Virus record (IMG/VR): IMGVR_UViG_3300023184_000033
Location: 1-64,000 of that record
Direction: 5' to 3' (one strand)
DNA from: a virus
DNA length: 64,000 nucleotides
In this document: one piece after another, positions 1 through 64,000 of the stretch
How positions within the stretch are numbered: the first letter of the stretch is position 1
How the letters are laid out: each line of letters opens with the position of its first letter
Position numbers and translations under genes: made by a program
The notes under the pieces: generated by a model
The model's input: the letters and a program-made list of their open reading frames with translations, nothing else
The model's database searches: none
What the model was told of the DNA's origin: nothing

Positions 1-124
1 CAACAGGTATGTCCACATAGACCAATTATACACCACTATAAGATAGGAGGCACCAGCCACAATGGTAATATTGTAAACCAGTATCATAAAAACAACAAAA
101 TTATTACTCATACAAATCCTATAT

Positions 125-146
125 ATATTAGTATAAACACTAATAT
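125..146. promoter_or_regulatory. Perfect palindrome in left intergenic region
   Basis: Positions 1-170 carry no gene I can support. They hold one clear element: an 8-bp perfect inverted repeat (ATATTAGT, 6-base spacer, ACTAATAT) about 25 bases before the plus-strand gene at 171. It could be an operator or an RNA hairpin in the leader. I see no convincing -35/-10 pair. Confidence 0.4.
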
Positions 147-170
147 CGTTACTACTAATAAGGTTCAAAA

Positions 171-314
171 ATGTTAAAAAATATTCTCAGTTTCTTCCAA
201 GGTATGACTTATCAAAGCCGTCTAGAAGAATATGTTGCTTCTAAGCATCCACAAAACACAGGTGATGTTGAGAGATACACTTTAGAATACCAACGTGCTT
301 CATATTGGGCTTAA
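171..314 (+). CDS. DUF3563-like 47-aa protein
   Basis: This short protein starts MLKNILSFFQ and has a C-terminal pattern (EEYVASKH..GDVERYTLEYQ) resembling the DUF3563 family, small proteins of unknown role common in Burkholderiales and some phages. The ATG at 171 follows AAGG at a usable distance. The stop codon overlaps the stop of the convergent minus-strand gene (shared TTAA at 311-314), so the two genes end exactly against each other. The family assignment is from memory of the pattern and is moderate. Function is unknown. Confidence 0.6.
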   Translation: MLKNILSFFQGMTYQSRLEEYVASKHPQNTGDVERYTLEYQRASYWA

Positions 315-610
315 GTTTTCTTTTCCCATCTGATACCAAGAAGATTCAGTAACCACCTGCGGTAGAATGGTGGTTCTTCTTTTGTCCTAAAAACCGTTGT
401 CTCGGTATCAATCTGCAATTTCGAAGCAGATACACTAACCCAAGTATTTTCGTTACCATTCGATTGCAAGAAATATGGACTTGCACCAGTAGCACCAATA
501 TTGTTTATAGATGGCCAAGTAAGCTTTGGTCTATCACACTCAGAATAATCTAAGTCTAACTCAGGTTGTTCAGTAAGTGTCCAGAAAAATTTAAATTCAG
601 TCTGATACAT
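311..610 (-). CDS. Hypothetical protein, 99 aa
   Basis: I do not recognise this protein. An upstream in-frame TTG at 619 is possible, but ATG at 610 (MYQTEFKFFW) is the likelier start. It overlaps the end of the preceding gene by 14 bases, as is usual here. The sequence is soluble, tryptophan-rich and ends in a basic segment (RRWLLNLLGIRWEKK) that could be amphipathic. It is the last gene of the leftmost minus-strand operon. Confidence 0.55.
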   Translation of the reverse strand: MYQTEFKFFWTLTEQPELDLDYSECDRPKLTWPSINNIGATGASPYFLQSNGNENTWVSVSASKLQIDTETTVFRTKEEPPFYRRWLLNLLGIRWEKKT

Positions 611-869
611 GGTCGGCAACCGGACTACGTTTACTTAAATACGCATCTGCATATTTTCTCTTAGATTCTTCCACATCATAACCAACCGGTTTGAATAAAG
701 CTGGATACAGAGGGTGAAGAAGTTTCTCAGTAATTCGTTTTGAATATTCTTCGAGTACTTCCACTTCGTTTTTTCCTTTAGAGATTAATCGCATAGCTCT
801 TTCCATTTCAAACTTTATAACTTTTTCGGACCATTCTGAAAATGATTCGTCATTGTAGGTTAGTTGCAT
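597..869 (-). CDS. Small helical protein resembling the HemA C-terminal dimerisation segment
   Basis: A 90-aa protein. Residues about 22-60 (RAMRLISKGKNEVEVLEEYS, then ITEKLLHPLYPALF) read like the C-terminal dimerisation helices of glutamyl-tRNA reductase (RA..ll..G.dp.eVLe.ls..lt.KLLH.p..al). No NADPH-binding or catalytic domain is present, so it cannot be an enzyme on its own. It might bind the host HemA or simply share a helical pattern. It overlaps the MazG-like gene by 20 bases. The similarity is seen by eye and needs a profile search. Confidence 0.55.
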   Translation of the reverse strand: MQLTYNDESFSEWSEKVIKFEMERAMRLISKGKNEVEVLEEYSKRITEKLLHPLYPALFKPVGYDVEESKRKYADAYLSKRSPVADHVSD

Positions 870-1152
870 TGGCTTCTGGAAGCGCTTGGAAAACAGTTGA
901 CCATTGCTTTAGTTTCTCAACTTTAGCAACAGCTGCAAAGTCTACGGATTCAACTGAAATAATACCCAAGTCCATCATAATATCCACCATAGCAACCAAG
1001 TCACCAACCTCTTCTTCTAAGTGTTGACGATTGGTTTTAGGTTTACCTGGTTTGATATTATCCATACCAAATCGGTTACACTTACTAATCGCTTGAATAA
1101 CTTCAGCACACTCTTCAGCCAAAATGGCCATCACTTCTTCTTCTTGATTCAT
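850..1152 (-). CDS. MazG-like NTP pyrophosphohydrolase
   Basis: A 100-aa all-alpha NTP pyrophosphatase of the MazG type. It shows the paired acidic motifs that bind magnesium: LAEECAEVIQA near residue 12, then HLEEEVGDLVAMVDIM near residue 47. Such enzymes hydrolyse (d)NTPs or alarmones to monophosphates and clean the nucleotide pool during phage replication. The ATG at 1152 is preferred over an in-frame GTG at 1161. A second MazG-like enzyme lies at 10373-10720 and a DUF5664 relative at 59006-59404. Confidence 0.8.
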   Translation of the reverse strand: MNQEEEVMAILAEECAEVIQAISKCNRFGMDNIKPGKPKTNRQHLEEEVGDLVAMVDIMMDLGIISVESVDFAAVAKVEKLKQWSTVFQALPEANATNLQ

Positions 1153-1153
1153 A

Positions 1154-1348
1154 TTAATCACTCAACAATTGTTGTTTTTCTAAAATAAAGGATTCTGCAA
1201 AGTCTTCAGCTGCATCCAATGTCGGTAATGTTTCACGATAAAAGAATTTATTGTTCACATACAAATTAACCAGGTAACCTAGGTCAGTATCGTATACCAA
1301 TGCTTTCTTATCGGCGGTTGTTGAATTGTGTTCAGATAACAGTATCAT
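1154..1348 (-). CDS. Hypothetical 64-aa protein, paralogue of the next gene
   Basis: The start at 1348 is chosen because GGAGGAA lies 5-7 bases upstream; an ATG at 1366 lacks a ribosome site. The core (a beta-hairpin-like GYLVNLYVNNKFFYRE followed by LDAAEDFAESFI) parallels that of the neighbour at 1332-1541 (FFVEFFRDGETIG, then EEDAEDLAANYV). The pair is probably a tandem duplication. Function is unknown. Confidence 0.6.
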   Translation of the reverse strand: MILLSEHNSTTADKKALVYDTDLGYLVNLYVNNKFFYRETLPTLDAAEDFAESFILEKQQLLSD

Positions 1349-1541
1349 TATTTCCTCCATTAACATAATTTGCAGCTAGGTCTTCCGCATCTTCTTCGTT
1401 AAACCCACCTTCGATTCCAATAGTTTCACCATCTCTAAAAAATTCTACAAAAAAAGGAAGTACAACTCCAGTTGGTATATACAATACCTTGGCTACCAGG
1501 CGGCCACAATCGCCAACAAAATCTACAATTTCTTCTATCAT
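1332..1541 (-). CDS. Hypothetical 69-aa protein, paralogue of the previous gene
   Basis: The start ATG overlaps the stop of the CobT-like gene (ATGA at 1538-1541), which implies translational coupling. The protein has a strand-hairpin then helix pattern with an AEDLA motif shared with the gene at 1154-1348. No catalytic motif or cysteine cluster is evident. Function is unknown. Confidence 0.6.
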   Translation of the reverse strand: MIEEIVDFVGDCGRLVAKVLYIPTGVVLPFFVEFFRDGETIGIEGGFNEEDAEDLAANYVNGGNNDTVI

Positions 1542-3643
1542 GCTATCATTCCAATAAATCGGTTAAGTACTACTCGGTTCATTACACGATTTTTAGTATA
1601 CTTACTAAACGCTGAAACCAAGCCACGTCTGGTGACGTTTTCTTTTACATCAAATTCTACGTCATCTTCAGTATCTAGGCTCTCGGATCTTAGAAAATAA
1701 TATTCATCAAAACCGGCAGTTGTTACTACCAAAGTTTTTTCTTTTCTAAATTTCAACTTGATAGAATCAAAGTCAGCTGTCTTCGGAAAGAATTCACGTG
1801 TTCTACTCATCTCACGGCCGGCCAACACATAAAAACCAACAACATTACAACCTGTACGTTCTTTCAATAACTTAACCAATATAGAAGTATTCTTCATTCC
1901 AAAAGAAGAATAATCCACAATCTCTTGTGATTTCGTTACAGGATCACGAATAATCATTTGTTTCTGTGAACGTGGAATATAAACACCAGGTTCATATGAA
2001 TCACTATCAGTAGATGTAATATAACCATCTGGTCGTTTGACAAACACGTTTCTCCAAGAATGACCTTCACCGTCAGTTAGAAACACAGTATTTACAACTT
2101 GAAGTTTATAATTCTTTTGAAAAGCAGGAACAATTTCCATGGCCGCCAAAACAGCTTCATTCAATGGAGTGCCACCAAGACCAAACAAATCAGAACGATA
2201 GTAACGGCTATTTGAAATTTTCAGAAGCAAGTTACAACCATAAGAATATTCTGATGCAGTCATCTTACTCGACAAGAAATTAATTAAACGGAATCTACCG
2301 ATATCGATATCACCTTCAATTGGTTCTTGATTGTAATTATCAGGTGTTTCAGATGAGAAAGCATACACTTCATAAGGAATGCTTACTTTCTTACAAAACA
2401 TTGTCAGAGAAATAAGTTGTTTAACTGTATTCTCTAAGTGGTTTGTCATCGAACCAGACCAATCAATGAACATAATCAAACCATGTGACTTACCACCTGG
2501 AATAACTGTCATTTTACGGAAGATATCTTCAGAGAATTTGTAAGAATAAATCTTGGACATGTCCAGTTCACCAGTCTTGGCAATTGAAGCACGTTTAGAT
2601 TGTTCTGCGTTTTTACGCATTTCAAATTCTTTAGCAAGATATGAAACTACCTTGTTTGTTTCTTTACGAATCTTTGCAAAAGACGTTGAGTGTGTTATAA
2701 GTTTAGCCAGTTCTGGTTCATAACTACGGAAATCTGCATACACATTCTTGTATTTCCAGATAACTTTTTCCATATTCAACTTTGGCAGGTTGCCGTAGTA
2801 ATATGCACTACCTTTTTCCGCATAAAGTTTGGTTTGATTCTTCTTAAATTCTTCATCTGTTAATGACCGGATTTCACCATCATCTTGAGATGATTCAGAA
2901 CCACCAGTACCAGATTGAAAATCACGATTTTCTTTCTTTTCGCCTTGTGGACCTTCATCTGCATTTTCATCAGATGAACTTGCATCTAAATCATATTCAT
3001 CTTCGAAATCATCATTATCATCAAATTGAAATCCGTCTTCTTCTTCGGTTTCTTCTAAACCTTCTTCAAGCATCTTGGCTTTTTTCTTCTCACGCTCTTC
3101 TTTAGCGTAGATACCAATCATACGAGCAACTTCTAAAACGTCTTCATATGATTGAGTTTTTTCAATTGCATCAACCAATACACGTTCTTGAGTATTAAAA
3201 ACAATTCCTTGAGTTGGACCACCTTTGAAAAATAGATTCAATCGGTCAAGAATATTCATATCATTAAGGTCTGCACCTTTAGTGCCAAAGAAATCTTTCT
3301 CAATCAGTTCTTTATAACCACGAACAAACGAACTACGAATACCAGGATATTTGTTTTTGATTTTACGTTCAATGCGAGCATCTTCAACCATATTAGCAAC
3401 GGCTTGCAAACCTTCATCAAAAGCAAGTTTTAAACCATCTTTAGGTGTGTAAAGTGCATGGCCAACTTCGTGAGCAATAAAAAGATCATACAGATAACTA
3501 GAAATGTCATCATCAAGTTTAGGAATAATCAAAACACGCTTTTCCACATCAAAAGATGCAGTCTGCACAGCACGTTGTTCTACGTGTAGATTTTCTGTAG
3601 CCATCAATTTAGCTAGAAGTGATTTTGATTCAGAAATTTGCAT
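1538..3643 (-). CDS. CobT-like metallopeptidase/VWA protein
   Basis: A 701-aa protein. The ATG at 3643 has GGAG five bases upstream and is preferred to an in-frame ATG at 3685. An HEVGH zinc-peptidase-type motif lies near residue 70. A strongly acidic low-complexity linker occupies about residues 200-270. A von Willebrand A domain follows, with the MIDAS start DWSGS near residue 395. This order matches the CobT-like proteins of T4-like marine phages, which are usually paired with a CobS-like AAA ATPase. I see no CobS partner in this window. Its role in phage is not established; chelatase-like or chaperone-like activity is inference. A near-consensus sigma70 promoter lies just upstream. Confidence 0.85.
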   Translation of the reverse strand: MQISESKSLLAKLMATENLHVEQRAVQTASFDVEKRVLIIPKLDDDISSYLYDLFIAHEVGHALYTPKDGLKLAFDEGLQAVANMVEDARIERKIKNKYPGIRSSFVRGYKELIEKDFFGTKGADLNDMNILDRLNLFFKGGPTQGIVFNTQERVLVDAIEKTQSYEDVLEVARMIGIYAKEEREKKKAKMLEEGLEETEEEDGFQFDDNDDFEDEYDLDASSSDENADEGPQGEKKENRDFQSGTGGSESSQDDGEIRSLTDEEFKKNQTKLYAEKGSAYYYGNLPKLNMEKVIWKYKNVYADFRSYEPELAKLITHSTSFAKIRKETNKVVSYLAKEFEMRKNAEQSKRASIAKTGELDMSKIYSYKFSEDIFRKMTVIPGGKSHGLIMFIDWSGSMTNHLENTVKQLISLTMFCKKVSIPYEVYAFSSETPDNYNQEPIEGDIDIGRFRLINFLSSKMTASEYSYGCNLLLKISNSRYYRSDLFGLGGTPLNEAVLAAMEIVPAFQKNYKLQVVNTVFLTDGEGHSWRNVFVKRPDGYITSTDSDSYEPGVYIPRSQKQMIIRDPVTKSQEIVDYSSFGMKNTSILVKLLKERTGCNVVGFYVLAGREMSRTREFFPKTADFDSIKLKFRKEKTLVVTTAGFDEYYFLRSESLDTEDDVEFDVKENVTRRGLVSAFSKYTKNRVMNRVVLNRFIGMIA

Positions 3644-3667
3644 GGTTTCTCCGTAAGTAATATAGTA

Positions 3668-3695
3668 ATTATACAGGCTCCACACAAATAGTCAA
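3668..3695 (-). promoter_or_regulatory. Sigma70-like promoter for the CobT-like gene
   Basis: On the minus strand, TTGACT (3695-3690) and TATAAT (3673-3668) are separated by 16 bases and sit 25 bases before the ATG at 3643. The -35 box is preceded by CGC, as in the promoters at 44834 and 60585. Confidence 0.75.
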
Positions 3696-3718
3696 GCGAA
3701 TTTGTGTCAAAAACCTCT

Positions 3719-3738
3719 ATGTTGTAAAAAAACAACAT
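3719..3738. repeat. GTTGT-N6-ACAAC palindrome, copy 1
   Basis: A 7-bp perfect inverted repeat (ATGTTGT, A6, ACAACAT) begins one base after the stop of the AbrB-like gene. It belongs to a set of similar palindromes at 4310, 4751, 49643, 49659 and 50904. Confidence 0.6.
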
Positions 3739-3739
3739 T

Positions 3740-3925
3740 TTACTCAGTTTTGGTATCTTTTACCTCAGTAATGTACAGATTTCCGTCTTTTTCTTCTACA
3801 TTTAAGAGTGTTCCCTCTTCCCAACCCATTTCCTTAAGGATTTCGGGTGGAATTGTGAGAACGCTATCACCGGATCCGTCTCCAGCGTCTTCAATTGTTG
3901 TCGAATATGTCTTGCTGTTCATCAT
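3740..3925 (-). CDS. AbrB/MazE-like DNA-binding protein
   Basis: A 61-aa protein with the swapped-hairpin AbrB/MazE signature (VLTIPPEILKEMGWEEGTLL, then V..KDGNLYI). Such proteins bind DNA as dimers and act as transition-state regulators or antitoxins. Two tandem ATG codons (3925 and 3922) are the likely start; an upstream TTG lacks support. No MazF-like toxin is adjacent, so a regulatory role is likelier than a toxin-antitoxin pair. The palindrome at 3719-3738, just after its stop, is a candidate operator (inference). Confidence 0.8.
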   Translation of the reverse strand: MMNSKTYSTTIEDAGDGSGDSVLTIPPEILKEMGWEEGTLLNVEEKDGNLYITEVKDTKTE

Positions 3926-4037
3926 TTTTCTTTGTCCAAGCGTGGAAAACAATATCTAGGCCCTGCCACCAAAGCAATTCATCGGAATCGATTGGTTTTT
4001 TAAGATAATCCATATTAGGTTTGGTATGTTCTGTCAT
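3891..4037 (-). CDS. Hypothetical 48-aa protein
   Basis: A small gene with product start MTEHTKPNMDYLKKPIDSDE and a tryptophan-rich middle (LLWWQGLDIVFHAW). Its ATG overlaps the TGA of the preceding 59-aa gene (ATGA at 4034-4037), strong evidence for translational coupling. Its 3' end overlaps the AbrB-like gene by 35 bases. Function is unknown. Confidence 0.55.
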   Translation of the reverse strand: MTEHTKPNMDYLKKPIDSDELLWWQGLDIVFHAWTKKNDEQQDIFDNN

Positions 4038-4213
4038 TCTTTAGTGTCCCTTAGTGTTAAATGAAAATCAATTGCTCTGTTTAATTCCACGGCGAGCTCC
4101 GTGTTCTCTTTTACAAGAAAGAAAGCGACTTGGTCTAGGGGAACTTTTTGTAGATAGTATATAATCTCATCAATTCCTTGTAGAATCTCATCTTCTTCAT
4201 TCGGTGAATACAT
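4034..4213 (-). CDS. Hypothetical 59-aa protein
   Basis: The product begins MYSPNEEDEILQGIDEIIYY and looks like a small helical acidic protein. The ATG at 4213 is preceded by AAGGAGT eight bases upstream, one of the best ribosome sites nearby. It ends in an ATGA overlap with the next gene. Function is unknown. Confidence 0.6.
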   Translation of the reverse strand: MYSPNEEDEILQGIDEIIYYLQKVPLDQVAFFLVKENTELAVELNRAIDFHLTLRDTKE

Positions 4214-4346
4214 TTTTTAACTCCTTATTGGGATGTTTGACCTTTCGAGCATAGTCTACTACACTTTTATGTCTTTGTAAAGGTTTAATTGGTGTGCGAC
4301 ACACAGGACGTTGTATTTTTACAACAAAAGATATTTTTTTACTCAT
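4197..4346 (-). CDS. Hypothetical basic 49-aa protein
   Basis: The product (MSKKISFVVKIQRPVCRTPI, then a lysine/arginine-rich tail) starts one base after the stop of the 115-aa gene and has AGAAG as a ribosome site inside that gene's end. It overlaps the 59-aa gene by 17 bases. Small basic proteins of this style are common in T4-like early regions. Function is unknown. Confidence 0.5.
   Translation of the reverse strand: MSKKISFVVKIQRPVCRTPIKPLQRHKSVVDYARKVKHPNKELKNVFTE
4310..4325. repeat. GTTGT-N6-ACAAC palindrome, copy 2
   Basis: GTTGT, ATTTTT, ACAAC on the plus strand. Unlike most copies, it lies inside a predicted small gene, near that gene's 5' end. Confidence 0.5.
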
Positions 4347-4347
4347 T

Positions 4348-4695
4348 TTATCTTCTCATGTTAGATATTTCTACAGCTTCCGTGTTATTAAACACAGGAA
4401 CAGCATTTGATTTGTGAAGTGTTGCAATACCGATGACTTTATCACCAGTATAAACTTTTGGAGGTGCTTTGGGAGCTGAACCCGTATCTGCTGAATTGAG
4501 ACTTGGGTAATATGGTGTTTCTCGGACAAAAGCTTTTGGTGTGTTAAATGTTTTAACACTCTTACTAGAGAAACTTGAACGGGAAAAGCTCGGCATTGGC
4601 TTGTTTACTTTATCAAGCCATTGCTGGTATTCCTCACGCACCTGCTTTGGTGCTAACTTTCTTTTAGACTTCTTAATTGTACCATGAATAATCAT
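4348..4695 (-). CDS. Conserved phage protein of unknown function, 115 aa
   Basis: The C-terminal half (KVYTGDKVIGIATLHKSNAV, then AVEISNMRR) is a pattern I recognise from many myovirus hypothetical proteins of unknown role. The N-terminus (residues 1-35) is basic and resembles a coiled segment. GGAGG lies at a good distance upstream of the ATG, and a consensus sigma70 promoter (TTGACT-17-TATAAT) sits at 4717-4745, so this is an early-type gene. Confidence 0.75.
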   Translation of the reverse strand: MIIHGTIKKSKRKLAPKQVREEYQQWLDKVNKPMPSFSRSSFSSKSVKTFNTPKAFVRETPYYPSLNSADTGSAPKAPPKVYTGDKVIGIATLHKSNAVPVFNNTEAVEISNMRR

Positions 4696-4716
4696 AAAAC
4701 CTCCAACAGAATTATG

Positions 4717-4745
4717 ATTATAACACAGCTACATTTTAAAGTCAA
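4717..4745 (-). promoter_or_regulatory. Sigma70-like promoter, TTGACT-17-TATAAT
   Basis: TTGACT (4745-4740) and TATAAT (4722-4717), with exact 17-base spacing, precede the 115-aa gene and the small genes downstream of it. Confidence 0.8.
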
Positions 4746-4750
4746 TATGC

Positions 4751-4770
4751 GTGTTGTTTTTACACAACAC
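4751..4770. repeat. GTTGT-N6-ACAAC palindrome, copy 3
   Basis: GTGTTGT, TTTTAC, ACAACAC. It abuts the stop of the 62-aa gene and lies directly upstream of the -35 box of the promoter at 4717-4745, a position suited to an operator. Confidence 0.6.
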
Positions 4771-4958
4771 TAGTTACGGGGATAATTATCTTCATAATCC
4801 TCATAATCCTCATAATCTTCTTCCATGAGTTCTTCTTCATATACTTGACGCAATATTTTTTTTCTTGATACTGAATCAAATCTCTGTTTTCTAGATTCGT
4901 AACCGGAGTCCTCAGAAAAATCTCCGTTTCTACGAAATCTACTATCCAACTTAGTCAA
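4770..4958 (-). CDS. Hypothetical 62-aa protein with EDY repeats, TTG start
   Basis: The only reasonable start is TTG at 4958, preceded by AGGAG nine bases away. The N-terminal half is basic and serine/arginine-rich. The C-terminus is acidic, with three tandem EDY triplets encoded by a 9-bp DNA repeat. Function is unknown. Confidence 0.6.
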   Translation of the reverse strand: MTKLDSRFRRNGDFSEDSGYESRKQRFDSVSRKKILRQVYEEELMEEDYEDYEDYEDNYPRN

Positions 4959-5042
4959 TTTAATTTCTCCTACTTTTTGACTTTAAAAAACAAACACCTC
5001 CCCAAACGGGGACAAAAAAAGAATTATGGAATACATTTTAGA

Positions 5043-5468
5043 TTATGGTAATAGTTGTGGAAAGGCTTCTTTAACGAATTTGTAGTCTAGTCCCTTGACA
5101 CCTTGGTCTTTTTTGAAGATACCAACAACCACTTCTGCTTCACGTGGTTCTAGGGATTCTAGTAATTGAATAATTAGTTCGTTTCGCTTTCTATCATCTA
5201 GTTTTTCTGCGGTAGCATCACCTTTTCGGAACAAATATAACTTTCTCATTTCGGTGGAAAGTTGACAAGGTGAGTTGCCGGGAATAGTTGATTTGGATCC
5301 CATATAGTTATCAGGAACATCGGTAATTTTCCATTGCCAATCTGGATGGAATGTGAGTTGCAATACATCAACAAGTACTTTTGTTAAGTTCTTTTCAATG
5401 ACTGCCATTCTCTCTTTTTTGTTCTTACATTCTTCAAACTCATCAAATATTTCATAAACATTTTTCAT
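5043..5468 (-). CDS. DUF6433-like phage protein
   Basis: A 141-aa protein of a family conserved in T4-like phages (pattern: LTFHPDWQW near residue 38, EMRKLYLF near 73, IIQLLESLEPREAEVV near 99). Function is unknown. It starts by TAATG overlap with the RNase H gene, as often seen for this family, so a replication link is plausible from context only. Confidence 0.75.
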   Translation of the reverse strand: MKNVYEIFDEFEECKNKKERMAVIEKNLTKVLVDVLQLTFHPDWQWKITDVPDNYMGSKSTIPGNSPCQLSTEMRKLYLFRKGDATAEKLDDRKRNELIIQLLESLEPREAEVVVGIFKKDQGVKGLDYKFVKEAFPQLLP

Positions 5469-6319
5469 TAGAATTCCTCAATTACGTCCATTAAATTTTT
5501 AAGTTTCTTTTCGATAAAATAGTTCAATAAACCAGAACGTGATGCAACAGGCACCGTATCGTATGTATTTATAATTTTATCTTTTAATTCACCGGGAATG
5601 TTTGTCAGGTCAATAAGAATTTGATTACGTGAGAAACCAACACGAGCCTCTTCGGATTCCCATTTGTCAACATCTTCATTCAGATATTTTTCAATTATAC
5701 CCTTAGTGATTGCCTTCTGGCGCAAATCACGAACAAAACAATCACTCGGTGAAAAGATGTTAGGAATGCCATCACCTTTGTCACCACGAATAATCTTCTC
5801 TTTTAATTCAAGAGCAGGATTTTCTGATTTAACATACTTCTTCATTGAAGGATTATATTGTTTTACATTAGAACCATAACGTTGCAATTGTAAGAAGTCT
5901 CCATCACTAGAAAGAATTAGAATCTTTTGGTGTGGTGCATACAATGGTACTAAAGTACCAATGATATCATCCGCTTCTGCTCCCTCAACATCCACCACTT
6001 TATATGGAAAGTGTTCACGGAGTTCTTGCTTGAATTTTGCAAGCATATCAAAAATCAGGTGCCAATCCAAATCGGATTTCTCACGTGCTTTTTTGCGGCC
6101 TGCTTTATAGAATGGAAAGTATTCTTTTCGCCAGTATTTACGGTTATCGCAACAGAGTACGACTTCACCATATTCATTTTTAAATTGTTTGATGTTGTAC
6201 CGCAAGGTATTCAGAATCATATGCCGTACAAGGTCTTCTTCAATCTTGATACCTTTTTGTGCATTAATCTGAGCCATCAAACCACCAAGTAGTACTTGGT
6301 TCAAGTCAATTAAAATCAT
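5468..6319 (-). CDS. rnh: T4-type RNase H (5'-3' exonuclease, flap endonuclease)
   Basis: A 283-aa FEN-1/RNase H family nuclease that removes RNA primers from Okazaki fragments. Visible metal-binding carboxylates include the N-terminal MILIDLNQ, LCCDNRKYWR near residue 55, VEGAEADDI near 113, SSDGDFLQL near 136, and RGDKGDGIPNI, the helix-hairpin-helix-type segment near 178. Length matches T4 RNase H (305 aa). It is co-transcribed with the DUF6433 gene. Confidence 0.92.
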   Translation of the reverse strand: MILIDLNQVLLGGLMAQINAQKGIKIEEDLVRHMILNTLRYNIKQFKNEYGEVVLCCDNRKYWRKEYFPFYKAGRKKAREKSDLDWHLIFDMLAKFKQELREHFPYKVVDVEGAEADDIIGTLVPLYAPHQKILILSSDGDFLQLQRYGSNVKQYNPSMKKYVKSENPALELKEKIIRGDKGDGIPNIFSPSDCFVRDLRQKAITKGIIEKYLNEDVDKWESEEARVGFSRNQILIDLTNIPGELKDKIINTYDTVPVASRSGLLNYFIEKKLKNLMDVIEEF

Positions 6320-6352
6320 TATAAACCTTTTTAGTTTCGTGTAAGGCCTATT

Positions 6353-6706
6353 CTAACATGCACCTTTGAGATTGTCAAGCCAGTGTTTGACTATTTCTTC
6401 GGATGTTGTTGTTTTCCGTGCAATTATACCATACCAACCACTTGGTATTAAATTGGAAATATATTCCAGAGGATCACCTAAAATTGCCGCAAAGTGGTCA
6501 AGTTTGTCGAATTTTTCTTCATCTTCTTCGTGGTCCTGAAACAGTATAATATCATATAGTTCACCGACTTGGTTTCCACCAACTTTTTCACCAGGATTTG
6601 TATAACTGTTTAGTTCAACTTTTATTTGTGATTCTTCTTCTTCATTTTCAAAAAATGTTAATACATCAAAGCTTTTATTTTTGAGATGTTTTAGATTTTC
6701 TAACAT
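6353..6706 (-). CDS. Hypothetical 117-aa acidic protein
   Basis: I do not recognise this protein. It is acidic in the first 80 residues (ENEEEESQIK, DHEEDEEKFDK) with a more hydrophobic C-terminal third (IPSGWYGIIARK). It lies between RNase H and a GIY-YIG protein. Confidence 0.6.
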   Translation of the reverse strand: MLENLKHLKNKSFDVLTFFENEEEESQIKVELNSYTNPGEKVGGNQVGELYDIILFQDHEEDEEKFDKLDHFAAILGDPLEYISNLIPSGWYGIIARKTTTSEEIVKHWLDNLKGAC

Positions 6707-6720
6707 TAATTATTACTTTC

Positions 6721-7146
6721 TTATAACTGTCTTTTGCATAATTTTTGTATATGTGATTTTCTGACTCTCACCATAATCCATGTATTGTAATAATCATCAC
6801 TTATCAATGCATCACTGATAAACTGTTCTTTTGCTTCGAGATAACTACATTCACCTTTACTTTCACATAAATGTGTTATTTGACGTTTGAAATTTTCAAC
6901 ACCATGAGTTTCAACATCTTTCTTTAGTTCTTCATTTGAACCATAGTAAGTCTGCCAATCAGATGGTGCTTTATATTTCTTCTTTTTACCTTTGACCTGT
7001 TTGGTCTTAGAAAAGTAAAAGAGTTTTTTACCAATGTATTTTCGATTAGTTACTAGGTTTGTTATTAGATAAACAAACCCATAATTTTCACCAACCAGGT
7101 CTTCAGTAAAATCGTTGTTGTTGTATTGCCAGTTTATGTGTCCCAT
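6721..7146 (-). CDS. GIY-YIG nuclease domain protein
   Basis: A 141-aa protein with a GIY-YIG-type core at residues 23-43 (GFVYLITNL, then RKYIGKK) and a conserved SDWQTYYGSN segment near residue 81. Phage proteins of this kind are homing endonucleases or nicking-type nucleases. No separate DNA-binding domain is evident, so it may be a domesticated single-domain nuclease. It overlaps the zinc-ribbon gene by 13 bases. Confidence 0.8.
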   Translation of the reverse strand: MGHINWQYNNNDFTEDLVGENYGFVYLITNLVTNRKYIGKKLFYFSKTKQVKGKKKKYKAPSDWQTYYGSNEELKKDVETHGVENFKRQITHLCESKGECSYLEAKEQFISDALISDDYYNTWIMVRVRKSHIQKLCKRQL

Positions 7147-7322
7147 TCCTCATCCATATCATCACTATCATCTATATAGTCTTCTGATACGGAGAGTTCT
7201 TCAATGGGTTCACCACAGAAGGGACAATGTTCTGGTAAGTCTGTTGATACGATTTCTTCAACATAAGAAACTTCATATGTTGATTCACAAGATGCACATT
7301 CGGCTGAAACTGATTTTTCCAT
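7134..7322 (-). CDS. Small zinc-ribbon protein
   Basis: A 62-aa protein with two knuckles, CASC near residue 9 and CPFCG near residue 33, typical of a zinc ribbon, followed by a very acidic tail. It lies directly downstream of nrdB. The partner or nucleic-acid target is unknown. Confidence 0.7.
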   Translation of the reverse strand: MEKSVSAECASCESTYEVSYVEEIVSTDLPEHCPFCGEPIEELSVSEDYIDDSDDMDEEWDT

Positions 7323-7331
7323 TTTTATTCC

Positions 7332-8318
7332 TTAATTGGCCCAAACATCATTCCAATTTCCAGAAAGAGCTCCCTTCGCATAATCGGTTGCTCTATTCTC
7401 AAAAAAGTTTGTATGTGTTGGTGCGTTAATCATTTCCTCTACCCACGGTAAAGGATTTCTTTTCACTTTAAACACACCTTTAAGTCCCAAAGAAATTAAA
7501 CGGCGGTCTGCAATATAACGAATATACTTCTTAACTTCCTCTTGCGTTAACCCTTCGATTCCGCCAAGGCTGAAAGATAGTTCAATAAACTTGTCTTCCA
7601 ATTCGACCATGCGTTCTGCAATGGTGTAGATTCTTCCTTTGAGTTCGTCATTCCATATTTCCTTATTTTCTTCTATGTAGGTACGGAATAACTTAATCAT
7701 ATTTTCAGCATGTTGTGTTTCATCTACAATAGACCATGTAACAATCTGGCCCATGCCTTTCATCTTACCCATGCGTGGGAAGTTCAACAACATAATGAAT
7801 GAGGAGAATAACTGCATACCTTCAGTAAAGGCGGAGAACACGGCAATGTGTGTTGCAGTATTTTCTTTTGTTGTATTTTTTAGTGAAAGGTCTAGAACAT
7901 AATCATGTTTCTCTCTCATCTCTGCATATTCTAAAAATTCATTGTATGTTGTTTCAGGTAAACCTAAAGTTTCAATCAAATGTGAGTAAGCAGCAATGTG
8001 TAAGGCTTCACGTGCAGCGAAACCTAGAAGCATCATTCTTACTTCAGGTTGCGGAAAGTAAGGTAGATAATTGTTGACATAACCACCAGCAACGTCAATG
8101 TCACCTTGTGTGAAGAAACGAAAAATGTTCGTGAGAAAAGTTTTTTCTTCAGTTGTTAATTTCTTCTTCCAATCCTTAACATCTTCCATCATTGGAACTT
8201 CTGTGTGGAGCCAATGACTTTGTTCATGTTTTAACCATGCATCATAAGCCCATGCATAGTTAAATGGTTTAAAATAATTTCTTTCGTCTGTAAGTTTTAT
8301 ATCGTGTTTCTTAATCAT
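7332..8318 (-). CDS. nrdB: Ribonucleotide reductase class Ia, beta subunit
   Basis: A 328-aa ferritin-like radical-generating subunit. Candidate di-iron ligands are D73, E104, H107, the glutamate of FTEGMQ and the EXXH of DETQHAEN. Tyr111 sits four residues after H107, the position of the E. coli Y122 radical, so this is a tyrosyl-radical enzyme. Its start overlaps the thioredoxin stop (ATGA). The order nrdA, thioredoxin, nrdB gives a self-contained dNTP supply operon. Confidence 0.95.
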   Translation of the reverse strand: MIKKHDIKLTDERNYFKPFNYAWAYDAWLKHEQSHWLHTEVPMMEDVKDWKKKLTTEEKTFLTNIFRFFTQGDIDVAGGYVNNYLPYFPQPEVRMMLLGFAAREALHIAAYSHLIETLGLPETTYNEFLEYAEMREKHDYVLDLSLKNTTKENTATHIAVFSAFTEGMQLFSSFIMLLNFPRMGKMKGMGQIVTWSIVDETQHAENMIKLFRTYIEENKEIWNDELKGRIYTIAERMVELEDKFIELSFSLGGIEGLTQEEVKKYIRYIADRRLISLGLKGVFKVKRNPLPWVEEMINAPTHTNFFENRATDYAKGALSGNWNDVWAN

Positions 8319-8560
8319 TTAATGAATTCCTGAATTTGGTCGGCCATTAGTACGCCAGTTTTACGTTTAACTTCTTTACCGTCTTCAAATAAAATTAGTG
8401 TAGGTACTCCACGAATACTATAAAATGTTGCGGCCGCTTCATCTTCTTCAATATCAATATTAACCAACTCAACTTCACCCATATCGACATGTTTGAAATT
8501 ATTTGATAACGATTTACATGGAGCGCACCATGTTGCTGAGAATTTTAATAGTTTTTTCAT
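8315..8560 (-). CDS. Thioredoxin-like protein
   Basis: An 81-aa thioredoxin fold with the WCAPC active site near residue 11 and the cis-proline segment GVPTL near residue 51. It is shorter than cellular thioredoxins. Its position between nrdA and nrdB suggests it is the electron donor that re-reduces the C-terminal cysteines of NrdA. Confidence 0.93.
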   Translation of the reverse strand: MKKLLKFSATWCAPCKSLSNNFKHVDMGEVELVNIDIEEDEAAATFYSIRGVPTLILFEDGKEVKRKTGVLMADQIQEFIK

Positions 8561-8562
8561 TT

Positions 8563-10353
8563 TTATCCTTCACAGGCTATGCAGTCATTACCCATGGCAA
8601 TTTCTGTCATATCCAATTCTTTAATTACTTGTCTTTCGATTTTCTTAGATACTTTATCTGCTTTACCAATCTTTTCAGAACGGCAGTAGTAAAGTGTCTT
8701 CAATCCTTTTTTCCATGCCATGAAATGAATAGCATGAATATACTTAATGTGTGCATCTGGTCTAAAGAATAGATTCAGTGATTGTGCTTGGTCGATGTGT
8801 TCTTGTCTGTCTGCTGCGAGGTCGATGACCCAACGTTGGTCAATTTCCATAGAAGTTTTGAAAACTGATTTTTCATCATCAGTAAGAATATCAAGATGCT
8901 GGCAGGAGCCATCATTAGCAATAATAGAACTCCAAGCATCAGCATAAGCTTGTTCATTTCCATTTGTCTTTTCCTTTACGATAAAATCTAACCAACGGTT
9001 CTTATTCAGATGTGAGCCAGAAAGCGTATCCTGACGATAAGCGTTAGCACGATAAGGTTCAACACTAGGGCTAGTATTTCCCATAATGATAGACGAAGAA
9101 GCATTTGGAGCAATAGCCATAAGATGACTAAAACGTTTACCAGTGCCACTAGCATCTGGAGCCTCACCTCGTTCTTCACCCAATTTAAGATTCGCTGCAT
9201 CTAATTTGTCCCGAATGTTTTTGAAGATTTTTCTATTTGATACTTTTGCAACAACACTCTCAAAGGGAATTTTGTTACGTTGTAAGTAAGCATGAAACCC
9301 AAGAGCGCCAATACCAATGCTACGCTCACGTTCAGCAGAATATTTAGCTCTGGCAATTGAACTTGGAGCGTTATCAATAAAATACTGAAGAACGTTATCA
9401 AGCATTTCTGCCACATCCTTAAGGAATAGTTCATTGTCTTTCCATTCATCATAAGTTTCAAGATTCAATGAAGACAAACAGCAAACAGCAGTACGTTCTT
9501 CATTGGTCGGTAAAATAATTTCAGAACACAGATTTGATTGGTGTACTTTTAGTCCAAGGTTTTTTAACCATTGCGGTAAAAAACGATTACTTGTATCAAT
9601 AAAATGTATATATGGTTCACCTGTGTGCATACGTAGTTCGAGAATCATCTGCCACAACATCTTAGCGGAAACCACTTCTCTTATTTCTTTGGAATTTGGA
9701 TCAATCAACTGCCACGAATCATCTACTTCAGAATCTAACATGCATCTTTCAATAATGTGCATGAAGTCATCGGTAATGTTAATACCATGATGTAGATTCA
9801 AACAACGTACATTGGGGTCACCTGTTGGTTTACGCATCTCCAAGAAGGGAATGATATCTGGATGAGAAATATCTAGATAAGCAGCATAAGACCCACGGCG
9901 TGTTGTACCTTGTTTGTATGCATGTGTTGATGCATCATAAGTCTTCAAGTGAGGCATTACACCAGTAGATTTATCACTCGCTGAACGAATACCAAATCCA
10001 ATACCCACACCACCACCCATCATTGACAACCAACTAGTTTCACTAAAGTTGTTGACTAATCCTTCCGCAGTATCCTCAATGTAATTAAGGAAACATGATA
10101 TAGGCAGACCACGCTTACTGCGACCAAAAGATAAAATGGGAGTAGAATAAGAGAGCCAATGCTTACTGCTATATTCGTATAATCTCTGTGCATGTTCTTT
10201 GTTTGTTCCAAATGATTTTGATACAAATGCAAATCTGTGTTGCGGTGATTCCTCATCATCCTTCATGTACGATTCTTTTAATCGTTTAATTCCCAATTCA
10301 TCAAAAAGTTTGTCTCTTTCTAAATCGATGTTTATACCTAGGTACTCTGACAT
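8563..10353 (-). CDS. nrdA: Ribonucleotide reductase class Ia, alpha subunit, lacking an ATP cone
   Basis: A 596-aa catalytic subunit. Expected residues are present: the cysteine of PISCFLN, the NLCSEI motif (Asn, radical Cys, Glu), the CCL segment, the YY radical-transfer pair in KTLYYCRSEK, and the redox pair in the tail CIACEG. It is about 150 residues shorter than E. coli or T4 NrdA because it starts at the catalytic core, without the N-terminal ATP-cone regulatory domain. Loss of dATP feedback inhibition is the expected consequence (inference). Confidence 0.95.
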   Translation of the reverse strand: MSEYLGINIDLERDKLFDELGIKRLKESYMKDDEESPQHRFAFVSKSFGTNKEHAQRLYEYSSKHWLSYSTPILSFGRSKRGLPISCFLNYIEDTAEGLVNNFSETSWLSMMGGGVGIGFGIRSASDKSTGVMPHLKTYDASTHAYKQGTTRRGSYAAYLDISHPDIIPFLEMRKPTGDPNVRCLNLHHGINITDDFMHIIERCMLDSEVDDSWQLIDPNSKEIREVVSAKMLWQMILELRMHTGEPYIHFIDTSNRFLPQWLKNLGLKVHQSNLCSEIILPTNEERTAVCCLSSLNLETYDEWKDNELFLKDVAEMLDNVLQYFIDNAPSSIARAKYSAERERSIGIGALGFHAYLQRNKIPFESVVAKVSNRKIFKNIRDKLDAANLKLGEERGEAPDASGTGKRFSHLMAIAPNASSSIIMGNTSPSVEPYRANAYRQDTLSGSHLNKNRWLDFIVKEKTNGNEQAYADAWSSIIANDGSCQHLDILTDDEKSVFKTSMEIDQRWVIDLAADRQEHIDQAQSLNLFFRPDAHIKYIHAIHFMAWKKGLKTLYYCRSEKIGKADKVSKKIERQVIKELDMTEIAMGNDCIACEG

Positions 10354-10372
10354 TGTTGTTGCCTTATAATTA

Positions 10373-10720
10373 TTATTTTACGAATTGTTTTAGTTCTGGT
10401 GGTGTCCATCCTTCAGGCTTCAACACTTTACCATCTAGTCTTTTGTTAACTTTTCCTGTCTGTGTGTCAATTTTAGCTAAATTGGAACGAGCAACTTCAT
10501 TCCAAGCTCCACTTACATCATAACCTTTCATGTAACAGAAACCCAAAATCACCCAAATCATATCCATACACGCATCTAGTTTTTCAACTTCATCATTCTT
10601 ATTATTTGCTTGAATAAACTCATTGAATTCTTCAACAATCAAATTGCGATACAAACTTGCATTACTAAGAGACTTCTCTTGGTCACATGCTTCAATAAAT
10701 TTTACTACATCATTATACAT
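10373..10720 (-). CDS. MazG/PRA-PH-like nucleotide pyrophosphohydrolase
   Basis: A 115-aa all-alpha NTP pyrophosphatase. The acidic signature is VEEFNEFIQA near residue 29 and DACMDMIWVILG near 49; the C-terminal GKVLKPEGWTPPEL is typical of phage members. It is located between thyX and nrdA, so a nucleotide-pool role is supported by context. It overlaps thyX by 8 bases. Confidence 0.85.
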   Translation of the reverse strand: MYNDVVKFIEACDQEKSLSNASLYRNLIVEEFNEFIQANNKNDEVEKLDACMDMIWVILGFCYMKGYDVSGAWNEVARSNLAKIDTQTGKVNKRLDGKVLKPEGWTPPELKQFVK

Positions 10721-11360
10721 TAATAAATTCTCTAATCATAGGAAAAATAGGTTCAATTGCATCAGCACAAGCTAATGCTATTTGTTGGTGTTCTTTTTGT
10801 GTTCCGTTGGCGGAACGGAGTTGTATATAGTGTACCCAGGAACGTAGAGTTCCGTTCATGTACATGCGAGAACCGGTCATACCTTCAGGCAGTACAGCAC
10901 GTGCTTGTTCCTTTGCAATACCATTTTCTAATGCCCACTTGTAGGCATTGTTGGATGCTTCGAGTGATTTGGTTTGATACGTTTGCCATTGCAACTTCAA
11001 AATAGGATCTTCCGTTTCAATACTGTTTTGTCTGTTTTTTGTATCTTGTAATCTTGCTTCACGTAGTTCGAAACCAAGGTCTTCAACACTTGCGTATCGT
11101 TGACTAAACTCTTGGAAACTAAAACTACGATGACGTAAAATCTGTCTTGCAATATCTCTTGTTGTGTAAATTTCTAAACACACACTAACCATTTCTAATG
11201 GTGACCAATGTTGATTTTTCATCAAATAACGAACCAACTTTTCAGACGTATCACTATTGTTTTGGTTTGCGGGATTTGATACTCTCGCACAATAAGCAAT
11301 CTGGTCTAACAAGTTCTTACCATCAGAACTTTGCGAATAATTAACCAATTCAACTCTCAT
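10713..11360 (-). CDS. thyX: Flavin-dependent thymidylate synthase ThyX
   Basis: A 215-aa protein with the ThyX signature RHR-x7-S (RHRSFSFQEFS near residue 79) and a C-terminal substrate-binding arginine region (LPEGMTGSRMYMNGTLRSW). It makes dTMP from dUMP using FAD and methylenetetrahydrofolate. It replaces the ThyA-type enzyme of T4. Confidence 0.96.
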   Translation of the reverse strand: MRVELVNYSQSSDGKNLLDQIAYCARVSNPANQNNSDTSEKLVRYLMKNQHWSPLEMVSVCLEIYTTRDIARQILRHRSFSFQEFSQRYASVEDLGFELREARLQDTKNRQNSIETEDPILKLQWQTYQTKSLEASNNAYKWALENGIAKEQARAVLPEGMTGSRMYMNGTLRSWVHYIQLRSANGTQKEHQQIALACADAIEPIFPMIREFINV

Positions 11361-11361
11361 A

Positions 11362-12375
11362 TTATACTTTCTTCCAATTTACAAATTCAGCTTTTGCTCT
11401 TAAATTAACAAAGGTATTTTTACTTATGATATCTTGGATTTCATCCGGTGAGAAACCATCTAGTATCATATCATTAATATCCTTGGAGTCAATAAATGGT
11501 GGCCAGATTACCACATTAAAGTGATTATCGATGGCTTTATCTATCTGATTACATATCTCTTTATTTCTAGGTTCATTGTCAAATATCAAAGTAATGTTGT
11601 TTTTTTCCAACATATTAGATGCACCTTCTAAATGAGAATCGGCAGTAGCCACCGCATTATCTATAAACAAGGAGTCAATAGGACCTTCAACCACATAGAT
11701 CATCTTCTCCTGATTGATCCTGTCGAGTCCGAACAGTTTATTCTTAGTCTCATCTATCTTGATGGTGATATATCTTAGTTTAGATTCACCCAATGCACGA
11801 CCTTGAAATGCAATTAAATTTTTGTCTTGGTCGTAAAAAGGAATCACCAATCGCTTATCACCCTCAATGAGACCATCTTGTTCTAAATCAAGTGATTCAA
11901 CAAAAGCTTTAAAGTCTTCTGCATAGTATAACCGACTGAGACATTCTTTTGGAATCTTTCTTGATGTAACATAAGTTTTTGCAAAATGTGTTTTTGGTAG
12001 AGACTCAATACTAGGTAATTCTAGATTTTTTTGAAATACTGGTGTTGGTGCTTTGAATTCTTCAAACTTAGGTTTTGTATAGTTGTTGTTTCCAGTTTCA
12101 CCGTGTTTATACCGTTCTAGTGCATATTCTTTCACCAACGTTTGGTCTACCTTCTCTAAGAAATTATAGAAAGTGGTACTTGCACCACAGTTGTGACACA
12201 TGTAGAAATAATCGTTGGATTTTCGGTAAACATAACCACGACATTTGGTTTTGTTTTTTTGTGAATCACCACAGAGAGGGCACCTGAAATTATACAGGTC
12301 AGATTTTTTCTGTGTGAATTTTTGAAGCTTGGGGGAAACCCGAAGCAGAAAAGCACGGTCAATGAAAACGCTCAT
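11362..12375 (-). CDS. 61: DNA primase, T4 gp61 type
   Basis: A 337-aa primase. An N-terminal zinc-binding domain shows CPLCGDS and CHNCGAS (residues 32-65). A TOPRIM domain follows, with the glutamate in YVVEGPIDS near residue 225 and acidic DNEP near 268. It synthesises RNA primers with helicase gp41 (31374-32765). Its stop is two bases before the thyX start. Confidence 0.93.
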   Translation of the reverse strand: MSVFIDRAFLLRVSPKLQKFTQKKSDLYNFRCPLCGDSQKNKTKCRGYVYRKSNDYFYMCHNCGASTTFYNFLEKVDQTLVKEYALERYKHGETGNNNYTKPKFEEFKAPTPVFQKNLELPSIESLPKTHFAKTYVTSRKIPKECLSRLYYAEDFKAFVESLDLEQDGLIEGDKRLVIPFYDQDKNLIAFQGRALGESKLRYITIKIDETKNKLFGLDRINQEKMIYVVEGPIDSLFIDNAVATADSHLEGASNMLEKNNITLIFDNEPRNKEICNQIDKAIDNHFNVVIWPPFIDSKDINDMILDGFSPDEIQDIISKNTFVNLRAKAEFVNWKKV

Positions 12376-12401
12376 AATGTATATATCAAAAGGGAAAGGG
12401 A

Positions 12402-12821
12402 TTAGTTCATCAGTTTCACTATTGTATCAGGATTTACGTGACTAAGCAACCATGAAAGTACAAGTATGCCGCCGGCAACCATCCACTTCCATTGTAGGAT
12501 TTGATCCAGTTGTTTGCGCTCTTCTTTGTTATGTGTATTAACAGCGTCACGGAGAGAATCAATCTTCTCCGAAAGACACTTATCCATGGATTGCATTTTA
12601 TCCAAAACGGTATCAATACGTTCATGTATTTCTTTGATATCGCTTTCGGTTTCTAATCGTCTTTTGTCCATGTCTGTATATACCTTAGCAATATGTCTGT
12701 CGTGTTGGTCCACAAGTTTGTCTATGATGATATCCAATTTCCCAGCAATAGAGGTGAGGGCCTCTACTTGGCCCTTTAATTTACCCACATCACCAACTAA
12801 TTCAAGATCCACAGGAGACAT
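12402..12821 (-). CDS. Coiled-coil protein with C-terminal membrane anchor
   Basis: A 139-aa protein with a long heptad-rich region (residues about 10-105) and one transmembrane segment near residues 112-130 (MVAGGILVLSWLLSHV). The layout resembles XhlA-like lysis accessory proteins. It sits at the end of the lysis cassette, right after a small secreted protein, so a lysis or membrane role is likely but unproven. Confidence 0.6.
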   Translation of the reverse strand: MSPVDLELVGDVGKLKGQVEALTSIAGKLDIIIDKLVDQHDRHIAKVYTDMDKRRLETESDIKEIHERIDTVLDKMQSMDKCLSEKIDSLRDAVNTHNKEERKQLDQILQWKWMVAGGILVLSWLLSHVNPDTIVKLMN

Positions 12822-13027
12822 TATTTGGTTACTTCCAATTTCTTGTGCATTTTAACTTGCTTGCAATCTTGAGTTGGTTTGCCAGTTTTCTTATCCATAA
12901 CAGGTTTTCCTGCTTTGTCGGTTTTGTCTTTGCAAACTTGTTTTACTTCTGCTGCTGCATATGCGTTATTCCAAGATAGGAAAGAAACAGATGCTACTAC
13001 GCATAATACCCAAAATAAATTTTTCAT
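12821..13027 (-). CDS. Small secreted basic protein
   Basis: A 68-aa protein with a clear signal peptide (residues 1-25, ending NAYA-A) followed by a lysine-rich mature part with two cysteines, perhaps a disulphide. It is the gene directly after the holin. A periplasmic role in lysis is possible; no family is recognised. Confidence 0.65.
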   Translation of the reverse strand: MKNLFWVLCVVASVSFLSWNNAYAAAEVKQVCKDKTDKAGKPVMDKKTGKPTQDCKQVKMHKKLEVTK

Positions 13028-13039
13028 GATTTTAATTCC

Positions 13040-13543
13040 TTAGATAAATGGTTGCGGTGCAGCTGGTGGGGCCAACTTGCCACCAAAGCCAACTGTTACA
13101 GACATTGGTTGTTGAAAGTCTTGTGCTGAGGTTCCGTTAAAACGTGAATCAAAGTTACCTGATGTTGGTGGATTAAAACTGGTTGGTGTACTGAGGCCTC
13201 CTGACGAAGGTGTGCTAGATGTTGTAAACCCGCTCGGTGATCCTGTTCCTGGTACTTGTGCTCCGCCATTATTTGCACCGCCTAATTTTTCTTGTGTACG
13301 ACCAAATGCCGCAATACCTAACACTGCACCCATAGCAATATGGAATAGTCCGGCACCTTGTAGTGTTAATGGATTCCATTGTGTAATTGGTGTATGAGTA
13401 AATGTCTGTAATAAACTCCATAATATTGGGAATATAATCATGTCCATCATACAGACTAACATGTACATCCAGCCCATTGCCGGACGCCACTTAGAATTCA
13501 TCCAATGTTCACTTTCACTCTCTTTTTTAATTTCATCTGCCAT
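13040..13543 (-). CDS. Holin of the 3TM (GTA_holin) type
   Basis: A 167-aa protein. Residues 15-90 contain hydrophobic segments (GWMYMLVCMMDMIIFPILW; LFHIAMGAVLGIAAFG) and the SKWRPAMGW start typical of three-TM holins of gene-transfer agents and marine phages. The C-terminal half is a Gly/Ser/Pro-rich tail of unknown role. It starts in overlap with the endolysin stop region, and its place in the cassette supports the call. Confidence 0.8.
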   Translation of the reverse strand: MADEIKKESESEHWMNSKWRPAMGWMYMLVCMMDMIIFPILWSLLQTFTHTPITQWNPLTLQGAGLFHIAMGAVLGIAAFGRTQEKLGGANNGGAQVPGTGSPSGFTTSSTPSSGGLSTPTSFNPPTSGNFDSRFNGTSAQDFQQPMSVTVGFGGKLAPPAAPQPFI

Positions 13544-14166
13544 TAACTTACTCCCAAAACATGCAGAGCATGTTCATAGTGATTTACACGGTCTTCCAAC
13601 CCAATCGTGCCACCATTTATTCGCTTAGTTAATGTTAAGATATCACCAGCATCGGCCCATTGATTCAATTTATTATTTTCCCAGAACCAACATGCGGACT
13701 GTGCAGCACCCTCAAAGGTAGCCATATATTCCGATGCTTCTTCTGGTGTAATACCAAGACTAGATGAGAACCAAAAATAGTTGTCTTTACCAGTTAATTG
13801 TATTAATCCACGTCCACAATATTTATAACCATCACCACTAGACTCATCTCCATTACCCATACGACTAGCATAGATTCGATTAGCAATAGCTTCTTGTTTG
13901 TTTGGTAATCCACAGTAACGTTGTGCTGTGGATAAATCGAAATACTTACTGAATAATTTAACCAGTGATTCTGGTCTATAATTCAAGTTCTCTTTGATTG
14001 TAGTGAATCCACCAGATTCATGTGAACATTGTGCTATGAAGGCTGCGATACGTTGTGGTGTATCAATTTCATAGTCAGGTAGAAGTTTTGCAAGAACTTC
14101 ATACCAATGGTCAACGAACTTGTTTTTTGGAAGTAATTGTTTTAATTGTTCTTTTGTTAATTCCAT
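13543..14166 (-). CDS. Endolysin, glycoside hydrolase family 19
   Basis: A 207-aa GH19 (chitinase-like) lysozyme. Motifs include FIAQCSHESGGFTTIKENLN near residue 43 (catalytic Glu region) and YCGRGLIQLTGKDNY near 115. It degrades peptidoglycan once the holin opens the membrane. No signal sequence is present, consistent with holin-dependent release. Confidence 0.93.
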   Translation of the reverse strand: MELTKEQLKQLLPKNKFVDHWYEVLAKLLPDYEIDTPQRIAAFIAQCSHESGGFTTIKENLNYRPESLVKLFSKYFDLSTAQRYCGLPNKQEAIANRIYASRMGNGDESSGDGYKYCGRGLIQLTGKDNYFWFSSSLGITPEEASEYMATFEGAAQSACWFWENNKLNQWADAGDILTLTKRINGGTIGLEDRVNHYEHALHVLGVS

Positions 14167-14177
14167 TTTTGGTTACC

Positions 14178-14363
14178 TCAAACAGCCATAGCTATATTGC
14201 AAGCTTGTACCAAATAACGGAACATTTCTTCGTTGTCAGCACATTCTTGTGCAGCACGAATATCTCTTATTTCTTGTAGTAGATAATTGCGTTCATCTAA
14301 GTTAATATTACCTAGTTGACATTGTTCTGTGATTGCTTGTATTTCAACTTCAAGTGAGTGCAT
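14178..14363 (-). CDS. Small lysis-cassette protein of unknown function, 61 aa
   Basis: The start at 14363 (MHSLEVEIQA) is preferred because it overlaps the upstream stop as TAATG and has GGAAGGGAAG before it. The product is helical and acidic with three cysteines. It is encoded between the lipoprotein and the endolysin. No family is recognised. Confidence 0.6.
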   Translation of the reverse strand: MHSLEVEIQAITEQCQLGNINLDERNYLLQEIRDIRAAQECADNEEMFRYLVQACNIAMAV

Positions 14364-14728
14364 TATCTTCCCTTCCATGCGTTTTTGGTTACTTCAATTC
14401 TGCTCTGAGCAGTCTTCTTTCCCAATTCACAGAAGGTCTTACTTGCACCTTTATTCATCTTAACAACATGATTGTAAAGACCTTGTATATTGTCTTTTTG
14501 TGGATCATTTCTCCACTCAGTATATTTAGAAATAAATTCTACCTTAGTTACAACTTTTGACCAATCGGATGTTTCACAATTCACTTTACTAATATCCAAT
14601 TCAACTTCAACCAATTGTCCAAATAATACTGGATCATGATCTCTTGGCCAATACTTTGAAACGTTATCTTGTATACTTGCACAACCAGTTAATGCAAGAA
14701 ATGAACACAGTAATATTATTCGTTTCAT
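14363..14728 (-). CDS. Lipoprotein, lysis cassette
   Basis: A 121-aa protein with a signal peptide and lipobox LTGC (Cys16), followed by a helical periplasmic domain. It starts by ATGA overlap with the o-spanin gene. It may be a second outer-membrane lysis factor. No specific family is recognised. Confidence 0.65.
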   Translation of the reverse strand: MKRIILLCSFLALTGCASIQDNVSKYWPRDHDPVLFGQLVEVELDISKVNCETSDWSKVVTKVEFISKYTEWRNDPQKDNIQGLYNHVVKMNKGASKTFCELGKKTAQSRIEVTKNAWKGR

Positions 14729-14985
14729 TTTATACTTTCATACAATTGTTTTTGTACATTATACCACTCAACCCAAGCTTCCTGCTTGATTGAACACTCA
14801 TAATATGTTGTGTAATTAAGTGTTATAGTTTTGGCTATATCACTCAATTTAGGATCTTCAATAACCTTATTCAATTCCGGACATTTCTCCAGTAATTGAT
14901 TTGGAACTTGTGGAAACTTTAGTGTAACGGGAACAGTAGTGCAACCAGTTAAAAATAATAATGTACATAAAAGTAAAAATTTCAT
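14725..14985 (-). CDS. Rz1-like outer-membrane spanin (o-spanin)
   Basis: An 86-aa lipoprotein with lipobox LTGC (Cys15) and the conserved body LLEKCPELNK, then YYECSIKQEAWVEWY, recognised from Rz1-like proteins of T4-like marine phages. It is paired directly with the i-spanin gene through an ATGA overlap. Together they fuse inner and outer membranes at the last lysis step. Confidence 0.85.
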   Translation of the reverse strand: MKFLLLCTLLFLTGCTTVPVTLKFPQVPNQLLEKCPELNKVIEDPKLSDIAKTITLNYTTYYECSIKQEAWVEWYNVQKQLYESIK

Positions 14986-15422
14986 TTTGGTTTCTCCGCT
15001 GCATCATTCATAGATTTAATGAATTCTTTAGGAATTTCACATTCACCGCCAGGTAGAAACTTTGTGTCGTACTTGGTCACTTCCCTATCAACATATTTTA
15101 TTATTTCTTGGCCACGGACTCTGACCACTTCTGTCTTCTTAACAATCTTTGTGACTATTTTGACATTTTCTTCTTTTGATTGTTTCTCAACTATAACAAC
15201 CTTATCTTGCATTTCTTTTACTCGAGCAACCCAATCTTTCGATGCATAGATTGAACCACTCATAAAAATACCAAACACAACAAACAAAAATAGGACCGGT
15301 GTGATAGCGGTCCTATAGAGTACTGGTATGAACGGTGTGAATTTAAGTAAGATAATCCCTATTGTTCCGATTGCCAGTATTGCGTAGAATATCCATTCAG
15401 GTAATAAATTTAATAACCACAT
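14982..15422 (-). CDS. Rz-like inner-membrane spanin (i-spanin)
   Basis: A 146-aa protein with two or three hydrophobic N-terminal segments (residues 1-62) and a periplasmic coiled-coil domain (KEMQDKVVIVEKQSKEENVK and beyond). The architecture and the adjacent o-spanin support the call. The extra N-terminal membrane segments are more than the single anchor of lambda Rz. Confidence 0.78.
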   Translation of the reverse strand: MWLLNLLPEWIFYAILAIGTIGIILLKFTPFIPVLYRTAITPVLFLFVVFGIFMSGSIYASKDWVARVKEMQDKVVIVEKQSKEENVKIVTKIVKKTEVVRVRGQEIIKYVDREVTKYDTKFLPGGECEIPKEFIKSMNDAAEKPK

Positions 15423-15449
15423 GTTTTGTCATTTCAGTATAAAGGTTAA

Positions 15450-15851
15450 TCATACAGTAGATTTTCTAGTTACATTCATCATAATAAGACTTCTCACTTT
15501 TTTCTTACGACTAATTCCAGGTTCACCACCTGCTCCGCCTGTACCAGCAATTGCACCACCACCAACTACGTTTGTTGGTCCTGTTGCGACAGCCATGCCA
15601 TCTTCAATCATAAGTTGATTAAGTTCTTGTTTGTATTCTTCTCTGAGCCTAGTAATCAATTTATAATCTTGCATGGTTAATATTCCCTTTTTGCGGATTT
15701 GAATCAATCTCTCAACCATTTTATGTAAATCGATATCCGATTTAATTTTCTCACGTGTTAATTCCAAAACACGAATGAGTAATGGAATATCAAACGTTAC
15801 TGTGTCTTTAGCATCAGTTCTTTCTACAATATATTCTTTGAAGTTTAGCAT
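15450..15851 (-). CDS. Virion-type protein with capsid-targeting-like N-terminus
   Basis: A 133-aa protein starting at ATG 15851 (TAATG overlap with the upstream gene). The first ten residues, MLNFKEYIVE, fit the pattern shared by four other genes here and resemble the T4 internal-protein targeting peptide MKTYQEFIAE. A helical domain follows, then a glycine-rich segment (ATGPTNVVGGGAIAGTGGAG) and a basic tail, a style common in marine myovirus structural proteins. The exact role is unknown. Confidence 0.65.
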   Translation of the reverse strand: MLNFKEYIVERTDAKDTVTFDIPLLIRVLELTREKIKSDIDLHKMVERLIQIRKKGILTMQDYKLITRLREEYKQELNQLMIEDGMAVATGPTNVVGGGAIAGTGGAGGEPGISRKKKVRSLIMMNVTRKSTV

Positions 15852-16582
15852 TAACAGTTCCACTTCCTTAATGATAATGCTTTACGTGATGGTTCACCAT
15901 TTGGTTTTTTCATAGGGCCTGGCATACCACCCATGCGAGCACAGAATGACTTTCTTCTATTTGCAGCTTTAGAACCTGGTTTTAATTTAGATGGTGGTGT
16001 TGTAACTGCCATTGATAAGTGTGAACCTGGATTTTCTCTACGATAAGAAGCGATACCTTTTCGATTCAAACCACCTTTAGGGTCTTTTCCTGCTTTACGT
16101 TGCCATGCAGCAACTTCAAACAATTCTTCGTCTGTTAATTGTTCAAAATCAATATCGTGTTCTTCTAACATATCGAAAAGTTCATCATCTGTTAATTCAA
16201 CTTCTTCATTAGTTTTTTCGTTCTTACTAATCAAGTAGTTACCAACAGTATCAATATAGTCTGCTGATAGTGTTACTTTTGCCTGGACCCAACCAGGTAA
16301 CTGTTTCTCATAGTCTTTACCGATATAAGAACGAACCATCTGTATCGCACGTTCCATTTGGTCTAACTGATTTAAGACCATACTACCTTCATCGTCCATC
16401 ATTTTGCCCATAGCGATGGCGATATGATTCTCATCCACTTGAGTTTCTTCAGGAACACAGTTTGGTACTTTCTTACCATTTTTCATTTTCATGCCGACAG
16501 CAGTATAACCAGTCCAGCAAGCATCTTTCAACTTACCTGTTGGTTCTTTAACTTCGTTTACGAATTGTTTAAAAGATTTCAT
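15851..16582 (-). CDS. Modular virion protein with DUF6321-like C-terminus
   Basis: A 243-aa protein. N-terminus MKSFKQFVNE is capsid-targeting-like. Residues 16-45 form a CWTGYTAVGMK...VPNCVPE module seen in phage structural proteins. The C-terminal 85 residues (AWQRKAGKDPKGGLNRKGI, then RRKSFCARMGGMPGPMKKP, then SLRKWNC) match the recurrent DUF6321-type module. Internal LDE-like acidic segments could be head-protease sites (inference). Confidence 0.7.
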   Translation of the reverse strand: MKSFKQFVNEVKEPTGKLKDACWTGYTAVGMKMKNGKKVPNCVPEETQVDENHIAIAMGKMMDDEGSMVLNQLDQMERAIQMVRSYIGKDYEKQLPGWVQAKVTLSADYIDTVGNYLISKNEKTNEEVELTDDELFDMLEEHDIDFEQLTDEELFEVAAWQRKAGKDPKGGLNRKGIASYRRENPGSHLSMAVTTPPSKLKPGSKAANRRKSFCARMGGMPGPMKKPNGEPSRKALSLRKWNC

Positions 16583-16965
16583 ATGTTTCTGAGTATATCT
16601 GCTACATTGGGTTCTAAAGCTATGTCACATGAATAAATTGTTTTTCCATTAACACCTTTGACTTGGTCAGGCATCAATCTCAAATAATCTAAAAATGTCT
16701 TTAATAAATCGTAATCACGTTCATCAATCTTATAGAACAATATTCTTGATGTAGCTTCAATACCAAAAACATTATTCAATAGTATGATATGATTCAATAT
16801 CAATCTCTCTTTGAGTATCTTTGTGGTTTTATATCTTCTGAACAATCTTTTCAGATATTTTGTTCGTTTGATATCTCCCTCAAACTCAGACATAATGCAT
16901 TGCGGTGAGCTATAACACTTCACCGCATACATCATGAAATTTTCATCGTTTAGGTCATCAAACAT
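16579..16965 (-). CDS. Conserved T4-like protein of unknown function, 128 aa
   Basis: The pattern YAVKCYSSPQC, then EFEGDIKRTKYLKRLFRRY, then RLILNHIILLNNVFG recurs in T4-like phages as a small conserved protein of unknown role near structural genes. It is helical and cytoplasmic in appearance. It overlaps the start of the next gene by 4 bases. Confidence 0.7.
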   Translation of the reverse strand: MFDDLNDENFMMYAVKCYSSPQCIMSEFEGDIKRTKYLKRLFRRYKTTKILKERLILNHIILLNNVFGIEATSRILFYKIDERDYDLLKTFLDYLRLMPDQVKGVNGKTIYSCDIALEPNVADILRNI

Positions 16966-16972
16966 ATTATAT

Positions 16973-16999
16973 AAAAAAACCTTACGGTTTCCCGTAAGG
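16973..16999 (-). terminator. Intrinsic terminator after the 214-aa virion gene
   Basis: On the minus strand an 8-bp GC-rich perfect stem (CCTTACGG, GAAA, CCGTAAGG) is followed directly by seven U residues. It ends the transcript of the gene at 17010-17654. Confidence 0.92.
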
Positions 17000-17009
17000 T
17001 TATAGAGTA

Positions 17010-17654
17010 TTAAACGCCACCAAAGATGCCGTTTGCACTTGTGTTTGCGGACTGTGTATTAGCAGCAGTTGGGTTTGCAAGAGCAACAAGAGTTTCTTTT
17101 AAGAAACGTACTGTACCATCATTATTGATTTTACGAGTAATCTTGTTCCATCCAGTGTTTACGTTACCAATCTTAGTGTTAGCAACAGTAGAACCAGCAC
17201 CACCAGTTGTACCTTGTGTGTTAGCAATACGTGTTGCAGTAATAAGAATAGTGTCGTTTGCATAGTTGGAAGATGTTGCACGATATGCAATACCTGTACC
17301 AATGTAAACGTTTTGACCTGAAGCAAGAGTACCCATAACTGGATTTGCTAATCTGATTCGAGTGTTTGCAGCATCAACAACAGTAACTGTGTTATTTGAA
17401 CGCCAGAAAGAAGCTTCGTTACCATCAATAATTGATAAGTCTTTTGCAGACAAAGAAACAGAGTTATTGGCATCTGCGGAATAAACATACATTCCAGCAG
17501 AAATTAATGCAAAGTTTGTGTTTGATGTGACTACGATTGTATTGCCTGCTGTAGTAGCATTGGCTGTGACTAACGATGTAACAGGAGTCACTTCTCTTTC
17601 TAATGAAAAGTGTGGTTTGTTATTCGCTGTATCTGTATTTCCCCATAAGGCCAT
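17010..17654 (-). CDS. Virion structural protein, Asn/Thr/Ala-rich
   Basis: A 214-aa protein (MALWGNTDTANNKPHFSLER start) with repetitive beta-type sequence and a C-terminus GWNKITRKINNDGTVRFLKE that I recognise from structural proteins of marine myoviruses. It has its own tandem late promoter (17676-17694) and a strong terminator (16973-16999), so it should be a highly expressed late single-gene unit, as expected for a tail tube, decoration or similar abundant protein. The precise identity is not determined. Confidence 0.75.
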   Translation of the reverse strand: MALWGNTDTANNKPHFSLEREVTPVTSLVTANATTAGNTIVVTSNTNFALISAGMYVYSADANNSVSLSAKDLSIIDGNEASFWRSNNTVTVVDAANTRIRLANPVMGTLASGQNVYIGTGIAYRATSSNYANDTILITATRIANTQGTTGGAGSTVANTKIGNVNTGWNKITRKINNDGTVRFLKETLVALANPTAANTQSANTSANGIFGGV

Positions 17655-17675
17655 TTTTTTTCTCCTTGAAAACGG

Positions 17676-17694
17676 TATTTATTTCTTATTTATC
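17676..17694 (-). promoter_or_regulatory. Tandem T4-type late promoter octamers
   Basis: GATAAATA (17694-17687) and AATAAATA (17683-17676) lie 22-33 bases before the ATG at 17654, with AAGGAG between. The first overlaps the 3' end of the upstream gene. Confidence 0.75.
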
Positions 17695-18653
17695 TTTTCT
17701 GAACCACTCTGAACCTTGCGGCGCATGATAGGATCAATTTCTATTGTATCTCTAGTTGTACCAGTCAAGGTTTTACCCCCAGTAAGTACGGCTGCAGCTT
17801 GTGGTTTGTTATCACCAAAACTATCTTTAGGATCAACTGTTTTGAATTTAGGTTTCTTACCATAAGTGGCTACAGATTTGTCTTCTTTTTCACCATCATA
17901 TAATTCTTCTTTGACTGATTGTTTCTTTAAATCATTATCAAACTGTTTTGTTGTGGCTTTAAGGATTCCTTTGAATCTCTTATCACCTGTTTTATAATTG
18001 CCTGCTTGGTCAGCAGCCTTGGCAGCTGCACTAGCACGTGTTTTATATCTTGCAAGAAGGTTTGATGTTAATTCAGATAGTTGCAATTCAGGAATCTCTA
18101 AGGATTCCGAATTCAATCTTTTTTCTGCTCTGTTCTGCCCAATGCTTCTCATTGAAAATTTGTGGCCAGCTTTGTTTGCAGATTTTGGATCTTTATCTCT
18201 GATACCTTTACCAATCTTATCAAACTGGTCACCTTGGTCTTTTTCAGACTTCTTGGCATAAGAGTACAATGTATCTTTGTTCAACTCATCCAATTCTTCA
18301 ACCTCTTCATTCTTTTGTTTTGCGTAGTAAGCAGCAAGAGCCATCTTTTGACGTTTCTCTTTAGACTTACCAGCAAACTTAGGATTATCCGAATGAATGA
18401 AATCGTGAATCCATTCACCAGCAGAAGCATCTTTAGAAAGAACTTCATTCATTTCTTGTTCTAGTTCTTCTTTGAATACGTCTTGTCTCGCACCATTGAG
18501 CTTAACCCAATTCAAAAATGAAGATGACTTAGAATAAGAAATCTTTTGTATCGGTGTAAGATTATCATAACTAATACCCCTAGAACTAAGATATCGATTC
18601 AATAACTTAGATTCAGATAACTTAATAAATTGTTTTAGTTTTTGGCCGTTCAT
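17679..18653 (-). CDS. Modular virion protein with LDEL and AYYAKQK modules
   Basis: A 324-aa protein; start ATG at 18653, two bases after the upstream stop (an upstream ATG at 18731 is less likely). It contains a recurrent phage structural module at about residues 70-115 (SAGEWIHDFIHSDNPKFAG, then KRQKMALAAYYAKQK) and an EEVEELDELNK junction like those in the neighbouring 563-aa protein. It is basic overall. It probably resides in the head; function unknown. Confidence 0.65.
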   Translation of the reverse strand: MNGQKLKQFIKLSESKLLNRYLSSRGISYDNLTPIQKISYSKSSSFLNWVKLNGARQDVFKEELEQEMNEVLSKDASAGEWIHDFIHSDNPKFAGKSKEKRQKMALAAYYAKQKNEEVEELDELNKDTLYSYAKKSEKDQGDQFDKIGKGIRDKDPKSANKAGHKFSMRSIGQNRAEKRLNSESLEIPELQLSELTSNLLARYKTRASAAAKAADQAGNYKTGDKRFKGILKATTKQFDNDLKKQSVKEELYDGEKEDKSVATYGKKPKFKTVDPKDSFGDNKPQAAAVLTGGKTLTGTTRDTIEIDPIMRRKVQSGSEKINKK

Positions 18654-18654
18654 T

Positions 18655-20346
18655 TTAATAACCGTTCGACATTTCTTTTTTGACTTTACCCAAAGCAGCA
18701 CGCAATCTTTCTTTAGGTGACTGTGCTGCATCAGTTACAAAGGGAACTGTATCTGATTCTGGACGCTTACCTTCGGTTTTTAAAGCAGACTTTTTAATCA
18801 TCTTTTTCATGAGAGCTTTGTCTTCTTTCTCATCTTCATGTCCTTCAGATTCTTCATTAGCTTGACGTAAAGCTTTCTGTGCTTGTTTTGTTTGTGATAA
18901 ACCTGGTTTGATTTTATCCATAACATTAGATGCACCAGTCATGTTGCCACCAGCATATCTTTTATCTTTTGCAATACCACCAGCCATCTTCAATTCTTTG
19001 GATGTATATGCTTCAGTCTTCAAAGGAACTTTTGCAGAAGTGTGTTCGTTGTCTTTTTCGAAACCCTTTGGTGCTTTCTTTGGACCAGCCAAAGTATCAA
19101 CAGTCAAACCTTTTGCAGCTTTAACTTCACCAGCTTCATCCAACTCAACTTCTTCTTTTGTTGTCTTTTTAGCTAAATTCATTGCAGCGGTGTAACCAGG
19201 AATACTCGATAGTCTTTTTAGACGTACTGGATCTTTTGCAGTTTCTTTACCAGCTGCAGACAATCTTGCCTGACGATCATCAAAATCTTTTTTAGATTCT
19301 TTGTTGGCTTCATCCAATTCAACATCTTCGTTTCTTTGGATGTTACCTTTTAATCTGTTAACATCTTGTTTGTTTGCTTTTCCAGCACTAGTCACACGAG
19401 CAGGAGTTCTGTGTGCAAGTTTGTCATAGCTTCCAAATGTATGACCCGGCCTTGGATAATGACCTTTAGCATCAGCAGCGCCCTGAACTGCTGCTGCAGA
19501 TTTTGCATCTTTGGTTTTCTTAGCATGATCTGCAAATTTCTGAGGATCGTGTGACTTACCATAATGATAGTCTGAATCAGGATCGGATGCAGACTTAGCA
19601 GCACTAGCTAAAGTTTTTGTTGACAATTCATCTAGTTCTTCAACTTCTTCTTTTTTAAGTTTACTAAGTAACGCTTTTCCTGCTTCGGCTTTCTTATCAG
19701 AAACCATGCGATCTTTAGCCGCTTGAACTTTTGCTTTAGATTCTGCACTAGTTCTATCTACATATTTGCTAGTTTGTTTTTCCTTAGGACCGGAACCTTC
19801 CTCAATCTCAACTTCTTCTTTTTGAGCACGTAGAATCTTAAAGTCTTGTGGATCAATCTTGTTGTTTTTATTCTTATCAATCTCCTTTTGATTACCTTTT
19901 AGACTCTCAATAAGACGGTTTTTAAAGTCTCCGAAAGATTCTTTTTTCATTTCTTTTTTCTTATCAAGTCTTTCAGTTTCTTTTTCACGTTCGTCATCTT
20001 TTTGGCCAGCGCCACCATAACGTGTACCTGCTTTTTGGCCAATGTGACCTTTTGGTTGTGGTCCGGCTTTGTCTTTAACATACTTTTGCATGTCAGCCCA
20101 AGCTTCTATAATTTCTTCAATGTTCTCAGAAACTAAATGACCAGCTTTCTTAGCAGTATTTAAAACATCCGTTCTATCTTTAAAGGAACCATTGAATACC
20201 TTTTTGGCCAAAAATGGCTTATAAACGGCATGATGTTCTGGCTTGATGTGTTTTAACAATATCCTCGCTTGTGGATGGATATCTTCTGACATAGCAGAAT
20301 TAACTGCATCCAATAAACTCTGTGAAATGGATTTTTGGCCGTACAT
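18655..20346 (-). CDS. Large modular virion protein with repeated VELDE junctions
   Basis: A 563-aa lysine/alanine-rich protein of low predicted globularity. Acidic junctions recur: EEVEIEE near residue 172, EEVEELDELS near 228, EDVELDEA near 340 and EEVELDEA near 400. They separate basic modules. LDE and IEE fit the (L/I)-X-E cleavage rule of the T4 head maturation protease gp21, so processing into peptides inside the capsid is plausible (inference). An EF-hand-like stretch (DKNKNNKIDPQDF) lies near residue 157. Confidence 0.6.
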   Translation of the reverse strand: MYGQKSISQSLLDAVNSAMSEDIHPQARILLKHIKPEHHAVYKPFLAKKVFNGSFKDRTDVLNTAKKAGHLVSENIEEIIEAWADMQKYVKDKAGPQPKGHIGQKAGTRYGGAGQKDDEREKETERLDKKKEMKKESFGDFKNRLIESLKGNQKEIDKNKNNKIDPQDFKILRAQKEEVEIEEGSGPKEKQTSKYVDRTSAESKAKVQAAKDRMVSDKKAEAGKALLSKLKKEEVEELDELSTKTLASAAKSASDPDSDYHYGKSHDPQKFADHAKKTKDAKSAAAVQGAADAKGHYPRPGHTFGSYDKLAHRTPARVTSAGKANKQDVNRLKGNIQRNEDVELDEANKESKKDFDDRQARLSAAGKETAKDPVRLKRLSSIPGYTAAMNLAKKTTKEEVELDEAGEVKAAKGLTVDTLAGPKKAPKGFEKDNEHTSAKVPLKTEAYTSKELKMAGGIAKDKRYAGGNMTGASNVMDKIKPGLSQTKQAQKALRQANEESEGHEDEKEDKALMKKMIKKSALKTEGKRPESDTVPFVTDAAQSPKERLRAALGKVKKEMSNGY

Positions 20347-20348
20347 AT

Positions 20349-22166
20349 TTACTTCTCCTGTTTTTTCTTCTTTTTAGGTATTTCCGTACCAATTAAATTG
20401 TCTTTGTTTGAACTCATGGGTTCTTTATTACTTGCACCACCCAAAACACCACCGACACCCATATCATCTGCACCTGGATTATCGATGGCTTCTTTAAAAC
20501 TCTTAAAACTTCTATATTCTTCTCGGTATGTTACATCGCCAAGACCTGACATAGGATATACTGTTCCTTGTTGGCGTGTATCGAATTCTGGTCCTAGTCC
20601 TGTAATATTTCTCATTCTTTGAGGAACTGTAGGAGAAGTATTACCAAATTTCTTGGCTCTTATTTTGTCTTTGTCTTGGCTGAAGTTTTTTTCCTTGGAT
20701 TGCGGGTAGACTTTGATTGTGGGTTCGCTGCTGGCTTCGGCGTAGATTGCTCCTGGACCTGGACTAAGGGTTCTGGTTCGCTTTGGGGCGTTCCACTTTG
20801 GATCATCGGCGTTGGCGTCTCCTGCACGGTTGTCTGGGATAGCGTCACTTGGACCTGCTGCTCTGGCACCACCGGCGCTGCGGAGTTTTGGACTTCTGCT
20901 GGCTTCTTTGAGCCTCTGAATAAATTTAGAAGAGATTTTAACATTTTCATTTACCTCAAATATAAAATTGGACTTGCTATTTAACGTATTACGATTTTCT
21001 AACCACGAAAAAGAGATATCATTATACGACTTGTAATCGATGAAATGATTAACACCTTTATATATCTCTGTTATATACTCTTCTATTAAATCTAACGGTT
21101 TTGTGTTGTCAAATGTAATGAAGGATTTAAACATCTCAGAGAATACTTTTTTGTTTTCTTGTGATTTTTGCCACTTTTCGTAACGTAAAGATTCGACCAT
21201 CATTTTAGATAATCTGGAGTTTCTCTCTTTACTTACTTCATTTGTGGAATTAACAAAAACCATCATGGAAGAATAACCCATGTCTTCAAGTTCTTCTTTA
21301 ACATAGGTTATTTTTTCAATGTTATCAGCAGAACAATTAATAATCAATGGTTTACGAAAACGAATAGCTTCCAATCGCATATCACCAGTATTTCTTTCAG
21401 CAAGTCTTCCTTTATCGGAAAGATAATCAAAGGCTTGATTTAAATTGTATTCTACAGCAGTAGCTTCAGGAATGGCTTCACGGATAATAATATCTTTACC
21501 AGAACCTGGACCACCAGTTACAAAGATAGCTTTGAAGATGCCACGGTCTGTGGCTTCATGCAAGCCCATACCTTTTCTTGTGTCATGCATCAATTCGTGT
21601 GCATGTTCATCCGAAACATGAGATGGCACACCTTGTTTAAAAGATTTGATATCTTTATTCTTAGCATGTTCACGCATTTTGGTGCCGGACATGCCAGTTG
21701 TACCTTCAGCATCAGGATCACGCTGGCCAGCAGAATGTACATGAATTTTCTTAAAGTTATACAATGCACCAGTATGAGTACCATTGTATTGGTGCAACTT
21801 TTTCTTGTATTCTTCTACTCTATCGGAACCAGCAACCATGTGTAAGTGAGTTACACCTTGTTTGTGTAATTCTGCTGCATGGTGTAAAAACGTTGGATGT
21901 TCTTTACTTGAAGCTTTAAAGTTGGTGCCTGGAGAATATCTCTTCAAGTGTTTAACTTTTTGTGCAGGAGACAAAGGATTCTTTTTTGAATCCTGTGAAT
22001 GTGAAGCAACAACTGTGTGACCAGCACCTTGATTCTTCGCAATTTCTTTTACTTTGTTGATTAATTTTAGGTGACCGGTTGTGGGCGGATTCATTCGACC
22101 AAAGGCCATCACGTGATGTACTTCATCACCTTTTGCTTCTTCAACTAAATCTAAAAAGGATTTCAT
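20349..22166 (-). CDS. Capsid-targeted-type nucleotidyltransferase plus P-loop kinase
   Basis: A 605-aa protein. N-terminus MKSFLDLVEE resembles a capsid-targeting peptide. Residues 15-180 form a cytidylyltransferase-fold domain: GRMNPPTTGHLKLI (the HxGH-type motif is TTGH) and GMSGTKMRE (ISSTxxR-like). Residues 215-390 carry a P-loop kinase-like domain (FVTGGPGSGKDII). The C-terminal 180 residues are disordered and basic. This order resembles NadR (NMN adenylyltransferase plus ribosylnicotinamide kinase), but substrate identity cannot be read from sequence. Confidence 0.75.
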   Translation of the reverse strand: MKSFLDLVEEAKGDEVHHVMAFGRMNPPTTGHLKLINKVKEIAKNQGAGHTVVASHSQDSKKNPLSPAQKVKHLKRYSPGTNFKASSKEHPTFLHHAAELHKQGVTHLHMVAGSDRVEEYKKKLHQYNGTHTGALYNFKKIHVHSAGQRDPDAEGTTGMSGTKMREHAKNKDIKSFKQGVPSHVSDEHAHELMHDTRKGMGLHEATDRGIFKAIFVTGGPGSGKDIIIREAIPEATAVEYNLNQAFDYLSDKGRLAERNTGDMRLEAIRFRKPLIINCSADNIEKITYVKEELEDMGYSSMMVFVNSTNEVSKERNSRLSKMMVESLRYEKWQKSQENKKVFSEMFKSFITFDNTKPLDLIEEYITEIYKGVNHFIDYKSYNDISFSWLENRNTLNSKSNFIFEVNENVKISSKFIQRLKEASRSPKLRSAGGARAAGPSDAIPDNRAGDANADDPKWNAPKRTRTLSPGPGAIYAEASSEPTIKVYPQSKEKNFSQDKDKIRAKKFGNTSPTVPQRMRNITGLGPEFDTRQQGTVYPMSGLGDVTYREEYRSFKSFKEAIDNPGADDMGVGGVLGGASNKEPMSSNKDNLIGTEIPKKKKKQEK

Positions 22167-22169
22167 TTA

Positions 22170-23138
22170 TTATTTGTGACCTAGAGTTTTCTTAAATTTG
22201 TGTAGGTGTTCATCATTATCCAAATCGATGTGACTTTTATTCAGGCCTTTGACACCATCTGGATGAAAAGCAACAGTTCTCGCACTCTTGTTTCCTTTTT
22301 GTTTTTCTCTGATTCTCCATTTACCTTTTCCTGAGATTGAAGGTAAACCATGGCCAGTTTGATCCGTGCCAACTTTGTATGTACCGTGGCCTCCAACTTG
22401 CAACATATGCACATGATGGTCTTTCAGATAACCTTCTGCTGGATGCAAGTTTGGATGTTTAATTTCGATTGTCGTTGCACGACCAGACGCTGTTGCAGGT
22501 TCTTTACTTGGGTCTGGATGATGTGTATTCATGTGTTTTAGAATACCAGATTTAACAATGTGTTTTGCATATTCCGGACGTTTGGCTTTTTGCTCAGGTT
22601 TGATATGCCAACCTTTTTCTGCATTGTGGTGAATCGTCAACTGACCCATTGCGGCAGTTGTACCATTCTTAGTTTCACCATTTAATAGATGGCCACTAAC
22701 GGATCCTGCAATAAAGTGACCTTTTTTCTTATGTTCGACCGTAAAGTCAGTACCGCCAGTTGAACCTGCACCAGACATATGTTTTGGCATTAGTCCATGA
22801 TGTTTCATACGGTCAACGAACTTGGTCTCATAATCGTGACCTTTGTTCTTTGGTGCTTCACCTGGTTTATGTAACTTAGATGCAGGAATAACGTGGTGAT
22901 TTCCAGTTTCATCTTCTGCGTGTACATGTACCTTGTTATTAATATGTTCTACTTTATGAATCTTTACAGCAGAACCTTTTGGTAAATCGTCATGTTCAGC
23001 AGCTAAATTATGTGAGAACTTATTTGAACCCACATGTGGATCAATATATTTCTTTTTGTGTTCTGCACCTATAGGTCCAGAAGCTGTTAATTTTCCACGA
23101 CCAGCTTCTTCATTTAAAAAGGAACCAAATGATTTCAT
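22170..23138 (-). CDS. His-rich PD-(D/E)XK-like protein with capsid-targeting-like N-terminus
   Basis: A 322-aa protein very rich in histidine and lysine. N-terminus MKSFGSFLNE fits the shared targeting pattern. A candidate restriction-like core at residues 98-170 reads YETKFVDRMKHHG, then GGTDFTVEH, then NGETKNGTTAAMGQLTI: a helix with Glu, an acidic residue, E-x-K and a following A..GQ helix. This parallels the core of the protein at 29545-30252. Its nuclease activity is a prediction. Confidence 0.6.
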   Translation of the reverse strand: MKSFGSFLNEEAGRGKLTASGPIGAEHKKKYIDPHVGSNKFSHNLAAEHDDLPKGSAVKIHKVEHINNKVHVHAEDETGNHHVIPASKLHKPGEAPKNKGHDYETKFVDRMKHHGLMPKHMSGAGSTGGTDFTVEHKKKGHFIAGSVSGHLLNGETKNGTTAAMGQLTIHHNAEKGWHIKPEQKAKRPEYAKHIVKSGILKHMNTHHPDPSKEPATASGRATTIEIKHPNLHPAEGYLKDHHVHMLQVGGHGTYKVGTDQTGHGLPSISGKGKWRIREKQKGNKSARTVAFHPDGVKGLNKSHIDLDNDEHLHKFKKTLGHK

Positions 23139-24304
23139 TTTCTCACCTTTAATAAGTTTTGTTTAGCAAATTCTGGACGATTAACCAATTTAGTTGGTTC
23201 ATTGTCATGATGAATCACAAATCCTTCTGGTTTAGACTTCTTACCTTCAATGTGGTGTTCGTAATGTCCTTCATGTGTCTCTAAAGAATTTACTAGATGA
23301 TTCTTAGCTTGTGCTAGATGATGGTGCATTGATAACAAATTACCATAGTGTGACTTGTTCTTTTCGATATGTGCAACTTGTGCTTTACCTTCACCAGTCT
23401 TTTCGTTTTTAGACTTTTCAGTCTTAACTTTGGCAGCAGCTTTTTCGTAAACATTTTTTACATGATCCTTGAAACCTTTAACACTAGGAACTAAATCGTG
23501 TCTAACTGTGTGGTTGATATAAGTCGATAAGTGACCATGTTCACCACTATGTGCTGGATGAACAGCATCATACATCTTATGGCCATGTGTATCATGGATT
23601 TCTTTTGCTGCAGCCATGTGTTTTTGAAACCCATGTTCGTTCGCAGTTGAATGTTTAACTTTTGATGTGTCGTGTTCTGCACCGTGAATGTGAACATCTG
23701 GATGCTCTTTAAACTTACTAATGTCTACGTGTGGAGTATTGCTTTTTAAGTCATCGCCATATTGTGTATGAACTACAACGCCGACTTTAGATTTTTTAGC
23801 CTTGTCGGCTTCTTTTCCGTGAGCTGTATAAGTGATGGTGTTTGGAGTGAACGAAACACTCTCATGCAAAGTCTTTGTATCTACATGGTGCATCACATCA
23901 CCTTGGAATACACCTTTCTTAGGTGTAACTTTTGGTAGATGTTTTAATGCGTGTTTTAATGTTGTTGCAAGACCTGGCGCATGGCCATGGTTCTTATCAA
24001 TATCAGCTTCAGTATGGTTGATTTTTGGATTCTTGTTGAACGCAGACTTGGTTGCAACAAAAAACTTACCATTTTTAGGATGATGGCCAAAGACAATTGA
24101 TGGTGAACCATCATATTTCATTGTCAGGTTGGTACTTTTGTGACCAGAAGTCATGTGTGCATGAGCTTTATGTAAAGCTGCAAATGCATGTTCAAAACCA
24201 GCATGGCCGTGCATCAAAGGACGGTCTTCAGCATGGTGAATATGTTTTAACTCGGAACCTTCTTGGTCGGCTTCCTCAGATAAGAACGATTTAAATGTCA
24301 ACAT
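23135..24304 (-). CDS. His-rich ligase-like (DUF6267-type) protein with capsid-targeting-like N-terminus
   Basis: A 389-aa protein. N-terminus MLTFKSFLSE fits the targeting pattern. TMKYDGSPSIVFGHHPKNGK near residue 62 holds a KxDG motif like motif I of DNA/RNA ligases; later PEGFVIHHDN near 362 resembles the motif EG(V/F)V and the terminal lysines could complete the set. I recall such phage proteins under DUF6267. A covalent nucleotidyltransferase is a reasonable prediction. A TATAAATA late promoter lies 49 bases upstream. Confidence 0.6.
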   Translation of the reverse strand: MLTFKSFLSEEADQEGSELKHIHHAEDRPLMHGHAGFEHAFAALHKAHAHMTSGHKSTNLTMKYDGSPSIVFGHHPKNGKFFVATKSAFNKNPKINHTEADIDKNHGHAPGLATTLKHALKHLPKVTPKKGVFQGDVMHHVDTKTLHESVSFTPNTITYTAHGKEADKAKKSKVGVVVHTQYGDDLKSNTPHVDISKFKEHPDVHIHGAEHDTSKVKHSTANEHGFQKHMAAAKEIHDTHGHKMYDAVHPAHSGEHGHLSTYINHTVRHDLVPSVKGFKDHVKNVYEKAAAKVKTEKSKNEKTGEGKAQVAHIEKNKSHYGNLLSMHHHLAQAKNHLVNSLETHEGHYEHHIEGKKSKPEGFVIHHDNEPTKLVNRPEFAKQNLLKVRK

Positions 24305-24352
24305 TGTTTGTTTACCTTCTAGAATTGCAACACACTCTGGTTGCTCAAGAAC

Positions 24353-24360
24353 TATTTATA
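24353..24360 (-). promoter_or_regulatory. T4-type late promoter TATAAATA
   Basis: A perfect TATAAATA on the minus strand, 49 bases before the ATG at 24304. It would drive the capsid-cargo gene run 24304 to 17679. Confidence 0.8.
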
Positions 24361-24399
24361 CAACATTTCAGTTTATGGTCCGAAACTTTCGAAATGTTG
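24361..24399 (-). other. Extended hairpin ahead of the late promoter
   Basis: A 9-bp perfect outer stem (CAACATTTC with GAAATGTTG) plus an inner AGTTT/AAACT stem lies between the stop of the glycosyltransferase gene (24433) and the late promoter. It lacks a U-run, so I call it a structure, possibly a transcript end or a processing site. The remainder of 24305-24432 shows nothing else. Confidence 0.45.
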
Positions 24400-24432
24400 C
24401 CTTTGATACATAGTGACAAAAATTGTTGGGTT

Positions 24433-25149
24433 TTACCAGCTGGTTCCCTCAAAGTCTAACCAATATGTAGAAACCTTGCCTTTGCCACCCAACAAATAGA
24501 ACGGCATTGTGTGCATCAGACCTCGGCTGGAGTTAATATAACACAATTCCTTAGGTCCACGTTCTAAAGACCATGCAAAATGTGATGTTCCAGTATCTCC
24601 GCCAAAATATCTTTCGCATTCCATGATATGTTGTAAGTTTTCTAAAAAATCTGTACTTATTTTAAAACTCTCTGGAACTTCACATGGTAACAGATTTTTG
24701 TTGGAAAGGCAAATTATTTTTTCATAGTCTTCAAAACCAACGCTATAGTAATCTATTTGTCTCTGAAATTCTTCCTTAGGCCAGTTTCTATATGTGTTAT
24801 ATGGTGCATCAAATACTGGACAAATAACAATCTTCTTTTTTGGATCAGTATAGTTTACGAACTTTACAAGGTCACCAGAAATGTCTCGGTAATCCCACAG
24901 ATTGACACGGCACCAAGATAATGATTCGTTGCCTGAAAATGCAGAAAGGTAATCTGTAGGTTGCCACAATAACCAATTATGAAATTTTAAACAATGTTCT
25001 GTTTGACTAATAGTACCAGGTTTTAAGAAAAATTGCAATTTTGGCTGATTGTGTTTCTTTCGTAGGTGTGCAACAACATTACAAACACCGACAAGGTCAC
25101 CCATCCTCAAAGGACCACCAAATGTTCCAGGTTCAATATTGATAATCAT
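24433..25149 (-). CDS. Glycosyltransferase, GT9/heptosyltransferase-like
   Basis: A 238-aa protein with a C-terminal RYFGGDTGTSHFAWSL segment like the nucleotide-sugar-binding G(D/N)(T/S)G..H motif of family GT9 heptosyltransferases and an N-terminal GPLRMGDLVGVCNVVAHL loop. It is likely a lipopolysaccharide-type sugar transferase. ATGA overlap with the next gene upstream. Heptosyl donor use is suggested by the ADP-heptose genes at 51919-54718 (inference). Confidence 0.65.
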   Translation of the reverse strand: MIINIEPGTFGGPLRMGDLVGVCNVVAHLRKKHNQPKLQFFLKPGTISQTEHCLKFHNWLLWQPTDYLSAFSGNESLSWCRVNLWDYRDISGDLVKFVNYTDPKKKIVICPVFDAPYNTYRNWPKEEFQRQIDYYSVGFEDYEKIICLSNKNLLPCEVPESFKISTDFLENLQHIMECERYFGGDTGTSHFAWSLERGPKELCYINSSRGLMHTMPFYLLGGKGKVSTYWLDFEGTSW

Positions 25150-25886
25150 AACAATTTCTGTAAGTCTTTTGCGTGTACTAGTTTTGCTTTACGATTCAAG
25201 TAAAAGTGTTTCTCAAATACTTTATCTATATTTTTACCATTATCCCAAGTTACATCATCACCGACTCTGAATTCTGGATTCCAGTCTTCTGCTTTCCAAA
25301 CAACATAACATTCTTTGTTCAACAGGTCAGCAATCATTCCGATGCCAGTAAAGTTGGTAATAAATGGTTTCTTTGAATTCTTAATAATATAACAATTCGT
25401 TAAGATATCCTTATTGTAGTCAATAAAATCATAACCATCCAAATATGATAACACATTAGTTTCTCTACGTGCATCGATTTCTGCATCATCCCATCGGTCA
25501 CCAACGTAATAACTGTCACCAATATATGCATCAACATTAGGAAACTGTATCTCAAAATTATCATTTACTTCAAATTGTAAACCATATCTATCTTTTAACC
25601 AGTTTTCATAACGACAAGTTTCGATTGGTCTGTTGGGATCATTTTTGTCTTCTCTAGTCCAAGAACTAAGAATAACAATCTCACCATAGATAAAAACATC
25701 ATCATCAAATTCTACTGAATTGAATAAGTCTTGGTACATCAAAAACTCTTTGATGCCTTTGAACTTCTTCATTTCATGTCTAATAACAAAATCAACCTTG
25801 CCATATTTTTGTACAAGACCAGATAGAACTGGAAGTGATTGTACAAAATCACCTAGGTTCGCAGTACAGTTAAGATAAATCTTCAT
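25146..25886 (-). CDS. Glycosyltransferase, GT9-like
   Basis: A 246-aa protein. The start at 25886 (MKIYLNCTANLGDFVQSLPV) is preferred because the N-terminal LGD..qslPvl motif is the classic GT9 start, and the extra upstream residues are non-homologous. TNFTGIGMIADLLNKECYVVW is the probable donor-binding region. It overlaps the preceding gene by 17 bases. Confidence 0.65.
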   Translation of the reverse strand: MKIYLNCTANLGDFVQSLPVLSGLVQKYGKVDFVIRHEMKKFKGIKEFLMYQDLFNSVEFDDDVFIYGEIVILSSWTREDKNDPNRPIETCRYENWLKDRYGLQFEVNDNFEIQFPNVDAYIGDSYYVGDRWDDAEIDARRETNVLSYLDGYDFIDYNKDILTNCYIIKNSKKPFITNFTGIGMIADLLNKECYVVWKAEDWNPEFRVGDDVTWDNGKNIDKVFEKHFYLNRKAKLVHAKDLQKLL

Positions 25887-26673
25887 GAAAGTCCTTGAAC
25901 GCAATAAACCAATCTTCACTTGAAACCTTATGTAATTCAAACAATTCAGGTCTCAACAAATACGAAATCAACAATAGTGTTTGGTCATCATCAATTGAAT
26001 TATTTTTAATTAATTCTTTTGCAGAATGTACAATCAACACTTCTAATAGTGGCCACATTGTTTTGGCGGCCACAATACAAGGTCCAGTAATATGAACATC
26101 ATTATTTGCAATGATATCAGAGATGAATGTGCCTTCAACATAATCTTTTAGATTGAAAACATGAATCTTATCTTTACTGAAAGGATACTTCCAATGTGTA
26201 ACACCATTTAATGTTTCTTCGTTGCGGCAATAACCAAAATCTAACCAAGCAATCAAATCTGTTTTCACTAGATCCAATTGAATTGCTCTACTGACAAATG
26301 TGGACTTTAGTGCATTGACCAAAACGTAGTCAGCATTCCAGTATTCTGGATTTTTAACTTGTGCAGGATTAATTAGTGCTTGATATTCTTCACTCTCTTG
26401 CACCTTTTGAATTTGTTTTCTAAATTCCATAAAAGGTGTTGGGAAATCAACGACATTAATTTCGGTGTTTTTACCTTTTCTGATTTTCTTAATTTGTTCT
26501 GAAAATTCTTCAGAGGTAAAAATAATCATATCATTATCAAGTTTTGCAAGGTGAGCAAATCTTTCGAAATATGTGTCATTGCTTCTTTGTAGATAATGTG
26601 GCAGTCCACGCTCTGGTGTCCAGTTTCCACGACCAATATCAAAAAAAGCTGTTACAATAGTAATATCATTCAT
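25870..26673 (-). CDS. WlaTC/HtrL-like glycosyltransferase
   Basis: A 267-aa protein starting at 26673 (MNDITIVTAFFDIGRGNWTP). ITIVTAFFDIGRGNW, YFERFA and AWLDFGYCR fit the HtrL/YibB family of predicted glycosyltransferases found in LPS loci. It overlaps neighbours by 8 and 17 bases, so it is part of one translational unit. Confidence 0.72.
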   Translation of the reverse strand: MNDITIVTAFFDIGRGNWTPERGLPHYLQRSNDTYFERFAHLAKLDNDMIIFTSEEFSEQIKKIRKGKNTEINVVDFPTPFMEFRKQIQKVQESEEYQALINPAQVKNPEYWNADYVLVNALKSTFVSRAIQLDLVKTDLIAWLDFGYCRNEETLNGVTHWKYPFSKDKIHVFNLKDYVEGTFISDIIANNDVHITGPCIVAAKTMWPLLEVLIVHSAKELIKNNSIDDDQTLLLISYLLRPELFELHKVSSEDWFIAFKDFHEDLS

Positions 26674-27400
26674 AGTAGTATTTCTTATAGTTATTAACGA
26701 TTTCAATTTCAGGTGATAAGTTACTTATAAAGCCTTCATAATCAAATCCAGGTTTGTGATTGTGTGTATCCGTTAGTCTTTGATTGACAGTATAACCCCT
26801 GTTGCATAGCAAATAGTAAACAACCATGAAACAATCATTGTAACCAATTGTTGGATAAACTGCCTGTATCTCATCAAAGTTTTGTTTAAACCATTCTATA
26901 ACTTTATCATAGTTTTTAAGAAATGTTGATGTACAGAAGATAGAACCTCCGCCACAACCATAGTAATCATTCTTACATTCTTGACCTGTAAATTCAGAGA
27001 TTCGTTTAATCAGTTCTGTATGTAATTTGTTACCGTGAGAAATATAATGACCCGCCATCTCCCAATCTTTTTCGATTGTTACTGGCTTGGTCAAATACAC
27101 ATCATCTTCAAGCATCATTATATGCGTTGTATTGCAGTTAAGGCAAGCCTCTCTAAAACGACTAAAGAATTCTAGTACTCCATCGAGTCTATAACCATAT
27201 TCACCAACAGGACCACCAACACGATGAGTGAAATATCTATAGTGTACGTTATATGGTTCTACCAAGTATTCAAAACTGCCTGTTCCATCCACACCCAAAA
27301 AGTATAAACTATTTGGATGGTGTTGTCTTACATTTTGAACAACTTTTTCGGTAGCAGTTTGATATACCGATGCAATATGAAAAAAAGAAATATCAGACAC
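26666..27400 (-). CDS. GT-A-type glycosyltransferase
   Basis: A 244-aa protein; the only start is GTG at 27400. HIMMLEDDVYL near residue 92 is a DXD-like metal-binding motif and YGCGGGSIFCTSTF near 146 is an acceptor-site-like loop. The family is not identified further. Confidence 0.6.
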   Translation of the reverse strand: MSDISFFHIASVYQTATEKVVQNVRQHHPNSLYFLGVDGTGSFEYLVEPYNVHYRYFTHRVGGPVGEYGYRLDGVLEFFSRFREACLNCNTTHIMMLEDDVYLTKPVTIEKDWEMAGHYISHGNKLHTELIKRISEFTGQECKNDYYGCGGGSIFCTSTFLKNYDKVIEWFKQNFDEIQAVYPTIGYNDCFMVVYYLLCNRGYTVNQRLTDTHNHKPGFDYEGFISNLSPEIEIVNNYKKYYYE

Positions 27401-27920
27401 GTTTCAACACCGTTAATCCATTATTGTTAGTTCTACGTTCAATCATTTCCCATTCTAGATGAGAATCGATAAACTCTTGTATGGCGGGCCAGATGCCACG
27501 GCCGCCAAACTCACCATTTACGGCATATGTTGTTGTATCATGAAAACCAATATACTTCTTGGCTTTGTGAGCATGAAGTTCTAATTCTTTTTTAACTTGT
27601 TCATAAACGTGTAGACTATCCACAAACAACATATCACATTCAGGTATTTCAACTTCTCTGGTATCTGCAACATGTAATGTAACTCTACGGCCTGCATCCT
27701 TGGCCTCTTGGAAGTACTCAGGAACGCCTGGAAGTGGTTGATACTCATAACTGTGCAACTCAATGTCATTACGTAGAAAACCACGGGTACTCTGTGCCCA
27801 ACCAACACCCAGTTCAACAACAACTTCACACTCGGAAGATAGTTGTGCTAAGAGTGGTAAATGTTCATGTATGTCTGTATCTTTTGCACAGGCTTCTTTA
27901 TAGATTTGTTCAAAGTTCAT
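27393..27920 (-). CDS. Class I SAM-dependent methyltransferase
   Basis: A 175-aa protein; start ATG at 27920, one base after the upstream stop. VVVELGVGWAQST near residue 32 is SAM motif I; CDMLFVDSLHVYEQVKKEL near 93 is typical of Methyltransf_24-like enzymes. It lies in a glycosyltransferase cluster, so a sugar or glycan substrate is likely (inference). Confidence 0.78.
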   Translation of the reverse strand: MNFEQIYKEACAKDTDIHEHLPLLAQLSSECEVVVELGVGWAQSTRGFLRNDIELHSYEYQPLPGVPEYFQEAKDAGRRVTLHVADTREVEIPECDMLFVDSLHVYEQVKKELELHAHKAKKYIGFHDTTTYAVNGEFGGRGIWPAIQEFIDSHLEWEMIERRTNNNGLTVLKRV

Positions 27921-27921
27921 T

Positions 27922-28794
27922 TTATACCTTATACGTAAACATTGCACTGGCGTCTTCTTGGCCATACTTTTTCATGAAGTGTGATTTCCATTCTGGTACA
28001 CGGTCATATTGGTGTACAATATAAAATTCAGCTCCATCACAAGTTTTAATTACACCTTTTTCTTCATCAAAAATAGGTTCCTTTTCTGTTAAGAAAGGTC
28101 TAAAAGATGGCAACTTTGACGGATCGGCAGTTGTGCCGGCATGGCAGGCCCATCCATTATATTGTTTTGCAAGATATGTACAGTCTGTATAAGGAGTACT
28201 TTGAATCAATACATTAAAGACTGCTTGGTCACAAATCGTAATTGGTCTATTGATGCCATTTGTAAAGATGTGGAATATTAAATCTTGAATATAATCTGCA
28301 TATCCACCAAGAACTCCCACATTGTAGATTTCTTTATCTTTATACAACTCATGTACATATGGTCCATAAGCTTGCATTAAATTGTCATTACCCCACGGTT
28401 CATCTTTGTAATACATGCCCTCAGAACCTGCAACAATCCTACGTTCTTTTCTATCTAATAAACGTTCCATAAATTCAAATGGATTACGTTGAAAAATAAC
28501 ATCTTTAACATCTGTTGTAACCACAAAACGATATTTTTCTATATTATTTTTAATATATTCGTGGATGTGATAGAAACGTAAAACGTGAATTGGAATTGAA
28601 GGAGATAAATTAAACTGAATCACTTTAAATCCGTGGTTCTCCAACTCCTTAACTGTTTCAGGTGAAGCATCGGCGGCAACAACCACTTTATCAGTATTAT
28701 CATCTGCAACTTCACAGATTGATTTGACCCAAGGTTTTAGTTGATTAAAATTATAACCACTAAAACCACCAATAATTAAATCTTTTGTACCCAT
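27922..28794 (-). CDS. Glycosyltransferase-like protein
   Basis: A 290-aa protein with KYRFVVTTDVKDVIFQRNPF near residue 86, a DXD-like site in the manner of GT-A transferases, and a YNVGVLGGYADYIQDLIF segment near 156. It overlaps the next gene by 19 bases. Family uncertain. Confidence 0.6.
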   Translation of the reverse strand: MGTKDLIIGGFSGYNFNQLKPWVKSICEVADDNTDKVVVAADASPETVKELENHGFKVIQFNLSPSIPIHVLRFYHIHEYIKNNIEKYRFVVTTDVKDVIFQRNPFEFMERLLDRKERRIVAGSEGMYYKDEPWGNDNLMQAYGPYVHELYKDKEIYNVGVLGGYADYIQDLIFHIFTNGINRPITICDQAVFNVLIQSTPYTDCTYLAKQYNGWACHAGTTADPSKLPSFRPFLTEKEPIFDEEKGVIKTCDGAEFYIVHQYDRVPEWKSHFMKKYGQEDASAMFTYKV

Positions 28795-29489
28795 GGGAAT
28801 TCTCCATTATATTTTTCATTCATTACTTTATTACCATTTGCAAAAAATTCTGGTGTAACTGAACCAGGATTTCCATTTACTCTATAATTGACTGTGTATT
28901 CTCTAGTACATTCAAATCTCGGAAAATGTTCTGCTATAGTATGTAGAAACACTCGGTCCTGACCCCAGCCACCATGCCATGCTGATGCTAATTTTACTGC
29001 AATTTCAGTTTTAATGCAATAGCAATTTGTATCAACATGATTGATTCCATGATAAGTTTGCCACTTACCTAATGATTCACAATCATCATTGCATACAAAT
29101 TCACCATCTTTGTCTATAATAGAACGCAAAGAATAACACCAATCGATGCCATACTTTTCGATGACGTTAATACAGGTCTCTACGTGGTTTGGTTTAAATG
29201 CGTTATCTTGGTCAAGATATAATACATATTGTGTATCAATTAGATGTGTAAACGCTGCATAGACACGATGGCCATAGAAGCCATTGGCACCAACATTAAT
29301 TGGCAAATAACAAACTTTAACAAAACCATTGCCGGCATAATTATCAGCAATTCTTTTAACTTTGTCTTGATTTTCTCTACCATCACAAATTAGATATACT
29401 TGTGTTTCTATTGTTTGGTCTAAGACCGAATCAATTGCATCACGAACTTCATAAGCACCCGTAGTGGGTATAATCACAGTCGCTTTCAT
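28776..29489 (-). CDS. Glycosyltransferase family 2
   Basis: A 237-aa GT2 protein: TVIIPTTGAYEVRDAIDSVL at the N-terminus, VLYLDQDNAFKPN near residue 90 (DXD) and GGWGQDRVFLH near 172. It heads the glycosyltransferase operon. It probably transfers a sugar to host LPS or to phage DNA or protein; the acceptor cannot be told. Confidence 0.82.
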   Translation of the reverse strand: MKATVIIPTTGAYEVRDAIDSVLDQTIETQVYLICDGRENQDKVKRIADNYAGNGFVKVCYLPINVGANGFYGHRVYAAFTHLIDTQYVLYLDQDNAFKPNHVETCINVIEKYGIDWCYSLRSIIDKDGEFVCNDDCESLGKWQTYHGINHVDTNCYCIKTEIAVKLASAWHGGWGQDRVFLHTIAEHFPRFECTREYTVNYRVNGNPGSVTPEFFANGNKVMNEKYNGEFPWVQKI

Positions 29490-29544
29490 AATTAACCTCT
29501 TGTTAGTTTCAATATTACTTATATTTGTTTCCGAATCAATGCCA

Positions 29545-30252
29545 TTATTTTTTACCTCTAACAGCCAAAGCTTTTAAGTAGTCTTTATCATCAAGGTCTG
29601 AATCTGATTTTTTCAAAGAATTTTTTACCGCTTGAATTGCTGTCGTGAATCTATAATTATAAATTGGACTACTGCCACCACGCTTCAATCTAACTCTCAA
29701 TCGTAAATTTAATTTAAATTCTTCTGTACCCAACTTAGCAACATCTTTACCCATATGGTATAAACCATAACCACCAATTTGTATATAATATGTTTTTTTA
29801 CTATTATAATAATTTGCTACTGAACTTCTTGGTATATCAACAAAAAAATCTTTGAAATTTTTATAATCAAAATCCACATCTTCTTTTTTATATTGGCTTG
29901 TTGGTATTGTGTATCGCCTTGGCGGACCTTTTGGTCCCCATTCTTTATTCACCATAGATGTAACACCAATTTGTGTTAAAAATTCTCTCATCTGTTCAGC
30001 TGAATCTGTTTTGGCGCCAGCAAGTTTCCATTCCTTTTCATCTAAATCATAAACAAGTGAACCTTGACCAAAATCAACATTTAAATCTAACTTAACTTCA
30101 ACCTTATAATCTTTACTTTTAAAAGTTATTTCTGCATCAGGAGCATTTGAATCTGCACCAGCACCAGAAAAAGATTTTCTCTGTACGCCAGCAGCTTTTA
30201 AATTTTTATTGATTGTATTTTCATATAAGAAACCTTTATTACTAGTGTCCAT
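29545..30252 (-). CDS. PD-(D/E)XK-like nuclease domain protein
   Basis: A 235-aa protein; ATG at 30252 with GGAG five bases upstream. Core motifs GFLYENTINKNLKAAG, then SNAPDAEITF, then YKVEVKLDLNVDFGQGSL fit a restriction-like fold (Glu helix, D, E-x-K, glutamine helix). The partner or target is unknown. A GATAAATA octamer 19 bases upstream suggests late expression, so it could be a virion protein. Confidence 0.65.
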   Translation of the reverse strand: MDTSNKGFLYENTINKNLKAAGVQRKSFSGAGADSNAPDAEITFKSKDYKVEVKLDLNVDFGQGSLVYDLDEKEWKLAGAKTDSAEQMREFLTQIGVTSMVNKEWGPKGPPRRYTIPTSQYKKEDVDFDYKNFKDFFVDIPRSSVANYYNSKKTYYIQIGGYGLYHMGKDVAKLGTEEFKLNLRLRVRLKRGGSSPIYNYRFTTAIQAVKNSLKKSDSDLDDKDYLKALAVRGKK

Positions 30253-30270
30253 TTGCACTCCAAATGAAAG

Positions 30271-30278
30271 TATTTATC
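30271..30278 (-). promoter_or_regulatory. Late promoter octamer GATAAATA
   Basis: GATAAATA followed by C on the minus strand, 19 bases before the ATG at 30252 and overlapping the 3' end of the DruA-like gene. Confidence 0.6.
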
Positions 30279-31377
30279 TAATGATTTGAATGTCTTTCCC
30301 TGAGGTCCAGACTTCAAGTTCATTACGCAAACGACCTTCTGTCTGTAAGGTTTCAAAACGATTAATCGCTTTCTTTCTCCACCATTCCACCAAGTTTACC
30401 AGATTGTGTTTTTCATAGTTTTCACCAGGAATAAGTATATCGGTCTTACAGTTAATGTAATCCACCATGTTATTATATCCATAATTACTTGTATAATATC
30501 TTTTCTTCTCTGTCAACCTTTTAGCCTTCTCAATCGTTGCTTGGAATGTCCCCCCTTCAGGTTTATCCTTTAAAGCAGCTTTAGTTAAAGCAATAATCTT
30601 CATTGATATCTTAAGCTTTCTACTAGAGATATCTTCCTCAACGATTTGGCCAACTTTACTCTCCACAAAATCACGCAACACTTCATAAGGTTTGCCGTGC
30701 ATCATTGGTAGAAAATCCGAATCTGTTAAACCTTGGTATCGTAGAAATGGTTTCATGCCATCATATTGGGACACAGATTTAGTTGTACCATACAAGCTTG
30801 TTGTTTCAAACAAACACAGATTCATTCCATATTTCTTGTTTGCAATTTCTCTTACCTCATGTGAGGTGCAGATAGCCGCCAATAACTTACCACCAAGGTA
30901 GTTGTAACCAAAAGGTTGTGACGGTACGATAACGAAACCCATCAAAGTAGAATCATTGAATCTCTTATTCCATTCAGGTTTCTGCGTAAACACTTGTCCA
31001 AGCATTTCGTTTCTTGGTTTCATGTTGATTACTGGTGAACCAAGCCGGATGAATCCAACGAACTTTCCTGTGGTTGTCTCTCTAACGGCCAAACGAATCT
31101 GTTTACCGACAGGTTGAATATTGATGTGTGATGATGTGATTGCAAGTAATGTTTCCCATGTATCTGGTGCAATCTCAGTCACTTCAAATTTCATATCTTT
31201 TGGATGCATGGAGAAATCAGAAAACAAATCATCTTCAGGTGGAAACAATGAGGATGGAATTTCATTTAATGAATTCATTTTTTGGTCACGCATGTACTCA
31301 TCGATGCGGTCAAAGTTACCAAAATAATCTTCAAAGGCCTTGGCACAAACCAAGGCATCTTCATAAGCTAAATTCAT
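30274..31377 (-). CDS. DruA-like (DUF4338-type) protein, copy 1
   Basis: A 367-aa protein paralogous to 60635-61900. Shared blocks: GKFVGFIRLGS near residue 108, VIVPSQPFGYNYLGGKLLA near 151, and FETTSLYGTTKSVSQYDG near 190. The order (G.I..S, RN..lG, ..VP......GGkLLa, YG..l..fET) parallels the DUF4338/DruA family known from Druantia defence. The similarity is by eye and moderate. It overlaps the gp41 helicase gene by 4 bases, so a replication-linked role is also possible. Confidence 0.6.
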   Translation of the reverse strand: MNLAYEDALVCAKAFEDYFGNFDRIDEYMRDQKMNSLNEIPSSLFPPEDDLFSDFSMHPKDMKFEVTEIAPDTWETLLAITSSHINIQPVGKQIRLAVRETTTGKFVGFIRLGSPVINMKPRNEMLGQVFTQKPEWNKRFNDSTLMGFVIVPSQPFGYNYLGGKLLAAICTSHEVREIANKKYGMNLCLFETTSLYGTTKSVSQYDGMKPFLRYQGLTDSDFLPMMHGKPYEVLRDFVESKVGQIVEEDISSRKLKISMKIIALTKAALKDKPEGGTFQATIEKAKRLTEKKRYYTSNYGYNNMVDYINCKTDILIPGENYEKHNLVNLVEWWRKKAINRFETLQTEGRLRNELEVWTSGKDIQIIR

Positions 31378-32765
31378 ACTTTGAATCCACTAAATTTGTT
31401 CTGTTTACGTTCTCTGTCACCAAAAGTATTTACTGGCTTATCATTGTGACCTGCATCAATCAGGTCATCTTGAGCAGATTGTTCAATATCATATAATCTC
31501 ATCTTGCTTCTATCGATACCCAAGGTAAAACGTTTTAGATAAGTCGGATCATTATAACGATTCTTCAACTGTTTAACCATAATCTGATTCATTGCTTCAA
31601 GTTCTTCTGAAGAAATTAAAGCAAACATCAAATCTGCTGTTGCTGGCAAACCAAAACTCTCACTTGTATCCTCAAGTCCTGGGTCGGAAGAAGTAAAACC
31701 GGATCTTGTGGTCTGAGTTGCAGAAACAATCGGGACTCCATATTCAACGGCAAGTCCACGCAATTCTTCTGCAATTGATTTGACATAAGTGTAAGAATTG
31801 ATATTTGCTCCTGCCTTAATGCGAGAACTACAACAAATGTTAAGATAATCGATAAAGATAATATCAGGTATAAAAGACTTTTTAAGATTGAGCTCATTCA
31901 GTAGTGTCCTAAAGTGTGTAGTTGAAGCCGCTGCGGTTGGATATTCTTTAATGATTAATTTACCCGCACATTTACTACGAACTCTAGCAACTTTTTTATC
32001 ATAAAGGTCTTTTGGAATTTCCATCAAACTATCAATAGTTATATCCAATAAGTTTGCATCAATACGTTCAGCAATCTTTTCTTCTGCCATTTCCATCGTA
32101 ATGTACAAAACATTTTTACCTTGTACCATGGCACCAGCAGCAACGTGACACATGAATAATGATTTACCAACACCAGTTCCTGCCAAGGCAATGTTTAGTG
32201 TCTTTTTAGGTAAACCACCTTTGGTTATCTTATTGAAGAATTCAAGATCAAAAGGAATTCTCTCTTCTTTCTTGTGATAGAATTCATAACGTTCATCGGA
32301 GTTTTCGAGGTAATCATGACCAACGGAGTTATCAAAACTTATCGCCAAGGCGTTCGATAATAGAGTGGGAATCGCACCTTTGTCTTGGGTTTTATCTTTT
32401 CCATCGAGAATAGAAATAGACCCCAATACTGCATTGTAGATGGCTTTCTCTTGACAAAACTTTTCTGTCTTATCAACAAGCCATTGAATTTTGGATTCTT
32501 CGCTTTTAGTTTTCTCAATCTCTTGTAGATAACTTTCACAGTTCTCCACTTCTTCATTTGTGAGATTTCGCCTCTCTTTGACGGCCAAACCAAGTGCTTC
32601 AATCGTTGGTGTAGAATTATAAGTTTCCGTGAATGATGTAATCTCATTATATAATGTTCTATCGGTTCTATCGAAAAAATAGTCTTCTTTTAAGAATGGT
32701 AATACTTTGCGTAAGTAATCTTCATTGTAAATCAGATTCTTTAGAATCGTCTGTTCCAGTTTCAT
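31374..32765 (-). CDS. 41: Replicative DNA helicase, T4 gp41 (DnaB-like)
   Basis: A 463-aa helicase, start ATG at 32765. An N-terminal DnaB-type helical domain is followed by a RecA-fold motor: Walker A AGTGVGKS near residue 200, Walker B IIFIDYLN near 300, and the SATQTTRSGF glutamine-containing motif near 340. It unwinds DNA at the fork and partners with primase gp61. It overlaps the previous gene by 44 bases. Confidence 0.93.
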   Translation of the reverse strand: MKLEQTILKNLIYNEDYLRKVLPFLKEDYFFDRTDRTLYNEITSFTETYNSTPTIEALGLAVKERRNLTNEEVENCESYLQEIEKTKSEESKIQWLVDKTEKFCQEKAIYNAVLGSISILDGKDKTQDKGAIPTLLSNALAISFDNSVGHDYLENSDERYEFYHKKEERIPFDLEFFNKITKGGLPKKTLNIALAGTGVGKSLFMCHVAAGAMVQGKNVLYITMEMAEEKIAERIDANLLDITIDSLMEIPKDLYDKKVARVRSKCAGKLIIKEYPTAAASTTHFRTLLNELNLKKSFIPDIIFIDYLNICCSSRIKAGANINSYTYVKSIAEELRGLAVEYGVPIVSATQTTRSGFTSSDPGLEDTSESFGLPATADLMFALISSEELEAMNQIMVKQLKNRYNDPTYLKRFTLGIDRSKMRLYDIEQSAQDDLIDAGHNDKPVNTFGDRERKQNKFSGFKV

Positions 32766-33045
32766 CAATAATATCTCCATCAAGGTCGGTAAGCATAAGT
32801 TCTACCAACAAGTCACCAGCATACCGTTGGAAGTCTGGATCTTTTTCCATCTTCTTCGGTTTCATAACTGGTGATTCTAACACATAATAAGCAAAAAGTA
32901 AACGAGTTTGAAAGCCTTCATCGGCAAACTTAACTTTTCCGTATTTAAATACCGTATCTTTATATTTGCCATCTAATAATTTAATATGTACTGATTCTTT
33001 ATCATCTTTCGGATAAATGAAACAATAATCAAGGCCTTCAATCAT
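32722..33045 (-). CDS. Conserved T4-like protein between UvsX and gp41
   Basis: A 107-aa protein (YCFIYPKDDKESVHIKLLDG; FAYYVLESPVMKP) seen in the same place in other T4-like marine phages. Function is unknown. The long 44-base overlap with gp41 implies coupled expression. Confidence 0.7.
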   Translation of the reverse strand: MIEGLDYCFIYPKDDKESVHIKLLDGKYKDTVFKYGKVKFADEGFQTRLLFAYYVLESPVMKPKKMEKDPDFQRYAGDLLVELMLTDLDGDIIDETGTDDSKESDLQ

Positions 33046-33280
33046 AATTTATCTCATCAAACTTCTTTTCTTGAATTGTTTTTTCACCAAACACTTTTCT
33101 AGGATTTGCACACATAACACAATTTGGATTACCACAATTCATTACATGTCGTTTATTCAATTTATGTGGTTCTGTTACTGGAATACCATATGCTTTCGCT
33201 ATCTTAATTTGTTTCTTAATATGTGTTTCATCATCATGTAAACGCTTGCTGTGTTTGATTTTTGCGTCTTCGTGGCTCAT
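33038..33280 (-). CDS. Small Cys-rich conserved protein
   Basis: An 80-aa protein with an absolutely patterned MNCGNPNCVMCANPRKVFGE near residue 46, a probable zinc-binding knuckle conserved in T4-like phages next to uvsX. Function is unknown; nucleic-acid binding is plausible from the basic N-terminus. Confidence 0.72.
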   Translation of the reverse strand: MSHEDAKIKHSKRLHDDETHIKKQIKIAKAYGIPVTEPHKLNKRHVMNCGNPNCVMCANPRKVFGEKTIQEKKFDEINYD

Positions 33281-33281
33281 A

Positions 33282-34355
33282 TTAAACTCCGTTCATTGTT
33301 TCCAATTCAAATGCTTCTTCAATGTCTTCTTTTTTCATAATATCAGTTGAGGCAACTTTATATTTACCTTCAACGAAATCTCGAAATGTTTTTTGTTTCA
33401 ATATAGGCATCCAAAATTCTTTGGTGTCTGTTTCTTTGATTCGATATTTTTTATCTTCTATCTCACCAGTATCTCTATTAACTTTAGAGTACCATCCGTT
33501 TGATGGTTTAACCACATGGCCGGATTCCAGAGCAATATCAAGAAGACCAGACCACTTGCTAATGCCACCGTCAAAAGATACAGTAACAGGGATTTTAGAT
33601 TTCTCTTTAACATAACGACTCTTCTCTACATTAATAATAAAATTGTAACCAACAACTTCGGTGCCTTCTTTTTCTTGTTGGCGACCAATGATAAAGATGT
33701 TGTCTGCTGAATAGTAAGAACCCGTTCCGCCGCCGACGATTGCTTTCGGGAACATTCCAATTTCCATGTACGTATGATTAACTACAATCATTGGAATATC
33801 TTTTAAGTTCAAATGTGGTGTTACCATTCTGAACAAAGATTTAACTTGTTTGGCACGTGACATATCAGCCACAGATTTTTCGGCCAAAGCATCTTCGACT
33901 TCTTTTTTGGATGCTAAGTTACCAATAGAATCAATAATGATAATCAACTTATCACCACGTTCCAGTTGTGTTAACTGTTGCATGATATCGAATTTTAATT
34001 GTTCTATGTCGGTAAGTGGTGTATGAAGAACACGACTGGTATCAATACCAAAGGAGTCGAAATAACTTTGAGGAGTACCAAACTCGGAATCATAAAACAA
34101 AAGCGCTGCATCTTTATATTTGTCGAGGTACGATTTAGCCATCAAAAGAGAAAATGCAGTCTTAAAGTGTTTTGATGGGCCGGCCCACATTGTAAGTCCT
34201 GGAGTTAGTCCGCCATCTAGTTTGCCTGACAGTGCTACATTGATAATAGGTACTGCGGTTGGAATCATGTCCTTGTCTGTAAAGAATTTGGACTTAGATA
34301 GAATAGCAGAATCTTTGATGCTACTGTTCTTTTTAATTTTGTCAAGAATACTCAT
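33282..34355 (-). CDS. uvsX: UvsX RecA-like recombinase
   Basis: A 357-aa strand-exchange protein. Walker A is WAGPSKHFKTAF near residue 58; Walker B LIIIIDSIGNL near 138; DNA-binding loop 2 around AIVGGGTGSYY near 205. It drives recombination-dependent replication with gp46 and gp41. Confidence 0.95.
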   Translation of the reverse strand: MSILDKIKKNSSIKDSAILSKSKFFTDKDMIPTAVPIINVALSGKLDGGLTPGLTMWAGPSKHFKTAFSLLMAKSYLDKYKDAALLFYDSEFGTPQSYFDSFGIDTSRVLHTPLTDIEQLKFDIMQQLTQLERGDKLIIIIDSIGNLASKKEVEDALAEKSVADMSRAKQVKSLFRMVTPHLNLKDIPMIVVNHTYMEIGMFPKAIVGGGTGSYYSADNIFIIGRQQEKEGTEVVGYNFIINVEKSRYVKEKSKIPVTVSFDGGISKWSGLLDIALESGHVVKPSNGWYSKVNRDTGEIEDKKYRIKETDTKEFWMPILKQKTFRDFVEGKYKVASTDIMKKEDIEEAFELETMNGV

Positions 34356-35444
34356 TTATTTTCCTTTTTCACGAAATGCATATGGATCATCATAATCATA
34401 CTTAGGTTCCAATTTTTTGACTGGAACGTTGTGTTCTTCATAAAAGCCTGGAGCAAGATGCACAGCAACTTGTTCGTGCTCATTACTAATATTTGGATAA
34501 GTTGGTGTTGTTACTTCAAACGTTGGACCAGTTTGAATCCATTCTTCACCAGGATTTCTCACGCCTTCAAAATCAACTGTTGTTTTATTTACAACAGGAA
34601 CCACACTCTCTTTAATTTGTTCGAACTGATTTGTAGTCAAAGGCCCATCATCCTGTTTATAGTTAATTATAACATCATCTTCTTCTTTTGGCAAGACTTT
34701 TTCTGGCTTTTTCATACTCATATTTGCTGCTATCAATAATAACACAGCTAACGGGTCAAACACAAGCATAATTAACATAATTACCAAACGAACTGCTTTG
34801 TCTATTAAATCCTTTTCACCAGATCCATAAATTAATTCGGCAACATATTTTATTGGTCCAAAATCCGATTCTACCTTCTGAAGTTCGGTTGAGAGTGGGG
34901 CCACTTCATCACTAAGAGTTGCCACTTTACGTTGGGATTCTTGTGTCTCTGCCAAAAGGCGTGTGCGTTCTTTCTGTTGGGTTTTACGTAACGCAACTGC
35001 TTTATCGGCACCCTTTTCATCTGTTGAGCGACCCATAACTTGGTCCACAGATTCATCAAGTTGTTTGATTGCTTTGCGATTGGCATCTATATTTTCCTTC
35101 TCAACTTTAATCTTTTCATTATATAATCCAACTTTGTTGGCCAAAGGTGCCATTGATGCTGATTGTTCTAAGTGTGCTTTGGACAAATAACCAAATATAC
35201 CCATCGATGTAATTAACATCAATATTACAACAGCAATTGTTAAATATGTTTTTAATAGAAATGGTGCTTTGTCCCAATTTCGATATAACCAAGATGTTGT
35301 AACAACTTTTGCAAACTCAAGAGAAGAACCCATAAAAACAACTGGCCAAAAAGCACCAACAAAAATTGATGCTAATCCAATTACTGAATAGTATGCGGCA
35401 ATACCCGATAGGAGTAAAGCGGCCAGTAGTGTTAAAAATGTCAT
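34356..35444 (-). CDS. Membrane protein with coiled coil
   Basis: A 362-aa protein with three N-terminal membrane segments (residues 1-90), a long coiled coil (about 90-200), another membrane hairpin near 220-245 and a proline-rich acidic tail. Similar proteins occur in T4-like marine phages between gp43 and uvsX with no known role. It overlaps both neighbours tightly. Confidence 0.65.
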   Translation of the reverse strand: MTFLTLLAALLLSGIAAYYSVIGLASIFVGAFWPVVFMGSSLEFAKVVTTSWLYRNWDKAPFLLKTYLTIAVVILMLITSMGIFGYLSKAHLEQSASMAPLANKVGLYNEKIKVEKENIDANRKAIKQLDESVDQVMGRSTDEKGADKAVALRKTQQKERTRLLAETQESQRKVATLSDEVAPLSTELQKVESDFGPIKYVAELIYGSGEKDLIDKAVRLVIMLIMLVFDPLAVLLLIAANMSMKKPEKVLPKEEDDVIINYKQDDGPLTTNQFEQIKESVVPVVNKTTVDFEGVRNPGEEWIQTGPTFEVTTPTYPNISNEHEQVAVHLAPGFYEEHNVPVKKLEPKYDYDDPYAFREKGK

Positions 35445-37987
35445 GCAAAAAAGTCCTCTAGTGAGCTAACTTTCTCAGTTTTCCATCCCATGCAATCCAA
35501 AACAACTTTAATTGGTTCAAGAAAAGCTTTCGAAAATTGTGTATCATAATCAATATAATTCTGTAATTCAAATTCTTTTGGCAGTCTGCCGGGATAAGAC
35601 ACGACCATATCCTTGAAAGGATTAGGCATTTTGAGATAAGTAAATTTAACTTTCTCACCTTCTTGTATCAAAGGATACTTTTTATCCAAACCTTTTTGTT
35701 TAAGATAGTGGTTATGAAGAATTGCACCTTTTACGTGAATAGGTGTACCCTTCTTATAAAGAGAAAGTGAGTCTGAATAGGTATTTAGCCCATTAAGACC
35801 TCTAGGAAAAGAAATTTCTTCCACAGGAAGTTGATTAAAACTATCTCTAAACTCTTTAATGAATTTATGAATATCATCTTCAGTACCATTTACCATCAAC
35901 TTAACAGCTTCAACCATTTTTACACGAATAATGGAAGGAGTTGAGGATTTAATCATCTCAAGTCCCATGATCTTCATGTGTGGTTCGTTGTACTGTACAC
36001 CTTCGTTGTTATGCACATTTAAGATATAACGTTTCTTGGCAGTCCAGATACCTTTGTCAGATAATCCTTCACGCTTCATTTCCATCTTTTGTTGATATGC
36101 GTGGACATACGTAGCAAGTTCTTGATAACTCTTGTCGATGTATGGTTGTATTTTATCTTCACAGACACGGTCCATGAAGGATATAATTTGTTTAACATCT
36201 GTCTTCGATGAATACACTTTATTAACAAGTGGACCAAGCTTGAGATAAATCGAATCTGTGTCTGAGGCGATAACATAATCTTCGTTTTCTGTTTTCAATA
36301 GTGTATTCAAATATACATTTAATTTATTTTCAATCCAACGAATACTTAATTGACCAGCAGTGGTGACACCCAAGGCCATACGCAAATCATAGAAACGGAA
36401 GTATTGTGAACCAAGAGCACCATAAGCAGAGTTAAGTGATACTTTCTTTGCTAGTTGAATGTTATTGAATTTTGCAATTCGTTTTTCGATTTCATACTTT
36501 TTGGATTCATCGGTTTCATTTTCAAGTTCCTGTGTTGCGTTCAACATCATCTTCTTAAACTTCTTACGATCCTGATACATTTCTTCCATCATTGCAGGTA
36601 AAAAACCTTGAATGTCTGTACGAAAGAATTGTCCGTTTGGGGTAATAGTTGCACCTTCCAAACTTGAAAGGTCAATTTGTTTTTTAAGTAACTTATCAAC
36701 CGATACAACCTGTGACAAAATGTCACGCATTTCATCTGTATAGTCTTCTGGTTTAATAAGAGTCTCTGGTGAAATATTGTATTGCATCATTAGATGAGGA
36801 TACAAAGAGTTCAAGTCAAAACTGGCAACATAGTGATGCAGACCAACTTGTGGATCTTTTACATAAGCACCTTCAAACGCTTCAGTCTTTTCCTGTACAT
36901 CACGTGGAGGAACAACAATACTCTTTTCCAACAGGTAAGAGTATGTCAAAGAATCCCACATACGTGTCTGTGCAAACACATCTTCATAGTTACATTTGGT
37001 ATCATATGCAAGAGTCAAAGCCAACTCAACCAATTTTAACTTGTCTTCAAGTTTCAGGATCAGTTTAACGTCTTTGATGTTGTACTCAATAAACTTCTGA
37101 TAGTTCAATCGGTAAAGAGCATGAAGGTTATCATATTCATCATAGGAAATTTTACCTTCACCAAGTTCAACTTGTGCAATGTTATCCAAACGATATGATT
37201 CCTGTGACTTACCACCTGGCGCATACCATTTGTATAACTCAATATAGTCGAGTGATTCGATACCGACAAGACCATAAGCAATCAACTTACGACCATTGAT
37301 ATTGGTTTGACGTTCAGAGATGTATCTCCAAGGCGACAGATTTCTTGTTTCTTCTTCGCCAAGAATCTTACGGAAACGATTGACAAGATAAGGAATATCA
37401 AAGAACTTGGTATTCCATCCAGTAATCACATCAGGACACTTGGCTTGCCACAGTTGAATAAATTTCTTGCAAAGAGTCCACTCATCTTTACACTTGATAT
37501 AGTTTTCATCACCTTGAACCACATAGTCACCACAACCGAACACATACGTTTCACCATTCAAGTATGTAACAGCAATAGCCGTGATAGGTTCGTTTGCAAG
37601 ATAAGGGTCGGGGAAACCATTTTCAGAACCAACCTCAATATCGATAACAGCAACGGAGACTTTATCTTGATCCCAATCAACCATGCCTTTGTGTTGGTCT
37701 GCAATAAATGCATATTCATATCTGGTGTTACCATAAATCTTTGGTGCACCAGGAAGTCCATCGAATTGTTTTACGAATTCTCTAGCTTCACGAATTGTTT
37801 CAAATTCTTTACGTTCTAGTGGAAGACCATCTAGACTTTTAAAAGACTCACCAGTATTTTTCCTACGGGCAGGCAAATACAAAGACGGCGAGTAATCAAT
37901 TTTAAGTTTGATTCGCTGGCCGTCTTTAACACCTCGATACAGAATACTGCCGCCGAGGTTTTGTACATTCGTATAGAAGTTACTCAA
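35441..37987 (-). CDS. 43: DNA polymerase, family B, T4 gp43
   Basis: An 848-aa polymerase. Exonuclease motifs include VAVIDIEVGSE near residue 112; polymerase motifs are SFDLNSLYPHLMM near 392, NSAYGALGSQYF near 528 and ASDTDSIYL near 587. The start is TTG at 37987, one base after the preceding stop and with AAGG upstream; the N-terminal SNFYTNVQ matches homologues, so no ATG is missed. Confidence 0.96.
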   Translation of the reverse strand: MSNFYTNVQNLGGSILYRGVKDGQRIKLKIDYSPSLYLPARRKNTGESFKSLDGLPLERKEFETIREAREFVKQFDGLPGAPKIYGNTRYEYAFIADQHKGMVDWDQDKVSVAVIDIEVGSENGFPDPYLANEPITAIAVTYLNGETYVFGCGDYVVQGDENYIKCKDEWTLCKKFIQLWQAKCPDVITGWNTKFFDIPYLVNRFRKILGEEETRNLSPWRYISERQTNINGRKLIAYGLVGIESLDYIELYKWYAPGGKSQESYRLDNIAQVELGEGKISYDEYDNLHALYRLNYQKFIEYNIKDVKLILKLEDKLKLVELALTLAYDTKCNYEDVFAQTRMWDSLTYSYLLEKSIVVPPRDVQEKTEAFEGAYVKDPQVGLHHYVASFDLNSLYPHLMMQYNISPETLIKPEDYTDEMRDILSQVVSVDKLLKKQIDLSSLEGATITPNGQFFRTDIQGFLPAMMEEMYQDRKKFKKMMLNATQELENETDESKKYEIEKRIAKFNNIQLAKKVSLNSAYGALGSQYFRFYDLRMALGVTTAGQLSIRWIENKLNVYLNTLLKTENEDYVIASDTDSIYLKLGPLVNKVYSSKTDVKQIISFMDRVCEDKIQPYIDKSYQELATYVHAYQQKMEMKREGLSDKGIWTAKKRYILNVHNNEGVQYNEPHMKIMGLEMIKSSTPSIIRVKMVEAVKLMVNGTEDDIHKFIKEFRDSFNQLPVEEISFPRGLNGLNTYSDSLSLYKKGTPIHVKGAILHNHYLKQKGLDKKYPLIQEGEKVKFTYLKMPNPFKDMVVSYPGRLPKEFELQNYIDYDTQFSKAFLEPIKVVLDCMGWKTEKVSSLEDFFA

Positions 37988-37988
37988 G

Positions 37989-38312
37989 TTAACCTTTTGT
38001 CAAAATCGATTTTTGTGATGGAATTACGATACCGGATCCAAAGACTTGGTTATAGTTGTTAAGAAAGTCTTGTGCAGGTGTATAATAGTACACCACGAAC
38101 TTTTTGGCAATGGTTATTGTGGCATTCTTCGACTTTTGTACCGATTCAGCGTACATTGGAAAGTTTCCAAGACCAATTCCTGGTTGTCCGTTTGGACCGT
38201 TTAGTACCGCAATCGATACAGGATTATTGATAACATATTCGGTTTCCGATTCGATTTCCAAGTCACCCATAACGTCTTCACCGGTAATCAATTTCAATGC
38301 AATGATGTTCAT
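37989..38312 (-). CDS. Sm-like small protein upstream of gp43
   Basis: A 107-aa protein; start ATG at 38312 (MNIIALKLITGEDVMGDLEI). The first half (LKLITGEDVMG, then YVINNPVSIAV) resembles the Sm/Lsm beta-barrel, and the rest (YYYTPAQDFLNNYNQVFGSG) is conserved in phage homologues. An RNA-binding role is possible but unproven. It is directly upstream of the polymerase gene and behind a sigma70-like promoter. Confidence 0.68.
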   Translation of the reverse strand: MNIIALKLITGEDVMGDLEIESETEYVINNPVSIAVLNGPNGQPGIGLGNFPMYAESVQKSKNATITIAKKFVVYYYTPAQDFLNNYNQVFGSGIVIPSQKSILTKG

Positions 38313-38350
38313 AAAAGTCCTTAATAAAGTTAACACATAAATATATGTAC

Positions 38351-38379
38351 ATTATATATGATTTCGTCTGGACATGCAA
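38351..38379 (-). promoter_or_regulatory. Sigma70-like promoter for the gp43 operon
   Basis: TTGCAT (38379-38374), 17-base spacer, TATAAT (38356-38351) on the minus strand, 39 bases before the ATG at 38312. Confidence 0.7.
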
Positions 38380-38428
38380 GGTGTCCGTGTATTGTTTACC
38401 ACAGCAATATCGATTTTAGGAAATCAAA

Positions 38429-38455
38429 ATGGCAGAAGAACAAAACCCCCCCTGA
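38429..38455 (+). pseudogene. Eight-codon open frame ending in a C7 run
   Basis: AGGA precedes an ATG that encodes MAEEQNPP before TGA. The stop is reached at a run of seven C residues (38446-38452); a one-base change would extend the frame by about ten or six codons. It may be a broken small gene or a short leader peptide for the plus-strand block. The rest of 38337-38513 holds only the promoters listed. Confidence 0.35.
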
Positions 38456-38478
38456 TAACTGCCAAAAACTAGGTTTAC

Positions 38479-38486
38479 CATAAATA
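38479..38486 (+). promoter_or_regulatory. Late promoter octamer CATAAATA (plus strand)
   Basis: CATAAATA lies 28 bases before the ATG at 38514 and heads the plus-strand gene block. Confidence 0.6.
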
Positions 38487-38513
38487 TGAATGAACTATTA
38501 TACGGAGACTTGC

Positions 38514-38681
38514 ATGGTAACAAAGAAAGTTACTTCTAGAAGAAAATCGGTAGTGCCAGCCGCACCGACACCAACAAAAAACTTTCCAACGGCCGCTTTA
38601 GGGTTGGCTATGGTTGTTCTTACCAACTATCAAGCCGAAGTAAAACAAGCATTATCATTAATATTAAAAACGCTAACATGA
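38514..38681 (+). CDS. Small membrane-associated protein, 55 aa
   Basis: The start ATG at 38514 has GGAG seven bases upstream. The product has a basic N-terminus (MVTKKVTSRRKS) and a hydrophobic middle (AALGLAMVVLTNY), suggesting a membrane or amphipathic helix. ATGA overlap with the next gene. Function is unknown. Confidence 0.6.
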   Translation: MVTKKVTSRRKSVVPAAPTPTKNFPTAALGLAMVVLTNYQAEVKQALSLILKTLT

Positions 38682-39463
38682 TTATATTAGACAAATTCTT
38701 AGAATTCAAAAAACTACCTTACGTTCTTGCAGGAGTTATATTTCTTTGCAGTCTGGCTGTACTTAGTTGTTTTAAAAGTGCTGAAACTCAATTGAACACA
38801 CTCAATCAAGCTGTTTCGTTTAGTCGAATGATGACAAAATCATCCGATGATTTAACTAATTATGCAAGATATTACGTCACAACAAAAAACGAACAATGGA
38901 AAACTGAATTCAACAATGTGCTTAAAGTACGAAATGGTGAATTAGCTGATGAAAAAGGTATTGTCAAATCATTCAAAGATAGGCTCAAAGAAGTGCCGTT
39001 TTTACAGAGTGAATTAGATACACTTTTAAAAGCGGAGCAGTTAAGCAACAATTTGGCAAAGCTAGAGGTTGAAGCATTTGATTGGACTCAAAAGGGTAAA
39101 ATTGAATTGATTGCTGATGTACAAACTCATCACCACATGGCCGCACAATTATTGATGTTTGGTGATGACTATAAGAAACATAAAAATCAAATCATTCAAA
39201 CAACAAATGAATTTTATTCGGCAGTTGTGAATAGACTGCAATCACAATATTTGTTCTACATGACAACTGCATGGACAATGATAATTATTATTAATATAAG
39301 TTTAATACTTTTAATAGTCTCTATCAAGCACAAAGAAAACGTGGTGGTTGCTAGACCTAAACGAATAATAAAAAAAACACCAGTAAAAAAAGCACCAGTA
39401 AAAAAAGCACCAGTAAAAAAGATAATAAGGAATAAAAATGGCAGAAGTAATATTGCAAAATAA
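38678..39463 (+). CDS. Membrane protein with chemoreceptor-like four-helix domain
   Basis: A 261-aa protein: TM1 near residues 15-32, an extracytoplasmic helical domain, TM2 near 195-215, and a cytoplasmic tail with KKAPVKKAPVKK repeats. KSSDDLTNYARYYVTTKNEQ and VLKVRNGE closely resemble the start of the ligand-binding domains of bacterial sensor kinases and chemoreceptors (SSDDLTRmaR.YV.TGd...ILdIRnG). No HAMP, kinase or signalling domain follows, so it would be a truncated receptor-like protein. Confidence 0.65.
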   Translation: MIILDKFLEFKKLPYVLAGVIFLCSLAVLSCFKSAETQLNTLNQAVSFSRMMTKSSDDLTNYARYYVTTKNEQWKTEFNNVLKVRNGELADEKGIVKSFKDRLKEVPFLQSELDTLLKAEQLSNNLAKLEVEAFDWTQKGKIELIADVQTHHHMAAQLLMFGDDYKKHKNQIIQTTNEFYSAVVNRLQSQYLFYMTTAWTMIIIINISLILLIVSIKHKENVVVARPKRIIKKTPVKKAPVKKAPVKKIIRNKNGRSNIAK

Positions 39464-39995
39464 ACCATTGTCACGTAGTGAACGTGAAGCAAATATCAAA
39501 GACAAAGCAGGATGGTTGATTACTGTTCTAGCCGCTTTACTTGCAATCAATACATACATTTCAAGTGGCAACAGCAGTAAAGTATTGAACAATACAATTA
39601 GTGCAAACAATACTTGGGCATTCTATCAAGCAAAATCGGTTAAACAAACTCTTGCTGAGATGGCTAGAGATGATGCTATCGATAGAAAACAATTTGACAA
39701 AGCAGAAAAGTTAACCGCAAAAATTGATAGATATGAATCTGATCCTGCTACAGGCGAAGGTAAAAAAGAACTAATGGCAAAAGCACGTTCATTAGAAGCC
39801 GAACGTGACCAGATTCGTAAGTCTGGTCCTTGGTTAACATTTGCTGGTTCTGCATTTCAAATTGCAATTGTTTTATTGACTGCAAGTATTCTAGCAGTTA
39901 GCATGTCATTGTATTGGGGTAGTATTCTAGTTGGACTCGGTGCGGCATTACTTATGAGTCAGGGTCTGTGGCTGTGGCTGCCAATAATTTTATAA
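39438..39995 (+). CDS. DUF4337 membrane protein
   Basis: A 185-aa protein with TM segments near residues 25-42 and 135-175 and the family hallmark NNTWAFYQAKSVKQTLAEMA near residue 58. DUF4337 proteins are bacterial inner-membrane proteins of unknown role. It overlaps the previous gene by 26 bases. Confidence 0.78.
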   Translation: MAEVILQNKPLSRSEREANIKDKAGWLITVLAALLAINTYISSGNSSKVLNNTISANNTWAFYQAKSVKQTLAEMARDDAIDRKQFDKAEKLTAKIDRYESDPATGEGKKELMAKARSLEAERDQIRKSGPWLTFAGSAFQIAIVLLTASILAVSMSLYWGSILVGLGAALLMSQGLWLWLPIIL

Positions 39996-40198
39996 AATGT
40001 ATTGTCTTTTTATTATTATTTGTAACAATAGCAAACGCTGAAAATTCAAAAGACAAACTTAAACCCAATGAAGCAAGAGTCTGTGCTCGGTGGATGTGGA
40101 CGGGTGATGTATTTGACCGTAAAGTTTATTGTGTTGAATGGGTAATAAAAGATTGCTCGAATAGACTGTATATAGACATATGTAAGCGTGGTAATTAA
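39968..40198 (+). CDS. Small secreted Cys-containing protein
   Basis: A 76-aa frame opening with GTG at 39968 or 39974; the N-terminus contains a typical signal peptide (IKCIVFLLLFVTIANA-E) and the mature part has four cysteines (VCARWMW, VYCVEW, DCSN, DIC). The true start is uncertain because no ATG is in frame; the signal peptide would ideally begin at the ATA codon at 39992. Confidence 0.5.
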   Translation: MAVAANNFIKCIVFLLLFVTIANAENSKDKLKPNEARVCARWMWTGDVFDRKVYCVEWVIKDCSNRLYIDICKRGN

Positions 40199-40200
40199 TT

Positions 40201-40815
40201 ATGGATCCAATTACCATCGGACTTGCATTTACAGCTGCTCAAAGCGCAGTGGGTTATATAAAACAAGCTATTGCACTGGGCAAAGATGTTCACAGTCTTA
40301 CCGGTCAGTTCAACAAATTTTTTGAATCCTCAGATGCAATACATCGTGAGCGAGCAAAGATAAAGGCTAAAGGTAGCCGTCTAGGAAAAACTGACGCTGA
40401 ACTTGGCCACGAAGCACTTCAAATTGCCATGCATAGTGATGCTCTACGTACATATGAGCGTGAACTTAAAGACATGATTCTTTGGCAATTAGGTAAGCCT
40501 GAAATGTGGGAACACATGATTAAGGAGCGTACCAGATTATTCAAAGAGCGTGCAGAAGCTGAACAGGCTGAAGCGGAGCGTCTATTAGCACACAAGAAAA
40601 AAATGGCAGATATGTTTATCTTTGCCATGTATTTTATAGCAGGGTCTGTTATTTTATTTGCAATAGCTATGGGTGGTGTTGCAGTATACGGTGCGGCTGA
40701 AGAGAAAAGAATTTATGAAGAAAAAGTAGCGGCAAGAGCCGCAGTCATAAGAAGACAGGCAAAAGAAAGAGAAGCAGCAGAGAAAAAAGAAATAGATAAC
40801 TACACAAAAAATTAA
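40201..40815 (+). CDS. Membrane-anchored helical protein, MDP family, copy 1
   Basis: A 204-aa protein starting MDPITIGLAFTAAQSAVGYI, with a long helical middle and a transmembrane segment near residues 137-160, then a charged tail. It shares the start and the ALQ.AM...L..lILWQLGKPEMW block style with the gene at 40940. Similar proteins occur in marine T4-like phages. Function is unknown. Confidence 0.62.
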   Translation: MDPITIGLAFTAAQSAVGYIKQAIALGKDVHSLTGQFNKFFESSDAIHRERAKIKAKGSRLGKTDAELGHEALQIAMHSDALRTYERELKDMILWQLGKPEMWEHMIKERTRLFKERAEAEQAEAERLLAHKKKMADMFIFAMYFIAGSVILFAIAMGGVAVYGAAEEKRIYEEKVAARAAVIRRQAKEREAAEKKEIDNYTKN

Positions 40816-40816
40816 C

Positions 40817-40939
40817 ATGTACTTTAATATAATAATTACTTTTAACGATATGCTTTTCATGTTATGCATGATACCCTTGGTCGCAGTATTCTGTGTAATG
40901 TTTTCAGACTGGTTGAAAGATAAAGACCGATACAAGTAA
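40817..40939 (+). CDS. Single-TM 40-aa protein
   Basis: MYFNIIITFNDMLFMLCMIP, a hydrophobic helix, then a charged tail SDWLKDKDRYK. It fills the gap exactly between the two MDP-type genes; its stop is directly followed by the next ATG. This position supports a real gene, though the ribosome site is weak. Confidence 0.5.
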   Translation: MYFNIIITFNDMLFMLCMIPLVAVFCVMFSDWLKDKDRYK

Positions 40940-41710
40940 ATGGATCCATTAACATTATTTGCTTTAGCCAATGGAGCTGTATCCGCAGTTAAAGCCGGAT
41001 GTAAACTTTACAAGGATATTAAAGGTGCTGCAGGTGATGTAAGAGATGTGTTAAAGGATCTTGATGACCAATTTCATAAATTATATCCATCGGGCGCTAC
41101 TACATCACAGCGTAACGCTTACGTAACTGAAAAGAATCGTGTTATAGAGCTTAACAAAAAAGGTGGAGATACTGCGGGTATCTATACTGAAATTGGAAAT
41201 CATCTAGGTACGTACTATGATAACTTAAACAAGTGTATAGCCGTCTTTGAAGAAGAAGAACGTAAAAGCAAAAAAGAATTATATGAAGGTGATGACAGTT
41301 TAGGTAAACGTGCGCTGCAGCGTGTTCTAATGAAAAAACAATTAGAACAAATGGGAGTTGAATTACGTGAATTGATGATATATCAGAGTCCACCTGAGTT
41401 GGGTGCTTTGTATACTGAAGTAGAAGAGATGATGAAAGAGATGGGTAAAGAACAAAAAGTTCTTTTGGTAAATAAAATAAGGCGAGAAGAAGTGCAAGCA
41501 AAAAGAAGAGCTGCACGTATGAGACAATTAAAACAAGAGGCTATAATAGGAATTGTAATTTTAATTATTGTTTTTGTTTTTGGATTCACTATGATGTGGG
41601 TTGCACATGATAGACAACAAAAATATCCTCAATACGGCAATGAACTATTTCCGAAGAATGAAGAAACCCGCCGTAGAGAATCCGAAACACAAATATACAT
41701 TGGCCGTTAA
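40940..41710 (+). CDS. Membrane-anchored helical protein, MDP family, copy 2
   Basis: A 256-aa protein starting MDPLTLFALANGAVSAVKAG, with coiled-coil helices, an ELRELMIYQSPPELGALY block and a TM segment near residues 200-220 (IIGIVILIIVFVFGFTMMWV). A probable distant paralogue of 40201-40815. Function is unknown. Confidence 0.62.
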   Translation: MDPLTLFALANGAVSAVKAGCKLYKDIKGAAGDVRDVLKDLDDQFHKLYPSGATTSQRNAYVTEKNRVIELNKKGGDTAGIYTEIGNHLGTYYDNLNKCIAVFEEEERKSKKELYEGDDSLGKRALQRVLMKKQLEQMGVELRELMIYQSPPELGALYTEVEEMMKEMGKEQKVLLVNKIRREEVQAKRRAARMRQLKQEAIIGIVILIIVFVFGFTMMWVAHDRQQKYPQYGNELFPKNEETRRRESETQIYIGR

Positions 41711-41719
41711 TGATTACGA

Positions 41720-41727
41720 CATAAATA
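41720..41727 (+). promoter_or_regulatory. Late promoter octamer CATAAATA (plus strand)
   Basis: CATAAATA lies 19 bases before the ATG at 41746 and would drive the 38-aa protein, IscU-like and IscA genes. Confidence 0.6.
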
Positions 41728-41745
41728 ATAGAAAAGGAGATAATT

Positions 41746-41862
41746 ATGTTAGATATTTTACTTTGGGTAGCAGTAGGGGCATTTATTGGTTGGAATTTAC
41801 CTCAACCATTTTGGGCTAAAATGATGCAAGAAAAAATACAAGCAATGATAGCAAAGAAATAA
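41746..41862 (+). CDS. Small membrane protein, 38 aa
   Basis: MLDILLWVAVGAFIGWNLPQ, PFWAK, then a helical tail. AAGGAG is well placed. A widespread type of small phage membrane protein (GAFIGWNLPQP motif). TAATG overlap with the IscU-like gene. Confidence 0.7.
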   Translation: MLDILLWVAVGAFIGWNLPQPFWAKMMQEKIQAMIAKK

Positions 41863-42041
41863 TGTCATACTCGCAACAGGTTATTGACCATTATGAAAAC
41901 CCCAGAAATGTGGGTAGTTTTGCTAATGGTGATAATACCGTTGGTACTGGCATGGTTGGTGCACCTGCTTGCGGTGATGTTATGAAGCTTCAAATTAAAG
42001 CAGCTATCCACGACTATCAATTAAAGTGTTTATGCTCATGA
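41862..42041 (+). CDS. Miniature IscU-like protein with internal deletion
   Basis: A 59-aa protein. Residues 1-46 match the N-terminus of the Fe-S scaffold IscU almost residue for residue ([35 protein letters not shown]), including the first ligand Cys37 and Asp39. Then the sequence jumps in frame to AAIHDYQLK, matching the C-terminal KAAIADYKSK of IscU, and ends CLCS. About 70 residues carrying the second and third ligand cysteines and the HscA-binding LPPVK are absent. Start and stop are both coupled to neighbours (TAATG, ATGA), so it is probably still translated. Confidence 0.8.
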
Positions 42042-42349
42042 TTAATGTAACAGAAGCCGCAAAGAAACAACTTGATGAAATCCTTATGGATGATGTATCA
42101 ATGAAATATGTAAGAGCATTTATCTCTGGTGGTGGGTGTTCTGGTTTTAACTATGGATTTACACTCGAAGCCGATAAAGAAGAAGATGACTTTGTTATTG
42201 ACAATCTTTTAGTTGATGCTTTAAGTATGCAGTATTTTGATACTGCTACTATTGATTTCACCAGTGATAAACTAAAAGGTTCACAGTTTGTCATATCAAA
42301 CCCTAATGCAAAATCGACTTGCGGTTGTGGTAGTTCATTTAGTGTATGA
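42038..42349 (+). CDS. iscA: IscA-type Fe-S carrier (HesB family)
   Basis: A 103-aa A-type carrier; start ATG at 42038 overlaps the mini-IscU stop. The three ligand cysteines are present: [10 protein letters not shown] (Cys34) and [11 protein letters not shown] (Cys95, Cys97). Such proteins deliver Fe-S clusters to apo-targets. Phage copies are known from marine myoviruses; the target here is unknown. Confidence 0.9.
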
Positions 42350-43104
42350 AATACCGCACAATATTCATAAGTGATGTTCACTTAGGAACTAACGATTGCC
42401 AAGCAGCCAAGTTAAACAACTTTCTCAAACACAACACCTGTGAAACCTTATATCTTGTGGGTGATATCATTGATGCTTGGAAAATTCAACAGAACAAATG
42501 GCGTTGGAAACAATCTCATACTAATGTAGTTCGTAGAATTCTCGGTCACGCCAAGCGTGGCACCAAAGTTGTTTATGTTGCGGGAAATCATGATGAGTTT
42601 TTGAGGCCTATGATACCATACGATTTTAGTTTTGGTTTGATTGAAATTAAGAATCAAACAGAACATATTGGTGCCGATGGTAAACATTATCTAGTTGTTC
42701 ATGGAGACTTGTTCGATGGCATTACTAGACTTGCGCCATGGATATCATTCTTAGGAGACAAAGCATATGACTTTGTACTATCACTAAATGCTAAATTTAA
42801 TTGGGTTCGACACAAGTTTGGATTTGGTTATTGGTCATTAAGCCAGTATCTTAAATATAGAGTAAAGAAAGCTGTAGACTTTGTGTTTAAGTTTGAAGAG
42901 AATCTAGCCAACTACTGTAAGAAGCGTGGCTTTGATGGTGTTATATGTGGACACATACATCACGCAGAGATAAAAGAAATCAACGGTGTTACATATATGA
43001 ATGATGGTGATTGGGTTGAGAGTTGTACAGCATTGGTAGAACATCATGATGGCCATTGGGAAATTGTAACATGGACTCAGGAGAACGACAATCATGTTGA
43101 GTGA
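42346..43104 (+). CDS. LpxH-like metallophosphoesterase
   Basis: A 252-aa calcineurin-type enzyme. Metal motifs: ISDVHLGT near residue 8, VGDIIDAW near 39, GNHDE near 80, VHGDLFD near 120 and CGHIHH near 202. The layout matches bacterial UDP-2,3-diacylglucosamine hydrolase-like proteins of lipid A synthesis. Substrate is inferred. ATGA overlap with iscA; it lies in an envelope-directed block. Confidence 0.82.
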
Positions 43105-43801
43105 TAAAATTACTATCGTAGTACCTTGTAAAAATGAAGAAAATTATATTCATCATTTATTGGAACACTTGAAGAATCAAAACATCGGCAATACAAGAGT
43201 AATTATTGCTGATTGTTCCACCGATAATACTAGACAAGTCATAAAGAATAATAGTTCTACAATGAATGTTGAAATTATTGATGGTGGTCCAGTTTCTATT
43301 GCCAAAAACAATGGCGCCAGATTAGTAACCACTCCATACATATTATTCATAGATGCAGATGTTCGTTTCTTTAAACAGAATGTGATTCATGATGCAGTCA
43401 ATACAATTGAATCTAAGAACTTAGACCTTATTGGTTTAAACATCAAGTGTTATGATAATGACAAACGTGCATCTATTGGATTTGCGTTATTTAATGTCAT
43501 GAACCATATTCTAAAATTCTTTTCTCCGTTTGCAGTTGGTGCATTTATGTTAACACGTAGAGATAAGTTTGAAGAATATGGTGGATTCCCCGAAAAGTTT
43601 TCAACATCTGAAGACTACTTCTTATCAAGAATGTATAGTCCTAAAAAGTTTAGAATCATCAATCACCATTTTGGCCAAGATTCACGTAGACTCAAAAAGA
43701 TGGGTTACTTTGGCATGACTGCATACCTAATTAAGAACTTTATCAAGCGTAACGACAAAGCGTATTGGGACAAGCTCGATCCAACCAAATATTGGAACTA
43801 A
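43094..43801 (+). CDS. Glycosyltransferase family 2
   Basis: A 235-aa GT2 enzyme: ITIVVPCKNEENYIHHLLEH at the N-terminus, ILFIDADVRF near residue 76 (DXD) and GGFPEKFSTSEDYFLSRM near 159 (ED catalytic). A hydrophobic stretch near residue 140 may give membrane contact. It overlaps the LpxH-like gene by 11 bases. Confidence 0.85.
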   Translation: MLSDKITIVVPCKNEENYIHHLLEHLKNQNIGNTRVIIADCSTDNTRQVIKNNSSTMNVEIIDGGPVSIAKNNGARLVTTPYILFIDADVRFFKQNVIHDAVNTIESKNLDLIGLNIKCYDNDKRASIGFALFNVMNHILKFFSPFAVGAFMLTRRDKFEEYGGFPEKFSTSEDYFLSRMYSPKKFRIINHHFGQDSRRLKKMGYFGMTAYLIKNFIKRNDKAYWDKLDPTKYWN

Positions 43802-43823
43802 AATAACCCATGGAGATTTTTGA

Positions 43824-44513
43824 TTGTTACGTTTACTATTATCTTTATCTTTGGTACTTTCCGTACTTTGCAATCCATTATATGTCTCAGCAAAAGAAAT
43901 AACTGCTGAGAGCTGGTTAATATCAGACAATGGAAATGTTACATCAAGTAAAAACTCAAATCAAGTAAGGTCTATTGCCAGTATAACCAAGTTGATTACT
44001 GTAATGGTCTTCTTGGATATGAATCCTTATCCTTCTGAGAAACACAGAGAGCTTATAAGAAGAAGCTTAATATCTTCAGATAATACAGCAGCTAAAACCT
44101 TATGTAATGATTTTACAGGGGGACATAGAGATTGTATCTTTATGATGAACCTAAAGGCAAGCCAGCTAGGGCTCAAAAATACCAGATTTCTTGAACCAAC
44201 CGGACTATCGATGTTCAACGTCAGTACTGCGGAAGAATTAGTTAAGATTGTGGAAGAAGCGAGTAAGTATCCTCTGATTGTGGAATCGAGCAATACAAAG
44301 AGCTTAAAGATAAAGAAACACGTTTATACTAACACAAATCCGCACGTTAACATGTACAATGTTATGGTGAGTAAAACAGGTTACATTAGAATGTCTGGTG
44401 GTTGTATTGTAATGATGATTAAGACGGCAGAAGGTCTTAAAACTGCCATATTGCTTGGCAGCAAGAATACACATACACGTATTCAAGAAATTGATAGACT
44501 GTTAAAGTCTTAA
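43824..44513 (+). CDS. D-alanyl-D-alanine carboxypeptidase-like protein (peptidase S11)
   Basis: A 229-aa secreted penicillin-binding-type protein; TTG start at 43824 with GGAG eight bases upstream. A signal peptide ends near VSA-K (residue 23). The full active-site set is present: S53-x-x-K56 (SITK), S85-D-N87 and K184-T-G186. It is shorter than DacA because the C-terminal beta domain and membrane anchor are missing. It may trim host peptidoglycan stem peptides or protect the host wall; this is inference. Confidence 0.85.
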   Translation: MLRLLLSLSLVLSVLCNPLYVSAKEITAESWLISDNGNVTSSKNSNQVRSIASITKLITVMVFLDMNPYPSEKHRELIRRSLISSDNTAAKTLCNDFTGGHRDCIFMMNLKASQLGLKNTRFLEPTGLSMFNVSTAEELVKIVEEASKYPLIVESSNTKSLKIKKHVYTNTNPHVNMYNVMVSKTGYIRMSGGCIVMMIKTAEGLKTAILLGSKNTHTRIQEIDRLLKS

Positions 44514-44586
44514 TGGTTGCAGAGCCTGGAGTCGCACCAAGAACTGAGGATTATGAGTCCTCTGTGATACTGTTTCACCACCCTGC
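44514..44586 (-). tRNA. tRNA-Met (CAT) or Ile2
   Basis: A full cloverleaf with encoded CCA; anticodon loop CTCATAA. It abuts the stop of the D,D-carboxypeptidase gene on the other strand with no gap. CAT tRNAs may be Met or lysidine-modified Ile. Confidence 0.88.
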
Positions 44587-44594
44587 GATATCAG

Positions 44595-44668
44595 TGGAGC
44601 GGGATGGGAGAATCGAACTCCCGACTTTAGCTTGGAAGGCTAAGGTAATACCATTTTACGAATCCCGC
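44595..44668 (-). tRNA. tRNA-Gly (TCC)
   Basis: GCGGGAT acceptor, anticodon loop CTTCCAA, T-loop TTCGATT, encoded CCA. Confidence 0.93.
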
Positions 44669-44675
44669 AAAAAAC

Positions 44676-44740
44676 TGGAGCGGCCGCTACGATTCTCACG
44701 TAGACATTAGGTGGACCCCAATGTTGTTGAAAACGACCGC
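44676..44740 (-). ncRNA. 65-nt tRNA-like RNA lacking a normal D arm
   Basis: It has a 7-bp acceptor (GCGGTCG with CGGCCGC), discriminator U plus CCA, and a T-arm-like hairpin (CTACG, TGAGAAT, CGTAG). In the middle is only a 5-bp stem (ACATT/AATGT) with an 11-nt loop and no D stem. It is a decayed tRNA or a tRNA mimic. Confidence 0.6.
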
Positions 44741-44747
44741 ATAAACT

Positions 44748-44822
44748 TGGAGCGGGCAGAGAGAATCGAACTCTCAACTAAACCTTGGCAAGGTCTTGTG
44801 TTACCACTAGCACCATGCCCGC
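44748..44822 (-). tRNA. tRNA-Gly (GCC)
   Basis: GCGGGCA acceptor, anticodon loop TTGCCAA, T-loop TTCGATT, encoded CCA. Confidence 0.93.
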
Positions 44823-44833
44823 ATCTAAATTAG

Positions 44834-44862
44834 ATTGTATCTTATATATGCTTGTTTGTCAA
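44834..44862 (-). promoter_or_regulatory. Sigma70-like promoter inside the tRNA array
   Basis: TTGACA (44862-44857), 17 bases, TACAAT (44839-44834). Start of transcription would fall just before tRNA-Gly(GCC). The -35 is in the context CGCTTGACA, as at 60608. Confidence 0.75.
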
Positions 44863-44880
44863 GCGTTTCCGTGGTATACT

Positions 44881-44956
44881 TGGTGGGCCAACTTGGAATT
44901 GAACCAAGACTCAACCGATTATGAGTCGGACGCTTTACCATTAAGCTATTGGCCCA
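44881..44956 (-). tRNA. tRNA-Met (CAT) or Ile2
   Basis: TGGGCCA/TGGCCCA acceptor, anticodon loop CTCATAA, T-loop TTCAATT, encoded CCA. Second of three CAT tRNAs. Confidence 0.9.
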
Positions 44957-44961
44957 TAAAT

Positions 44962-45132
44962 TTAACGTTTAGAATTTTCTCTTTCTATTCGTTCAAATTC
45001 TGCATTTTCATTCTCAGAATCCTGAACTTGTTTTGGATCAGGTTTCCGAAAAATTGCATCGTAATTGTTTGCAAAAGTTTTCTGGTCCACACTAAATGGT
45101 CTTGGACTACTTCCTTTACCACCATCACTCAT
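44962..45132 (-). CDS. Conserved small phage protein, 56 aa
   Basis: MSDGGKGSSPRPFSVDQKTF, then NNYDAIFRK and an acidic tail. The MS(D/H)GGKGS..RP start is a pattern I recall from T4-like cyanophage hypothetical proteins. GGAG precedes the ATG. It lies between GroES and a tRNA. Function is unknown. Confidence 0.7.
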   Translation of the reverse strand: MSDGGKGSSPRPFSVDQKTFANNYDAIFRKPDPKQVQDSENENAEFERIERENSKR

Positions 45133-45136
45133 TTTG

Positions 45137-45385
45137 TTACTCTCCGTAAATAAAAACTATATCATCAATTGAGATGACATAACAATCGTTTAATGTTTTA
45201 GTTGCTGCATTCCAGTTTAAAAGAACTACGTCATCAACGGCAACTGCATCGACTTCAGAACCAATAGCAATTACTTTTGCTTTATCGGCTTCTTCTGAAC
45301 GTGTGAGAATAATTCCTCCAGAAGTGGTCTTATTATTCTCTAAACGTTCAACGATTACTTTTTTTCCTAATGGTTTTAAATTCAT
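45137..45385 (-). CDS. GroES-like co-chaperonin
   Basis: An 82-aa Cpn10: LKPLGKKVIVERLE at the N-terminus, the mobile loop NKTTSGGIILTR, and DVVLLNW. It would serve the role of T4 gp31, capping host GroEL to fold the capsid protein. It is shorter than cellular GroES (97 aa). It is embedded in the tRNA array. Confidence 0.9.
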   Translation of the reverse strand: MNLKPLGKKVIVERLENNKTTSGGIILTRSEEADKAKVIAIGSEVDAVAVDDVVLLNWNAATKTLNDCYVISIDDIVFIYGE

Positions 45386-45421
45386 AATATCCTCAAAATG
45401 TTTATATGTCTTTTATATAGT

Positions 45422-45508
45422 TGGTGCGACTGGCCGGAATCGAACCGGCATGCCCTTGCGAGCGAGAGATTTTAAGTCTCTTGTGTCTACCTATTTCACC
45501 ACAGTCGC
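45422..45508 (-). tRNA. tRNA-Leu (TAA)
   Basis: Class II tRNA with a long variable arm, anticodon loop CTTAAAA, T-loop TTCGATT, encoded CCA. Confidence 0.93.
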
Positions 45509-45510
45509 TT

Positions 45511-46074
45511 CTACATTGTTGGTCCGTTGCCGTTCCTAAATCCAACTTCACCGCCTTCAGCGGTAATTCTTTTAATAACATCTTCAAAAAGAATTGGTGT
45601 AAAATCTGTTTGTTCAACACAAACACAATGATATCTAGTATCAATTTCATTGCCATTCATTACACGACCTGTATGCAGGTGTCCGTGGATGTTAACTCCA
45701 AATCGGCCAAGACTATCACTATGAATAGGAATATGTGAAAGAATCATTCCGTTCATTACATGATAAGCACGTAGTTCACGAAAATATTTCCGATATTCAT
45801 CATCACGAAAAATGTCATGGTTGCCTCGAATGAGAACTTTATCACCGTTAAGTCTACTCATAATAGGAAGAGCTTTGCGGTTGATAACTACATCACCAAG
45901 ATGATATACTTTATCGTTTGGCCGAACAGTTTCGTTCCAACGTTTAACCATTTCTTCATCCATTTCATCTGGATTGGTCCATGGTCTAATCTTTTCGTTT
46001 GTTTTAGAGTCGGTGAATCTACATACTCCAGCATGACCAAAGTGTGTGTCACTTACAAGAAATACTGCTGGCAT
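45511..46074 (-). CDS. Calcineurin-like metallophosphoesterase
   Basis: A 187-aa protein with SDTHFGH near residue 8, LGDVVINR near 59, RGNHDIF near 84, SHIPIH near 113 and HGHLHTG near 130, the full set of metal ligands. Substrate unknown. It lies between tRNA-Leu and tRNA-Arg. Confidence 0.87.
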   Translation of the reverse strand: MPAVFLVSDTHFGHAGVCRFTDSKTNEKIRPWTNPDEMDEEMVKRWNETVRPNDKVYHLGDVVINRKALPIMSRLNGDKVLIRGNHDIFRDDEYRKYFRELRAYHVMNGMILSHIPIHSDSLGRFGVNIHGHLHTGRVMNGNEIDTRYHCVCVEQTDFTPILFEDVIKRITAEGGEVGFRNGNGPTM

Positions 46075-46090
46075 ATAAAATCCTTTAAAA

Positions 46091-46165
46091 TGGTCCGGCC
46101 TACAGGAATCGAACCCATATTCACGGTGTAGAAGACCGCTGTATTATCCATTATACTAAGGCCGG
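46091..46165 (-). tRNA. tRNA-Arg (TCT)
   Basis: CCGGCCT acceptor, anticodon loop CTTCTAC, T-loop TTCGATT, encoded CCA. Confidence 0.92.
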
Positions 46166-46170
46166 TTGTT

Positions 46171-46247
46171 TGGTGCCCCAGAGGAGACTCGAACTCCTAA
46201 AATCTTGCTTCTAAGGCAAGCACGTATACCAATTCCGTCACCGGGGC
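46171..46247 (-). tRNA. tRNA-Leu (TAG) with a short variable region
   Basis: GCCCCGG/CTGGGGC acceptor, Leu-like D arm, stem CTTGC, loop CTTAGAA, then only five bases (ATTTT) before the T stem AGGAG. Bacterial tRNA-Leu normally has a long variable arm. Confidence 0.82.
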
Positions 46248-46266
46248 AATTTGGAATAAATTGTAA

Positions 46267-46425
46267 TTATCTTGTAATTTTTCTTATCAATAATATTAAA
46301 TAATATTTTAATCCACGAAAAGGAAAAAAATCAAAGTTCATATTTGGCCACATTTCAATATGACCAACTTCATTTGGTATTCCACCATATGCTTTGTCTA
46401 GTGTTTCTTTAGTAGTATTTTTCAT
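46267..46425 (-). CDS. Hypothetical 52-aa protein
   Basis: The product MKNTTKETLDKAYGGIPNEV, GHIEMWPNMN, then a hydrophobic basic C-terminus fills the gap between two tRNAs. The ribosome site is weak (GAAAG). No family is recognised. Confidence 0.45.
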   Translation of the reverse strand: MKNTTKETLDKAYGGIPNEVGHIEMWPNMNFDFFPFRGLKYYLILLIRKITR

Positions 46426-46446
46426 TTCTTAATCTTTCAATAATAT

Positions 46447-46525
46447 TGGTACCCTCGCTCAGATTCGAACTGAGAGAACTCTTCTTTTTGAGAGAAGCGA
46501 CTTTACCAGATTTGTCCACGGGGGC
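46447..46525 (-). tRNA. tRNA-Leu (CAA) with a short variable region
   Basis: Stem CTTCT, loop CTCAAAA, variable region of six bases, T arm CTCAG TTCGAAT CTGAG, encoded CCA. The acceptor has a C-A mismatch at the fifth pair and a G-T first pair. Class I shape with a Leu anticodon is unusual. Confidence 0.75.
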
Positions 46526-46529
46526 AATT

Positions 46530-46606
46530 TGGTGCAACCTAGAGGAATCGAACCTCTTTCAATGGCTCTTCAGACCACCGCTATGACCACATCAGCTAAG
46601 GTTGCA
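46530..46606 (-). tRNA. tRNA-Phe (GAA)
   Basis: TGCAACC acceptor, anticodon loop CTGAAGA, T-loop TTCGATT, encoded CCA. Confidence 0.92.
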
Positions 46607-46612
46607 TATTCA

Positions 46613-46686
46613 TGGTACCTCGTTGGAGAATCGAACTCCCGTATGCACCGTGTAAGGATGCCGTTCTACCATTAAACTACCGAGGC
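46613..46686 (-). tRNA. tRNA-Val (TAC)
   Basis: GCCTCGG acceptor, anticodon loop CTTACAC, T-loop TTCGATT, encoded CCA. Confidence 0.92.
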
Positions 46687-46696
46687 AAATTTACTT

Positions 46697-46770
46697 TGGG
46701 GTGACTAATGGGAGTTGAACCCATACGATCAGAATCACAATCTGAGATGCTACCGCTACATCATAGTCAC
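46697..46770 (-). tRNA. tRNA-His (GTG)
   Basis: GTGACTA/TAGTCAC acceptor with discriminator C, as expected for His; anticodon loop TTGTGAT; encoded CCA. Confidence 0.92.
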
Positions 46771-46799
46771 ACCAAAGTAAACTTAATTACTTTGGGATT

Positions 46800-47288
46800 T
46801 TAAACTCCTACCAACTCTTGTTCAGCAAGAATACGTTTCAATCTATCTGCACAGAACGAAGCTGCAGGTGCATCTGGTTTAACCATTGGTGTCACATTAC
46901 ATGTACCTTTGATATAACCAATTGCTTGTTGTACAACACAAGAACTTCCGTGTTCTTCTGACTTGTTAAGGTCTAGATGAACTTCTACATGAAAGTCTTC
47001 TAATGTTTCTGCAAGAGATTGGAATAATTCTGAAACTTTATAAACTTCATTCATAAGCCTCATTGCAGGTTTACTTTTCTTATGGTCATAATCTAATTCA
47101 CGGTCAACAAAACCGAAAATCTTACAACCATGGCGGCCATCAATATGAACAACAACAGCTAAAGCATAGTCGGCATACCACACACCATCCACTCTAACTC
47201 TTTCTGAGTCAGCACCAAGATACACTTTAGTATCTGGTCCTTGATTAGCGAGAAATGACCTAACTTCTTCTATATCGAACTTTCTCAT
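46800..47288 (-). CDS. RNase H-like (DUF458/YkuK-type) protein
   Basis: A 162-aa protein; ATG at 47288 with AGGTGG upstream. VYLGADSERV near residue 23 (first acidic), VEVHLDLNKSEEHGSS near 101 and KPDAPAASFCADRL near 138 fit the predicted RNase H-fold family often found in T4-like phages. Nuclease activity is inferred. It lies between two tRNA groups, where an RNA-processing role would make sense. Confidence 0.78.
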   Translation of the reverse strand: MRKFDIEEVRSFLANQGPDTKVYLGADSERVRVDGVWYADYALAVVVHIDGRHGCKIFGFVDRELDYDHKKSKPAMRLMNEVYKVSELFQSLAETLEDFHVEVHLDLNKSEEHGSSCVVQQAIGYIKGTCNVTPMVKPDAPAASFCADRLKRILAEQELVGV

Positions 47289-47311
47289 ATTGACCACCTT
47301 TTTTTAAAACT

Positions 47312-47384
47312 TGGCATCCCGCTAGGGACTCGAACCCCAACCAACGGTTTTGGAGACCGCTATGCTGCCATTACACCAGCGAGA
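47312..47384 (-). tRNA. tRNA-Trp (CCA)
   Basis: TCTCGCT acceptor, stem GCGGT, loop CTCCAAA, T-loop TTCGAGT, discriminator G, encoded CCA. Confidence 0.92.
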
Positions 47385-47391
47385 TATATAT

Positions 47392-47465
47392 TGGTTCTCT
47401 GTAGAAGAATCGAACTTCTGTCTATCGGTTATCAGCCGATTGCTCTACCATTGAGCTAACGGAGA
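47392..47465 (-). tRNA. tRNA-Ile (GAT)
   Basis: TCTCCGT acceptor, anticodon loop CTGATAA, T-loop TTCGATT, encoded CCA. Confidence 0.92.
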
Positions 47466-47734
47466 AAAATGCTCTGCGAACCTCGGCGGTAATTGTAGTG
47501 CATCAGCTCTTCTCCTTTGTATCAGAGTCACATCTCACGCACCTTCCACCCGCTTCCCGACAGGTTCCGTTCTCGTATTGCCAACGCCAGTTCGGTTTAA
47601 CTGCTACATTTGACTGTAGGGACAGATTCTTTCACCAATGTTACTAAAGGTGAACCCTTGTCCGAACCACCCGTGATTAATTATTTCACTTCTCATCCTG
47701 CGGGTCACAGTAGCCACTATCACATGGCACGGTC
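47466..47734 (-). ncRNA. Structured spacer RNA between tRNA-Arg and tRNA-Ile
   Basis: A 269-base stretch without a gene. Visible stems: GGACA (47620-47624) with TGTCC (47659-47663) enclosing TTCACC (47631-47636) with GGTGAA (47649-47654); CTACA with TGTAG (47604-47619); CAGTT with AACTG (47588-47603); and a competing long-range GTTCGG (47590-47595) with CCGAAC (47662-47667). It is GC-richer than coding neighbours. Function is unknown. Confidence 0.5.
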
Positions 47735-47810
47735 TGGAGGGTCATAGAGGACTCAAACCCCTAACTCAAACTTCGTAGGATTGTGTGATATTCAGTTTCA
47801 CCAACGACCC
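47735..47810 (-). tRNA. tRNA-Arg (ACG)
   Basis: GGGTCGT acceptor, anticodon loop CTACGAA with one T-T mismatch in the stem, T-loop TTTGAGT, encoded CCA. Its 5' 45 bases double as the 3' end of the HNH endonuclease gene. Confidence 0.82.
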
Positions 47811-48215
47811 AAATAATTTTCCTGCATGATGTTTTCTGTGACAATTTGCACACAAACAAGCACACTTATTAATTTCTTCAACAATTTGTTTTTTACTTGC
47901 TTCCGATTTATTAGAGATATTAAAATCTTTTTCATTACTGTTCATATGATGAAAATCTAAACAAGAAGTTTCAGACTCACCACATATACAACAACTTAAT
48001 GTTTCTTTTAATTTAAAAAACCATTCTTTATTTTCTTTTTTATATTTTTTTGCTCTTGTTAAATTTGTTGAATGGTGTTTGTAATAAGATTCTTTACTTT
48101 TTACCTTACGACATTCATCACAAAATGTTACTCTTTTTCCTTTTTCCTTGTTTTTAAAGGCAAACTTCTCTATTGGAAATTCTACCTCACAACAATTACA
48201 TTTTTTCTTTTCCAT
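47766..48215 (-). CDS. HNH homing endonuclease
   Basis: A 149-aa protein with two zinc knuckles at the N-terminus (CNCC and CDEC), CCICG near residue 75, LDFHHMNSNEKDF (HNH histidines) near 86 and CACLCANCHRKHH near 118. Its last 14 codons lie inside tRNA-Arg(ACG) and its stop falls at that tRNA's anticodon arm. A perfect TATAAATA late promoter is 22 bases upstream. It is the kind of mobile gene that invades tRNA arrays. Confidence 0.88.
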   Translation of the reverse strand: MEKKKCNCCEVEFPIEKFAFKNKEKGKRVTFCDECRKVKSKESYYKHHSTNLTRAKKYKKENKEWFFKLKETLSCCICGESETSCLDFHHMNSNEKDFNISNKSEASKKQIVEEINKCACLCANCHRKHHAGKLFGSLVKLNITQSYEV

Positions 48216-48236
48216 ATATTCTCCTAGATATAAACT

Positions 48237-48244
48237 TATTTATA
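48237..48244 (-). promoter_or_regulatory. T4-type late promoter TATAAATA
   Basis: Perfect TATAAATA on the minus strand, 22 bases before the HNH gene start at 48215. Confidence 0.8.
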
Positions 48245-48262
48245 AAGTTCGTATCTTTGATA

Positions 48263-48338
48263 TGGTAGTGACGGAGGGAACCGAGCCCCCAACCTTTTCC
48301 GTATGAAGGAACTGCTCTGCCGGTTGAGCTACGTCACT
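48263..48338 (-). tRNA. tRNA-Met (CAT), possibly initiator-like
   Basis: AGTGACG/CGTCACT acceptor, anticodon loop TTCATAC, T-loop CTCGGTT, encoded CCA. Third CAT tRNA. The anticodon stem has a G-A end mismatch. Confidence 0.82.
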
Positions 48339-48363
48339 ATAATCGACTATAATCGACTATAAT
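48336..48363. repeat. 10-bp tandem repeat AATCGACTAT
   Basis: Two full units and a partial third lie between tRNA-Ala and tRNA-Met, the first unit overlapping the tRNA-Met 5' edge. Confidence 0.7.
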
Positions 48364-48437
48364 TGGTGGAGGATGGGAGAATCGAACTCCCGTAAACAGC
48401 TTGCAAAGCTGCCGTAATCCCATTATACTAATCCCCC
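48364..48437 (-). tRNA. tRNA-Ala (TGC)
   Basis: GGGGGAT acceptor, anticodon loop TTTGCAA, T-loop TTCGATT, encoded CCA. Confidence 0.93.
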
Positions 48438-48443
48438 ATAACT

Positions 48444-48517
48444 TGGTCTCGGTAGAAGGAATCGAACCTTCGTCACGTGGTCCCAAACCACGAATTCTGC
48501 CATTAAACTACACCGAG
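48444..48517 (-). tRNA. tRNA-Pro (TGG)
   Basis: CTCGGTG acceptor (starting at 48517, which gives seven pairs with TACCGAG), anticodon loop TTTGGGA, T-loop TTCGATT, encoded CCA. Confidence 0.92.
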
Positions 48518-48523
48518 AAAAAC

Positions 48524-48594
48524 TGGCTCCAGTGGAAGGAATCGAACCTTCATTGGTTGTATACGGACCATGTTACCATTACATTACAACTGGA
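48524..48594 (-). tRNA. Degenerate tRNA, isotype undetermined
   Basis: Acceptor (TCCAGTT/CACTGGA, last pair broken), T arm (GAAGG TTCGATT CCTTC) and CCA are good. The anticodon arm plus variable region is about four bases short; a TGGT/ACCA stem leaves a nine-base loop CCGTATACA without a U33. Possible anticodons are GTA or TAT. Confidence 0.55.
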
Positions 48595-48601
48595 ATAAAC
48601 T

Positions 48602-48676
48602 TGGTGCCCCAGGAGAGAATCGAACTCCCACACCCGGATTACAAAACCGGACCTCTACCACTAAGGATACAAGGGC
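48602..48676 (-). tRNA. tRNA-Thr (TGT)
   Basis: GCCCTTG/CTGGGGC acceptor with one mismatch, anticodon loop TTTGTAA closed by a T-T pair, T-loop TTCGATT, encoded CCA. Confidence 0.82.
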
Positions 48677-48681
48677 TATAT

Positions 48682-48760
48682 TGGCTCCGCATTAGAGAAT
48701 CGAACTCTACTAACCAGTGATTAACAGTCACGCCCATGCACCTTGCTCGGGTTCTGCGGA
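48682..48760 (-). tRNA. tRNA-Asn (GTT)
   Basis: TCCGCAG acceptor, anticodon loop CTGTTAA, T arm TAGAG TTCGATT CTCTA, discriminator G, encoded CCA. Confidence 0.87.
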
Positions 48761-48768
48761 ATAAAACT

Positions 48769-48843
48769 TGGCGGTTCTAAGGGGTAACGATCCCCTTCTT
48801 CAAGCGTGACAGGCTTGTGTGCGTCCATGAACACTTTAGAACC
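48769..48843 (-). tRNA. tRNA-Asp (GTC)
   Basis: GGTTCTA/TAGAACC acceptor, stem CAAGC, loop CTGTCAC, T-loop ATCGTTA, discriminator G, encoded CCA. Confidence 0.92.
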
Positions 48844-48849
48844 TAAATT

Positions 48850-48933
48850 TGGTGGATGCGGTTGGATTCGAACCAACGTGTTGTTACAACCGGATTTACA
48901 GTCCGGCACCTTCGGCCTCTCGGTCACACATCC
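48850..48933 (-). tRNA. tRNA-Tyr (GTA)
   Basis: Class II tRNA with a variable arm, anticodon loop CTGTAAA, T-loop TTCGAAT, encoded CCA. Confidence 0.93.
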
Positions 48934-48939
48934 AATTTT

Positions 48940-49013
48940 TGGTAGGGGCACAGAGAATTGAACTCTGGTTAATAGGTTAAAAGCCTACTACTTTACCACT
49001 AAGTTATACCCCC
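48940..49013 (-). tRNA. tRNA-Lys (TTT)
   Basis: GGGGGTA/TGCCCCT acceptor, anticodon loop CTTTTAA, T-loop TTCAATT, encoded CCA. Its 5' end abuts a stem-bounded spacer RNA. Confidence 0.92.
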
Positions 49014-49138
49014 ATCATTTGTTTTGCTGACGCACTATTTGCTATGCTCAACGGATTCATTTGCAAATTTACCGTTTCTGTACATAGTTACTTAGAGTTG
49101 ACGTTTACTCAATGGCTTACATCAACAAAACAAATGAT
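49014..49138 (-). ncRNA. Stem-bounded structured RNA A
   Basis: A 13-bp perfect closing stem (49014-49026 with 49126-49138) encloses 99 bases. Inside, CTATG (49042-49046) pairs with CATAG (49083-49087) around AACGG (49050-49054) with CCGTT (49072-49076). The 3' strand of the closing stem directly abuts the 5' end of tRNA-Lys. No coding potential is seen. Confidence 0.72.
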
Positions 49139-49139
49139 A

Positions 49140-49353
49140 CCATATTAAAATACATTAGGATGCGATTGTCGTTCCAGAACTTCATCTGGCTTCTCACGGC
49201 TTCGTCTGCCGATAAGACAATCTACACATTACGATTCAACTAATTCCAGCGCAGTCGGATTGCTTCATGTAACTTATAAGGTTCACAGCGGCCTGTGATA
49301 CGTGCCAAATAAGTCACCTACTGGAGTTGGTAACCTAATGTATTTTAATATGG
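49140..49353 (-). ncRNA. Stem-bounded structured RNA B
   Basis: A 20-bp perfect closing stem (49140-49159 with 49334-49353) encloses 174 bases. Domain 1: 7-bp GATTGTC (49164-49170) with GACAATC (49216-49222) around hairpins CCAGA/TCTGG (49174-49189) and CGGC/GCCG (49197-49211). Domain 2: nine-pair stem 49269-49277 with 49309-49317 around CACAG/CTGTG (49284-49297). The closing stem begins with the CCA of tRNA-Glu. This is far beyond chance folding. Confidence 0.8.
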
Positions 49354-49426
49354 CGTCCCGTAGGGGATTCGAACCCCTGTGAATAGCGTGAAAGGCTACT
49401 ATCCTAGGCCTCTAGATGAACGGGAC
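49351..49426 (-). tRNA. tRNA-Glu (TTC)
   Basis: GTCCCGT/ACGGGAC acceptor, anticodon loop CTTTCAC, T-loop TTCGAAT, encoded CCA that overlaps the closing stem of RNA B by three bases. Confidence 0.93.
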
Positions 49427-49433
49427 AATATTA

Positions 49434-49458
49434 AATACAATCTAATTTTTAAAGAACA
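49434..49458 (-). promoter_or_regulatory. boxA-like antitermination sequence, copy 1
   Basis: On the minus strand TGTTCTTTAAAAATTAGATT, eight bases before tRNA-Glu, resembles boxA of proteobacterial rRNA operons (TGCTCTTTAACA and the betaproteobacterial TGTTCTTTAAAAATT). A near-identical 26-base copy precedes tRNA-Gln at 50543-50569. Confidence 0.6.
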
Positions 49459-49521
49459 TTTGCTAGTAATTTTTCAACTAGCGGCCTCGGGGATTCGATC
49501 CCTCTGCATTGCAATCAAGCA

Positions 49522-49566
49522 CCAATGTTCCTCATTGGTTTTTGTGTTACCTGTGTTCCTCACAGG
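49522..49566 (-). ncRNA. Twin hairpins with identical GAGGAAC loops
   Basis: CCAAT-GAGGAAC-ATTGG (49538-49522) and CCTGT-GAGGAAC-ACAGG (49566-49550) are two hairpins with different stems but the same loop, in the leader between a promoter at 49605-49632 and boxA. Same loop with covaried stems implies selection for a loop-binding protein; A-GGA loops suit CsrA/RsmA-type proteins (inference). A T-arm-like segment lies near 49485-49503. Confidence 0.6.
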
Positions 49567-49604
49567 ACTTGGTTGGATCAACTAATTTCTCAATCGATAC
49601 ACGT

Positions 49605-49632
49605 ATTATATACGAACCGGTTGGTTTGTCAA
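49605..49632 (-). promoter_or_regulatory. Sigma70-like promoter for the leader, tRNA-Glu and spacer RNAs
   Basis: TTGACA (49632-49627), 16 bases, TATAAT (49610-49605) on the minus strand. Downstream lie the twin hairpins, boxA, tRNA-Glu, RNA B, RNA A and the rest of the array. Confidence 0.75.
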
Positions 49633-49642
49633 CCACTTTCTT

Positions 49643-49674
49643 GTTGTATTTTTACAACGTTGTTTTTATACAAC
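49643..49674. repeat. GTTGT-N6-ACAAC palindromes, copies 4 and 5 in tandem
   Basis: GTTGT/ATTTTT/ACAAC (49643-49658) is followed directly by GTTGT/TTTTAT/ACAAC (49659-49674), immediately upstream of the -35 box at 49627-49632. Confidence 0.65.
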
Positions 49675-49679
49675 ATATA

Positions 49680-49757
49680 TGGAGGTGCAGGTGAGATTTG
49701 AACTCACGATTTTACAGTTTTGCAGGCTGTTGCCTTGGACCGCTCGGCCACTGCACC
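49680..49757 (-). tRNA. tRNA-Cys (GCA)
   Basis: GGTGCAG/CTGCACC acceptor, anticodon loop CTGCAAA, T-loop TTCAAAT, encoded CCA. Confidence 0.9.
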
Positions 49758-49764
49758 ATATTTT

Positions 49765-49852
49765 TGGCAGAGAGTATGAGATTCGAACTCATGCACCGCT
49801 TTCGCAATGACGGTTTAGCAAACCGCTCCTTTAACCACTCAGGCAACTCTCT
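49765..49852 (-). tRNA. tRNA-Ser (GCT)
   Basis: Class II tRNA with a long variable arm, anticodon loop TTGCTAA, T-loop TTCGAAT, discriminator G, encoded CCA. Confidence 0.93.
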
Positions 49853-49857
49853 AAACT

Positions 49858-50226
49858 TTATCCTTCTTTATTCAATGAAACACTTTCGGAATAGTAGCCG
49901 TTAGACTCACCATACCAACGAATGTCAACATAACCTTTGATAGTTGCTAGCTTGTAGAATGTCCATGTGAACGAATCTTGGTATTCTGATACTTCAGCAC
50001 CTTCTGGATTTTCATTGCTTGAAGATTCTTCAGCAACAAGCAATGGAACACCAATCAAGTCTTGAACATCACCAACAACGGACTCAACCGAAACAGATTC
50101 GCAACAATCTTGGTAATGGTACATGTTGTACACTTCACCATCAACAGTAACAAACTTAATGTTGTCACTGCCAACATCAACTTCTTTTAAAACTTTTCCT
50201 AGCAGAGATTCAAAATTTACGTACAT
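49858..50226 (-). CDS. DUF7448-like protein
   Basis: A 122-aa protein; start at ATG 50226 (MYVNFESLLGKVLKEVDV) with AAGGATAT upstream. FESLLGK, FVTVDGEVYNMYHYQDCCE and DLIGVPLLVAEE fit a family of small phage proteins of unknown role (recalled as DUF7448). It lies between two tRNA-Ser genes. Confidence 0.7.
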   Translation of the reverse strand: MYVNFESLLGKVLKEVDVGSDNIKFVTVDGEVYNMYHYQDCCESVSVESVVGDVQDLIGVPLLVAEESSSNENPEGAEVSEYQDSFTWTFYKLATIKGYVDIRWYGESNGYYSESVSLNKEG

Positions 50227-50245
50227 ATAATATCCTTTATAAAAA

Positions 50246-50337
50246 TGGCGGAAGACAGAGGAGTCGAACCCCATCCCATTTCTGAGAACCTGGTTTTCAA
50301 GGCCAGTCGCAGGACCATCCCCGCTGCATTATCTTCC
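50246..50337 (-). tRNA. tRNA-Ser (TGA)
   Basis: Class II tRNA, GGAAGAT/GTCTTCC acceptor, long variable arm, anticodon loop CTTGAAA, T-loop TTCGACT, encoded CCA. Confidence 0.92.
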
Positions 50338-50340
50338 GTT

Positions 50341-50469
50341 GCCATATAGAAACTCTCTGTAGGATTTGCACCTAATTGTAACCTTATCTTCCTTGCAGGT
50401 TCTTGTATTGGTCGACTTTTACAAGTTTACTGTTTTCAAGTGTAGTTACACAGAGAGTTTTTATATGGC
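50341..50469 (-). ncRNA. Stem-bounded structured RNA C
   Basis: A 20-pair closing stem (50341-50360 with 50450-50469, one mismatch or wobble) encloses 89 bases with hairpins AACCT/AGGTT (50380-50401) and CTTGTA/TACAAG (50402-50425). Its first bases (GCCA) are the 3' end of tRNA-Gln and it ends four bases before tRNA-Ser. Confidence 0.72.
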
Positions 50470-50539
50470 AGGGGATACAAGAATCGAACTTGTACTAACA
50501 GATTCAAAGTCTGCTGTGCTACCACTACACAAATCCCCA
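50466..50539 (-). tRNA. tRNA-Gln (TTG)
   Basis: TGGGGAT acceptor, anticodon loop CTTTGAA, T arm ACAAG TTCGATT CTTGT, discriminator G, encoded CCA. The first acceptor pair is T-T. First tRNA of the array. Confidence 0.9.
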
Positions 50540-50542
50540 ACA

Positions 50543-50569
50543 AAATACAATCTAATTTTTTAAAGAACA
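50543..50569 (-). promoter_or_regulatory. boxA-like antitermination sequence, copy 2
   Basis: TTGTTCTTTAAAAAATTAGA on the minus strand, three bases before tRNA-Gln. It is the same element as at 49434-49458 with one extra A. Confidence 0.6.
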
Positions 50570-50635
50570 ATTTTGTATTGTAACAGACACGATGGTCTTC
50601 GGCAATACATGGTGTTGTTTTTATGAAACACCAAA

Positions 50636-50665
50636 CAAAAAACCCTTAGATGTTTAGTCTAAGGG
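50636..50665 (-). terminator. Intrinsic terminator in the leader of the tRNA array
   Basis: An 8-bp perfect stem (CCCTTAGA, seven-base loop, TCTAAGGG) is followed by six U residues on the minus strand. It lies between the promoter at 50839-50867 and boxA copy 2, so it would end a roughly 195-nt leader RNA unless antiterminated. Confidence 0.88.
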
Positions 50666-50832
50666 TCTTGTGTTTAGAATCTTTTTAGAACTTTTTAGTT
50701 CATCCTCTCCACACAAAACCCGGCTGGCCATGGCATATCGGCACAATTAATACTTGTGCGATACTCTGACTGTAACGTAAAGGGTTTATGGGATATGAGA
50801 GACACTTTTTTCTTTCGATTAATTTAATTTAT
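50666..50832 (-). ncRNA. Candidate leader/small RNA
   Basis: The stretch between the promoter and the terminator has hairpins GCACAA/TTGTGC and GAACT/AGTTC and only a weak 25-codon frame (start MASRVLCGED). The rest of 50575-50921 holds only the promoter, terminator and a palindrome. Confidence 0.5.
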
Positions 50833-50838
50833 GTATGT

Positions 50839-50867
50839 ATTATATATGTATATATGAGGATTGGCAA
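50839..50867 (-). promoter_or_regulatory. Sigma70-like promoter for the tRNA array
   Basis: TTGCCA (50867-50862), 17 bases, TATAAT (50844-50839) on the minus strand. Confidence 0.72.
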
Positions 50868-50903
50868 GAGGTTTTATGGTTTTTTTGTAACTATTTGAAA
50901 TAT

Positions 50904-50919
50904 GTTGTAAAAAAACAAC
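50904..50919. repeat. GTTGT-N6-ACAAC palindrome, copy 6
   Basis: GTTGT, A6, ACAAC, two bases after the stop of the SprT-like gene and about 37 bases upstream of the -35 at 50862-50867. Confidence 0.6.
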
Positions 50920-50921
50920 AA

Positions 50922-51431
50922 TTACGGGTACTCTTTCCATCCTAGAGGTTCAATTTCCAACACAGGTGCATCTATGTTGTAGATTTCTTGGAACACTTCC
51001 CACAGTTTTTCTTTAATAGCAAACTTTGCAAAAAGGCCTGTCTCCATGCCGTGTGCTTCAACTTCCCAAGGACACAACCAGTAGTCTTCACCGGTTTGTC
51101 TTTGTCCTTTCCAGCGAGTCAAAGATTCGTTTGTTTCTCCGTAAGCAAACTGTTTGATGTGTACCATTTCATGTGCAATGGTCTTTAGAATATCCTTTGC
51201 GTTCATAAGAGAGTACACTTCAATTTCAAATTCTCTTGGTTTGTTGCTTTCGTTGCAATCAACTACATGAGCATAACCCATAGCATCCATAGTGTCGTTG
51301 AATTTGATTTTAATTGTCAGATTTTCTGCCATTTTATCAGACAACAATTCCTTAGCGTAAAACATGGTGGCACGCTTCACATAGGGGCGAAATCGTTCTT
51401 TGTCTGGACAACCAACAATACTTAGTTTCAT
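50922..51431 (-). CDS. SprT-like zinc metallopeptidase
   Basis: A 169-aa protein with HEMVHIKQFAYG (HExxH) near residue 88 and the third-ligand region CPWEVEAHGMETGL near 120. Similar phage proteins are annotated as SprT-like; the SprT/Spartan family acts on DNA-protein crosslinks. Role in phage unknown. Upstream AATAAATA (51458-51465) suggests late expression. Confidence 0.8.
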   Translation of the reverse strand: MKLSIVGCPDKERFRPYVKRATMFYAKELLSDKMAENLTIKIKFNDTMDAMGYAHVVDCNESNKPREFEIEVYSLMNAKDILKTIAHEMVHIKQFAYGETNESLTRWKGQRQTGEDYWLCPWEVEAHGMETGLFAKFAIKEKLWEVFQEIYNIDAPVLEIEPLGWKEYP

Positions 51432-51457
51432 TTGGCACCTAAAATAGTAGTTAATTA

Positions 51458-51465
51458 TATTTATT
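51458..51465 (-). promoter_or_regulatory. Late promoter octamer AATAAATA
   Basis: AATAAATA followed by TA on the minus strand, 27 bases before the ATG at 51431. Confidence 0.5.
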
Positions 51466-51497
51466 TACTATCGAGTTTGTGTGCTAATAATTTCACC

Positions 51498-51938
51498 TTA
51501 TGAAACGTGTACTATCTCTACTCCACACTTCCCTAAGAAGGTTAAACCATCTTCATTTCGATAATGTTCACCAAAGTATACTTTTTTAATTCCGGATGTA
51601 AAGATTTGTTTTGCACAATCAATACATGGTGCATGAGTTAAAAACATGTCTGCACCATCACCAGACTCCGTTGACTTGGCTAATTTTGCAATTGCATTGG
51701 CTTCCGCATGAATGACTTCTGGTTTAGTTTTATATTCGTAACGACCAAATTCATCATCACCAATACGAACTAGATTTTCACATTCATTTGTCCAACCAGG
51801 AGGCATTCCATTATAACCAATACTCAATACTCTATTGTCTTTAACAACAATTGCACCAACTTTGAGTCTTATAGCTGTAGACAGAGATGCATAAATCTGA
51901 GCCACCTTCATGTGTGCATCAATAAACTTTTGTTTCAC
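51498..51938 (-). CDS. cd: dCMP deaminase
   Basis: A 146-aa zinc deaminase: VIHAEANAI (HAE) near residue 76 and APCIDCAKQI (PCxxC) near 107, plus KVGAIVVKDNRVLSIGYNG. It makes dUMP for ThyX. It overlaps the epimerase gene by 20 bases. Confidence 0.93.
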   Translation of the reverse strand: MKQKFIDAHMKVAQIYASLSTAIRLKVGAIVVKDNRVLSIGYNGMPPGWTNECENLVRIGDDEFGRYEYKTKPEVIHAEANAIAKLAKSTESGDGADMFLTHAPCIDCAKQIFTSGIKKVYFGEHYRNEDGLTFLGKCGVEIVHVS

Positions 51939-52710
51939 CTAAAGCCTCTTTTGTTTTTGTCATGTCTGCCCGTGTATATTTTTGATACGAATTCTTCAAT
52001 TCTTCCGGCATTGGAGTATAATTCACAACAGATGGATATTTTTTACCGATCTCTGTAGCAACTTCTAAGAAACTCTTAGTGGTTCCTGTACCTAAATTAA
52101 AAAGTCCACTCTGTTCAGTTTTCATGAACATTAAATGATATTGAACAATCTCACTCACATGAATAAAGTCTCTGTAATATAAATTTGACATGTCAAATAT
52201 TTTTATTTTTCCGTTAAGTTTAGCTTGTTGTGTAAACTTGTGATATGGACTTGCTTGGTCACCTTTGTGTTCTTCACCTTCTGGTCCATACACATTAAAA
52301 TACCTGAATATCTGTGTTCTGGCACCCATTGGATGACGTTCAATATATCTTTCACTAAGATACTTAGACCACGCATAAGGTGTTCTTGGATCAACCAAGG
52401 CATCTTCTCTAAATGAACTTACTAATCCATAAACACTCGCAGAACTAGAGAATTGAAAGTTTACACCATAAGTTTTGCAAGAACCATAGAGTTGTCTAGT
52501 AAAATCATAATTTTGTCTCATTACTTTTTCAACATCACGTTCGGTTGTAGAACTAATGGCACCCATATGAATAACCCAATCTTGTTCCATAACACTAGGC
52601 ATGTTGCCATCATCCCAATCAAAAGTAGAAACGTTATGTCCTTCTTTCTCTAAGGCAACCAACATGTGTTGGCCAATAAAGCCTTTGTGACCAGTTAATA
52701 GTATGTTCAT
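51919..52710 (-). CDS. ADP-heptose epimerase-like SDR (HldD/RfaD-like)
   Basis: A 263-aa NAD(P)-dependent epimerase; start at 52710 (ATGA overlap). LLTGHKGFIGQHM is the Rossmann motif, YAWSKYLSE the catalytic YxxxK near residue 139, and the RYFNVYGPEGEEHKGDQASP segment is characteristic of HldD. It would convert ADP-D- to ADP-L-glycero-heptose. The neighbouring HldE-like genes support this. Confidence 0.82.
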   Translation of the reverse strand: MNILLTGHKGFIGQHMLVALEKEGHNVSTFDWDDGNMPSVMEQDWVIHMGAISSTTERDVEKVMRQNYDFTRQLYGSCKTYGVNFQFSSSASVYGLVSSFREDALVDPRTPYAWSKYLSERYIERHPMGARTQIFRYFNVYGPEGEEHKGDQASPYHKFTQQAKLNGKIKIFDMSNLYYRDFIHVSEIVQYHLMFMKTEQSGLFNLGTGTTKSFLEVATEIGKKYPSVVNYTPMPEELKNSYQKYTRADMTKTKEALGETKVY

Positions 52711-53261
52711 TTCCACATCCAAATCCATTGATAACCATCATAGATTCTTTCGTTACCGATAAGATCCATATATTGTTTGATATAGTAACCTTTGCCTTTA
52801 TTTCCAAAGTTATCATCAACAACGACCATAGTCTTTTCTGTTAACGAAGGACAAATTGCTAGCAATTCAAAAATGTGATGTAAAGAACTTTCGTGTTCTA
52901 TACCTTCATAGAAATCATAACTATCCAAATACAACAAATCAATTTTTTCATCTTTGTTAAATTGTTTGAGAAAAGCAACAGAATCTGATAATACAATATT
53001 TGTATTTGTATTTGTTACTTGTGTTTTAGCAAATATAACATTTGTTGGTGAGTTGTCAACTGAATAGAATCTTCCACCATTTTCATTCAAGTATTGGTCA
53101 AAAATTTCTGTGCTACAACCAGCACCATAATCTTCAGCTTCTCTAATGCAACCAGTTTCTACAATCAAAGGATTATGAATACCCTTTAAATGATTTACCA
53201 TCAGTTGAAAAGATGGTGTTCGTTGCCTTGTTAATTCTAAATGTTGTTCTACTGTTTTCAT
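52707..53261 (-). CDS. SAM-dependent methyltransferase-like protein
   Basis: A 184-aa protein with IVETGCIREAEDYGAGCST near residue 33 (motif I), FYSVDNSPTN near 66 and IDLLYLDSYDFYEG near 107. A class I fold of the Methyltransf_24 type. It is encoded within the heptose cassette, so a sugar or glycan target is possible. Confidence 0.72.
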   Translation of the reverse strand: MKTVEQHLELTRQRTPSFQLMVNHLKGIHNPLIVETGCIREAEDYGAGCSTEIFDQYLNENGGRFYSVDNSPTNVIFAKTQVTNTNTNIVLSDSVAFLKQFNKDEKIDLLYLDSYDFYEGIEHESSLHHIFELLAICPSLTEKTMVVVDDNFGNKGKGYYIKQYMDLIGNERIYDGYQWIWMWK

Positions 53262-53617
53262 TTTTGACTATCACCTTTCATAACACGATAATTATCTTCA
53301 ACAGAATCTGGTGTAGAAACTTCAATAATAGTTCCTGTTTCATCACAGATGATTTGATGTGGTAATAGTGGTGGATTATGCCACACATCACCACGTTTTA
53401 ATTTAACTTCATCCATCTCAGCATTTTTTGTATTGATTACTTTAACAGTAAATTCACCATCAAGTACATACCACGTTTCATCTTTCTCTGCATGGAAATG
53501 CATGGAGAATTTTGCACCTTTACGGAAGTTCAATAACTTGCCGCAGTATTTGTCAGTTGAGGCCCAAATCAATTCATTGCCCCAACCTTTTTCAACGAAA
53601 CCATTTAATCTAGTCAT
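53258..53617 (-). CDS. Cupin, mannose-6-phosphate isomerase-like
   Basis: A 119-aa single cupin: KFSMHFHAEKDETWYVLDGE (metal-binding HxH...E) near residue 36 and GDVWHNPPLLPHQI (second H) near 75. Such domains isomerise or epimerise sugar phosphates. It sits between the HldE kinase-like and methyltransferase genes. Confidence 0.8.
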   Translation of the reverse strand: MTRLNGFVEKGWGNELIWASTDKYCGKLLNFRKGAKFSMHFHAEKDETWYVLDGEFTVKVINTKNAEMDEVKLKRGDVWHNPPLLPHQIICDETGTIIEVSTPDSVEDNYRVMKGDSQK

Positions 53618-54375
53618 AGAATTTCCTCTAACTTTGGTGCATAGACACCCATATGTTGTACTGTCAATGATGAAGCTTTCATTGCTAGTTTAATTGCTTC
53701 TTCAATGTTATTATATTTTAGATAACCAAAAGTTAGTGCAGATAGAAATGTATCACCAGCACCAGTCACATCAACTACCTCAACAAGGTGAGAACCAAAA
53801 ATACAGTTGTCATATCTGACACCTTTATCACCCAATGTAACAATCAATTTATGTGCAAATGTATTACTAGTTACCTTGCTAAATTCTAACTCATTTATTT
53901 TAACAAAGCAACCATCAAAACGCTTTAAATCGGTTTTCTTTGTATCAACAAAAATAGGACCTTTAAATTCTTTACGAATTTCTTCTACCACTTCGTAAGA
54001 GATTGTGCCTTTGTTGTAATCTGAAACAACAATTGCATCATATAATTTTGGAATTTCGGTGGCGAATACCAATGGGTCACATTGAACATCATCATCAATA
54101 CGAACGATGTGTTGTTTACTTTTTAAATCTATCAATCTTGTTTTGCACGAAATACCATTACTCAGAAATGTAACTTTACATCCAAGTGCTTCAAGGTTTT
54201 CTTTAACGTTTGCAGCCATTCCAGGTTTTGTTTCCTCATGTGAGAACTTGAAAACTGGAACTGGTGCTTCGGGACTGATACGTTCAACTGTACCGTATTG
54301 ATACACATCTAGGCAATCATCGCCTATCAGTAATATGTTGAATGATTTTTGTGGTTGAGTGTTTGGTATGTTCAT
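53614..54375 (-). CDS. HldE kinase-domain-like (PfkB family)
   Basis: A 253-aa sugar kinase resembling the heptose-7-phosphate kinase half of HldE. ERISPEAPVPVFK near residue 31 is the HldE signature and DVTGAGDTFLSAL near 205 is the PfkB catalytic motif. It is a stand-alone protein here. Its first 20 codons overlap the adenylyltransferase gene in another frame. Confidence 0.87.
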   Translation of the reverse strand: MNIPNTQPQKSFNILLIGDDCLDVYQYGTVERISPEAPVPVFKFSHEETKPGMAANVKENLEALGCKVTFLSNGISCKTRLIDLKSKQHIVRIDDDVQCDPLVFATEIPKLYDAIVVSDYNKGTISYEVVEEIRKEFKGPIFVDTKKTDLKRFDGCFVKINELEFSKVTSNTFAHKLIVTLGDKGVRYDNCIFGSHLVEVVDVTGAGDTFLSALTFGYLKYNNIEEAIKLAMKASSLTVQHMGVYAPKLEEIL

Positions 54376-54718
54376 AAAATATTATTTCACCGCAATGTTC
54401 TTCACCAATTATTGGCTTGTTACGATAGTCACTTCCTTTTACCATAATATCAGGTTCATATAATTGAATCATGAGTTCCAAATCTTCATCGGTACCGAAC
54501 AGTTTAACTTCATCGACACCTTTTAATCTAGATAACATGAATCTTCTATCTTCTTGATTATTTATTGGCCGTGTAGGACCTTTTAATCGACCAACTCTAA
54601 GGTCTGTATCTATTGCCACCAAAAGATAATCACCTAGACTTGCCGCATATTCGAGCATTTCTAGGTGACCACGATGTAAAATATCGAAAGTGCCATTAAC
54701 GAATATTTTTTTAGACAT
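54317..54718 (-). CDS. HldE adenylyltransferase-domain-like
   Basis: A 133-aa nucleotidyltransferase like the C-terminal half of HldE: VNGTFDILHRGHLEML (HxGH) near residue 7, VKGSDYRNK near 93 and KHSTTKIIQ near 119. With the kinase gene it rebuilds the two HldE activities as separate polypeptides, in the reverse order of the cellular fusion. Confidence 0.87.
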   Translation of the reverse strand: MSKKIFVNGTFDILHRGHLEMLEYAASLGDYLLVAIDTDLRVGRLKGPTRPINNQEDRRFMLSRLKGVDEVKLFGTDEDLELMIQLYEPDIMVKGSDYRNKPIIGEEHCGEIIFYEHTKHSTTKIIQHITDRR

Positions 54719-54719
54719 T

Positions 54720-54926
54720 TCAAGTTTTATTCAGAATATTCCGGACAACTTTATCTTTTACCATATCAGGAATAGTTAGATATGGCCACTCTAAAAAGAA
54801 TGGACAAATATTTTGCCATCGGTTGTTCTTCAAAAAATATCCAAATTCTTTAAGGTCTTTTTTAGAATTAGGATCAAAACTCCTGCGTCTAGTTAAAATC
54901 TCTTGGTTAATTTTATTCAATATCAT
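54720..54926 (-). CDS. Conserved T4-like protein, 68 aa
   Basis: LTRRRSFDPNSKKDLKEFGY, then FFLEWPYLTIPDMVKDKVV: a pattern I recall from T4-like marine phages, function unknown. ATGA overlap with the gene upstream. Confidence 0.72.
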   Translation of the reverse strand: MILNKINQEILTRRRSFDPNSKKDLKEFGYFLKNNRWQNICPFFLEWPYLTIPDMVKDKVVRNILNKT

Positions 54927-55132
54927 TTCACGGCCTCTAAAGAATCTTTACGCAAATAATGTAATTGTTGAGTTCTATCTTGTGATGGCATAAATTTTGT
55001 CACAGGAAGAAAAGTCACACCATCAATCTCATTGGGTTCCCAATGTGTATAGGTGTAGAAAACCTCTCCTGAGCCATTACGCACACGATACTTCTTCAAT
55101 ACGGGTTTGAATTGTGGTTTAGAATTTTTCAT
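54923..55132 (-). CDS. Conserved small protein, 69 aa
   Basis: A basic N-terminus (KPQFKPVLKKYRVRNGSGE) then YTHWEPNEIDGVTFLPV. Not recognised beyond phage hypothetical proteins. It is the first gene behind the overlapping terminator-promoter at 55142-55176. Confidence 0.65.
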   Translation of the reverse strand: MKNSKPQFKPVLKKYRVRNGSGEVFYTYTHWEPNEIDGVTFLPVTKFMPSQDRTQQLHYLRKDSLEAVK

Positions 55133-55141
55133 AATGTATAT

Positions 55142-55170
55142 ATTATATCAAATAAAAAGGGCTCTGTCAA
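55142..55170 (-). promoter_or_regulatory. Sigma70-like promoter overlapping a terminator
   Basis: TTGACA (55170-55165), 17 bases, TATAAT (55147-55142) on the minus strand. The -35 box is formed by the loop of the terminator hairpin of the upstream operon. Confidence 0.78.
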
Positions 55171-55176
55171 GAGCCC
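55154..55176 (-). terminator. Intrinsic terminator of the phasin/Hsp20 operon
   Basis: A 7-bp perfect stem (GGGCTCT, TGAC, AGAGCCC) with five U residues, seven bases after the stop of the 26-aa gene. Confidence 0.88.
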
Positions 55177-55182
55177 CTAAGG

Positions 55183-55263
55183 TTATTTGCCTTTTGTTTG
55201 GAAACGTTCCGGATGATTGAGGCGTTCCCACTCCTCATCGGATACGGGCCACCAGTACATCAT
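55183..55263 (-). CDS. 26-aa microprotein
   Basis: MMYWWPVSDEEWERLNHPER then FQTKGK. The start overlaps the Hsp20 stop as ATGA, and the stop lies directly before an intrinsic terminator, so it is the last gene of the operon. Tryptophan-rich. Function is unknown. Confidence 0.6.
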   Translation of the reverse strand: MMYWWPVSDEEWERLNHPERFQTKGK

Positions 55264-55697
55264 TCACCGCCTTTGATACCAATTTTCTTGATAGCGTCTT
55301 GGGTTTTGACAATGTTTTCCAACCAAACTTTAAGCATACCATTAACCATTTCGGCATCTTTGATTTCTACCTTATCGTTCAAGGTAAAAACACGTTCAAA
55401 TGCACGATTGGCAATTCCTTGGAACAAGAAGGTTTCATCTTCAGAGTCCTTAGTTGTGCCTTTGATAGAGAGTTTGTTGCCATCCATGGTAACTTCAATA
55501 TCAGATTTTGCAAAACCTGCAACAGCCATTTCGATAACGTATTTGTTATCTTTGACTTGTTTGATATTGTATGGAGGATAGCCCATTGCTTTAGAAGCAG
55601 TTTCTGTGGCTTTACGTAGTGTATTGATGGTATCTTCATAACCAATAAATTGGCTAAAAATATCTTTACCTAAAAAATCTTTCATTAAATATGTCAT
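55260..55697 (-). CDS. Small heat shock protein Hsp20/IbpA-like
   Basis: A 145-aa protein with an alpha-crystallin domain: YPPYNIKQVKDNKYVIEMAV near residue 40, AGFAKSDIEV near 60 and the C-terminal GIKGGE. GAGGGG precedes the ATG. It prevents aggregation of unfolded proteins during infection. Confidence 0.92.
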   Translation of the reverse strand: MTYLMKDFLGKDIFSQFIGYEDTINTLRKATETASKAMGYPPYNIKQVKDNKYVIEMAVAGFAKSDIEVTMDGNKLSIKGTTKDSEDETFLFQGIANRAFERVFTLNDKVEIKDAEMVNGMLKVWLENIVKTQDAIKKIGIKGGE

Positions 55698-55707
55698 TTT
55701 TCACCCC

Positions 55708-55917
55708 TCACTTAGTAAATAATTTAGAAACAACAGTTTGTGCGGCCAAACCAGAAACTTCCCAGGCAGATTTTGCAATCTGTTTGGTGAATACTGTTTG
55801 TGCTTCAACAAATTGTTGTAGTGGTGCTTTGACAGCTTTGTCTTGAATGAAAGTGTCCAACCAAGTAGTTTTATTTGATTGAATGGCGTCAATAGCCATG
55901 TTTGCATAGAATAGCAT
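55708..55917 (-). CDS. Phasin-like small protein
   Basis: A 69-aa protein; AAGGAG before the ATG. FVEAQTVFTKQIAKSAWEVS resembles the amphipathic helices of phasins (PHA-granule proteins) found in some phages. Role unknown. It is preceded by a long structured leader and followed by Hsp20. Confidence 0.65.
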   Translation of the reverse strand: MLFYANMAIDAIQSNKTTWLDTFIQDKAVKAPLQQFVEAQTVFTKQIAKSAWEVSGLAAQTVVSKLFTK

Positions 55918-56068
55918 AGTTTGCTCCTTAATTAAGCGAGTTAAAATTTGTCACCCCGAAGGCATGACGGTATTTCCAGGTTACCTTATCTGGTCCAAAT
56001 TATCGTATTGGAGGTGTAATTACACGGACGCCTTTTACCGTAGCATCAAACAGCCCTAAGGTGGGCCT
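55918..56068 (-). ncRNA. Structured 5' leader of the phasin/Hsp20 operon
   Basis: ACGGTA pairs with TACCGT over about 85 bases, enclosing GTCC/GGAC, the palindrome GTGTAATTACAC and CCAG/CTGG. A GTCA..CC-TTCG-GG..TGAC hairpin follows, near the ribosome site. It looks like a folded leader with possible regulatory function. I do not match it to a known riboswitch. Confidence 0.55.
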
Positions 56069-56097
56069 ATCATATCATTATTTATATTGGTTGTCAA
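56069..56097 (-). promoter_or_regulatory. Sigma70-like promoter of the phasin/Hsp20 operon
   Basis: TTGACA (56097-56092), 17 bases, TATGAT (56074-56069), overlapping the end of regA. Confidence 0.75.
56079..56086 (-). promoter_or_regulatory. Late promoter octamer TATAAATA within the sigma70 promoter
   Basis: A perfect TATAAATA occupies the spacer of the promoter at 56069-56097, so the operon may be read both early and late. Confidence 0.55.
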
Positions 56098-56504
56098 CCA
56101 TTTTGTGGTCTTTTACCACCAATATTATATTTCGGTACTAATTGCCATTCACTTTTCTCTTTATGTGAAATGATTTTTATCTGAGATAAAAAGATTGGTT
56201 CCGGTACCTCAATCTGTTGTTTTCGTACCACATCTAATAGACCCCAATCCTGAAGAAGCTTTACGATAGCGTTTCTTCTGGCTAAGTCATTTTCTGTAAT
56301 ATCTGTAGGTTTACCATCTAATGCAAATAATTCTTTAAAGTGTACAATATAGTATTGTCCTCTCTTATGCAGAATATGGCAAGATTGGTAAAGTGTTTGT
56401 TCTTTTTTTGATGCCACACCAATACGAGTTAAAGTTTCTCTTACTTTTAAGAAGTCATCAACTTCCTTTAGTGTAACCTCCACCAAATCTGTGATATTAA
56501 TCAT
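56094..56504 (-). CDS. regA: RegA translational repressor
   Basis: A 136-aa protein matching T4 RegA along its length (DFLKVRETLTRIGVASKKEQ; TLYQSCHILHKRGQYYIVHF; KELFALDG). It represses translation of early phage mRNAs by binding near their start codons. Order clamp, loader large, loader small, regA is as in T4. Confidence 0.95.
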   Translation of the reverse strand: MINITDLVEVTLKEVDDFLKVRETLTRIGVASKKEQTLYQSCHILHKRGQYYIVHFKELFALDGKPTDITENDLARRNAIVKLLQDWGLLDVVRKQQIEVPEPIFLSQIKIISHKEKSEWQLVPKYNIGGKRPQNG

Positions 56505-56893
56505 TATTTTTTCACTCCGCCTTTGTCTGTTCTTATTCTTATTTCAGCGATTTGTTCATCGGTAAGAATAGTCAAAGCTTCTTTGGCCTTGTTATCAGAA
56601 TAACCAAAGTAGACTTTCACACATTCTAAATCTTTTTGGGCCTCGGCTTTTTGCCATGGTTGAAACTTTCGTTTCATAGACCTTACAGTATTTAGAAGAT
56701 AGGCATATTGAAGGTCCTTGTCGAGACCTGGACACTTATTCATCTCATTTGCATAGTATACACAGTCAATATGATAGGACAAGGCCTTGTTTATAATGTA
56801 TGGATTGTAGTCCTTCAAATCGATATCATCATGAATGACAGACTTTTTAGTCTGAAGAATCGATGGAATGATTTCTTTGAATAGATCCGGCAT
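56504..56893 (-). CDS. 62: Clamp loader small subunit, T4 gp62
   Basis: A 129-aa protein with NKALSYHIDCVYYANEMNKC and YLLNTVRSMKRKFQPW, recognisable as gp62, shorter than in T4. It forms the clamp loader with gp44. One-base overlaps on both sides. Confidence 0.9.
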   Translation of the reverse strand: MPDLFKEIIPSILQTKKSVIHDDIDLKDYNPYIINKALSYHIDCVYYANEMNKCPGLDKDLQYAYLLNTVRSMKRKFQPWQKAEAQKDLECVKVYFGYSDNKAKEALTILTDEQIAEIRIRTDKGGVKK

Positions 56894-57828
56894 TACTTAA
56901 ACTCACAATCTGCCATGATTTCTGTCAGGCAGGCCATAAGATTAATTTCATGGTCTGCAACAAAGGCGGCCTGATATTGGTATCTAGCAAGGTGAATAAC
57001 TAATTGTGGTACCGAGTTTGATGTGAGTGCTTCTGATAGTGTGTCATACAACTTACGGTACAAACGTGTTGGATCGTTATCCAAGTTGTTGGTGACCCAT
57101 TTACGACAGGCAGAAAAGTCTTTGTCACGTAGGGACTTGGTCAGTTCACCCATCTGAACATCCGTCACAGATGCCAAAATACCTTTATCGATACAACCAG
57201 ATACGGAATATCGTTGCAATTCATTTAGAACACGGCGATTGTCTGGAAAGTACTTGGTAATAATGGCAGCCACAACTTCTTTGTCGTAGGTGATTTCTTC
57301 TTCTTTGAGAATCCACTCCACACGTTTGAAGAATTGTGAAGCCATCTTTGCTTTGCTGCCATTGATTTTGAAGTCAATGACCGAGCAACGAGAATGAATC
57401 GGATCAATAATACGATTCTTAAAGTTACAGGTGAAGATAAACGAACAGTTACTAGAGAACTCCTCGATTGCACCACGCAATGCAGGTTGCGTTGAATTTG
57501 GATTTAGATAGTCTGCCTCATCGATGATGATGACCTTACGGCCACCAGTCAAAGACATAGACGAAGCATAGTTCTTAATTTTGTTACGAAGAACGTCAAT
57601 ACCAGACTCATCAGAACCGTTGATGATAATATAGTCACAACCCACTTCATTGCAAAGTGCTTTGGCGATTGTGGTTTTACCAACACCTGCTGTACCAGAC
57701 AATAACAGGTTTGGAATCTCTTTACGGTTTACATATTCCTGAAACGTAGTTTTAATGTTTTCAGGAAGGATACAGTCTTCAACTCTACTTGGGCGATACT
57801 TCTCCACCCACAAGATATCGTGATTCAT
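56893..57828 (-). CDS. 44: Clamp loader ATPase, T4 gp44
   Basis: A 311-aa AAA+ ATPase: WVEKYRPS start, Walker A SGTAGVGKTT near residue 44, Walker B IIIDEADYLN near 100, sensor FTCNF near 132 and the SRC arginine finger near 145. It loads gp45 onto DNA. Confidence 0.96.
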   Translation of the reverse strand: MNHDILWVEKYRPSRVEDCILPENIKTTFQEYVNRKEIPNLLLSGTAGVGKTTIAKALCNEVGCDYIIINGSDESGIDVLRNKIKNYASSMSLTGGRKVIIIDEADYLNPNSTQPALRGAIEEFSSNCSFIFTCNFKNRIIDPIHSRCSVIDFKINGSKAKMASQFFKRVEWILKEEEITYDKEVVAAIITKYFPDNRRVLNELQRYSVSGCIDKGILASVTDVQMGELTKSLRDKDFSACRKWVTNNLDNDPTRLYRKLYDTLSEALTSNSVPQLVIHLARYQYQAAFVADHEINLMACLTEIMADCEFK

Positions 57829-57858
57829 TCAAAAACTCCATAATATAAAAAATTAACA

Positions 57859-58137
57859 TTACTTAATAGAAGTAATACTTTCAATGAGGGATTCAAGTTC
57901 TTTGAACTCTGCAACCTCAGTTTGTAATGACTGCTTGTGCTGTGTTTTGGCAATGCGTTTAATAATCTTTTTAGGGATTTTTAATTCGTCATGTCCAATT
58001 TCAATGATATCTTTGATTGCTTGATTGTTTGCTTCATTTTTTTGAATGTGTAAAACAATCTCATCGATATAACCTTTGAGAGATTTTAATTGTTTCTCAT
58101 CAAAGGTTCCATATAATGTGGTAACTTGATTAACCAT
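57859..58137 (-). CDS. DsbA-like dsDNA-binding protein
   Basis: A 92-aa helical protein. NNQAIKDIIEIGHDELKIPK and RIAKTQHKQSLQTEVAEFKE resemble the T4 DsbA family of double-stranded DNA-binding proteins implicated in late transcription. Similarity is moderate and by eye. Confidence 0.62.
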   Translation of the reverse strand: MVNQVTTLYGTFDEKQLKSLKGYIDEIVLHIQKNEANNQAIKDIIEIGHDELKIPKKIIKRIAKTQHKQSLQTEVAEFKELESLIESITSIK

Positions 58138-58339
58138 TGCTATTCAATGCGCCTACAATTTCTAGATAAACTGCTTTGACAATCACTTGGCGACCTGATG
58201 TAAAAATTACACAACGTTCCGGTCCAACCTCAGCAACGCCTTCAATTTTATCTTTGGCAATTGCAATGCTGCGTTCAACAACTTGTTGTTGTTCACCATC
58301 ACCGGTAATTTCTAACATTTGAAAATGCATAAAATTCAT
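58130..58339 (-). CDS. Conserved small protein next to the clamp gene
   Basis: A 69-aa protein (FQMLEITGDGEQQQVVERSI; VGPERCVIFTSGRQVIV) found beside gp45 in T4-like marine phages; function unknown. It starts just after the clamp gene and overlaps the DsbA-like gene by 8 bases. Confidence 0.62.
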   Translation of the reverse strand: MNFMHFQMLEITGDGEQQQVVERSIAIAKDKIEGVAEVGPERCVIFTSGRQVIVKAVYLEIVGALNSNG

Positions 58340-58340
58340 A

Positions 58341-59009
58341 TTATTCTACCTTAGAGTCTTTCGCTTCAAAAGCGATAAAATATTCAATATCAACGTTGAC
58401 ATTTTTAAAGAAACAGAATCCTTTAAAAGAAATCTGTACGTCATATGTACCAGCAATCAACTTCAGGTTTTCAACTAAGAAAATAACCTTGAATTTGTTT
58501 CCGTTACCTGTTCCAACTTCAACTGAGTTTGTGTGTGCTGAGTCATCTTTAGCATTACAGGCTGTCAACTTAATGGTTTCGCCATCAGATTCAACTGCAA
58601 TATGTGGTGATTGTAAGACCTTTGCGGCATCTATAATGGATGCATAGTCTTCTTGTGTCAACTGGAAAGTAGAATCAATACTGGGAAGCGTCAATACTTT
58701 TTCTGGCGGAGTAACAATCATGTGTTTGGCAGTCTTACGATATGTTGTACGACTACGACCATTTTTGAAAATGACATTTGAGTCATCAAAATCCATCTCA
58801 GGGTCTTTGTTCAAGAAATATACAGACAAGAATTGATTCAAGTCATATACACAAAAATCTTGCGGAAAGTTATCCTTGAGGGTAGCCTTAGCAAGTACTG
58901 TTTTACTGGATGAGATTGTAGAAATCTTATTGCCAGTTTTAAACTCAATGCCGGGGTTAATGCTTGCAAAGTTTTTCAATACATCAACGGTTTCTTTCGA
59001 AAGTTTCAT
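58341..59009 (-). CDS. 45: Sliding clamp, T4 gp45
   Basis: A 222-aa processivity factor: MKLSKETVDVLKNFASINPG at the N-terminus and DEMDF-like segments (KDPEMDFDDSNV near residue 68) typical of gp45. It tethers gp43 and activates late transcription. Confidence 0.94.
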   Translation of the reverse strand: MKLSKETVDVLKNFASINPGIEFKTGNKISTISSSKTVLAKATLKDNFPQDFCVYDLNQFLSVYFLNKDPEMDFDDSNVIFKNGRSRTTYRKTAKHMIVTPPEKVLTLPSIDSTFQLTQEDYASIIDAAKVLQSPHIAVESDGETIKLTACNAKDDSAHTNSVEVGTGNGNKFKVIFLVENLKLIAGTYDVQISFKGFCFFKNVNVDIEYFIAFEAKDSKVE

Positions 59010-59404
59010 TTCACTTCTCCATCATTTAAAGAATACATTATATCATGTTCATATAAAAACATCAAGCAGCACATAGCATGTGCCAAGTGATGTATACCAG
59101 ATTCTGGATCCATCTGTTCGCCTTTTTTGTAGGCCCAAATGTGCCGTTCCATTGCATCGAAATATCTACGCTTCGAATCTGGTACTTTTTTCCAATTATC
59201 ACGTTCATACTTCTGAGCACCAAAAGTTAGAACCTTTACTGTTTCCTCTAATGCAAGAGGTGGTAGTAAACCATATTCCAATTTTCCACCATCGAACTTG
59301 CGGCCTGTATTGGGCATTTCGGCCAAAATTGGCCGATTATTATTAAACTCTATTTTGCCGATTGAAAAATCATGAGCAATTGGCGGCAAAGGTCTTATTG
59401 TCAT
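59006..59404 (-). CDS. DUF5664 (dATP/dGTP diphosphohydrolase-like) protein
   Basis: A 132-aa protein; ATG at 59404. KFDGGKLEYGLLPPLALEET, TFGAQKYERDNWKK and HHLAHAMCCLMFLYE are the hallmark blocks of DUF5664, a MazG-like all-alpha family. A nucleotide-pool role is likely. It overlaps the clamp gene by 4 bases. Confidence 0.85.
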   Translation of the reverse strand: MTIRPLPPIAHDFSIGKIEFNNNRPILAEMPNTGRKFDGGKLEYGLLPPLALEETVKVLTFGAQKYERDNWKKVPDSKRRYFDAMERHIWAYKKGEQMDPESGIHHLAHAMCCLMFLYEHDIMYSLNDGEVK

Positions 59405-60201
59405 CACATCTCTCCAACAAAGTTAGCCACTGCTGGCATGTCTCCCTTGAAGTGATATGTACCAATGTGGTCTGTTTTCATCCATGGACACAGGAAGATT
59501 TTACCACCAATGTTTCTCCACCACTGACAGAACATATAATCTTCTGAAAGATAACGTTGAGAATCTTTATCAATAACTGTATCAAAATAGGCATGAATGT
59601 ATCGTGTGCCATCAAAGTGAGCTTGACCAACGTGGTCTGGTTTATAACGAAATTCAGGATATGCTTTTTCCCAAACACTAAACACTTCACGTTTTACCAT
59701 CATAAATCCTGTACCAATTTCAAGTACTTCTAATGGTTCAGACACATTGAATTGTGCAGTACCTTTAACAGGATTAAAAACATAATCACCAGTAATATTT
59801 GCCAAATCGTTTGGTTCAATTTCTGGATTCTTTAGGATAGCAGTCTTCACAGACTTCCATTTAATTGCTTTCTTAGGATACGGGCCACCAATAACATCTT
59901 TATCCAAAGCAAGTAATGCAATCACATCACGTGGATCAAAATGAATATCTGAATCCAAGAATAATAGGTGTGTGCAATCTGAACGATTCAAGAATTCATC
60001 AACAAGATAATTTCTTGCACGTGTAATTAATGATTCATTGAAGAGAAAAGAAAACTTTATTTGAATTCCATATTGAATACAAAGTGCTTGCAAATCAAGA
60101 CAAGCTTTACAGTACAGACCGTGATTCATACCGCCATACATTGGTGTGGCCACAAAGATTTTTTTCTTTTGCAAATCTTCTTTTTTAATTGAAATTTCCA
60201 T
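59404..60201 (-). CDS. GT-A-type glycosyltransferase
   Basis: A 265-aa protein: VATPMYGGMNHGLYCKACLD at the N-terminus, LLFLDSDIHFDPRDV near residue 80 (DXD), GTGFMMVKREVF near 164 and SEDYMFCQWW near 216. Common in T4-like marine phages; acceptor unknown. GGAGAAAAG precedes the ATG. Confidence 0.78.
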   Translation of the reverse strand: MEISIKKEDLQKKKIFVATPMYGGMNHGLYCKACLDLQALCIQYGIQIKFSFLFNESLITRARNYLVDEFLNRSDCTHLLFLDSDIHFDPRDVIALLALDKDVIGGPYPKKAIKWKSVKTAILKNPEIEPNDLANITGDYVFNPVKGTAQFNVSEPLEVLEIGTGFMMVKREVFSVWEKAYPEFRYKPDHVGQAHFDGTRYIHAYFDTVIDKDSQRYLSEDYMFCQWWRNIGGKIFLCPWMKTDHIGTYHFKGDMPAVANFVGEM

Positions 60202-60215
60202 CTTTTCTCCGAAAT

Positions 60216-60252
60216 AAAAAAAAAGGGGTAAGCCAAAGATGGCTTAACCCCC
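60216..60252 (-). terminator. Intrinsic terminator after the HTH gene
   Basis: A 10-11-bp stem (GGGGTTAAGCC with GGCTTACCCC) and nine U residues on the minus strand, 14 bases after the HTH stop and just upstream of the glycosyltransferase start. Confidence 0.92.
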
Positions 60253-60266
60253 ATACTAACGCTTGA

Positions 60267-60527
60267 TTAGAATCCTGCAGCGTATGCAGCACGAATCATT
60301 GCTTTAGTTGGTTTACCTGTACGATAAACTTGAACTTTGCTACCATCACCACGGCGTTTTGTGTTCGTGTAGATTACGTTGCCTTCTTGACGGAGTTCGT
60401 CAATACGAGCAGCAACATTAGAGATACCAAAACGAGCACGTGCTTGTGCAACGCTTAGTGTGTTGTAACCCTCAGACTTGTTCAAGAAGTTGAGAATCTT
60501 TTGTTTTGCTGAAATAACTTTTGCCAT
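60267..60527 (-). CDS. Winged-helix DNA-binding protein
   Basis: An 86-aa basic protein; start at 60527 with AGGAG. KQKILNFLNK, LSVAQARARFGISNVAARI (helix-turn-helix) and IDELRQEGNVIYTNTKRR form a winged helix. It is flanked by a strong early promoter and a strong terminator, so it is a highly expressed single gene: a regulator or a nucleoid-type protein. Confidence 0.8.
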   Translation of the reverse strand: MAKVISAKQKILNFLNKSEGYNTLSVAQARARFGISNVAARIDELRQEGNVIYTNTKRRGDGSKVQVYRTGKPTKAMIRAAYAAGF

Positions 60528-60584
60528 AATATAGCTCCTAAAATAATAAAAAATAACGAAATCTTGTTTGCACAAGAACACATA

Positions 60585-60613
60585 TCATAACATTATATAT
60601 GTGTATTGTCAAG
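60585..60613 (-). promoter_or_regulatory. Sigma70-like promoter of the HTH gene
   Basis: TTGACA (60613-60608), 17 bases, TATGAT (60590-60585). The context CGCTTGACA is shared with the promoter at 44834-44862. Confidence 0.78.
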
Positions 60614-60634
60614 CGTTTTACTGGTACACTTAAC

Positions 60635-61900
60635 TTATCTGCCGACCTGGGGCAAATATTTCTTCTTGGTTTCTTCCCAAGAAAGCATAATCAAGTCATC
60701 ATAGAAAAGTGTTTCATATGAAACATTGTTTTTCTTTTTTAACATTGATATGCGACCTTTGGCATATTTGGTTTTCCAAATAGTTGCCAGAGTTTTCTCA
60801 CTAGTGTCAAATGACTTTACCAGTTGGTCATCTGAAATCTGTTTACACAAATATTCATTCGTGTTGTTGTACAGAGGTGAGAAATATATACCACGTTGAT
60901 GTTCGGTTCTAATCAATTCTTTTGGAATCTTTAGTTTAGAATACGCAAAGTTCAACGAACGGTTTTTGTGGTCACGTTTAAGTGGAAGTCCTTGAGTGTT
61001 CTTGGCTTCCCACCATTCAAAGTATTTACGTGTATGGTTTTCTTTAATCCATTCGAATACCATATGCATGGTTTTTCTCTTTGGTTCAAATGCAACCGAA
61101 CCAGAGGAGAATCCCATTTTGTTCCAGTGTTCTAGTCCATCATATTGAGAAAGACCACCAGACTTAGTATTCCCATAAAGAGAAGTAGTTGTAACTCCCA
61201 CCAGGACATCTCCATATCTTTCCTTCCAGTCTTTTTGTACAGTATCGGAAAGACACAACAAGGCCAGTAGTTTACCACCCATATAATTAAACCCTAGTGG
61301 CTGTAAAGGTACTATGGTTGATCCGATGGCTGTATGATTAATCATACCTTGTTGTGTCTTAACATCTCTTGACCAACCAATTGCATTATCTCTTGGAGTC
61401 AAGTCTAGGAAATCGGATGATATACAAATAACACCCAAGTACTTACCTGTTTTATTATCCTTAACTGTATAAAACAAGTTACGACCAATATTAGAGTTGT
61501 TCTTCATTGTAGAAGAAAAGGTGCGAATGGCATTCCATGTTTCTGCCAAGTCACCATTCGACAATTCTAAAACTGGTTCTAAATTCTCATAGTCATCTGG
61601 ATTCTGTGGCATCCAGAAATTACTTTTTACTTTATCAACAATCTTCTTTTGGTCAGGATTCAACATCTGAAGTTCATCACCAAAAAGTGTATTGACTTCT
61701 CTTGTAGGATAACGTTCTTTCACTTCACACCATTTTTGGTATAAGGTATATTCACGTACATCCATTTTAGATGCATATGTCAAATCTTCTGTGAGAGTTT
61801 TCTTGAGTTGTTCTTCATCAATGTGTTCAAAATATTCAGGAGAATTTTTCTCTTGCCATTCAGACCATTGTTTATCAACGTACTCTACTGGAGTTGCCAT
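60635..61900 (-). CDS. DruA-like (DUF4338-type) protein, copy 2
   Basis: A 421-aa paralogue of 30274-31377. Blocks: KYLGVICISSDFLDLTPRDN (ending RDN.IGW) near residue 154, TIVPLQPLGFNYMGGKLLAL near 195, ERYGDVLVGVTTTSLYGNTK near 225 and SQYDGLEHW. RD..IGW and W..RYG are also DruA-like. Function in phage unknown. It overlaps the deformylase gene by 26 bases. Confidence 0.62.
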   Translation of the reverse strand: MATPVEYVDKQWSEWQEKNSPEYFEHIDEEQLKKTLTEDLTYASKMDVREYTLYQKWCEVKERYPTREVNTLFGDELQMLNPDQKKIVDKVKSNFWMPQNPDDYENLEPVLELSNGDLAETWNAIRTFSSTMKNNSNIGRNLFYTVKDNKTGKYLGVICISSDFLDLTPRDNAIGWSRDVKTQQGMINHTAIGSTIVPLQPLGFNYMGGKLLALLCLSDTVQKDWKERYGDVLVGVTTTSLYGNTKSGGLSQYDGLEHWNKMGFSSGSVAFEPKRKTMHMVFEWIKENHTRKYFEWWEAKNTQGLPLKRDHKNRSLNFAYSKLKIPKELIRTEHQRGIYFSPLYNNTNEYLCKQISDDQLVKSFDTSEKTLATIWKTKYAKGRISMLKKKNNVSYETLFYDDLIMLSWEETKKKYLPQVGR

Positions 61901-62495
61901 GTTTTAATTTACTCGCATTTTTCTGCAAACGGGATGCCATTGTTAGAAGTTTATCTTTTTTCTTCATACCTTGTTTCAAGGCTAAAGGTTTTACACGACT
62001 AGTGTAACACACTCCGTTCAGATGGTCAAGCTCATGGAGAAAACATCTTGCACTTATACCAGTTAAGTTTTCTTTTTTTAGTTCTCCTAGATGGTTGTGG
62101 AACTCTACCACAATACCAGCAGAACGTTCAATATGCAGGCCTAACAATGGAAATGAAAGGCAACCTTCCGTCATCATTACTTTATCATTGGATTCAGCAA
62201 TCAACTTGGGATTAAAAAATGCCACATATTCATCACCAGCACCCATTACAAATACACGATGTTTAAATCCACATTGATTGGCAGATAATGATACACCACG
62301 ATGGTGTTTACATGTCTCAACCAAACGTGATGCCAATAAAACCGGATCTGTTGGTGGTTTTTTAAAATCAAATTCTGGTAGTACCTCTTTCAAAACCAGA
62401 TCAGTTTCTGGAACCAAATCAAAGAGTTGTACATGCATCATCCGATTCGGTTCAGCCAAATCGTTTGTATTAAATCTAATAATCTCTTCACTCAT
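61875..62495 (-). CDS. def: Peptide deformylase
   Basis: A 206-aa enzyme with the three motifs: GVSLSANQCG near residue 66 (GxGxAAxQ-like), EGCLSFP near 115 and HELDHLNG near 155. It removes N-formyl groups from new proteins. Phage versions are known from marine myoviruses. Confidence 0.93.
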   Translation of the reverse strand: MSEEIIRFNTNDLAEPNRMMHVQLFDLVPETDLVLKEVLPEFDFKKPPTDPVLLASRLVETCKHHRGVSLSANQCGFKHRVFVMGAGDEYVAFFNPKLIAESNDKVMMTEGCLSFPLLGLHIERSAGIVVEFHNHLGELKKENLTGISARCFLHELDHLNGVCYTSRVKPLALKQGMKKKDKLLTMASRLQKNASKLKHGNSSRVR

Positions 62496-64000
62496 TTTTC
62501 AATCCTACTAAAATTGTTTTTCTTGCCAAACTTAATTACACTACGGAACTTATCAAATAGTTGGTCACCCTTATGAGAGATAACAAACACATTTGTATCA
62601 ATACCAATTTCGTGTATCAGCTTTAAAAATTCTTCAGTGCCTACAGTATCCAAAGAAGAATCAAACACTTCATCCAAAATCAATAGATTGGTATTGGTAC
62701 TATTCTTTAGTTTTGCAATCTGTCTCCATGTAAACAATAGAGCCAGATCGATACGCATCTTTTCACCCTCGGAGAAGTTTGCATAAGAGAAATCATCACG
62801 GTGTCTACTCTTAATTGTTTCTTCAAAATTCTCATTGATGTTAAAGTTAACAAAGAAGTCCATTGCAGTTAGGTACTTGTTAATTAACTTGTTCATAACT
62901 GGCAAATACTGTTTGATGATTCTGGTTTTGATACCCGTATCTTTCAACAGATTACTTGCAAATTCGTTGTATTGTTTTTCAATTAATAGTTCTTTGTATG
63001 TTTGATTGTATCCATCCAGTTCAACTTTCAAGTCTTTTAACTTTTGGTTTTCTTCTTCAAGGTTGTCTTTGCGTATGGATAACTCGCCAACTTCTGCTTG
63101 AATTTTGGCAATATATTTGTTTACTGCCGAGATGGTAGAATTGTGTTTTACAATCTCATTGTTATGTTCTTGGACATGTTTAACTATTTTTTGGATTTCT
63201 TCGATTCTTGCATTTGCTTTTTGGATTTGTCCCTCGATATCTTTAACTGCAAGGCTAACCGTTCCCTTTGTTTGATTGATTCCACTAAGCTGGCTATGTC
63301 TGAAGGTGTCAGCGATATCCTGCTTACAGGTTGGACAGGAGTGATTTTCATCGTAGAACTTTTCCTCTTTATCAAGTTTTTTAAGTTTAGATTCCAGTTT
63401 AGATTCTAATTGTAATAATTTAGAACTTTTCTTTTCGATTAATAATTTGTCCGAAATCTTATTTTGCAGTATATCAATGTGTTTATTGATTAATACAATC
63501 TCTTTATTTAATTTATCAATCTGTTGTTCAGACTCAATGATTTCATTTTTCTTTTTATCAATTTCGGCATCATTGTGTTTCTTATGTTCGTCAATATTAT
63601 GTTTTTGCAGTTCAATTTTTTCACCTGCAAGCACCATATCGTATTTGCTTTTGGTAAGATTTTCTTTTACAATAGACATACGTTCCTTCACAAGATTATT
63701 CATCGAGGAAAAGATTTGAATGTCTAGAAGGTCCTCAATGATTGTTCTTCGGTCTGATGAAGACAATTGCATGAACGGAGTGAATGATGCTGAACCAAGA
63801 ATAACAACCTGCGTAAAAGACTTATAGTTTAGTTTAAGAATTGAATTCTCTAATATGTCTTGATAGTCTTTAGCAGCTGCATCTTGATTCAGCAAAACAG
63901 AATCGCAGTAAATCTCAAACACGTTAGGTTTAATACCACGAACAATTTTATAGTTCTTTTGACCAATCTTTAATTCAATTTCAACAATACAATCACGTTG
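62492..64000 (-). CDS. 46: Recombination nuclease ATPase subunit, T4 gp46 (partial)
   Basis: An SbcC/Rad50-like protein whose N-terminal Walker A part lies beyond the right edge; the frame stays open to 64000. Visible: SSSDRRTIIEDLLDIQIFS, long coiled coils, the zinc-hook HSCPTCKQD, the signature ANFSEGEKMRIDLALLFTWR and Walker B NLLILDEVFDSSLD. With gp47 it resects DNA ends for recombination. ATGA overlap with the deformylase gene. Confidence 0.93.
   Translation of the reverse strand, partial: QRDCIVEIELKIGQKNYKIVRGIKPNVFEIYCDSVLLNQDAAAKDYQDILENSILKLNYKSFTQVVILGSASFTPFMQLSSSDRRTIIEDLLDIQIFSSMNNLVKERMSIVKENLTKSKYDMVLAGEKIELQKHNIDEHKKHNDAEIDKKKNEIIESEQQIDKLNKEIVLINKHIDILQNKISDKLLIEKKSSKLLQLESKLESKLKKLDKEEKFYDENHSCPTCKQDIADTFRHSQLSGINQTKGTVSLAVKDIEGQIQKANARIEEIQKIVKHVQEHNNEIVKHNSTISAVNKYIAKIQAEVGELSIRKDNLEEENQKLKDLKVELDGYNQTYKELLIEKQYNEFASNLLKDTGIKTRIIKQYLPVMNKLINKYLTAMDFFVNFNINENFEETIKSRHRDDFSYANFSEGEKMRIDLALLFTWRQIAKLKNSTNTNLLILDEVFDSSLDTVGTEEFLKLIHEIGIDTNVFVISHKGDQLFDKFRSVIKFGKKNNFSRIEK

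Follow-up and report, generated by a model that had tools for sequence, protein, structure and literature searches.

We find that five neighboring genes of this phage very probably constitute a late cargo cluster, whose products gain entry to the prohead through a T4-type capsid-targeting N-terminus and are probably injected into the host. They lie in the window analyzed here, the first 64,000 nucleotides of the IMG/VR virus record IMGVR_UViG_3300023184_000033 (Table 1). The packaging of the tagged proteins is well supported, through the relatives of this phage. By analogy with T4, we infer that a tag of about ten residues attaches to the scaffold core of the prohead as it grows, whereby the protein is loaded into the head, and that the gp21-homologous prohead protease cuts after Glu10; the cargo body would remain in the mature head together with the DNA and, at infection, would probably be ejected into the host. 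Such a tag would be a detachable and interchangeable module and, hence, unrelated enzymes could be slotted behind it. The functions of the individual cargo proteins (RNA-ligase-type, NMNAT-like plus kinase and nuclease-like) are the most tentative part of this proposal.

Sequence and specificity of the tags

Table 1. Promoter, tagged genes and untagged Lys/Glu-rich genes of the cluster (positions in the window)
Feature	Position	Strand	Length (aa)	N-terminus or context	Tag DNA
T4-type late promoter sequence TATAAATA	24353..24360	-		56 nt upstream of first cargo gene	
DUF6267 protein	23135..24304	-	389	tag MLTFKSFLSE, then EA	24275-24304
Variable-slot cargo	22170..23138	-	322	tag MKSFGSFLNE, then EA	23109-23138
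Cytidylyltransferase/NMNAT-like + P-loop kinase (candidate)	20349..22166	-	605	tag MKSFLDLVEE, then AK	22137-22166
Lys/Glu-rich protein inside cluster	18655..20346	-		no tag; starts MYGQKSISQSLLDAVNSAMSE	
Second Lys/Glu-rich cluster protein	17679..18653	-		no tag; start read as MNGQKLKQFIK at 18653	
DUF6321-containing protein	15851..16582	-	243	tag MKSFKQFVNE	16553-16582
Small protein	15450..15851	-	133	tag MLNFKEYIVE	15822-15851

The five genes carry the only strong T4-type capsid-targeting N-termini in the 164-kb record. The coordinates and N-termini given in an earlier note on this DNA are exact, and its view that the bodies are otherwise unrelated is borne out by a blastp comparison among the five, which yielded nothing below E 0.2. 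When both strands of the 163,824-bp record were scanned for the strict motif, the five genes, all on the minus strand, were recovered together with only two further matches, each at a non-ATG codon within a longer frame. With a weighted profile, the scores are 24.2 for 15851-16582, 19.7 for 23135-24304, 18.9 for 15450-15851, 17.7 for 22170-23138 and 15.3 for 20349-22166, the next best among the 1,150 ATG starts of the whole record being 3.3. A chance origin is ruled out by shuffling and clustering statistics: the shuffled N-termini of 168 ORFs gave a mean of 0.16 motif matches (maximum 3) and on average 0.0095 genes above a profile score of 10, and the probability that five random genes fall within nine neighbors is ~1e-5. 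The codons vary between the five tags, indicating that the tag is not a DNA repeat, an origin which is thereby also ruled out. The modular make-up of the cluster, with its swapped cargo slots, might suggest that the tags are instead a recombination joint or a translation-start element conserved at the DNA level, with no role in targeting; this is already contradicted and hardly tenable, as the same residues are specified by different codons both within and between phages, and as the tag predicts the virion content of cyanophage S-CREM2 and retrieves the experimentally known tags of T4 (see below).

In all five proteins the ten-residue N-terminus, with an aromatic residue 4 and Glu10, fits the pattern of the T4 internal proteins IPII and IPIII. 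In T4, the first ten residues of IPIII suffice for loading into the head; targeting requires residues 4 and 7, and processing requires residues 8 and 10 (PMC9026906). The tag is unfolded in the structure models of both the DUF6267 protein and 22170-23138. Two corrections are due: residue 7 is Leu, rather than aromatic, in 20349-22166, and residue 8, while aliphatic throughout as claimed in the earlier note, is Leu or Ile in only three tags (IVE, LNE and LSE at residues 8-10), with Val in 15851-16582 and 20349-22166 (VNE and VEE). By the rule given for T4 gp21, cleavage follows L/I-x-E; taken strictly, this holds for three of the five tags because residue 8 is Val in two. We therefore weighed the alternative that the V-x-E tags target the core but stay on the protein or are cut elsewhere. 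This would accord with the stated requirement of gp21, with T4 IPI, which starts MKTFKEFTSTTTPVSTITEA and lacks L/I-x-E at residues 8-10, and with a pelagic subgroup of DUF6267 (MFSFKGFQTQD) that retains F4 and F7 while having lost the cut site. Nevertheless, Glu10 is present in all five tags, and relatives of 20349-22166, in a set pre-filtered by the motif, interchange Val, Leu and Ile at position 8, which leaves this alternative somewhat unlikely and cleavage after residue 10 as our preferred reading. The record also encodes a gp21-type prohead protease (C1:72139-72585, outside the 64-kb window; PF03420, E 2e-33), and L-x-E is kept in the gp23 of this phage at the T4 cut column (QLNE aligned to T4 FLTE).

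The late-promoter sequence recurs within 120 nt upstream of 70/103 tagged orthologs (expected 1.2%), mostly 52-55 nt upstream. Within the cluster, 18655-20346 is possibly a prohead core protein, and its N-terminus resembles one in DLP_6. The region 17679-20346 has repeated VELDEA/VEELDEL-type contexts; the idea of a diced polyprotein found no significant backing in its [LI]xE density (7 versus 4.8 in composition shuffles, P 0.19), and none of the proteins in 13 related loci checked had three VELDEA-type sites. As a separate observation, the His content of two cargo proteins exceeds that of every other protein in the genome, and both are also rich in Lys.

Tagged proteins in related phages and their virions

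A search of about 170 related loci, one of the two checks suggested in the earlier note, recovered the tag at 307/3,792 first ATGs (8.1%) as against 33/11,289 internal ATGs (0.29%), with some 34 credible cargo families tagged. Matches of the regular expression that we regard as false positives, such as a methyltransferase family and UvsX (families F8 and F11), were set aside. The tagged relatives include an ADP-ribosyltransferase in one locus (PF03496, 4e-12), an adenylate kinase whose domain begins directly after the tag, a protein kinase, a SAM hydrolase and a HAD-like phosphatase, as well as short proteins related to 15450-15851 in two loci (L052 and L078). Some orthologs lack the tag, namely the DUF6267 proteins of Syn9 and of pelagic phages. 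The profile was trained on environmental relatives picked by the regular expression, with T4 left out; it ranks T4 IPIII, IPII and IPI first to third among 695 T4 starts.

The earlier note had suggested mass spectrometry of virions as a check, and published data for relatives of this phage do place tagged proteins in virions. The top four of the 219 S-CREM2 proteins by profile score (three enzymes and one small protein) were all detected in the virion, whereas none of the 167 undetected proteins reaches the threshold (Fisher P 0.003). A rank-sum comparison covering every non-structural virion protein of S-CREM2 is not significant (P 0.27) because most of these are devoid of the tag, such that only the high-scoring tail is informative. 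gp155, gp156 and gp160 of S-CREM2 were detected in virions without a tag, implying that it is not the sole route into the particle. The virion kinase of S-CRM01 carries the tag MISFDQFLSE, and the virion cytidylyltransferase of S-SZBM1 one that is a residue shorter (MRFRQFIIE); S-SZBM1_191 and S-SZBM1_192, both small and with excellent tags, are absent from the 30 proteins detected for that phage. The S-CREM2 authors noted that detection may reflect co-purification, and the virion signals could in principle be carry-over of abundant late proteins, with the tag doing something else. We consider this very improbable: the tagged proteins are singled out, with 4/4 above the threshold detected and 0/167 undetected ones above it, and cytidylyltransferase/NMNAT-like proteins have been independently reported from the virions of four phages (S-SM1, S-SZBM1, S-SCSM1 and S-CREM2). 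The tag survey and these detections together support the claim of the earlier note that the phage packages a set of different proteins, several of them enzyme-like. As tagged enzymes are found in related virions, these phages probably bring preformed enzymes into the host together with the DNA.

Candidate functions of the cargo

The 23135-24304 product matches PF19782 (DUF6267) at 6e-97. Across 51 DUF6267 sequences, K63-D65-G66, E360-G361 and K372 are invariant, and correspond to motif I (KxDG), motif IV (EG) and motif V (K) of the covalent nucleotidyltransferases. In its structure model (pLDDT 91), residues 1-18, including the tag, are disordered; in VIA-align, RNA and DNA ligases take the top places, with Z from 9.6 down to 6; RNA ligases lead, and the best alignments span about 182-187 residues. 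Support for the ligase fold is moderate because Foldseek alone gave no match with E below 0.001; a PDB sequence search gave nothing useful. We tentatively predict that DUF6267 is an RNA-ligase-type covalent nucleotidyltransferase. It shares the KxDG, EG and K motifs with Rnl1/Rnl2 and the Naegleria RNA ligase, its best structural matches, but differs from them in having only about 10% sequence identity and an extra helical region. No mention of DUF6267, DUF6321 or DUF7207 was found in the literature searched.

The 20349-22166 product matches PF01467 (1.6e-6) and phrog_3041 (1.2e-66), with nothing useful in a PDB sequence search, and is tentatively a candidate NMNAT-like enzyme plus kinase. For a possible NadR-type pairing of NMNAT and ribosylnicotinamide kinase, a cytidylyltransferase-like domain is present; the kinase domain resembles zeta toxin and AAA_33 (Zeta_toxin/AAA_33 matches in relatives) as well as NMP kinases. 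The 22170-23138 product combines an SH3-like barrel with a PD-(D/E)xK-like motif region (E104, D131, E155-x-K157 and Q166). Its model is weak in the latter, structural matches concern solely the SH3-like part (15-95), and no PDB sequence match was found; from the motif it is tentatively a candidate PD-(D/E)xK nuclease. Its slot is held by unrelated tagged proteins in relatives. The 15851-16582 product matches PF19846 (DUF6321) at 4.2e-23, and the S-CREM2 virion protein gp137 ends in a similar module. The description of several products as enzyme-like in the earlier note was correct.

These assignments bear on whether the tagged proteins are delivered at all, or rather act in prohead core assembly and DNA packing, as IPIII partly does in T4, where its mutants show head defects (PMC9026906). 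Such a role would suit the core-like repeat proteins in the same cluster and the His- and Lys-rich composition of two cargo proteins, as might be expected of DNA-packing proteins. On the other hand, the conserved catalytic-type motifs of DUF6267 and the adenylate kinase, ADP-ribosyltransferase, protein kinase and SAM hydrolase tagged in relatives make sense for delivery rather than scaffolding, and what occupies the second slot varies freely among relatives; we hold a purely structural role to be quite unlikely. Under the preferred delivery of effectors, one might speculate that the head carries a nucleic-acid repair and nucleotide kit countering host defenses that cleave RNA or drain nucleotides or NAD, although we judge this specific proposal unlikely. 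The kit would comprise the putative RNA-ligase-type DUF6267 enzyme and the P-loop kinase fused to the NMNAT-like enzyme, with a tagged HAD-like phosphatase, adenylate kinase or ADP-ribosyltransferase in relatives, and would be injected at time zero, ahead of any phage gene expression.

Comparison with known systems

The mechanism itself is already established in T4; new here are the set of enzymes, the swapping of slots and the cross-phage validation. These findings provide a sequence rule for recognizing proteins that travel in the heads of T4-like environmental phages, and turn many unknown phage genes into testable candidates for injected effectors. The swap-in slots resemble a natural delivery system, the cargo list of which can be read from genomes. 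The cyanophages S-CREM2, S-SCSM1, S-SZBM1, S-SM1 and S-CRM01 have homologous or analogous virion enzymes, several with the same tag. These had been published as unexplained, with no targeting signal proposed in the S-CREM2 paper, and the tag offers an account of them.

The five tags match those of T4 IPI, IPII and IPIII in length, position, residue pattern and protease family, in two genomes that are both T4-like. In T4, the tag is found on small basic proteins whose genes stand alone or in a pair, whereas in this phage it is on a cluster of larger enzyme-like proteins with one late promoter and interchangeable slots. A precedent for an ejected enzyme is T4 Alt, a head-packaged ADP-ribosyltransferase that is cut by gp21, which finds a parallel in the tagged ADP-ribosyltransferase of a related locus; Alt has a 7-residue propeptide, and such an enzyme is not encoded in the window. 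Head-loaded proteins that are cut by the prohead protease and ejected are also described for giant phages such as SPN3US, with its gp245 protease (PMC7411985, PMC10052503).

A shared N-terminal tag and its T4 counterpart

The record, of whose 163,824 bp the window covers the first 64 kb, is a T4-like phage: apart from a prohead protease it encodes, as read from the sequences, a gp22-like scaffold, gp23, portal, sheath and terminase, the last with 54% identity to terminases of Synechococcus myoviruses. The coordinates, starts and N-termini that an earlier note had assigned to five genes with a ten-residue T4-type capsid-targeting sequence (CTS) proved exact, and their bodies are, as it had claimed, unrelated to one another; the codons of the tag also vary among the five. 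Scanning both strands of the entire record with the strict motif returned these genes and two internal non-ATG positions. On a weighted profile derived from environmental relatives, with no T4 sequence included, they score 15.3 to 24.2, the runner-up among 1,150 ATG starts reaching 3.3. Shuffling the N-termini of 168 ORFs gave a mean of 0.16 motif matches, with 0.0095 genes exceeding a profile score of 10, and the probability that five random genes share a run of nine is ~1e-5.

The tag of T4 IPIII consists of ten residues that suffice for loading; residues 4 and 7 matter in targeting, residues 8 and 10 in processing, and CTS-like sequences were noted earlier on further proteins of T4's close relatives (PMC9026906). 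Applied to T4 positions 1-100,000, the T4-free profile places ipIII and ipII (14.4) and then ipI (7.1) at ranks 1-3 of 695 ATG starts. Against the T4 link counts residue 8, which is Val, neither Leu nor Ile, in two of the five tags. In the gp23 alignment the L-N-E of this phage shares a column with the L-T-E of T4 gp23 (propeptide length 65 residues), which is the cut site in T4.

Tagged proteins in related phages and their virions

The search of relatives that the note had proposed supports it: in about 170 related loci, taken from viral contigs, the motif is matched by 307 of the 3,792 first ATGs, as against 33 of 11,289 internal ATGs (8.1% vs 0.29%). The matches form 39 families, about 34 of which look like real cargo, five being set aside. 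The occupant of the second slot, directly behind DUF6267, is tagged but differs among phages, the proteins there being unrelated (families F4, F6, F7 and F19). Among DUF6267 orthologs, gathered regardless of tag, nearly all above 42% identity possess it; distant pelagic orthologs lack the tag and begin MSKNTHLEHLED, and one subgroup has F4 and F7 kept and the cut site lost. PHROG 455 covers both DUF6267 and the cytidylyltransferase, which are sometimes a single protein.

The proposed mass spectrometry check was run on relatives' published data. The S-CREM2 virion proteome comprises 52 proteins (PMC10665884). Over all 219 proteins of that phage, the profile ranks gp154, gp6, gp14 and gp13 highest; all four were detected in virions, and 0 of 167 undetected proteins reach threshold (Fisher P 0.003). 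The first three, with the Cas9-annotated gp12, are all four of the non-structural, non-lytic enzymes on the virion list. Its authors proposed no signal and kept contamination as a possibility, and they state that a kinase was found in S-CRM01 virions (PMC10665884); the N-terminus of that kinase is MISFDQFLSEK. Cytidylyltransferase-like proteins were likewise detected in virions of S-SM1 (PMC3037559), S-SZBM1 (PMC9146016) and, annotated NMNAT, S-SCSM1 (PMC9602691), that of S-SZBM1 beginning MRFRQFIIEA. The S-SZBM1 detected-protein list lacks its untagged DUF6267 homolog _141 and also the small tagged _191 and _192. These tests on relatives support the capsid-targeting reading of the five N-termini.

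Tagged genes and associated features
Feature	Location	Observation
DUF6267 protein, first cargo gene	23135-24304 (-)
Second-slot protein	22170-23138 (-)	SH3-like barrel, PD-(D/E)xK-like motif (motif region weakly modelled)
Two-domain enzyme	20349-22166 (-)	cytidylyltransferase/NMNAT-like domain; P-loop kinase domain related to zeta toxin/AAA_33 and NMP kinases
DUF6321 protein	15851-16582 (-)	DUF6321 at C-terminal end
Fifth tagged protein	15450-15851 (-)	C-terminal stretch ATGPTNVVGGGAIAGTGG
DUF7207 (phrog_407)	16579-16965	small, conserved, adjoins tagged genes; similar proteins in HTVC008M, Syn9, S-CREM2
Two Lys/Glu-rich proteins	17679-20346	repeated VEELDEL / VELDEA / VEIEEG sites
Peptidase_S77 prohead protease	C1 (whole record):72139-72585	E 2e-33
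Tagged ADP-ribosyltransferase	L082:2819-3523	PF03496 4e-12; one relative
Tagged adenylate kinase	L164:1261-1863	PF00406 3e-41; domain from its own Met17; one relative
Tagged HAD-like protein (family F18)		weak match; two relatives
Small tagged protein of a relative	L105:19161-19349	ATGPTNVVGGGAIAGTGG-type stretch
Pelagic DUF6267 frames	L161:6039-7211, L174:2881-4053	open with NMNAT-like sequence MKKTAILPGGFKPPHAGH
S-SZBM1_191, _192	L187:14312-15126	near-perfect tags MKSFKSFLSES, MKTFKQYITEA; second site near terminase genes, adjoining detected virion protein _190
S-CREM2 gp12, Cas9/Csn1-annotated nuclease	L011:7704-10313	in virions; tag-like LRFASFMAEA from residue 17
S-CREM2 gp154, cytidylyltransferase		MKNFSSFLTEA; in virions
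S-CREM2 gp6, SAM hydrolase		MKDFDSFLEE; in virions
S-CREM2 gp14, APH-like kinase		MKRFDAFLTEE; in virions
S-CREM2 gp13		MKDLHSFLTEQ; in virions

Probable cargo proteins and their expression

The AlphaFold model of the DUF6267 protein (pLDDT 91) is ordered from about residue 20, with the tag disordered. In VIA-align the top rank goes to Naegleria RNA ligase (Z 9.6, rmsd 3.7, 184 residues), followed by T4 Rnl2, tRNA ligase, T4 Rnl1 and DNA ligases; Foldseek alone gave no significant match to this model. Across 51 sequences there is no variation at K63-x-D65-G66, E360-G361 or K372, the pattern expected of ligase motifs I, IV and V. The cytidylyltransferase/NMNAT-like and kinase domains, joined in this phage, are separate genes in HTVC008M, and the C-terminal module of gp137, a virion protein of S-CREM2, is similar to the DUF6321 end. 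In His content the DUF6267 and second-slot products far exceed all other proteins of the genome (13.4% and 11.5%; median 1.6%); they are also low in Arg (1-2%) and lack Cys, with relatives alike. This composition might relate to DNA packing or tail passage. The C-terminal stretch of the fifth tagged protein resembles ATGPTNVTGG just past the presumed gp23 cut site of this phage and is found again in small tagged proteins that relatives encode. The repeated sites of the Lys/Glu-rich pair could be places for the prohead protease to cut between small modules; the density of candidate sites there is no higher than in shuffles.

The first cargo gene has the T4 late promoter sequence TATAAATA 56 nt upstream, and gp22 and gp23 of this phage are preceded by it too. 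Of 103 tagged orthologs, 70 have the same sequence in the 120 nt upstream, usually at a distance of 52-55 nt (expected 1.2%). With this promoter, and with genes that overlap or abut, the cargo cluster would form one transcript. In the host, the cargo may serve to repair RNA, or act in NAD/nucleotide metabolism, to counter defence. Both the tag and the way it is used are already known from T4. New are its occurrence, in phages distant from T4, on a cluster of larger, enzyme-like cargo proteins whose slots are interchangeable, and the agreement of tag and virion content from phage to phage.

Follow-up and report, generated by a model that had tools for sequence, protein, structure and literature searches.

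A 214-nucleotide (nt) spacer in a phage tRNA cluster encodes a structured RNA, hereafter element A, which belongs to a real RNA family: one fold is kept through compensatory changes across 53 full-length copies from contigs of uncultivated phages. Within the databases and literature that we searched, this family is probably undescribed. The window that we analysed is 64,000 bases long (positions 1–64,000 of the 163,824-base IMG/VR record IMGVR_UViG_3300023184_000033), and all coordinates refer to it unless another contig is named. The replication genes of the record (DnaB-like helicase and T4 gp43-type phage DNA polymerase) are a T4-type phage set, the helicase being about 62% identical to its counterpart in T4-like cyanophages. 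At least 25 tRNA genes are clustered on the minus strand at 44.5–50.5 kb of the window. Read along that strand, tRNA-Glu(UUC) (49351–49426; identified with ARAGORN) is followed by element A (49140–49353), then without a gap by a second stem-closed RNA, element B (49014–49139), and then by tRNA-Lys(UUU) (48940–49013). Element A occurs once in the genome.

Fold and conservation of element A

Element A is closed by a long helix, P1, whose 5′ arm (49334–49353, minus) starts with CCA and whose 3′ arm (49140–49159, minus) ends with UGG. An initial annotation had described 49140–49353 as a perfect 20-bp inverted repeat (49140–49159/49334–49353) enclosing two multibranched domains with 7-bp and 9-pair stems. 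Coordinates and stems were all correct: the repeat is exact with 174 nt between its arms, both domains are present, and the 9-pair and 7-bp stems lie at 49317–49309/49277–49269 and 49222–49216/49170–49164, respectively. Folded on the minus strand, which is the tRNA strand, the element reaches −73.9 kcal/mol, compared with −47.1 ± 4.2 kcal/mol for shuffled sequences (z = −6.4), and none of 200 shuffles was as low.

Domain 1 (49237–49329, minus) comprises P2, P3 and P4. P2 pairs 49329–49320 with 49250–49245 and 49240–49237, P3 is long with an apical G(C/A)CG loop at 49292–49289, and P4 is small, being enlarged in L030, L032, L047, L074 and L094. Domain 2 (49160–49227, minus), which contains the core CGGCAGACGA.GCCGUGAGAA, comprises P5, P6 and P7; P5 leads to P6, whose invariant GACG-containing loop lies at 49207–49201, and P7 is absent from L007 and L026. 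Outside the helices, the motifs GGUUA.C, UAGGU, ACA.GAA and GUAAUG, together with the G(C/A)CG and GACG loops, are present in at least 85–96% of the 53 copies. No consistent palindrome or other assembly signal was found in element A, and covariation outside the helices gave no convincing tertiary contacts. In one contig (L100, positions 9854–9904), the inside of the element is deleted and the closing stem alone is left. The variant is a warning that the inner part of element A can be lost and, if this contig is correct, the RNA is dispensable in that phage.

Relatives were sought in IMG/VR with the exact 20-base arm, then with the conserved core CGGCAGACGANGCCGTGAGAA and then with a relaxed form of the core. 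Viral matches to the relaxed pattern in L039, L041, L042, L044 and L046 were taken as chance, with no tRNAs near and no closing stem. Alignment of 26 distinct full-length copies with MAFFT gave a consensus fold of 57 pairs, 30 of which have two-sided compensatory changes; 97.7% of cells are paired (88.1% when shuffled), with a covariation score of 0.311 (0.138 when shuffled). A covariance model built from these copies and run on loci fetched by an unrelated pattern, that of element B, found many further full-length copies with E-values of 1e-60 to 1e-14. Among 27 relatives left out of model building, two-sided changes are seen in 54 of 62 pairs. With all 53 copies they are seen in 55 of the 62, with 96.3% of cells paired and a covariation score of 0.521, compared with 0.176 for shuffled alignments (0 of 500 as high) and at most 0.076 for slid controls. 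In P1, 17 of the 20 pairs have two-sided changes.

Model-fitted alignments lean towards the model; yet the score of 0.52 compares with less than 0.08 in slid controls, and the alignment made with MAFFT only agrees. No correction for shared ancestry was applied to the cell counts, and the relatives all come from metagenome contigs, more than 50 in number, found in partial scans only. Pairwise identity among members falls as low as 36%, and G–U pairs make up about 8% of the pairs in the family. The model is also strand-specific, scoring 232 bits on the tRNA strand and 37 on the opposite strand. This strand specificity, together with the common G–U pairs, therefore points to selection on the RNA. 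The initial annotation had proposed that a lack of compensatory stem changes in related phages would refute its reading; such changes are abundant.

With Rfam 15, at curated and at permissive thresholds (E up to 10), the window and nine related loci match only tRNA models, with no overlap with the element A interval beyond the tRNA-Glu gene and none for element B. The Rfam covariance models of ROOL and GOLLD have no match to element A. Sensitive blastn with several variants of A and B gave no real match in cultured phages and plasmids, and the core pattern of element A initially gave none in bacterial and archaeal genomes. Twenty relaxed-core matches in the latter genomes were taken as chance, with neither a closing stem nor a tRNA nearby. 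We found no description of element A or B RNAs in the literature searched, most subscription journals being outside its scope. That no known family is recognisable here, as the initial annotation had put it, therefore holds, and the absence of an Rfam match combined with the covariation makes element A an unlisted RNA family.

Genomic setting and the neighbouring element B

The closing stem had been claimed to start with the CCA of tRNA-Glu, and the first three bases of P1 are indeed the CCA of tRNA-Glu(UUC) (49353–49351, minus), common to the tRNA and element A. Every tRNA-fused copy (37 of 37; tRNA-Glu in 36 and tRNA-Gln in 1) begins with CCA and ends with UGG, whereas of the 13 unfused copies, which have no tRNA directly upstream and keep the whole fold, 10 begin with CUA, 1 with AUG and only 2 combine an initial CCA with a final UGG. 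Three further copies lie at contig edges, and the comparison is not corrected for shared ancestry. The tie to CCA thus goes beyond chance, and the end of P1 follows what the adjoining tRNA requires. The claimed tie between tRNA 3′ processing and this RNA thus holds at the level of sequence only, the processing itself being inferred, and it is not obligatory, as about one quarter of the family has no tRNA directly upstream. All 563 tRNAs within 2 kb of element A copies lie on the same strand as the element and none on the opposite strand. In L009 and L010 the final GG of element A doubles as the initial GG of the next tRNA, and the element fills the gap exactly.

Upstream of the unit is a sigma-70-type promoter, TTGACA-16-TATAAT with 12 of 12 consensus bases (49605–49632, minus), and similar promoters precede many relatives of element A. 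A boxA-like antitermination site, TGTTCTTTAAAAA (49446–49458, minus), lies just upstream of tRNA-Glu, and a second boxA-like site (50557–50569, minus) lies upstream of tRNA-Gln, the first tRNA of the cluster. Across the 163.8-kb record, the shorter boxA form TGTTCTTTAAAA is matched exactly at only two places, before tRNA-Glu and before tRNA-Gln. A boxA-like site is present no more than 230 nt upstream of element A in 34 of 49 relatives, where the remaining sequence of those contigs predicts 0.44 such cases; none was found upstream of A in the remaining 15. Most copies without a tRNA directly upstream have boxA about 50 nt before the element. Two rRNA sequences served as controls: in E. coli rrnB, boxA occurs in the 16S leader and again after the spacer tRNA-Glu, and a Burkholderia rRNA leader (TGCTCTTTAAAAATT) differs from the phage sequence (TGTTCTTTAAAAATT) at one base over 15. 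In E. coli, boxA is sufficient for formation of the rRNA antitermination complex, and 30S biogenesis depends critically on a leader–trailer helix of more than 17 bp (PMC10250234). The form of the phage site could hint at a betaproteobacterial host, an inference that rests on boxA alone. That element A is made by antiterminated transcription like that of an rRNA operon is likewise inferred, with no data on a transcript, NusB–S10 binding or Rho resistance. The initial annotation mentioned neither this boxA and promoter module nor the second RNA family that the next spacer represents.

That spacer, element B (z = −5.5 as RNA), has its own family of relatives, including L072, L094 and L126, and, having no Rfam match, is a second unlisted RNA family. 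A pattern scan returned at least 119 stretches, which lie mainly in tRNA clusters and in many cases directly downstream of A, and element B is found in more contigs than element A. Its apical loop carries the palindrome ATTTGCAAAT (49059–49068, minus), the position of which is conserved while the sequence varies and self-complementarity is kept. The palindromes of the family, mostly 8 nt and at a fixed place, include CCAGCTGG, GTGGCCAC, CTAGCTAG, CTTGCAAG, GCTGCAGC and CCGGCCGG, among others. A palindrome of at least 6 nt is found in 86% of distinct element B loops but in 21% of shuffled ones, a few of the distinct loops being chance pattern matches. Self-complementarity that is kept while the sequence varies is the expected trace of a kissing-loop homodimer, suggesting from sequence alone that element B may form such dimers. 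Element B can also occupy the slot directly after tRNA-Glu instead of A, with CCA again inside the stem.

Element B cores with other closing stems are also found outside tRNA clusters (L085, L089, L097, L108, L112, L134, L146 and L155), and in L112 the core apparently lies inside tRNA-like sequence. In L018, element B, between A and tRNA-Lys, is naturally reduced to its stem; together with the stem-only form of element A in L100, this deletion could guide work on the role of the stem alone.

Proposed mechanism and rival explanations

On balance, and with moderate confidence, we favour the reading that element A is a trans-acting structured RNA, produced from a module resembling an rRNA operon (promoter, boxA and closing helix) and freed by processing of the tRNA transcript; transcript, processing, binding and target are all inferred. 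RNA polymerase would start at the promoter (49632–49605, minus), boxA would load the host NusB–S10 antitermination complex in the manner of rRNA operons, and Rho would not terminate the untranslated tRNA–RNA transcript. The 20-bp P1 stem, like the rRNA leader–trailer helix, would insulate the folding of the two domains and offer a cut site for RNase III; its length of 20 bp, which flanking TA pairs extend to as much as about 22 bp in some relatives, would permit RNase III cleavage but says no more. Cleavage of the stem would free the 3′ end (CCA) of tRNA-Glu and release RNA A, which would act through its invariant unpaired motifs (GGUUACC, UAGGU, the G(C/A)CG loop, ACAnGAA, GUAAUG and the GACG loop), its likeliest roles being a host-factor scaffold or decoy, or one component of an RNA assembly that includes element B. 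The trans role is inferred because these motifs are invariant at identities down to 36%; release by RNase III or RNase P is predicted only. A bolder reading, which cannot be put higher than a possibility, is that large phages carry rRNA-operon-like units making the small structured RNAs A and B; during infection these would form a complex, either RNA-only or ribonucleoprotein, and the shared CCA would couple their release to tRNA maturation.

The main rival, itself possible, is that element A acts only in cis, as a spacer that insulates tRNA folding, times the 3′ maturation of tRNA-Glu by burying its CCA within a stem, and is afterwards degraded. In its favour, CCA always lies within the closing stem where A follows a tRNA, A sits flush between tRNA-Glu and the next tRNA in L009 and L010, sharing GG with the latter, L100 retains the closing stem alone, and element B fills the same slot after tRNA-Glu in other phages. 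This reading accounts for the stem and for the CCA. It leaves unexplained the inner loops that remain invariant at identities down to 36%, since a stem alone would suffice for a spacer, and the 13 members that keep the whole fold with no tRNA directly upstream. We consider it unlikely that A and B belong to an RNA-only assembly joined by kissing loops, as in the phage RNAs ROOL and GOLLD, which occur close to tRNA islands and use kissing loops to build cages (PMC12286853). The variable palindromes at a fixed place in element B loops (86% versus 21% shuffled) and the frequency with which A and B are direct neighbours speak for such an assembly; against it, A has neither a consistent palindrome nor a covarying contact outside its helices, both elements are far smaller than ROOL or GOLLD, and B is also found without A and outside tRNA clusters.

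It is a very remote possibility that element A is mobile, an inverted-repeat element inserting at the 3′ ends of tRNAs. Its inverted ends, its presence or absence among related phages and its exchange with element B at the same slot would fit, but with few exceptions the element keeps to one locus, that of tRNA-Glu or boxA, its ends covary rather than being fixed, it is single-copy in the genome, and it has no consistent target-site duplication and no long open reading frame inside. Readings of element A as a DNA cruciform or as coding sequence were rejected alongside. That the stem and fold reflect chance or a DNA-level feature without RNA function is all but ruled out: nothing favours it beyond the absence of transcript data, whereas covariation in 53 relatives exceeds shuffled and slid controls, holds in an independent test set and is accompanied by frequent G–U pairs.

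Known systems and further features of the cluster

Like ROOL and GOLLD, element A is noncoding, highly structured, phage-borne, located beside tRNA clusters and of unknown function, and element B shares the kissing-loop theme, with palindromic loops that support dimers for B alone. The differences are of size, element A, at about 215 nt, being several times smaller than ROOL and than GOLLD, which is often longer than 800 nt, and of architecture, element A having a 20-bp closing stem fused to the tRNA CCA and an upstream boxA. The small stable RNAs of the T4 tRNA cluster, to which the initial annotation pointed, are rnaC and rnaD (species 1 and 2 stable RNAs, 139 and 119 nt), which likewise lie beside tRNA genes of a T4-type phage. 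This comparison holds for the setting only: a long closing stem is absent from the folds of both RNAs, rnaC has a T-arm-like hairpin at its end, and a search of the T4 locus (L189) with the element A covariance model, allowing E-values up to 1, gave no match. The bacterial rRNA operon offers a further likeness, with a promoter, boxA, a long closing helix (about 20 bp here) around a structured noncoding RNA, and tRNA-Glu in the transcript (PMC10250234), whereas none of the Rfam rRNA models identifies the RNA inside the phage helix as rRNA.

The usual view of phage tRNA clusters is that they supplement codons or counter defences that cut tRNAs; here they also house at least two unlisted structured RNA families, A and B. 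Conserved RNAs of such complexity tend to have specific roles. The boxA module provides a concrete, testable idea for how phages may express long untranslated RNAs, and the covarying palindromes of element B make phage RNA assemblies testable on small RNAs.

Another stem-closed spacer lies 3′ of tRNA-Gln (50341–50469, minus; z = −5.1), between it and a tRNA-Ser-like gene, with CCA inside its stem, boxA upstream of tRNA-Gln and a layout like that of the element A unit; its homologs were not tested. A general rule by which stems would close every tRNA spacer of these phages end to end was dropped, as it held in only 6 of 98, in a test that is blind to tandem elements such as A–B. A third stem-closed element, C, of about 150–160 nt, lies between tRNAs downstream of A in L005, L008, L014, L023 and L028, and its core pattern TAACCG....TCGCT.G is present in 17 contigs. 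Two tRNA-like genes were missed by ARAGORN: one at 50250–50337 (minus), whose best match is the tRNA-Sec model, below its cut-off, and which is probably tRNA-Ser, and one at 48528–48593 (minus), which the general tRNA model matches. In the leader before boxA, at about 49480–49500 (minus), there is a T-arm-like remnant (GGGATCGAATCCC), perhaps of a decayed tRNA.
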